DNA from: Arcobacter sp. UBA7394
GTDB lineage: Bacteria; Campylobacterota; Campylobacteria; Campylobacterales; Arcobacteraceae
NCBI GenBank assembly: GCA_002470185.1
Contig: DKNG01000115.1
Location: 14,091 to 29,343 of the forward strand
DNA length: 15,253 nt
Direction of reading: 5' to 3'
Shown: positions 1 to 15,253 of the stretch, piece after piece
Layout of the letters: every line of letters begins with the position of its first letter
Position numbering within the stretch: the stretch's first letter is position 1
Notes under the pieces: generated by a model
Told to the model about the DNA's origin: nothing
The model's input: only the letters and a program-made list of their open reading frames with translations
Databases searched by the model: none
Made by a program: the position numbers and the translations under genes

Positions 1-1
1 T

Positions 2-1717
2 ATAATTGATAATGAAATAATAGAAGTTGAAGCTCAAACACAAAGTAATGAAGATGAATTATTATGGCACATCTCACTTAGATTTGATGAAGATTTTTTT
101 AATTCGGGAATGGACATTATTTCAATTTTTAGATTCTTTAATAAAATGGGTGAAATATTAATTAATATACCTATTACCTCTTCTATTCCAAATTTAGAAA
201 ATATTGATTGTTTCAAAACATATATTGGTTTTGAATTTGATTTTGAATCAGATTGTTCTAAAGATGACATCTTAGAAATATTTGAATTTGTTGAAGATGA
301 TGTTGATTTATTGGTATTTAAACACAATGATACTGATTCACTGTTAACTCTTCTTAAACATAGAGAAAATGAAAATCTAAAAGAAATATTAATAGAAAAC
401 TGCTCATACAATGAAGAATCATTTGAAATAAAACAAACACCTATTATTCAAGAAGAGATAAAACAAGAAATTATTGAAGTAAAAACTCCTAGTACTCAAT
501 TAACAATTAACAATGAGACAATTAAAGAAGAACCAAAAGCTAATCCTGAAATTGCCAAAAAGTCTTTTTCCTTAAGAGTTGATTCTTCAAAAGTTGATTT
601 ACTTATTAATAAAATGGGTGAGATGGTAATTCAAAATGCAAAACTTATGCAAATTGCAGAACAAAATGCTGATGAGGACTTAGAAGAAGTATCAGAAGGC
701 ATTTCATTACTGCTTGAAGAAATAAGAGAAGCTGTAATGAATATTAGAATGGTTCAAGTAAAAGATTCATTTGTGAAATTTAAAAGAATAGTAAATGATA
801 CAGCAAATAAATTAGGTAAAGATATTGATTTTATTATCGAAGGTGGAGATACAGAACTTGATAAAAGTGTAGTTGAAAAACTAAGTGATCCACTTGTACA
901 TATGCTTAGAAACTCTATTGACCATGGGGTTGAAATGCCAGATGTAAGACAAAAAAATGGTAAAAGCCCAAAAGGTGTAGTTTATTTACGAGCATATCCT
1001 GACTCAGGAAGTATTATTATTGAGATTCAAGATGATGGAGCAGGAATAAATAAAAATGTTGTTTTACAAAAAGCCATAGAAAATGGTGTTGTTGATAAAA
1101 ACCAGAAATTAAGTGATAAACAAATATATAAATTAATATTTGAAGCTGGACTATCTACAGCACAAGAGGTATCAGATATTTCTGGACGTGGCGTGGGAAT
1201 GGATGTTGTAAAAAGAAACATTGAAGAGTTAAGAGGTGTAATTGATGTTGATAGCAGCGAAAATAAAGGCAGTAAAATTACAATACGTTTACCTTTAACA
1301 CTTGCAATTATTGATGGCTTCTTAGTTCAAGCAGGTGAAACAAAATATATTATTCCCTTAGATTTAATAAGTGAATGTATGGAATTAACTCCTGAATGTC
1401 AAACAAGTGTAGAAGGATCTAGCACAATTAATGTAAGAGGTGAAGTATTACCTCTTTTAGATATACGCTCCTTTTATAATGAAAAAGTCATAAATGAAAT
1501 ACGAAAAAATGTTGTGATAGTTAAGTATGGTAATTACAAAGTTGGGCTTCAAGTTGATGAATTATTTGGTGGACAACAAACTGTAATTAAACCCCTTGGT
1601 GAGATATTTGAAAATGTACCAGGGATTAGTGGAGGATCAATTCTTGGTACAGGTGATGTAGCATTAATTTTTGATATTCCAAGACTACTAGAATATCGAA
1701 TCAAACAAGGAGAATGA
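2..1717 (+). CDS. cheA: Chemotaxis histidine kinase CheA (5' end outside window)
   Basis: The reading frame is open from the first base, so the true start and the phosphotransfer (P1) domain lie upstream; the first internal ATG at 110 falls inside a conserved domain and is not the start. The visible part begins with a P2-like region of the 'W-H-I-S-L-R-F ... G-M-D' type (about 60-330). Next come a P3 dimerisation helix pair (about 565-750) and the P4 ATPase. P4 shows an N box HMLRNSIDHG (about 899-928), a G1 box DDGAG (about 1031-1045) and a G2 box GRGVGMD (about 1184-1204). A CheW-like P5 domain (about 1290-1710) ends the protein. CheA autophosphorylates in receptor arrays and passes phosphate to response regulators. 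There is no C-terminal receiver, unlike the CheAY of Helicobacter and Campylobacter. It is the first visible gene of the operon, and the next gene starts 1 nt after its stop. Confidence 0.96.
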   Translation: MIDNEIIEVEAQTQSNEDELLWHISLRFDEDFFNSGMDIISIFRFFNKMGEILINIPITSSIPNLENIDCFKTYIGFEFDFESDCSKDDILEIFEFVEDDVDLLVFKHNDTDSLLTLLKHRENENLKEILIENCSYNEESFEIKQTPIIQEEIKQEIIEVKTPSTQLTINNETIKEEPKANPEIAKKSFSLRVDSSKVDLLINKMGEMVIQNAKLMQIAEQNADEDLEEVSEGISLLLEEIREAVMNIRMVQVKDSFVKFKRIVNDTANKLGKDIDFIIEGGDTELDKSVVEKLSDPLVHMLRNSIDHGVEMPDVRQKNGKSPKGVVYLRAYPDSGSIIIEIQDDGAGINKNVVLQKAIENGVVDKNQKLSDKQIYKLIFEAGLSTAQEVSDISGRGVGMDVVKRNIEELRGVIDVDSSENKGSKITIRLPLTLAIIDGFLVQAGETKYIIPLDLISECMELTPECQTSVEGSSTINVRGEVLPLLDIRSFYNEKVINEIRKNVVIVKYGNYKVGLQVDELFGGQQTVIKPLGEIFENVPGISGGSILGTGDVALIFDIPRLLEYRIKQGE

Positions 1718-1718
1718 T

Positions 1719-2594
1719 ATGAACTTAGAAATTAATACAGGTAATGAAATTGAAATTACGGAAAAAGATATGATTGTAAGTACAACAGACAAAAAAGGAA
1801 TACTCATTTATGCAAATGATATTTTTTGTGATATTGCTGGGTACAAAAGATCAGAAGTAATTGGTCAACCTCATAATATGATTAGACATCCACAAATGCC
1901 TAAGGTTATATTCAAACTACTTTGGAACAGGGTTTTAAATGGTGAAGTAATTTATGCTTTTGTAAAAAACCTTGCTAGGAATGGTGATTACTATTGGGTG
2001 AAAGCTTATGTAAAACCAATTATAGAGAATGGGGAAGTTGTAAAAATAACTTCATATAGAAAACCATTAAATAGTTTTGCAAAAGATTATATATCGAAAT
2101 TTTACAATACATTATTAGAGTATGAAAAAACTCATTCAGTTGATGAGTCAGTACAGTTTGTTCAAAAATATTTAGAAGATAGAGATTTAACTTATGACCA
2201 ATTTATTGATAGATTATCTCTAGAGAAGAGTGTTGAAAATATCCCTATTAGAAATATTGATTATAACAAAGAGAAAAATACACATTTAATATTTAAAGAG
2301 TATTTAAATAGTTGTATTAAAAATGGACAGATTCAAGAATTAGAGAGTAAAGAACATGCAGTATATAAATTCAAAGAAATCTTTGAAAAAATGGGAAATG
2401 AAAGTTTTTCAAATGATGAAGCCTGGCTTCGATTAATTAAAACTCATTCAAAGTTCCACTCAAGTGTTGATAAATATATCAAAAAAGCAAAAGAGAATGA
2501 AAGTATGAGTTCTTTTGAAAAAATGACAGAAGATTTGAGTTGTGACATAAATAATATGTTTAATGATCTAACAATAATTAGAGATAAATATTAG
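1719..2594 (+). CDS. Soluble Aer-type PAS protein with degenerate CZB-like domain
   Basis: This 291-aa protein has no membrane segment. Residues about 15-115 form a PAS domain of the Aer (FAD-binding redox sensor) type. It shows YAND (31-34), HNMIRHPQMP (52-61), VKN (82-84) and NGDYYWV (88-94). The Trp of the Aer 'GEPW' motif is replaced (GEVIY, 75-79), so FAD binding is probable but unproven. Residues about 185-265 resemble a chemoreceptor zinc-binding (CZB) domain. H189 lies in HLIFK, H213 lies in EHAVYKF, and H243 and H247 form an HxxxH. The usual zinc-ligand Cys of the HxxCRFGKW motif is Tyr216 here. There is no signalling hairpin, so it is not a receptor itself. It lies between cheA and a receptor that lacks an input domain, which suggests it senses redox or metal and signals to that receptor. 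The CZB call is by eye from the His pattern. Confidence 0.8.
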   Translation: MNLEINTGNEIEITEKDMIVSTTDKKGILIYANDIFCDIAGYKRSEVIGQPHNMIRHPQMPKVIFKLLWNRVLNGEVIYAFVKNLARNGDYYWVKAYVKPIIENGEVVKITSYRKPLNSFAKDYISKFYNTLLEYEKTHSVDESVQFVQKYLEDRDLTYDQFIDRLSLEKSVENIPIRNIDYNKEKNTHLIFKEYLNSCIKNGQIQELESKEHAVYKFKEIFEKMGNESFSNDEAWLRLIKTHSKFHSSVDKYIKKAKENESMSSFEKMTEDLSCDINNMFNDLTIIRDKY

Positions 2595-2603
2595 GAGTCT
2601 ATC

Positions 2604-4409
2604 ATGGAAAAAATAAGAAAAACAAGAGAACACAGAATTGATAGTAGTGAGGGTTTAACACTTATTGAAGAATCATTAAAAAGTTTGTCTCAAGGTGAAT
2701 TTGATTTTCAAGAGATTCAGTGTGAGGATGAGAGTTTAAATAATATTTGTAAATATATAAATGAGGTTAAAACCCAATTATCTTATTCCTTACAAAGCTC
2801 AAGAACACTAGTTGATCAAGTATCTCAAGGTCAAGTTGATGAAAGAATTGATACTTTAAGCCTTAATGGTTCATATGCAGTACTTATGGAGAATAATAAT
2901 TACACAATTGATTTAACAGTAAGTGCCTTTAGAGATTTAGGAGAGACCGTTGAAAAACTTGCAAATGGTGATATGAGTGCAAGAATTACAAGTGAATATC
3001 TTGGAAGTTTAGGTTATTTCAAACAAATTGTAAATAACTTAGGTGAAAGTCTAATGGAATTAGTTATTGACACAGAAATGATTGATGAAGCCATTGATGC
3101 GGGTGAATTAGGTCTTAGAGTTGATACAAGTAAATATCAAAATGACTTTGTAAAAATTCATACAGCAACTAATAAAATTATAGATAATATTGAATTATTT
3201 ATAAATGATGTTAATGACAATCTTTCAATGATGCAAGAAGGTGATTTTTCACAAAGAATTGAAAACGAATATACAGGTCGGTTCAAATATACAAAAGATA
3301 GTATCAATAATTTTGCAAATAATGTTCAAATGACTCTAAATGATATTAATGAAAGTTTATTAAAAATCAAAGATGGAGATTTCGATGCCCAAATTGTAAA
3401 AAACTACAAGGGTACCTTTGAAATTAGTAAAAACTCAATTAATGAGCTGGTTTATATTTTAGGAAATATTATTACAGAAATCAAAGAGATTCTAGGGAAA
3501 ATGAGTAATGGAAATTTACTTGCAAAAATTGAGATAGAACTTCCTGGAGATTTTAATGCCATAAAACTAAATATAAATGAATTTATTGATAACTTAACAC
3601 AGATGGTAGAAAAAATCAGAACAAATGCCTCAGAAATGGGTGTTGCATCAGGTGAGGTAAATAAGACTTCACAAACATTATCTTTAGGTGCAGAGCAACA
3701 AGAGAGCTCATTAGGACAAACAACAGCCGCAGTTGAACAACTAAATGGCGCAATTGATGAGAATACAAAAAATGCTAATGAAACAAATGGTATTGCAACA
3801 GAAGCCTCACAAATGGCGAAAAAAGGTGGGGAAGCAGTATCTCAAACAGTTGAATCTATGCAAATCATTGCAGATAGAATCATAATTATTGAAGATATTG
3901 TATATCAAACAAATCTTCTAGCACTAAATGCAGCAATTGAAGCAGCAAGAGCGGGTGAACATGGAAAAGGTTTTGCAGTAGTTGCAGCAGAGGTTCGAAA
4001 ACTAGCTAAAAGGTCTCAAGTAGCAGCAAAAGAGATTAGTAGTATTACAAAAAGTAGTGTAAAGGTTAGTGAAGAAGCCGGTGAACTTATTAACTCACTA
4101 GTTCCTAAAATTGAAAGAACTGCACATTTAATTCAAAGTATTTCAAATGCTAGTAATGAACAAAGTAAAGGGATCGAGCAAATTAGCCATGCAATGGTTC
4201 AACTAGATGGTGTAACACAAAGTAATTCCACAAGTGCACAAGAGTTATCAAGTGCAGCAGAAGAACTAGACGGGCAATCAAATGGATTAGTAAAATTAAT
4301 GGAGTTCTTCAAAACTTCAAACATAAATAATAATGCTATTTTAACTCCAAATTCACTGGATTCACAATTAGACGAAACAATGGATTTAAGAGAGTTTAGT
4401 AGACTGTAA
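2604..4409 (+). CDS. Soluble methyl-accepting chemotaxis protein with seven HAMP-like repeats
   Basis: This 601-aa protein lacks any hydrophobic segment long enough to cross a membrane and has no periplasmic domain, so it should be cytoplasmic. Residues about 20-340 are a string of seven HAMP-like units. Their landmark glycines, in motifs such as [22 protein letters not shown] and DGDFDAQI, fall at residues 31, 76, 122, 167, 213, 258 and 303. The signalling coiled coil follows (about 345-565). Its tip is highly conserved, including [27 protein letters not shown] and [10 protein letters not shown] (about 433-470), which is the CheA/CheW contact zone. A low-complexity tail of about 35 residues ends in DLREFSRL. 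The gene starts 9 nt after the PAS gene with a good Shine-Dalgarno (taggag). With no sensor module, it probably takes its signal from the PAS protein next door. Poly-HAMP receptors such as Aer2 are known, but they carry their own PAS domain. Confidence 0.95.
2691..3638 (+). repeat. Seven tandem HAMP-like coding repeats
   Basis: Within the receptor gene, a unit of 45-46 codons recurs seven times. Each unit has an x-G-[DEQN]-[FLMV] turn, a short connector often ending in Y-x-G, and a following N-rich amphipathic helix. Successive turn glycines are spaced 45, 46, 45, 46, 45 and 45 residues apart. The units are divergent in sequence (no near-identical DNA repeats), so this is an old protein array and not a recent tandem duplication. 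Confidence 0.85.
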
Positions 4410-4421
4410 TAGGACTTAATC

Positions 4422-4913
4422 ATGTATGATGAACAAGAAGAAGAACTTATTAATAATACAGGGGAACAATATTTTTTGTTTCTAAGTAACAATGATTTAT
4501 ATGCATTACCAGTATTAATAGTTAGAGAAATTGTTGAATATCAAGATATTACAAAAGTACCAAAACTTAACTCATATGTAAAAGGTGTTACAAATATTAG
4601 AGGAAATATAGTTGCAGTAATTGATTTATTAGATAGGTTTGAACTGCAAGAAACAGAAGTGTTAGATCGTACTTCTTTTGCAATTGTACAAGTAAATCAA
4701 AATAGCAAAGTTCATGATATTGCAATAATGATTGATGAGATTTATGAAGTGGATGGTTTAGATGAGAATAGTCTTTGTGACACCCCTCTTTTTGGAACCA
4801 AAATAAATACAAAATTTATAAAAAATATCGCTAAATACAATGATAAAGAAGTTTGTATTATTAATCATGAAGAGGTTTTAAAAATCTCAGAACTATCTGT
4901 TATAAAGGATTAG
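4422..4913 (+). CDS. cheW: Chemotaxis coupling protein CheW
   Basis: This 163-aa protein consists almost entirely of one CheW domain. It begins with EQYFLFLSNNDLYALPV (about 15-31), followed by V-R-E-I-V and the CheW hallmark GVTNIRGNIVAVIDL (about 56-70). The usual second beta-barrel half follows, with MIDEIYEVDGL (about 105-115). CheW docks CheA onto the tips of receptors in the chemosensory array. The gene starts 12 nt after the receptor stop behind an aggac Shine-Dalgarno, and it ends 2 nt before cheV. The locus therefore encodes three CheW-fold domains in tandem transcription order: CheA P5, this protein and CheV. Confidence 0.95.
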   Translation: MYDEQEEELINNTGEQYFLFLSNNDLYALPVLIVREIVEYQDITKVPKLNSYVKGVTNIRGNIVAVIDLLDRFELQETEVLDRTSFAIVQVNQNSKVHDIAIMIDEIYEVDGLDENSLCDTPLFGTKINTKFIKNIAKYNDKEVCIINHEEVLKISELSVIKD

Positions 4914-4915
4914 TT

Positions 4916-5854
4916 ATGGATACTACAAGTTATGAAAGTGAATATGATTATCTAGATGAAGAAGAGATTGATATAGTAAAACTTGTATCTACAAATGCAA
5001 ATGATGCAAATCAATATCTACTTTTTCATGGAAAAGATGAACAATATTATGCAAAAAATGTATCTAAAATTGAAGAGATTGTAGTTTTTAAAACCCTTGA
5101 TATGGTTAGAAACTATGATGATAATCTTATTGTTGGTGTTGCTGATATAAGAGGCGAAATGTTAAGTTTAGTAAGTTTTGATTCTTGGCTTGGAGCTAGT
5201 GATTTTGATGAAAAAGATACTGAATTTGTAATAATTGTAAATTATGGTGGAGAAAAATTTGGTTTACTTGTAAAAAATGTTGAATACATTACTACAATTG
5301 AACCAAATATGATGCAATCAACTACCAGTGGTAATTCGAAATCCACATTTACTACAAAAATTGCACTTAATAATAGTGAGCATTTATGCACTATTATTGA
5401 TTCAGACAAACTTCTTTTTGATACTTTTGAAGATCAAAATGAATCTACATTAAATGATTTACAAAATATTAAATCAATTGATAATCAAAAAATGGTTCTT
5501 CTTGCTGATGACAGTAGACTAATACAAAACCTACTAAAAAAAGTATGTTTAGAATTGAATCTCAATTACAAAATCTTAAGTAATGGAGAACAGTTATTAC
5601 AAGAGATGAAGAAGTATACACAAGAAGAGATAGGATTAGTTGTTACAGATGTTGAAATGCCAATTTTAGGTGGAAAAGAAGTAATAAAAAAAGTTAGAAA
5701 TGAAGCTAAATATGATGAATTAAACATTCTAGTGCATACAAATATGGCAAATGACATTATGAAAAATGAGTTAATGACCCTTGGAGCAAATGAAATAATT
5801 TGTAAAGTAGACATTCAGTCATTAAGTATGGCAATTAAAAAATATATAAAGTAA
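4916..5854 (+). CDS. cheV: CheV: CheW domain fused to a receiver domain
   Basis: In this 312-aa protein an acidic N-terminal stretch (about 1-30) precedes a CheW domain (about 31-175), which contains GVADIRGEMLSLV (74-86). A linker (about 175-190) leads to a complete receiver (about 192-312). The receiver has the acidic pair D198-D199, phospho-acceptor D245 in TDVEMP, T275 and K297. CheV proteins couple receptors to CheA like CheW, and their phosphorylation by CheA is thought to tune the array as an adaptation or phosphate-sink device. Multiple CheV proteins are common in Campylobacterota. The receiver looks fully phosphorylatable. It lies 2 nt after cheW and 4 nt before cheR, so translation is probably coupled. 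Confidence 0.95.
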   Translation: MDTTSYESEYDYLDEEEIDIVKLVSTNANDANQYLLFHGKDEQYYAKNVSKIEEIVVFKTLDMVRNYDDNLIVGVADIRGEMLSLVSFDSWLGASDFDEKDTEFVIIVNYGGEKFGLLVKNVEYITTIEPNMMQSTTSGNSKSTFTTKIALNNSEHLCTIIDSDKLLFDTFEDQNESTLNDLQNIKSIDNQKMVLLADDSRLIQNLLKKVCLELNLNYKILSNGEQLLQEMKKYTQEEIGLVVTDVEMPILGGKEVIKKVRNEAKYDELNILVHTNMANDIMKNELMTLGANEIICKVDIQSLSMAIKKYIK

Positions 5855-5858
5855 AATC

Positions 5859-6644
5859 ATGTTTAATATATCTCTCAAAAACAGCGAATTTGCAATCATT
5901 AAAAAATTAGTTTTTAATGAAATTGGAATTACATTAAATGATTCAAAAAAAGATATGGTTCAAACTAGATTATTCAAAAGATTGAACTATTATCAAATAA
6001 AAGATTTTTCTCATTATTTAAAAATTGTTCAATTATCAAAATTTGAGAAATCACAATTTTTAAATCAAATAAGCACAAATGAAACATATTTTTTCAGGGA
6101 AACTGCACATTTTGAATTTTTGGAGCAACTTGCAAAGAATTCAAAAAGTCTTAGGGTTTGGAGTGCTGCAGCATCATTTGGTGCAGAAGCATATTCCATA
6201 TCAATGGTTTTAGATTCTAATTTATTCAACTGGGAAGTAGTTGGAACAGATATAAATACTCATGTTTTAGATATTGCAAGATTGGGATTATATCAAGTTG
6301 CTCTATTAGAAAAAATTCCTAAAAAATATCAAGAAAAATATTGTCTTGTAGGAAGAAATCAATATGAAGGGAAAATGTTAGTAGATAGAAAACTACAATT
6401 TCAAACTAATTTTTTAGAGAATAACTTAATGAGCAAAAATAATGAGTTAGGAAAGTTTGATGTAATTTTTTTAAGAAATGTTTTAATCTACTTTACAGAA
6501 GAAACAAAAATCAAAGTAATAAAAAATATTCTTCATAATTTAAAAAAAGGTGGTTACTTAATAGTTGGAATGACTGACTATTTTCATCACGAAGAATTTA
6601 ATGCATTAGAATATGTAAAAGACTCTATTTATAAAAAGGTTTAA
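5859..6644 (+). CDS. cheR: Chemoreceptor glutamate methyltransferase CheR
   Basis: This 261-aa protein is the normal length for CheR. An N-terminal helical domain (about 1-70) precedes the signature STNETYFFRE (72-81). The SAM-binding core follows, with RVWSAAASFGAEAYSISM (99-116), where canonical proteins have CSTGEEPYS. After that come GTDINTHVLDIA (129-140) with the SAM-contacting Asp131, FDVIFLRNVLIYF (200-212) and a GGYLIVG strand. CheR methylates Glu side chains on receptors using S-adenosylmethionine, opposing CheB. No TPR extension is present. The likely substrate is the soluble receptor in the same operon. The 'GAEAY' variant keeps Gly and Tyr, so activity is expected. Confidence 0.95.
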   Translation: MFNISLKNSEFAIIKKLVFNEIGITLNDSKKDMVQTRLFKRLNYYQIKDFSHYLKIVQLSKFEKSQFLNQISTNETYFFRETAHFEFLEQLAKNSKSLRVWSAAASFGAEAYSISMVLDSNLFNWEVVGTDINTHVLDIARLGLYQVALLEKIPKKYQEKYCLVGRNQYEGKMLVDRKLQFQTNFLENNLMSKNNELGKFDVIFLRNVLIYFTEETKIKVIKNILHNLKKGGYLIVGMTDYFHHEEFNALEYVKDSIYKKV

Positions 6645-6646
6645 TT

Positions 6647-7519
6647 ATGTTTGAACAAGAAAAAACAAACTTAAAATTTATTGCAAAAAATAAAAATTTA
6701 TTACTGTTTGGAGAAGATAACCTTAGGCATTTAAATGGTTTATTCAATATGTTTAATGATATTTTAATTCAAGAGTCAACAGATTACACACTAAATAATT
6801 TAAATACAACAATATTAAATAACAATATTGATGTAGTCATTATTAATTCAAAAGAGAATATAGAGGAGATTTCTTTATATCTTCTTGAAATTATAAAAAA
6901 TGAAGATATAAAGATTTTATACTGTCAAAATGAAGAGGAAGAAGTTCACTTTAAAATGTTAAATATTTCAAATACATCTTTTACAAAAAGTATAAATGAA
7001 GAACTTCTAAGTTATAAAATGTATTCATTATTACAAGAAAAAGCTTTTGATGAAACAAAAACTACAGAGGATACAAATAGTACTTATATTGATTCTTTTG
7101 AGATTCAAATAATTTTTATTAGGGATGAGCTTTATCACTTATCTAAAAATATAGATCAAGGAGATATTTCCGAAGGCAACATACATAAGATAAAACAATC
7201 AATTAATAGAATAAATAGGATTTTCGAAAATTATTTAATGTATTCAAAAAAAATTAAAAACTCAATGAAATATTTTGCAATTATGCTTAATAAAGTAGAT
7301 TTAAAAAAAGCTTCTGTTAACAATATTGAAAGTTTTACTTATCTCTCTCGGATTATTGAAGATATTGCATTATTCTTAGATAATTATTTTATTAAACGTA
7401 ATTTTACTGATTTATACGTGGTTGAGGACTCATTAGAAAACTCTTTAAGATTTCTTAAAAGTTCTTTTAAAGAAAAAGAACAAAATACTGATGACAGTAG
7501 TTTGGAGTTTTTCGAATGA
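6647..7519 (+). CDS. Pseudo-receiver protein with helical domain and LEFF tail (unnamed)
   Basis: This 290-aa protein belongs to no named family I recognise. Residues about 15-125 line up with the receiver of the 339-aa regulator three genes' width downstream. The first strand ends in GED (22-24), strand three reads IDVVIIN (61-67), and Lys114 in FTKS matches the conserved receiver Lys. At the phospho-acceptor position Asn67 replaces Asp, and Cys93 replaces the Thr/Ser, so phosphorylation is unlikely. Residues about 145-275 are helical and align almost without gaps to the C-terminal domain of the 339-aa protein (shared pattern DI...F....N..D......DS.EN...F). Both proteins end in an acidic tail with LEFF. 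The gene follows cheR by 2 nt and overlaps cheB by 4 nt (ATGA). A regulatory partner role in this array is inference. Confidence 0.75.
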   Translation: MFEQEKTNLKFIAKNKNLLLFGEDNLRHLNGLFNMFNDILIQESTDYTLNNLNTTILNNNIDVVIINSKENIEEISLYLLEIIKNEDIKILYCQNEEEEVHFKMLNISNTSFTKSINEELLSYKMYSLLQEKAFDETKTTEDTNSTYIDSFEIQIIFIRDELYHLSKNIDQGDISEGNIHKIKQSINRINRIFENYLMYSKKIKNSMKYFAIMLNKVDLKKASVNNIESFTYLSRIIEDIALFLDNYFIKRNFTDLYVVEDSLENSLRFLKSSFKEKEQNTDDSSLEFFE

Positions 7520-8547
7520 TAAAAGTATTTATAATTGATGATTCTATGATAGTTAGAAATGCATTAAATAAAATCTTACAATATGAACAAAACATCAAGG
7601 TGATTGGAGAATCAGCTAATCCTGTAGATGCTTTTGAAATTTTCAAAAAAGTAGGATTACCTGATGTATTTATATTGGATATAGAAATGCCCAAAATGGA
7701 TGGTTTAACATTTTTAAAACAGATTAATAAGCAAAAACACATACCTGTTATAATTTGTTCAACTTTAGTTAGCGATGGATCAAGTTCTGCTATTGACTCA
7801 CTTAGACTTGGGGCTTTAGATATTATTTTAAAACCAAAATTAAATCTAAAAGATTTTTTTAATGAACAAAAAGAAGAAATTATTCGTGCAATTTATTCAG
7901 CATCAAAAGCAACAGTAAGATACAAACCAAATATTATTGAAAAAAAAGATTTGAACAAAAAGCCAATATCAAAAAAATCTTCTAAAAATTTTGTTGTTAT
8001 TGGTTCAAGCACTGGAGGTGTACAGGTATTAGAAGAAATAATATCAAAATTAAAAGAGAACCATATAGGTATAGTAATCACACAACATATGCCCGAAGGC
8101 TTTACAGCATCCTTTGCAACTAGACTAAATAAAATTACTAGTTCAAATGTAGTTGAGTCAAAAGATGATGAATCAATAGACATTAATAAAGTCATAATCT
8201 CAAAAGGTGGTGTGCACACTGAAATAATAAAAAAAGGAGATGAGTATTTTACAGTTCTAAAAGATTACCCAAAAATCAATAGTCATAAACCAAGTGCTAA
8301 TGCATTATTTAAATCTGTATCAAAAATTAAACCACAAAGTATTACAGCATTTATACTAACAGGAATGGGTGATGATGGTGCTTTAGGTATAAAAAAACTA
8401 AAAGAAATGGGATATAACACTTATGGTCAAAACGAAGAAAGTTGTATTGTGTATGGAATGTCAAATATTGCTAATCAAATTGGTGGAATAGAAAAAGAAG
8501 TATCCACTAATGAGATAATTGAAATTATAAACTCTTTAGAAGGATAA
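7516..8547 (+). CDS. cheB: CheB: receiver plus receptor methylesterase/deamidase
   Basis: This 343-aa protein has the standard full-length CheB layout. The receiver (about 1-115) contains D8-D9, phospho-acceptor D55 in LDIEMP, S82-T83 and K106. After a linker, the methylesterase domain (about 157-340) shows the catalytic triad: S165 in GSSTGG, H191 in TQHMPEGFT and D287 in LTGMGDDGA. CheB removes methyl groups from receptor glutamates and is activated by phosphorylation from CheA, giving adaptation feedback. The presence of the receiver is notable because Campylobacter jejuni CheB lacks one. The start overlaps the previous stop (ATGA), which indicates translational coupling. Confidence 0.96.
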   Translation: MIKVFIIDDSMIVRNALNKILQYEQNIKVIGESANPVDAFEIFKKVGLPDVFILDIEMPKMDGLTFLKQINKQKHIPVIICSTLVSDGSSSAIDSLRLGALDIILKPKLNLKDFFNEQKEEIIRAIYSASKATVRYKPNIIEKKDLNKKPISKKSSKNFVVIGSSTGGVQVLEEIISKLKENHIGIVITQHMPEGFTASFATRLNKITSSNVVESKDDESIDINKVIISKGGVHTEIIKKGDEYFTVLKDYPKINSHKPSANALFKSVSKIKPQSITAFILTGMGDDGALGIKKLKEMGYNTYGQNEESCIVYGMSNIANQIGGIEKEVSTNEIIEIINSLEG

Positions 8548-8550
8548 AAC

Positions 8551-9570
8551 ATGAAAACTGATGTGAATTTATTAATAAAACTAGCTAAGGGTAAAAAGGT
8601 GCTTTTAATAGAAGATGATGAAAAGATTTTAGAAATTTTTAAAGTTGCACTAGAAACATATTTTTCCCTTGTAAAAACAGCTGTTGACGGGAAACAAGCT
8701 TGGGATTTATTTCGAAAAGAACATTTTGATTTAATCGTAAGTGATATTCAAATGCCTAACACAAATGGAATTATGCTAAGTAAAGGAATAAAAGCCCATA
8801 CTCCTGAACAAAATATTTTGATTACATCTGCATATACAGATGAAAAATATTTATTAGAGCTTATTGACATTGGAGTTGATGGTTTTTTAAAAAAACCTAT
8901 TAGTACTTCAAATCTAAAAAGTACAATAACAAAAATACTAAAAAAAATTCAATCAAAAAAAGAGCTAGAAAGAGTAAAATTTAATACTTACGTAAAACAG
9001 ATCTCAAAAAGAAATATTGATGAAACAAGAAAAAGTCCTACACAAGTAAAAATTGAGCAGGACATAGAACAAACTGCAAAAGTATCAGTTAAAGAATTTT
9101 TAGAAAAAATAAAAATTGAAGATCCTGAAAGTTTCTATTTTTTTGATAATCAAAAAGAAATACTTATGGATACATTATATGATATGAGTGATAATTTTGA
9201 TAGTTTTGTTTATAAAGAATATAAAGAACACGAACATTTAAACCAATTAATTGATGATCTTCATAAACTTCACTCTACTCTTAATTATTTTGATAGAGTA
9301 GAAAAAGTAACAGTTGAAGTGCTAAGATTAGCTGAAGTATTAAATGAAATTAATTTAGATGATATACATTATGGGATTAAAGAAGAAGCTTTTAGTATTT
9401 TAGAATTTTTGATAAATGATATAAAACAATATGTTTTAGATATGTTTATGGAAGAGAATGTTCAAGATGTAAACTACTTTCATGATTCATATAGAGAAAA
9501 TATTACTTTCTTTGAAAATACAATAAATCAAAAAGAAAAAGAAGATGAGGATGATTTAGAATTTTTTTAG
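8551..9570 (+). CDS. Response regulator: receiver plus helical domain with acidic LEFF tail
   Basis: In this 339-aa protein the N-terminal receiver (about 14-135) looks intact. It has E21-D22-D23, phospho-acceptor D65 in VSDIQMP, T92 and K115 in FLKKP. A Lys-rich linker (about 135-180) leads to an all-helical C-terminal domain (about 185-318) of unknown function, followed by an acidic tail ending DDLEFF. No DNA-binding, GGDEF, HD or kinase motif was seen, and no CheZ-type DxxxQ was found. The C-terminal domain is shared with the 290-aa pseudo-receiver upstream of cheB. As the only intact single-output regulator in the operon besides CheB and CheV, it is a candidate phosphate acceptor from this CheA. 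It is the last gene of the operon and converges on the flavodoxin gene, with 4 nt between stops. Confidence 0.85.
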   Translation: MKTDVNLLIKLAKGKKVLLIEDDEKILEIFKVALETYFSLVKTAVDGKQAWDLFRKEHFDLIVSDIQMPNTNGIMLSKGIKAHTPEQNILITSAYTDEKYLLELIDIGVDGFLKKPISTSNLKSTITKILKKIQSKKELERVKFNTYVKQISKRNIDETRKSPTQVKIEQDIEQTAKVSVKEFLEKIKIEDPESFYFFDNQKEILMDTLYDMSDNFDSFVYKEYKEHEHLNQLIDDLHKLHSTLNYFDRVEKVTVEVLRLAEVLNEINLDDIHYGIKEEAFSILEFLINDIKQYVLDMFMEENVQDVNYFHDSYRENITFFENTINQKEKEDEDDLEFF

Positions 9571-9574
9571 GGTT

Positions 9575-10075
9575 TTAGAGTAAATCTCCTTTGATTTGCT
9601 CTACCCAATCTTCTAATCTTTTTTGTGTTAACTCTTCTTGGTTTACCTCATCTATTAATAATCCAACAAACATTCCATCTACTAAAGAATCTGTTTCATC
9701 AAACTCATATCCATCAATAGAAGTTTGTCCTACTAATTTTGCATCTTTTACTTTTTCATAAAAAAATGAAACACCACCAGCAAAAGAATCTGGGTAAGAA
9801 TCTTGATCTCCAAGTCCTAATAAAGCTACAGTTTTATTGGAAAAATCAATATTGTCAAATTCATTATAAAGTTCATCCCAATCAGGTTGAAGTTCACCAA
9901 CTCCAGAAGTAGAGCTTGCAAGTATTAAACTGTCATAGTTTTCAATATCAGAAATAGAAGCATCTACAACTTCAATTAAATCAACATTATCTTCACCTAA
10001 AAGTTTTACTAACCTTTTAGATACATCTTCACAAGTTCCACCTTCAGTCGCATAAAATAATCCAATCTTTTTCAT
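9575..10075 (-). CDS. fldA: Long-chain flavodoxin FldA
   Basis: This 166-aa FMN electron carrier has the long-chain form typical of bacterial FldA. It shows FYATEGGTCEDV in the phosphate-loop position, SGVGELQPDWD, GLGDQDSYPDSF with the conserved Tyr94, and the C-terminal block DGYEFDE ... DGMFVGLLIDE ... DWVEQIK. Flavodoxin carries electrons for enzymes such as pyruvate:ferredoxin/flavodoxin oxidoreductase. Two adjacent ATGs exist (10078 and 10075). The second is preferred because AAGGA then sits 6 nt upstream, the spacing used by sodB and the csp gene here, and because it restores canonical numbering. The phosphate loop is unusual (T-E-G-G-T-C-E instead of SDTGNTE). The Trp that normally stacks on FMN near residue 57 is Ser. 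The gene lies 26 nt downstream of the cytochrome gene, so both may be co-transcribed. Confidence 0.93.
   Translation of the reverse strand: MKKIGLFYATEGGTCEDVSKRLVKLLGEDNVDLIEVVDASISDIENYDSLILASSTSGVGELQPDWDELYNEFDNIDFSNKTVALLGLGDQDSYPDSFAGGVSFFYEKVKDAKLVGQTSIDGYEFDETDSLVDGMFVGLLIDEVNQEELTQKRLEDWVEQIKGDLL
9576..9603. other. Stem-loop at convergent cheB-cluster/flavodoxin junction
   Basis: TAGAGTAAATC (9576-9586) and GATTTGCTCTA (9593-9603) can pair over 11 bp with one G-U wobble and a 6-nt loop. It overlaps the last codons of the flavodoxin gene. No T-run follows on either strand, so it may attenuate or protect mRNA ends but is not a convincing intrinsic terminator. Confidence 0.35.
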
Positions 10076-10101
10076 CATAAATCCTTTGTGCTAAAAAATA
10101 T

Positions 10102-10653
10102 TTATTTTTTAAGTGATTCAACTAATGTAACTTCTCCATTTAATTCATTACTATGAACAAAAACGAAATCAGTTTTTTTAGCTGCTTGGTGACATCCAAT
10201 ACACCCAGGGAATTTACCAACAATTGCTTGTTTTTTTGGAGTTTTATCTAATGTTCCATCTGCTTTAAATTTTGCCCAGAACCAATCTCCATTTTTAGGG
10301 TTAAAGCCATCTTTTTTAATCATTACAGTAATTGCTTTTAGGTATAAATCTCTATTTGCTTCTACTTTTTCAATAGAAATACCAGCACCACCATAATTTC
10401 TTTTTAATAAGACTCTTTTGCCATCAATCTTTCCTTCTAAGACTTCTCTTACTCCACCATGAGGCGGCGGTCCTAAATATAGATTTGATGCTGTTGAGTT
10501 AAATTTACCATCTTCTAATTTTTGCCATAAATATTTTGAATATTCAATGTCTTTTTCTCCACCAAATGCAGCTTGCACTTTCATTTCTGCAAATAATGAA
10601 CCAGAAGATATAATAAATATAAATGCTATTAAACTTAATATACTTTTTTTCAT
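10102..10653 (-). CDS. Periplasmic mono-haem cytochrome, P460/c'-beta type
   Basis: This 183-aa protein has a clear signal peptide (Lys-Lys start, hydrophobic core about 5-20, likely cleavage after SLFA at 22). It has a single c-type haem motif CIGCH (151-155), placed near the C-terminus. The surrounding pattern matches the cytochrome P460 / c'-beta superfamily: VLLKRNYGG (81-89), GFNPKNGDWFWAKF (116-129) and GCIGCHQAAKKTDFVF (150-165). Members are beta-rich periplasmic haem proteins that react with NO, hydroxylamine or other small ligands. The ligand of this one cannot be read from sequence. A strong Shine-Dalgarno AAAGGAGGA precedes the start on the minus strand. The gene is divergent from the DUF2721 gene and lies upstream of fldA. 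Confidence 0.8.
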   Translation of the reverse strand: MKKSILSLIAFIFIISSGSLFAEMKVQAAFGGEKDIEYSKYLWQKLEDGKFNSTASNLYLGPPPHGGVREVLEGKIDGKRVLLKRNYGGAGISIEKVEANRDLYLKAITVMIKKDGFNPKNGDWFWAKFKADGTLDKTPKKQAIVGKFPGCIGCHQAAKKTDFVFVHSNELNGEVTLVESLKK

Positions 10654-10674
10654 AACATCCTCCTTTATAATTTC

Positions 10675-10680
10675 AGTATA
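10675..10680 (-). promoter_or_regulatory. Possible -10 box for the cytochrome gene
   Basis: On the minus strand TATACT lies 22 nt upstream of the cytochrome start codon, just before the AAAGGAGGA ribosome site. No good -35 element is visible, which is common for weak-consensus promoters in these bacteria. Confidence 0.35.
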
Positions 10681-10771
10681 AAACTTTAATGTTTAATGCA
10701 CGTGTAGTTTTAAATAATAATTAAAGAAGAAAGAGTAAAATAGCTTAAATACACTATATATAGGCTATATT

Positions 10772-11251
10772 ATGTTAGAAAACACTCAAGAAACTGTAAA
10801 TACAGTATCTCAATTAATACAACTATCTGTTGCCCCCGTTTTTTTATTAGCAGGAGTTGCTGGACTACTTAATGTTTTTACAGGTAGATTATCTAGAATT
10901 ATTGATAAATTAGAAAAAATTGATAATTATGTAGCAAATCAAAAGACACCTGAAGCTGTAGAAGTAGCTGAAGAGAAACTATCTGAAAGAAGAAGGTTTC
11001 TTACAATGAGAATGCAAAATACAAATTATGCAATTTTCTTTTGTACTAGTACGGGTCTTTTAATTGCAATGGTTATTGTTACTATGTTTCTTAGTGCTCT
11101 TTTTGATTTCAAAGACTCTTTATTTATTGCTAGTTTATTTATTGTAGCAATGATATCTTTTATTATGTCATTACTTCTATTCTTAAGAGAAATATACTAT
11201 ACAACCTCTTTTATAAAAAGTAAAAAAGCAACATTAAAAAAGAAATTGTAA
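10772..11251 (+). CDS. DUF2721 family inner-membrane protein
   Basis: This 159-aa protein has three hydrophobic segments (about 15-37, 87-110 and 114-137) and a basic C-terminus. The N-terminal pattern IQLSVAPVFLLAGVAGLLNV followed by TGRLSRIIDK is the hallmark of DUF2721 proteins, whose function is unknown. The stretch between the first two helices (about 45-82) is charged and predicted to lie on the cytoplasmic side as a helix. It is transcribed divergently from the cytochrome gene. The Shine-Dalgarno is weak (tagg, 6 nt before ATG). A TAAAAT at 10736-10741 could serve as a -10 box. Confidence 0.85.
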   Translation: MLENTQETVNTVSQLIQLSVAPVFLLAGVAGLLNVFTGRLSRIIDKLEKIDNYVANQKTPEAVEVAEEKLSERRRFLTMRMQNTNYAIFFCTSTGLLIAMVIVTMFLSALFDFKDSLFIASLFIVAMISFIMSLLLFLREIYYTTSFIKSKKATLKKKL

Positions 11252-11283
11252 AATATACCAATATCATTTAAATCAATTTTCAC

Positions 11284-11289
11284 TATAAT
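11284..11289 (+). promoter_or_regulatory. -10 box upstream of the DUF302 gene
   Basis: A perfect TATAAT lies 28 nt before the DUF302 start codon in an AT-rich gap of 66 nt, which gives a leader of about 20 nt. No consensus -35 is visible. This indicates the DUF302 gene has its own promoter and is not simply read through from the DUF2721 gene. Confidence 0.5.
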
Positions 11290-11317
11290 CTATTTTGAAA
11301 TTAACATAGGAAATAAA

Positions 11318-11695
11318 ATGCAATATATAGAGAAATCAAATAAATCTGTACAAGAAGTAGTAGATACTATTTTAAGTACTGTTCCAAATTACAAATTTGG
11401 AGTGTTACATATTCATAATGTAAAAGAAACATTAAAGTCAAAAGGTATTGATTTCAATAAAGAGTGTCAAATCTTAGATGTTTGTAATCCAGCCTACGCT
11501 CAAAAGTTCTTAGAAACAGATATGTCTTTATCAGTAATTATGCCTTGTAAGATTTCAGTATACACAGATGACGGAAGCACTACAATTGCTATGAACTCAT
11601 TAGTACAATTAGTTGATGATATTAATCCTGATTTAATTGAATTAGCTCAAGAAGTTCAAGAAATTTTACTTAATATAATTGAAGAAGTTAAATAA
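11318..11695 (+). CDS. DUF302 domain protein
   Basis: This 125-aa protein is a single DUF302 domain spanning nearly the whole length. It has FGVLHIHNVKETLKSKG (27-43), the DVCNPAYAQKFLE block (54-66), an MPCKISVY strand (75-82) and a closing helix. It has no signal peptide or membrane segment, so it is probably cytoplasmic. Three Cys (50, 56, 77) are present. The CNP and MPC Cys positions are typical of the family. DUF302 proteins have no established enzymatic role and often sit near redox or sulfur genes. An AGGA ribosome site precedes the ATG. Confidence 0.85.
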   Translation: MQYIEKSNKSVQEVVDTILSTVPNYKFGVLHIHNVKETLKSKGIDFNKECQILDVCNPAYAQKFLETDMSLSVIMPCKISVYTDDGSTTIAMNSLVQLVDDINPDLIELAQEVQEILLNIIEEVK

Positions 11696-11722
11696 ATTTA
11701 ATTTGATACTTTTTTAATACCT

Positions 11723-11758
11723 TTGTATTATATAATCCGCAAAATTTATATAATACAA
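11723..11758. repeat. 13-bp perfect inverted repeat overlapping promoter region
   Basis: TTGTATTATATAA (11723-11735) is the exact reverse complement of TTATATAATACAA (11746-11758), with a 10-nt spacer. The outer CC/GG pair extends it with one bulged base. The left arm contains TATAAT (11731-11736), and the right arm runs into the AAGGA ribosome site of the next gene. It could be a dimeric regulator's operator, or an RNA hairpin ending upstream transcripts or masking the ribosome site. Confidence 0.6.
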
Positions 11759-11772
11759 GGATTAAATACATA

Positions 11773-12078
11773 ATGACTATCTCAACAGATGAACATGAAC
11801 TTATAATGAAAGCTCAAAGAACAAATAATATAGAACAACTTCGAAAACTAAGCAGAAACCAATATTCAAATGTAAGAAGAGTTGTGGCAAAGAATAATAA
11901 GACTCCAAAAGAGATAATAAACAACTTAGCTTACGACCCAGTTCAAAATGTATCTTATGCAGCTTTAATGAATTATTCATGCACAGTTAAAAGAGATATG
12001 AGTCTATTTATAAACAAATGTGTATTATGTTCAAAAAATGAAGCAACATATAAAACAGAATGTAGGAAATGTAGTTAA
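11773..12078 (+). CDS. Small LRV/HEAT-like repeat protein with C-terminal Cys4 motif
   Basis: In this 101-aa protein residues about 20-68 resemble two leucine-rich variant (LRV) repeats, short helical units of the type 'L..D....VR..VA.N..TP.E.L..LA.D'. Visible pieces are LRKLSRNQYSNVRRVVAKNN and TPKEIINNLAYDPVQNV. The C-terminus carries CVLC (83-86) and CRKC (97-100), a CxxC-x10-CxxC pattern suited to one zinc or an iron-sulfur cluster. Founding LRV proteins carry an iron-sulfur cluster at the N-terminus, so the C-terminal placement here differs. An additional Cys70 is present. The gene ends 2 nt before the methyltransferase gene, so the two are likely one unit. Function is not known. Confidence 0.65.
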   Translation: MTISTDEHELIMKAQRTNNIEQLRKLSRNQYSNVRRVVAKNNKTPKEIINNLAYDPVQNVSYAALMNYSCTVKRDMSLFINKCVLCSKNEATYKTECRKCS

Positions 12079-12080
12079 AA

Positions 12081-12599
12081 ATGATTGAAGCAATTTTATT
12101 ACTATTTTTACTATTAAACCTAATTAGTGTAATAATTTATACTTTTAAAATTGGTATATCTCCAATGCCGAGCTCACAAAAGTCTCGTATGGAGATTCTA
12201 AAACTACTAAAGAATAGTTCAAATGATGAAATTATTGATTTAGGTAGTGGATTTGGAACACTTAGTATATTCCTTGCATCTAAATTACAAGAAAAACATA
12301 TTACGGCTTATGAACTTTCATTTGTACCATGGGCTATATCTGTTATTCTAAAGAAAATATTGAATATTAAAAACTTAACAATTTATAGAAAGAACTATTT
12401 AGAAGAAAATTTACATAATGCAACTTTAATTTGTTATTTATTCCCTAAAGGAATGGAGCTACTAGAAGATAAGCTTTTTGAGGAATGTATAAATACAGAA
12501 ATAATAAGCAATACTTTTGCCTTTAGAAATATCAAGGCAAGAGATATTACTTATGTAAATGATTTATATAAAACACCTATTTATAAATATCTAACATAA
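12081..12599 (+). CDS. Membrane-anchored class I SAM methyltransferase (FAM173-like)
   Basis: This 172-aa protein begins with a hydrophobic segment (about 3-22) that should act as a membrane anchor. A compact Rossmann methyltransferase follows: ISPMPSS (26-32), motif I IIDLGSGFGTL (about 51-61), and the acidic strand YELS (about 76-79) followed by FVPW. The arrangement of N-terminal anchor, a 'P-x-P-S' segment, DLGSGxG and E-x(3-4)-PW is reminiscent of small FAM173/ATPSCKMT-type lysine methyltransferases, some of which modify ATP synthase subunit c in eukaryotes. The bacterial substrate is unknown. It is short for a methyltransferase and lacks a lid domain. It follows the LRV-like gene by 2 nt. 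Confidence 0.7.
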   Translation: MIEAILLLFLLLNLISVIIYTFKIGISPMPSSQKSRMEILKLLKNSSNDEIIDLGSGFGTLSIFLASKLQEKHITAYELSFVPWAISVILKKILNIKNLTIYRKNYLEENLHNATLICYLFPKGMELLEDKLFEECINTEIISNTFAFRNIKARDITYVNDLYKTPIYKYLT

Positions 12600-12600
12600 A

Positions 12601-12630
12601 AGTCATAAGCTAATTATTTAGCTTGTGACT
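12601..12630. terminator. Bidirectional terminator hairpin between convergent genes
   Basis: AGTCATAAGCTAA (12601-12613) pairs with TTAGCTTGTGACT (12618-12630) over 13 bp with one G-U wobble and a TTAT loop. It begins right after the methyltransferase stop and covers the last codons of sodB. Read on the minus strand it is followed by TTTTATGTT, a fair T-rich tail. On the plus strand the tail is only CTTTC. It probably ends sodB transcription and may act less efficiently on the plus strand. Confidence 0.7.
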
Positions 12631-13298
12631 CTTTCGTCTTCAATTAAAGTCTCTATATAATTACACATAGGGCTATTATCATTACAATCATCAATATAAT
12701 TAGGTTTTATTAAACCTCTTAATTCTTTGTAATTTTGAGATACAAAATTCCAATTTATTAATTTAAACCAGTTTTCTAAATACTCAGGTCTAATATTCCT
12801 ATAATCAATATAATAAGCATGTTCCCACACATCACAAACAAGTAAAGGTCTTAATCCTAAACCAAATGGTGTTTCTGCATTTTTGGTTGTAATAATTTTT
12901 AATTTTCCCATATCATCAGAAACTAACCATACCCATCCTGAACCAAAATGACCTACAGCTTTTTGAATAAACTCTTTTTTAAAATCTTCCATAAGTCCAA
13001 AAGATTCTGTTATAGCTTGTTCTAGTCCTAGTGAAAGTTTTGTGCTATTAGGAGTTATTGAATTCCAAAAGAAATCGTGATTATATATTTGAGCAGCATT
13101 GTTAAATATTGCTCCGTTTGATTTTTTAATAATTTCTTTTAAATTCATATTCTCAAACTCTGTATCAATAATTAATTCATTTAGTTTATTTACATATGTT
13201 TGATGGTGTTTATCGTGATGAAACAATAGAGTCTCTTTTGACATATAAGGCTCTAAAGCATCGTATTCAAATGGTAATTTCATTAATTCATGTTTCAT
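12618..13298 (-). CDS. sodB: Iron superoxide dismutase
   Basis: This 226-aa protein converts superoxide to oxygen and hydrogen peroxide in the cytoplasm. The metal ligands are visible: H27 in LLFHHDKHHQTYV, H74 in IYNHDFFWNS, and D156 with H160 in CDVWEHAYYIDY. AAQIYNH with Gln70 and NAETP (140-144) are iron-type signatures, as opposed to manganese-type. The core ends near residue 192. An extra C-terminal stretch of about 35 residues with Cys205 and Cys212 makes the protein longer than the usual 190-200 aa. On the minus strand AAGGA lies 6 nt before the ATG, and TATAAA (13319-13324) lies a little further upstream as a likely -10 box. Confidence 0.95.
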   Translation of the reverse strand: MKHELMKLPFEYDALEPYMSKETLLFHHDKHHQTYVNKLNELIIDTEFENMNLKEIIKKSNGAIFNNAAQIYNHDFFWNSITPNSTKLSLGLEQAITESFGLMEDFKKEFIQKAVGHFGSGWVWLVSDDMGKLKIITTKNAETPFGLGLRPLLVCDVWEHAYYIDYRNIRPEYLENWFKLINWNFVSQNYKELRGLIKPNYIDDCNDNSPMCNYIETLIEDERVTS

Positions 13299-13318
13299 AA
13301 TGAATCCTTTATTATGTC

Positions 13319-13324
13319 TTTATA
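13319..13324 (-). promoter_or_regulatory. Likely -10 box for sodB
   Basis: Read on the minus strand, TATAAA lies 20 nt upstream of the sodB start codon, followed by an AAGGA ribosome site. No clear -35 is visible. I saw no obvious Fur-type 19-bp palindrome in the gap. Confidence 0.4.
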
Positions 13325-13429
13325 GTAAGTGTAATGTAATATCATTAAAAGAGAACTAAGTTTTTTATATTAGTTTTTTTGTAGAATAAACATTAATTTA
13401 GTAAAAAATTTATACATTAGGATTATTTA

Positions 13430-14098
13430 ATGAAAGAGTTTGACCCAATTGCTTATAAAAAGATGGTTAGAGAATATCAAGAGAATGATGATCCAACTGG
13501 ATGGTTTGATTCTATTTACCAAGATGCCCAAGGAGATTATAAAGCAGTGTTTTGGGCAGATTTAGAACCAAGTCCATATTTAGTAGATTGGTTAAAAAAG
13601 AACCCAAATAGTAAAATAGACAAAAAAGCTATAGTTATTGGATGTGGTGTTGGTGATGATGCAGAAGCTTTAAGTACATATGGATATGAAGTTACAGCCT
13701 TTGATATTTCACAAACTGCCATAGATTTATGTAAAAATAGATACCCAAATTCAGAAGTCAATTATTTAGTAGCTGATTTATTTGATTATCCAAAGGAGTG
13801 GTTAGAGAGTTTTGACTTAGTTTATGAATGTAATACTATTCAAGTTTTACCAGGTAAATATAGAGTTCAAGCAAGAAAAGCAATTTCAAGTTTATTGTGT
13901 AAAAATGCATTTGTTTTAGTTTCTTGTAGAAGTAGAAACAAAAATGAAAAGGAAAATGAGATCCCTTTACCATTAAATAAAGAGGAAATTAACAAATTTA
14001 TTGAAGAGGATAAGCTAAAAGAATGCAGTTTTTTAGCTTATGATGATAATCAAACACCAAGTGTTCCTCATTTTTTTGCAATTTATCAAAAGATTTAA
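13430..14098 (+). CDS. Soluble class I SAM-dependent methyltransferase
   Basis: This 222-aa protein shows an N-terminal segment with GWFDSIY (24-30) and FWADLEPSP, followed by the SAM-binding core. Motif I is AIVIGCGVGDDAEAL (about 67-81). The acidic end of strand 2 is VTAFDIS (about 88-94), and motif II/III pieces are VADLFDYP and FDLVYECNTIQVLP. The layout (W-x-x-x-Y before a GCGxGxD motif I) recalls thiopurine methyltransferase-like and TehB-like enzymes acting on small molecules, but the substrate cannot be assigned. There is no signal peptide or membrane segment. It has its own gap upstream with TAGAAT near 13382 as a possible -10 and a TAGGA ribosome site. It is divergent from sodB. Confidence 0.85.
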   Translation: MKEFDPIAYKKMVREYQENDDPTGWFDSIYQDAQGDYKAVFWADLEPSPYLVDWLKKNPNSKIDKKAIVIGCGVGDDAEALSTYGYEVTAFDISQTAIDLCKNRYPNSEVNYLVADLFDYPKEWLESFDLVYECNTIQVLPGKYRVQARKAISSLLCKNAFVLVSCRSRNKNEKENEIPLPLNKEEINKFIEEDKLKECSFLAYDDNQTPSVPHFFAIYQKI

Positions 14099-14174
14099 TA
14101 ACAATTCTTCATATAATTGTAAAGCAATTCTGCTATAAAAGTAGCTTCTAGGTAGCAAAAACAGTGTTTTTTCG

Positions 14175-14193
14175 TAATATTTCAAAAATATTA
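14175..14193. repeat. Short AT-rich inverted repeat upstream of csp promoter
   Basis: TAATATT (14175-14181) and AATATTA (14187-14193) are exact reverse complements around a 5-nt centre. In such AT-rich DNA it may be chance. Its location about 30 nt before the promoter would suit a regulator site. Confidence 0.3.
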
Positions 14194-14224
14194 TCAAATT
14201 TATTGAAATTTTAGCCACTAAGGG

Positions 14225-14253
14225 TGTACATCAAAGTAAAATTTTGTTATGAT
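14225..14253 (+). promoter_or_regulatory. Promoter for the cold-shock gene (extended -10)
   Basis: TGTACA (14225-14230, four of six to the -35 consensus) is followed after exactly 17 nt by TATGAT (14248-14253, five of six to the -10 consensus), preceded by an extended TGT. Transcription would begin near 14260 and give a leader of about 140 nt, similar in length to the regulatory leaders of cspA-type genes. Confidence 0.6.
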
Positions 14254-14265
14254 ATTGACAATTGA

Positions 14266-14287
14266 AAGATGATTGGAGTTTCATCTT
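14266..14287 (+). promoter_or_regulatory. Hairpin at the start of the csp 5' leader
   Basis: AAGATGA (14266-14272) pairs perfectly with TCATCTT (14281-14287) around an 8-nt loop containing GGAG. If transcription starts near 14260, this hairpin is at the very 5' end of the mRNA. It could protect the transcript or act as a cold-responsive leader element. It is inferred from pairing only. Confidence 0.4.
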
Positions 14288-14348
14288 AGGAATATGTTTG
14301 TTGAACCACAACAGTATAACTACCTATAGAATACGCTCAATTTATATT

Positions 14349-14376
14349 TTGACACAAGCTTTATTTATGATAAAGT
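14349..14376 (+). promoter_or_regulatory. Possible second, proximal csp promoter
   Basis: A perfect TTGACA (14349-14354) is followed after 16 nt by TAAAGT (14371-14376, four of six to -10). It would give a leader of only about 20 nt ending in the AAGGA ribosome site. It may be an alternative to the distal promoter. Confidence 0.4.
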
Positions 14377-14401
14377 AATTTTTACAATAAAAGGAATTTG
14401 C

Positions 14402-14620
14402 ATGGCAGATTTAAATAACGGAACTGTTAAATGGTTCAATGATGAAAAAGGTTTTGGTTTTATCCAACCAGAAGATGGAAGCAAAGATGTATTCGTACAT
14501 TTCAAACAAGTTAACAGAAGTGGTTACGGAAGAGTTTCATTAGCTGAAGGTCAAAAAGTATCTTACGAAGTAGAAGATGGTCAAAAAGGTCCTCAAGCTA
14601 CTAACGTTACTGCTTTATAA
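14402..14620 (+). CDS. Cold-shock domain protein (CspA family)
   Basis: This 72-aa protein consists of a single cold-shock OB-fold. It has the NGTVKWFN start (6-13), RNP1 KGFGFI (16-21) and RNP2 DVFVHF (29-34). These proteins bind single-stranded RNA or DNA and act as RNA chaperones. Length and motifs match the CspA family exactly. The insert [15 protein letters not shown] (about 37-51) is slightly variant from the usual GFKTLxEGQ. Codon use is enriched in favourable codons compared with neighbours, which suggests high expression. AAGGA lies 6 nt before the ATG, and a strong terminator follows. Confidence 0.95.
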
Positions 14621-14641
14621 TAAGCACTTTTTTCTAAAAGA

Positions 14642-14670
14642 GGGAGAAGATTTATCTTCTCCCTTTTTTT
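14642..14670 (+). terminator. Strong intrinsic terminator after the cold-shock gene
   Basis: GGGAGAAGAT (14642-14651) pairs perfectly with ATCTTCTCCC (14654-14663), leaving a minimal TT loop (or a 9-bp stem with a TTTA loop), followed by TTTTTTT (14664-14670). This is a textbook rho-independent terminator about 20 nt after the stop codon. Confidence 0.93.
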
Positions 14671-14765
14671 ATGCCTAAAATTTACTAACTTCTACTCTCA
14701 ACCACAATTTTAACACTTAATTTTATTATTCTTTAATTCTATCAATTCACAATATAAGGATTACT

Positions 14766-15253
14766 ATGAAAAAAAGAACTATAGGAATGTGGATTTACCA
14801 AAATGGTGGTGGTAAAGAGATTGAAAATCAACTAAAAAATCAATTGCTTGAGCGAGAAATTAACTCTATTACAGGTGTAGATTTAAATAAAGCAATTGTA
14901 AGTAATGGATCAATATTATGTGATACTTATGGTAATTGTAATTATGATTTAAAAAGTAGTATAGATCTATTTTTCTCCTATAATGCGGGTGAGCAAACTC
15001 CTTATCAAACCTATCTTTATCAAGCTCTAGATAAATTAATGCCAACTATTAATAACTATGAAGCATTTATGTTAACAGAAGATAAATTTCAAACATCTTT
15101 TTTATTAAAAAACAATGGCATAGCAACAGCTGATTATGAATTCTTTCATAAAGACAATCACTTACATTTAGAAACTATTATGGATAAGTGGTCAAGTTTA
15201 GTATGTAAACCTCTAAATGGATGGGGTGGCAAAGGTCTTACAAAAATTGATCA
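14766..15253 (+). CDS. ATP-grasp ligase-like protein (3' end outside window)
   Basis: The frame opens at ATG 14766 behind a TAAGGA ribosome site and stays open to the window end, giving 162 residues. The N-terminus (MKKRTIGMWIYQNGG) leads to a pre-ATP-grasp region. The segment NYEAFMLTEDKFQTSFLL, then LLKNNGIATADYEFF, and then LVCKPLNGWGGKGLTKI (about 145-161) follow. This is the order seen in the RimK/glutathione-synthetase type of ATP-grasp enzyme: a 'D/E-K-x-x-x-x-L' helix, a 'GI-x-T/P' strand, and the ATP-binding K-P-x-x-G-x-x-G-K-G loop. Such enzymes form peptide-like amide bonds using ATP. The catalytic C-terminal half is missing, so the substrate cannot be guessed. Confidence 0.8.
   Translation, partial: MKKRTIGMWIYQNGGGKEIENQLKNQLLEREINSITGVDLNKAIVSNGSILCDTYGNCNYDLKSSIDLFFSYNAGEQTPYQTYLYQALDKLMPTINNYEAFMLTEDKFQTSFLLKNNGIATADYEFFHKDNHLHLETIMDKWSSLVCKPLNGWGGKGLTKID

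Follow-up and report, generated by a model that had tools for sequence, protein, structure and literature searches.

The window, that is, the whole stretch of 15,253 nucleotides that was analysed, carries most of one chemosensory operon on its + strand, in the order cheA, a PAS protein gene, a chemoreceptor gene, cheW, cheV, cheR, P290, cheB and RR339; all features given below lie on this strand. The cheA frame (2..1717), truncated by the window start, is followed by genes for the PAS protein (1719..2594), for a chemoreceptor with five HAMP_2 stretches and the C-terminus DLREFSRL (2604..4409), for CheW (4422..4913), for CheV, which combines a CheW-like domain with a receiver (4916..5854), and for CheR (5859..6644). 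P290 (290 aa; 6647..7519), encoded between cheR and cheB, comprises a receiver-like fold (residues 14-134; 6686..7048) with N67 in the acceptor column, a C-terminal domain (CTD; residues 144-274; 7076..7468) with five predicted helices, and the tail SSLEFFE, encoded by the final codons ahead of the stop (7496..7516). The start of cheB (7516..8547) overlaps the P290 stop. RR339 (339 aa; 8551..9570) consists of a receiver domain that retains D65 and K115 (residues 14-126; 8590..8928), a linker, a CTD with a CheA-P1-like predicted fold (residues 192-325; 9124..9525) and the tail EDDLEFF (9547..9567). Relatives with at least 90% identity and a named source belong to Poseidonibacter lekithochrous. 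A second che cluster, with cheA, cheR, cheD and cheB, is present elsewhere in the window's genome, and the operon described here is therefore an additional system; in the part of PMC9321776 that was accessible, only the F7 class is given for Arcobacter.

Receivers and the shared C-terminal domain

The receiver of RR339 matches the Pfam family PF00072 (E 4.3e-25), and D22, D23, D65, S93 and K115 are present in 30/30 sequences of the RR339 type; judged by these residues, RR339 is a true, phospho-competent receiver. The N-terminus of P290 also has a receiver fold, and the Foldseek and VIA match lists for P290 are filled by receivers and do not cover its CTD. The acceptor Asp is missing from the fold, with N67 in the window protein and Asp in 0/43 sequences of one P290 alignment (A4) and 2/15 of another (A3). 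Thus, the sequence-only reading of the locus, in which one of the two proteins was phosphorylatable and the other phospho-dead, is borne out, with P290 being almost always phospho-dead. Its further observation that the 290-aa and 339-aa proteins share an entire architecture was also confirmed, as both possess a homologous, unnamed CTD, predicted to form five helices, followed by a disordered acidic tail ending in ...LEFF.

The CTD has no clear match to a Pfam model. Among the 25 of 83 families listed for 61 CTD members, none matched more than three members even when E values as high as 1 were allowed (best E 0.004), a result that leaves the absence of Hpt unproven. Comparison of the CTD profile with PDB sequences returned weak matches to helical proteins only, the best being a designed protein (E 0.0017) and FliS (E 0.0027), and P290 has no NCBIfam match. 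In the literature searched, including the portions consulted of PMC9321776, PMC9665402, PMC7390727, PMC7698151, PMC8609364, PMC2577667 and PMC7750401, neither the CTD nor the tail is described, most subscription journals being outside the scope of the search.

The top three VIA matches of the RR339 model are CheA P1 domains, a result to be read with the modest overall confidence of the model (pLDDT 65) and the tendency of helical bundles to score high by chance. The RR339 CTD may resemble CheA P1 and Hpt domains in its predicted five-helix fold and in size but differs in having neither a conserved phospho-His in HxxKG nor detectable sequence homology: the hhalign probability against the CheA P1 domains of the same operons is 0.7%. 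The His, Lys and Gly of these P1 domains are invariant, whereas the commonest His column of the CTD (47/61 in alignment A7) lies in a DIHYLD stretch rather than in HxxKG. An active Hpt function of the CTD is ruled out by the lack of a conserved HxxKG motif and of a sequence relation to CheA P1. PorX likewise combines a receiver with a helical domain and carries in addition a PglZ part, whereas P290 stops after its CTD and tail.

Distribution of the family and the slot around cheB

The CTD profile produced 108 matches in 55/397 genomes of the Campylobacterota class, two of which are doubtful: the match in G215 lies inside a 313-aa open reading frame (ORF) whose sequence looks like that of a different protein, and that in G325 was not recovered on a second look. 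Scanning of one CTD motif in named genomes yielded 140 relatives, and the 80 of them that were listed come mostly from Sulfurospirillum, Sulfurimonas, Sulfuricurvum and metagenome-assembled genomes with Campylobacterota names; a few of these 80 carry vague names. Several architectures were observed, including receiver-CTD, dead receiver-CTD, longer receiver-x-CTD and PAS-CTD proteins as well as proteins with other N-termini. CheR was found in 55/55 CTD genomes vs 20/25 of the other genomes sampled. Among 52 annotated CTD loci, which represent the window plus a selection from the profile matches rather than all of them, at least two che labels occur in the stretch at 39; no che cluster is seen in the extracted stretch at the remaining 13/52, and this counts against the docking role considered below. 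Because CTD and tail recur in many related chemotaxis operons, they look like a plug-in adaptor, so far uncharacterised, of bacterial chemotaxis.

P290 itself is much rarer. Its profile matched 12/397 class genomes, 8 of which contain a true P290, and the other four matches (G134, G209, G319 and G328) are limited to the C-terminal portion of proteins with the receiver-CTD architecture. In 8/8 genomes P290 sits between cheR and cheB, adjoining cheR directly in 7/8 (a ParA-like gene intervenes in L028), and a second CTD gene is located at most two genes downstream of cheB in 6/8 of the operons (none in L024 and L026). In a tree of 79 CTDs, the P290 sequences group together (100/98), as do the RR339 type and the L022 partner (99/97), and these two groups join (99/98), although long branches come together at that junction. 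The L023, L025 and L027 partners are placed far from both groups, and the 575-aa partner in L028 groups most closely (99/95) with an orphan gene from G129, a genome that has P290 but no partner gene next to it. Downstream of cheB, the CTD genes therefore derive from at least three lineages (RR339 with L022; L023, L025 and L027; L028), implying that this slot has been filled more than once.

The sequence-only reading had proposed that the two proteins act as a regulated pair, for example as a heterodimer, and had named the occurrence of the 290-aa protein without the 339-aa protein or without che genes as evidence to the contrary. Of these, the former was found and the latter was not: the tie of P290 to che genes stood in 8/8 genomes (P290 without che genes was looked for and found in 0/8), while an exclusive pair was excluded by the CTD tree and by the genome distribution, as P290 lacks a CTD gene near cheB in two of its eight genomes and many CTD genomes have no P290 (55/397 for the CTD vs 12/397 for the P290 profile). 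An obligate P290-RR339 heterodimer would be in keeping with the second CTD gene in most P290 operons and with the joining of the two groups in the tree, but the operons in which this gene is absent, the several lineages that occupy its position and the abundance of CTD proteins without P290 make it very improbable.

The C-terminal tail and a group of CheZ-like proteins

The tail of CTD proteins follows an acidic linker and has the approximate consensus [LIMVF]-[ED]-[FLM]-F. Its final residues are more conserved than the linker before them, E287, F288 and F289 being invariant in 43 P290 sequences. Expressed as [DENSGT][LIMVF][ED][FLM]F, followed by no more than two further residues, it is found at the end of 55/64 and 83/91 CTD proteins in two sets that overlap in their source genomes, compared with 3/1071 other ORFs of at least 150 aa in the same loci. 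These three are receivers encoded beside CTD genes, and two of them come from one genome. On this sequence evidence, the tail is a near-signature of CTD proteins. Some CTD proteins lack it (two in L102 and one each in L176, L150, L132, L133, L210, L213 and L218) or have variants such as DLILF, DLIFF and DDIFDF, which counts against a docking role. Conversely, CTD proteins without a detected receiver (L074, L075, L083 and L093) keep the tail, suggesting that it probably acts in trans.

The tail was also sought with DNA patterns that take no account of the CTD. In 11 genomes, [DE][DE]x[DE][FL]F-stop matched 15 times and the reversed pattern 4 times; 8 of the 15 end frames of more than 60 aa, and 6/8 of these frames have a CTD, the other two being a protein with a GGEEF motif and one further protein. 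A narrower pattern, [DE][DE]xEFF-stop, gave 17 matches in 52 genomes vs 3 reversed, 13 of which end real frames of at least 134 aa (12 with a CTD and one CheZ-like frame in G333), while 4/17 are chance frames of 9-10 residues, two each in CTD-positive and other genomes. Real [DE][DE]xEFF ends were thus present in 11/16 CTD-positive genomes and 0/36 others. A DNA pattern for receptor tails, applied to 80 genomes, was discarded as too loose, since it matched 62/80 and its reversed control matched as well.

The G333 frame led to a family of proteins of 119-139 aa with a DxxxQ motif, detected in 13/397 genomes at E<1e-10 and encoded beside che genes in 12/13; a further 29 weak matches (E 4e-6 to 7e-4), which bring the number of genomes to 42/397 at E<=1e-3, were left out. 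In G249, the gene is not beside che genes, and the genome has no CheR. Among 12 of these proteins that were listed, DxxxQ occurs in 12/12 and an [LI][ED]FF(E) end in 10/12. In alignment A10, DxxxQ is present in 5/5 sequences and an AxxYQ-DxxxQ block in 3/5; such a block, with Tyr in epsilon-proteobacteria, is described for CheZ in the accessible part of PMC7750401. Neither Pfam (five members) nor the PDB (profile) gave a clear sequence match for this family, whether to CheZ or to another protein, so that "CheZ-like" is a reading of the sequences.

Across 13 operons of the window's type searched in six frames, eight contain P290 without a CheZ-like protein, five (G229, G240, G379, G368 and G060) contain a CheZ-like protein without P290, and none contains both; this split involves small numbers and related genomes, and the operons were found through P290 or CheZ-like searches, so that operons with neither are unsampled. 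G361 carries P290 in one operon and a CheZ-like protein in another, and L286 has three genes separating cheR from cheB. In the five CheZ-like operons, cheV was confirmed in four (the G379 contig begins at cheR) and a receiver-CTD-like gene follows cheB in all five. The CTD match of these genes is weak (4/5 at E 7e-8 to 1.5e-5), the six-frame search at E<=1e-5 recovering the CTD in 1/5, and the fifth gene is assigned by position and tail only.

CheZ is the phosphatase of CheY-P, and its C-terminus binds CheY. The CheZ-like proteins of related operons mostly share the tail of CTD proteins, whereas P290 and RR339 have a receiver fold and no conserved DxxxQ: the best [DE]xxx[QN] column pair is filled in 27/43 sequences of A4 (P290) and 25/30 of A5 (RR339). 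A CheZ-type phosphatase function of either protein is ruled out on this ground, and the missing DxxxQ also counts against a docking role. ChePep, a Campylobacterota chemotaxis protein linked to CheZ localisation and compared here by description only, is similar to P290 and RR339 in that its N-terminal domain is receiver-like and its C-terminal region is conserved. In the consulted part of PMC7750401, ChePep is reported to work with CheZ.

Possible roles of P290 and RR339

P290 and RR339 belong to a family of putative adaptors, so far uncharacterised, in the chemosensory systems of Campylobacterota; their sequences show an N-terminal input domain (receiver, dead receiver, PAS or others), a homologous CTD and an acidic linker with the tail motif. 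In the CheZ-like proteins, the tail stands where CheZ has its CheY-binding C-terminus, and the reading favoured here, tentatively and at slightly less than an even chance, is that the tail serves to dock on a phospho-receiver, P290 being the version blind to phosphorylation and RR339 the one switched by it. By analogy with the CheZ C-terminus, the tail would dock on a phospho-receiver of the pathway, CheY-type receivers being the first candidates, and the CTD, possibly CheA-P1-like but without the phospho-His, would act as a scaffold that anchors the proteins in the che complex. In RR339 and other proteins with intact receivers, phosphorylation may switch the exposure of the tail, whereas P290, lacking the usual phosphorylation, could be a constitutive competitor or scaffold that sets the level of free CheY-P in operons without a CheZ-like protein. 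The components resemble known ones, namely a receiver, a docking peptide and perhaps a CheA-P1-like fold.

The main rival explanation, rather unlikely on balance, regards the tail as a receptor-type tether for CheR and/or CheB, like the NWETF pentapeptide of E. coli Tar, in which case the role of P290 and RR339 would be to recruit or sequester the enzymes of adaptation encoded beside them. The invariable location of P290 between cheR and cheB is consistent with this, as are the ends of other proteins. In 36/43 cases, receptors at CTD che loci end in DL[KR][EDN]F, to which three residues are added in some (G-numbered and named copies of one genome both counted), four other receptors encoded in the window's genome have the ends DEWASF, DDEWESF (two) and DSWESF, the end of a kinase-like protein is ..E[FLM] in 29/37, and the CheD of the second cluster ends in EMEIELF. 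Acidic ...EF tails on receptors, the kinase-like protein and CheD count against docking on a receiver and fit a CheR/CheB tether or a general tail equally. The P290/RR339 tail shares with NWETF a flexible linker, a C-terminal Phe and an acidic residue two places earlier, but it is not on a receptor and has Leu for Trp at position 2 and Phe at position 4. As far as the available part of PMC7390727 goes, NWETF-like peptides are predominantly acidic and carry W at position 2 and F at position 5, whereas both window proteins have L at position 2 of the tail (L/I/M/F/V in relatives) and position 4 is occupied by F/L/M. Similarly, the C-terminal xWxxF or x[FY]xx[FY] given for CheR/CheB-binding pentapeptides in the consulted part of PMC2577667 does not fit DLEFF or SLEFF(E), which have Leu at position 2; some relatives (EFELF) do fit. 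By alignment with the peptide-contact residues of CheR in that same part of PMC2577667, the window CheR retains 2/6 (G188 and G194) and the L066 CheR 1/6 (R197). It is because of these poorly retained contacts and the same tail on CheZ-like proteins that a tether is not the first choice.

Two other explanations place the tail in the background. The CTD could be a decoy of CheA P1, bringing down kinase output by docking either on the kinase domain of CheA or on partners of P1, with only a secondary part for the tail. The structural resemblance to P1 is of a kind that helical bundles reach by chance at comparable Z, and it comes from an RR339 model of limited confidence, with no counterpart in the P290 match list, which lacks the CTD; taken with the negligible hhalign probability, this renders a decoy improbable. 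P290 and RR339 might also be ordinary accessory proteins resembling response regulators, for instance a phosphate sink and a decayed copy, with no special mechanism in common, as could be expected from the degenerate receiver of P290 and from its rarity, since two further genomes of the genus lack P290. The tail, however, is among the most conserved parts of P290 and recurs in other architectures, and this explanation seems still less probable than the decoy.

Returning to docking on a phospho-receiver, a broader and more doubtful possibility is that Campylobacterota use a common, undescribed docking code, in which varied sensors (receivers, dead receivers, PAS and other N-terminal domains) and CheZ-like phosphatases bearing the acidic tail [LIMVF]-E-[FL]-F compete for one receiver hub and P290, as a phospho-dead receiver, has replaced the phosphatase in one type of chemosensory operon. 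The prediction can be tested by peptide binding, in which one receiver or adaptation enzyme should emerge as the hub for all tails. Chemosensory operons beyond E. coli contain many auxiliary genes without a known role, and here a single unnamed domain with a near-diagnostic C-terminal tail explains 108 matches in 397 genomes and defines a family that would link receiver and PAS inputs to che operons.

Additional genes in and beside the che operons

In the operon type of the window, cheA is preceded upstream by a gene for a single-domain receiver of 120-121 aa (loci L023-L028; on the window's own contig, L033:13046-13411), and an ORF of about 90 codons separates the two in several loci (L023, L025-L027). 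One operon of this type carries a ParA-like gene (motif SKGGVGKST; L028:11082-11897) inserted between cheR and the gene for P290, the 290-aa pseudo-receiver protein. In Sulfurospirillum-type loci (L064-L068, L129, L135-L137, L144, L145), a PAS/kinase-like gene immediately precedes the gene that joins a receiver to the C-terminal domain (CTD) common to P290 and the 339-aa receiver protein encoded after cheB, an arrangement that looks as if a separate two-component pair fed the che operon.

CTD-like tails and marginal family members

Endings resembling the acidic CTD tail occur on other proteins. Chemoreceptors of many CTD operons (L030-L032, L069, L089-L100, L126, L141 and others) terminate in (E/D)DDL[KR]EF or close variants, and those of P290 operons in sequence not shown here (32 protein letters) or similar. 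CheD of the second che cluster in the window's own genome (L206:761-1438) has a C-terminal extension ending in EMEIELF, near the CTD tail, and a GGEEF-motif protein in L224 (genome G129) ends in NEELDFF.

A 339-aa protein with the tail EIEFF is encoded upstream of cheR at L249:5482-6501 and L254:7731-8750; its N-terminus is similar to that of the L085 protein, and it perhaps carries a very divergent CTD.

Weak matches of the profile of the CheZ-like proteins, named from their DxxxQ motif, fell on a conserved protein of 173 aa with SYYA at its C-terminus (E about 1e-4; L270-L279, L281-L285; family f3 genomes). Locus L293 (genome G249) holds a CheZ-like gene with DxxxQ and the tail DLSELF, without che genes nearby, and CheR was not found in that genome.

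A kinase-like protein between cheR and cheD

Between cheR and cheD, loci L030, L031, L032, L064-L073 and others encode a kinase-like protein some 270-315 aa long. In 31 of the 40 proteins tested, the motif F[LM]S[LI]IKN[VE]FNNP places Asn where we presume the His of the H-box equivalent to lie; the regular expression missed the other nine. EMKEF-like C-terminal tails are frequent on this protein. It is probably a pseudo-histidine kinase incorporated in these che operons.
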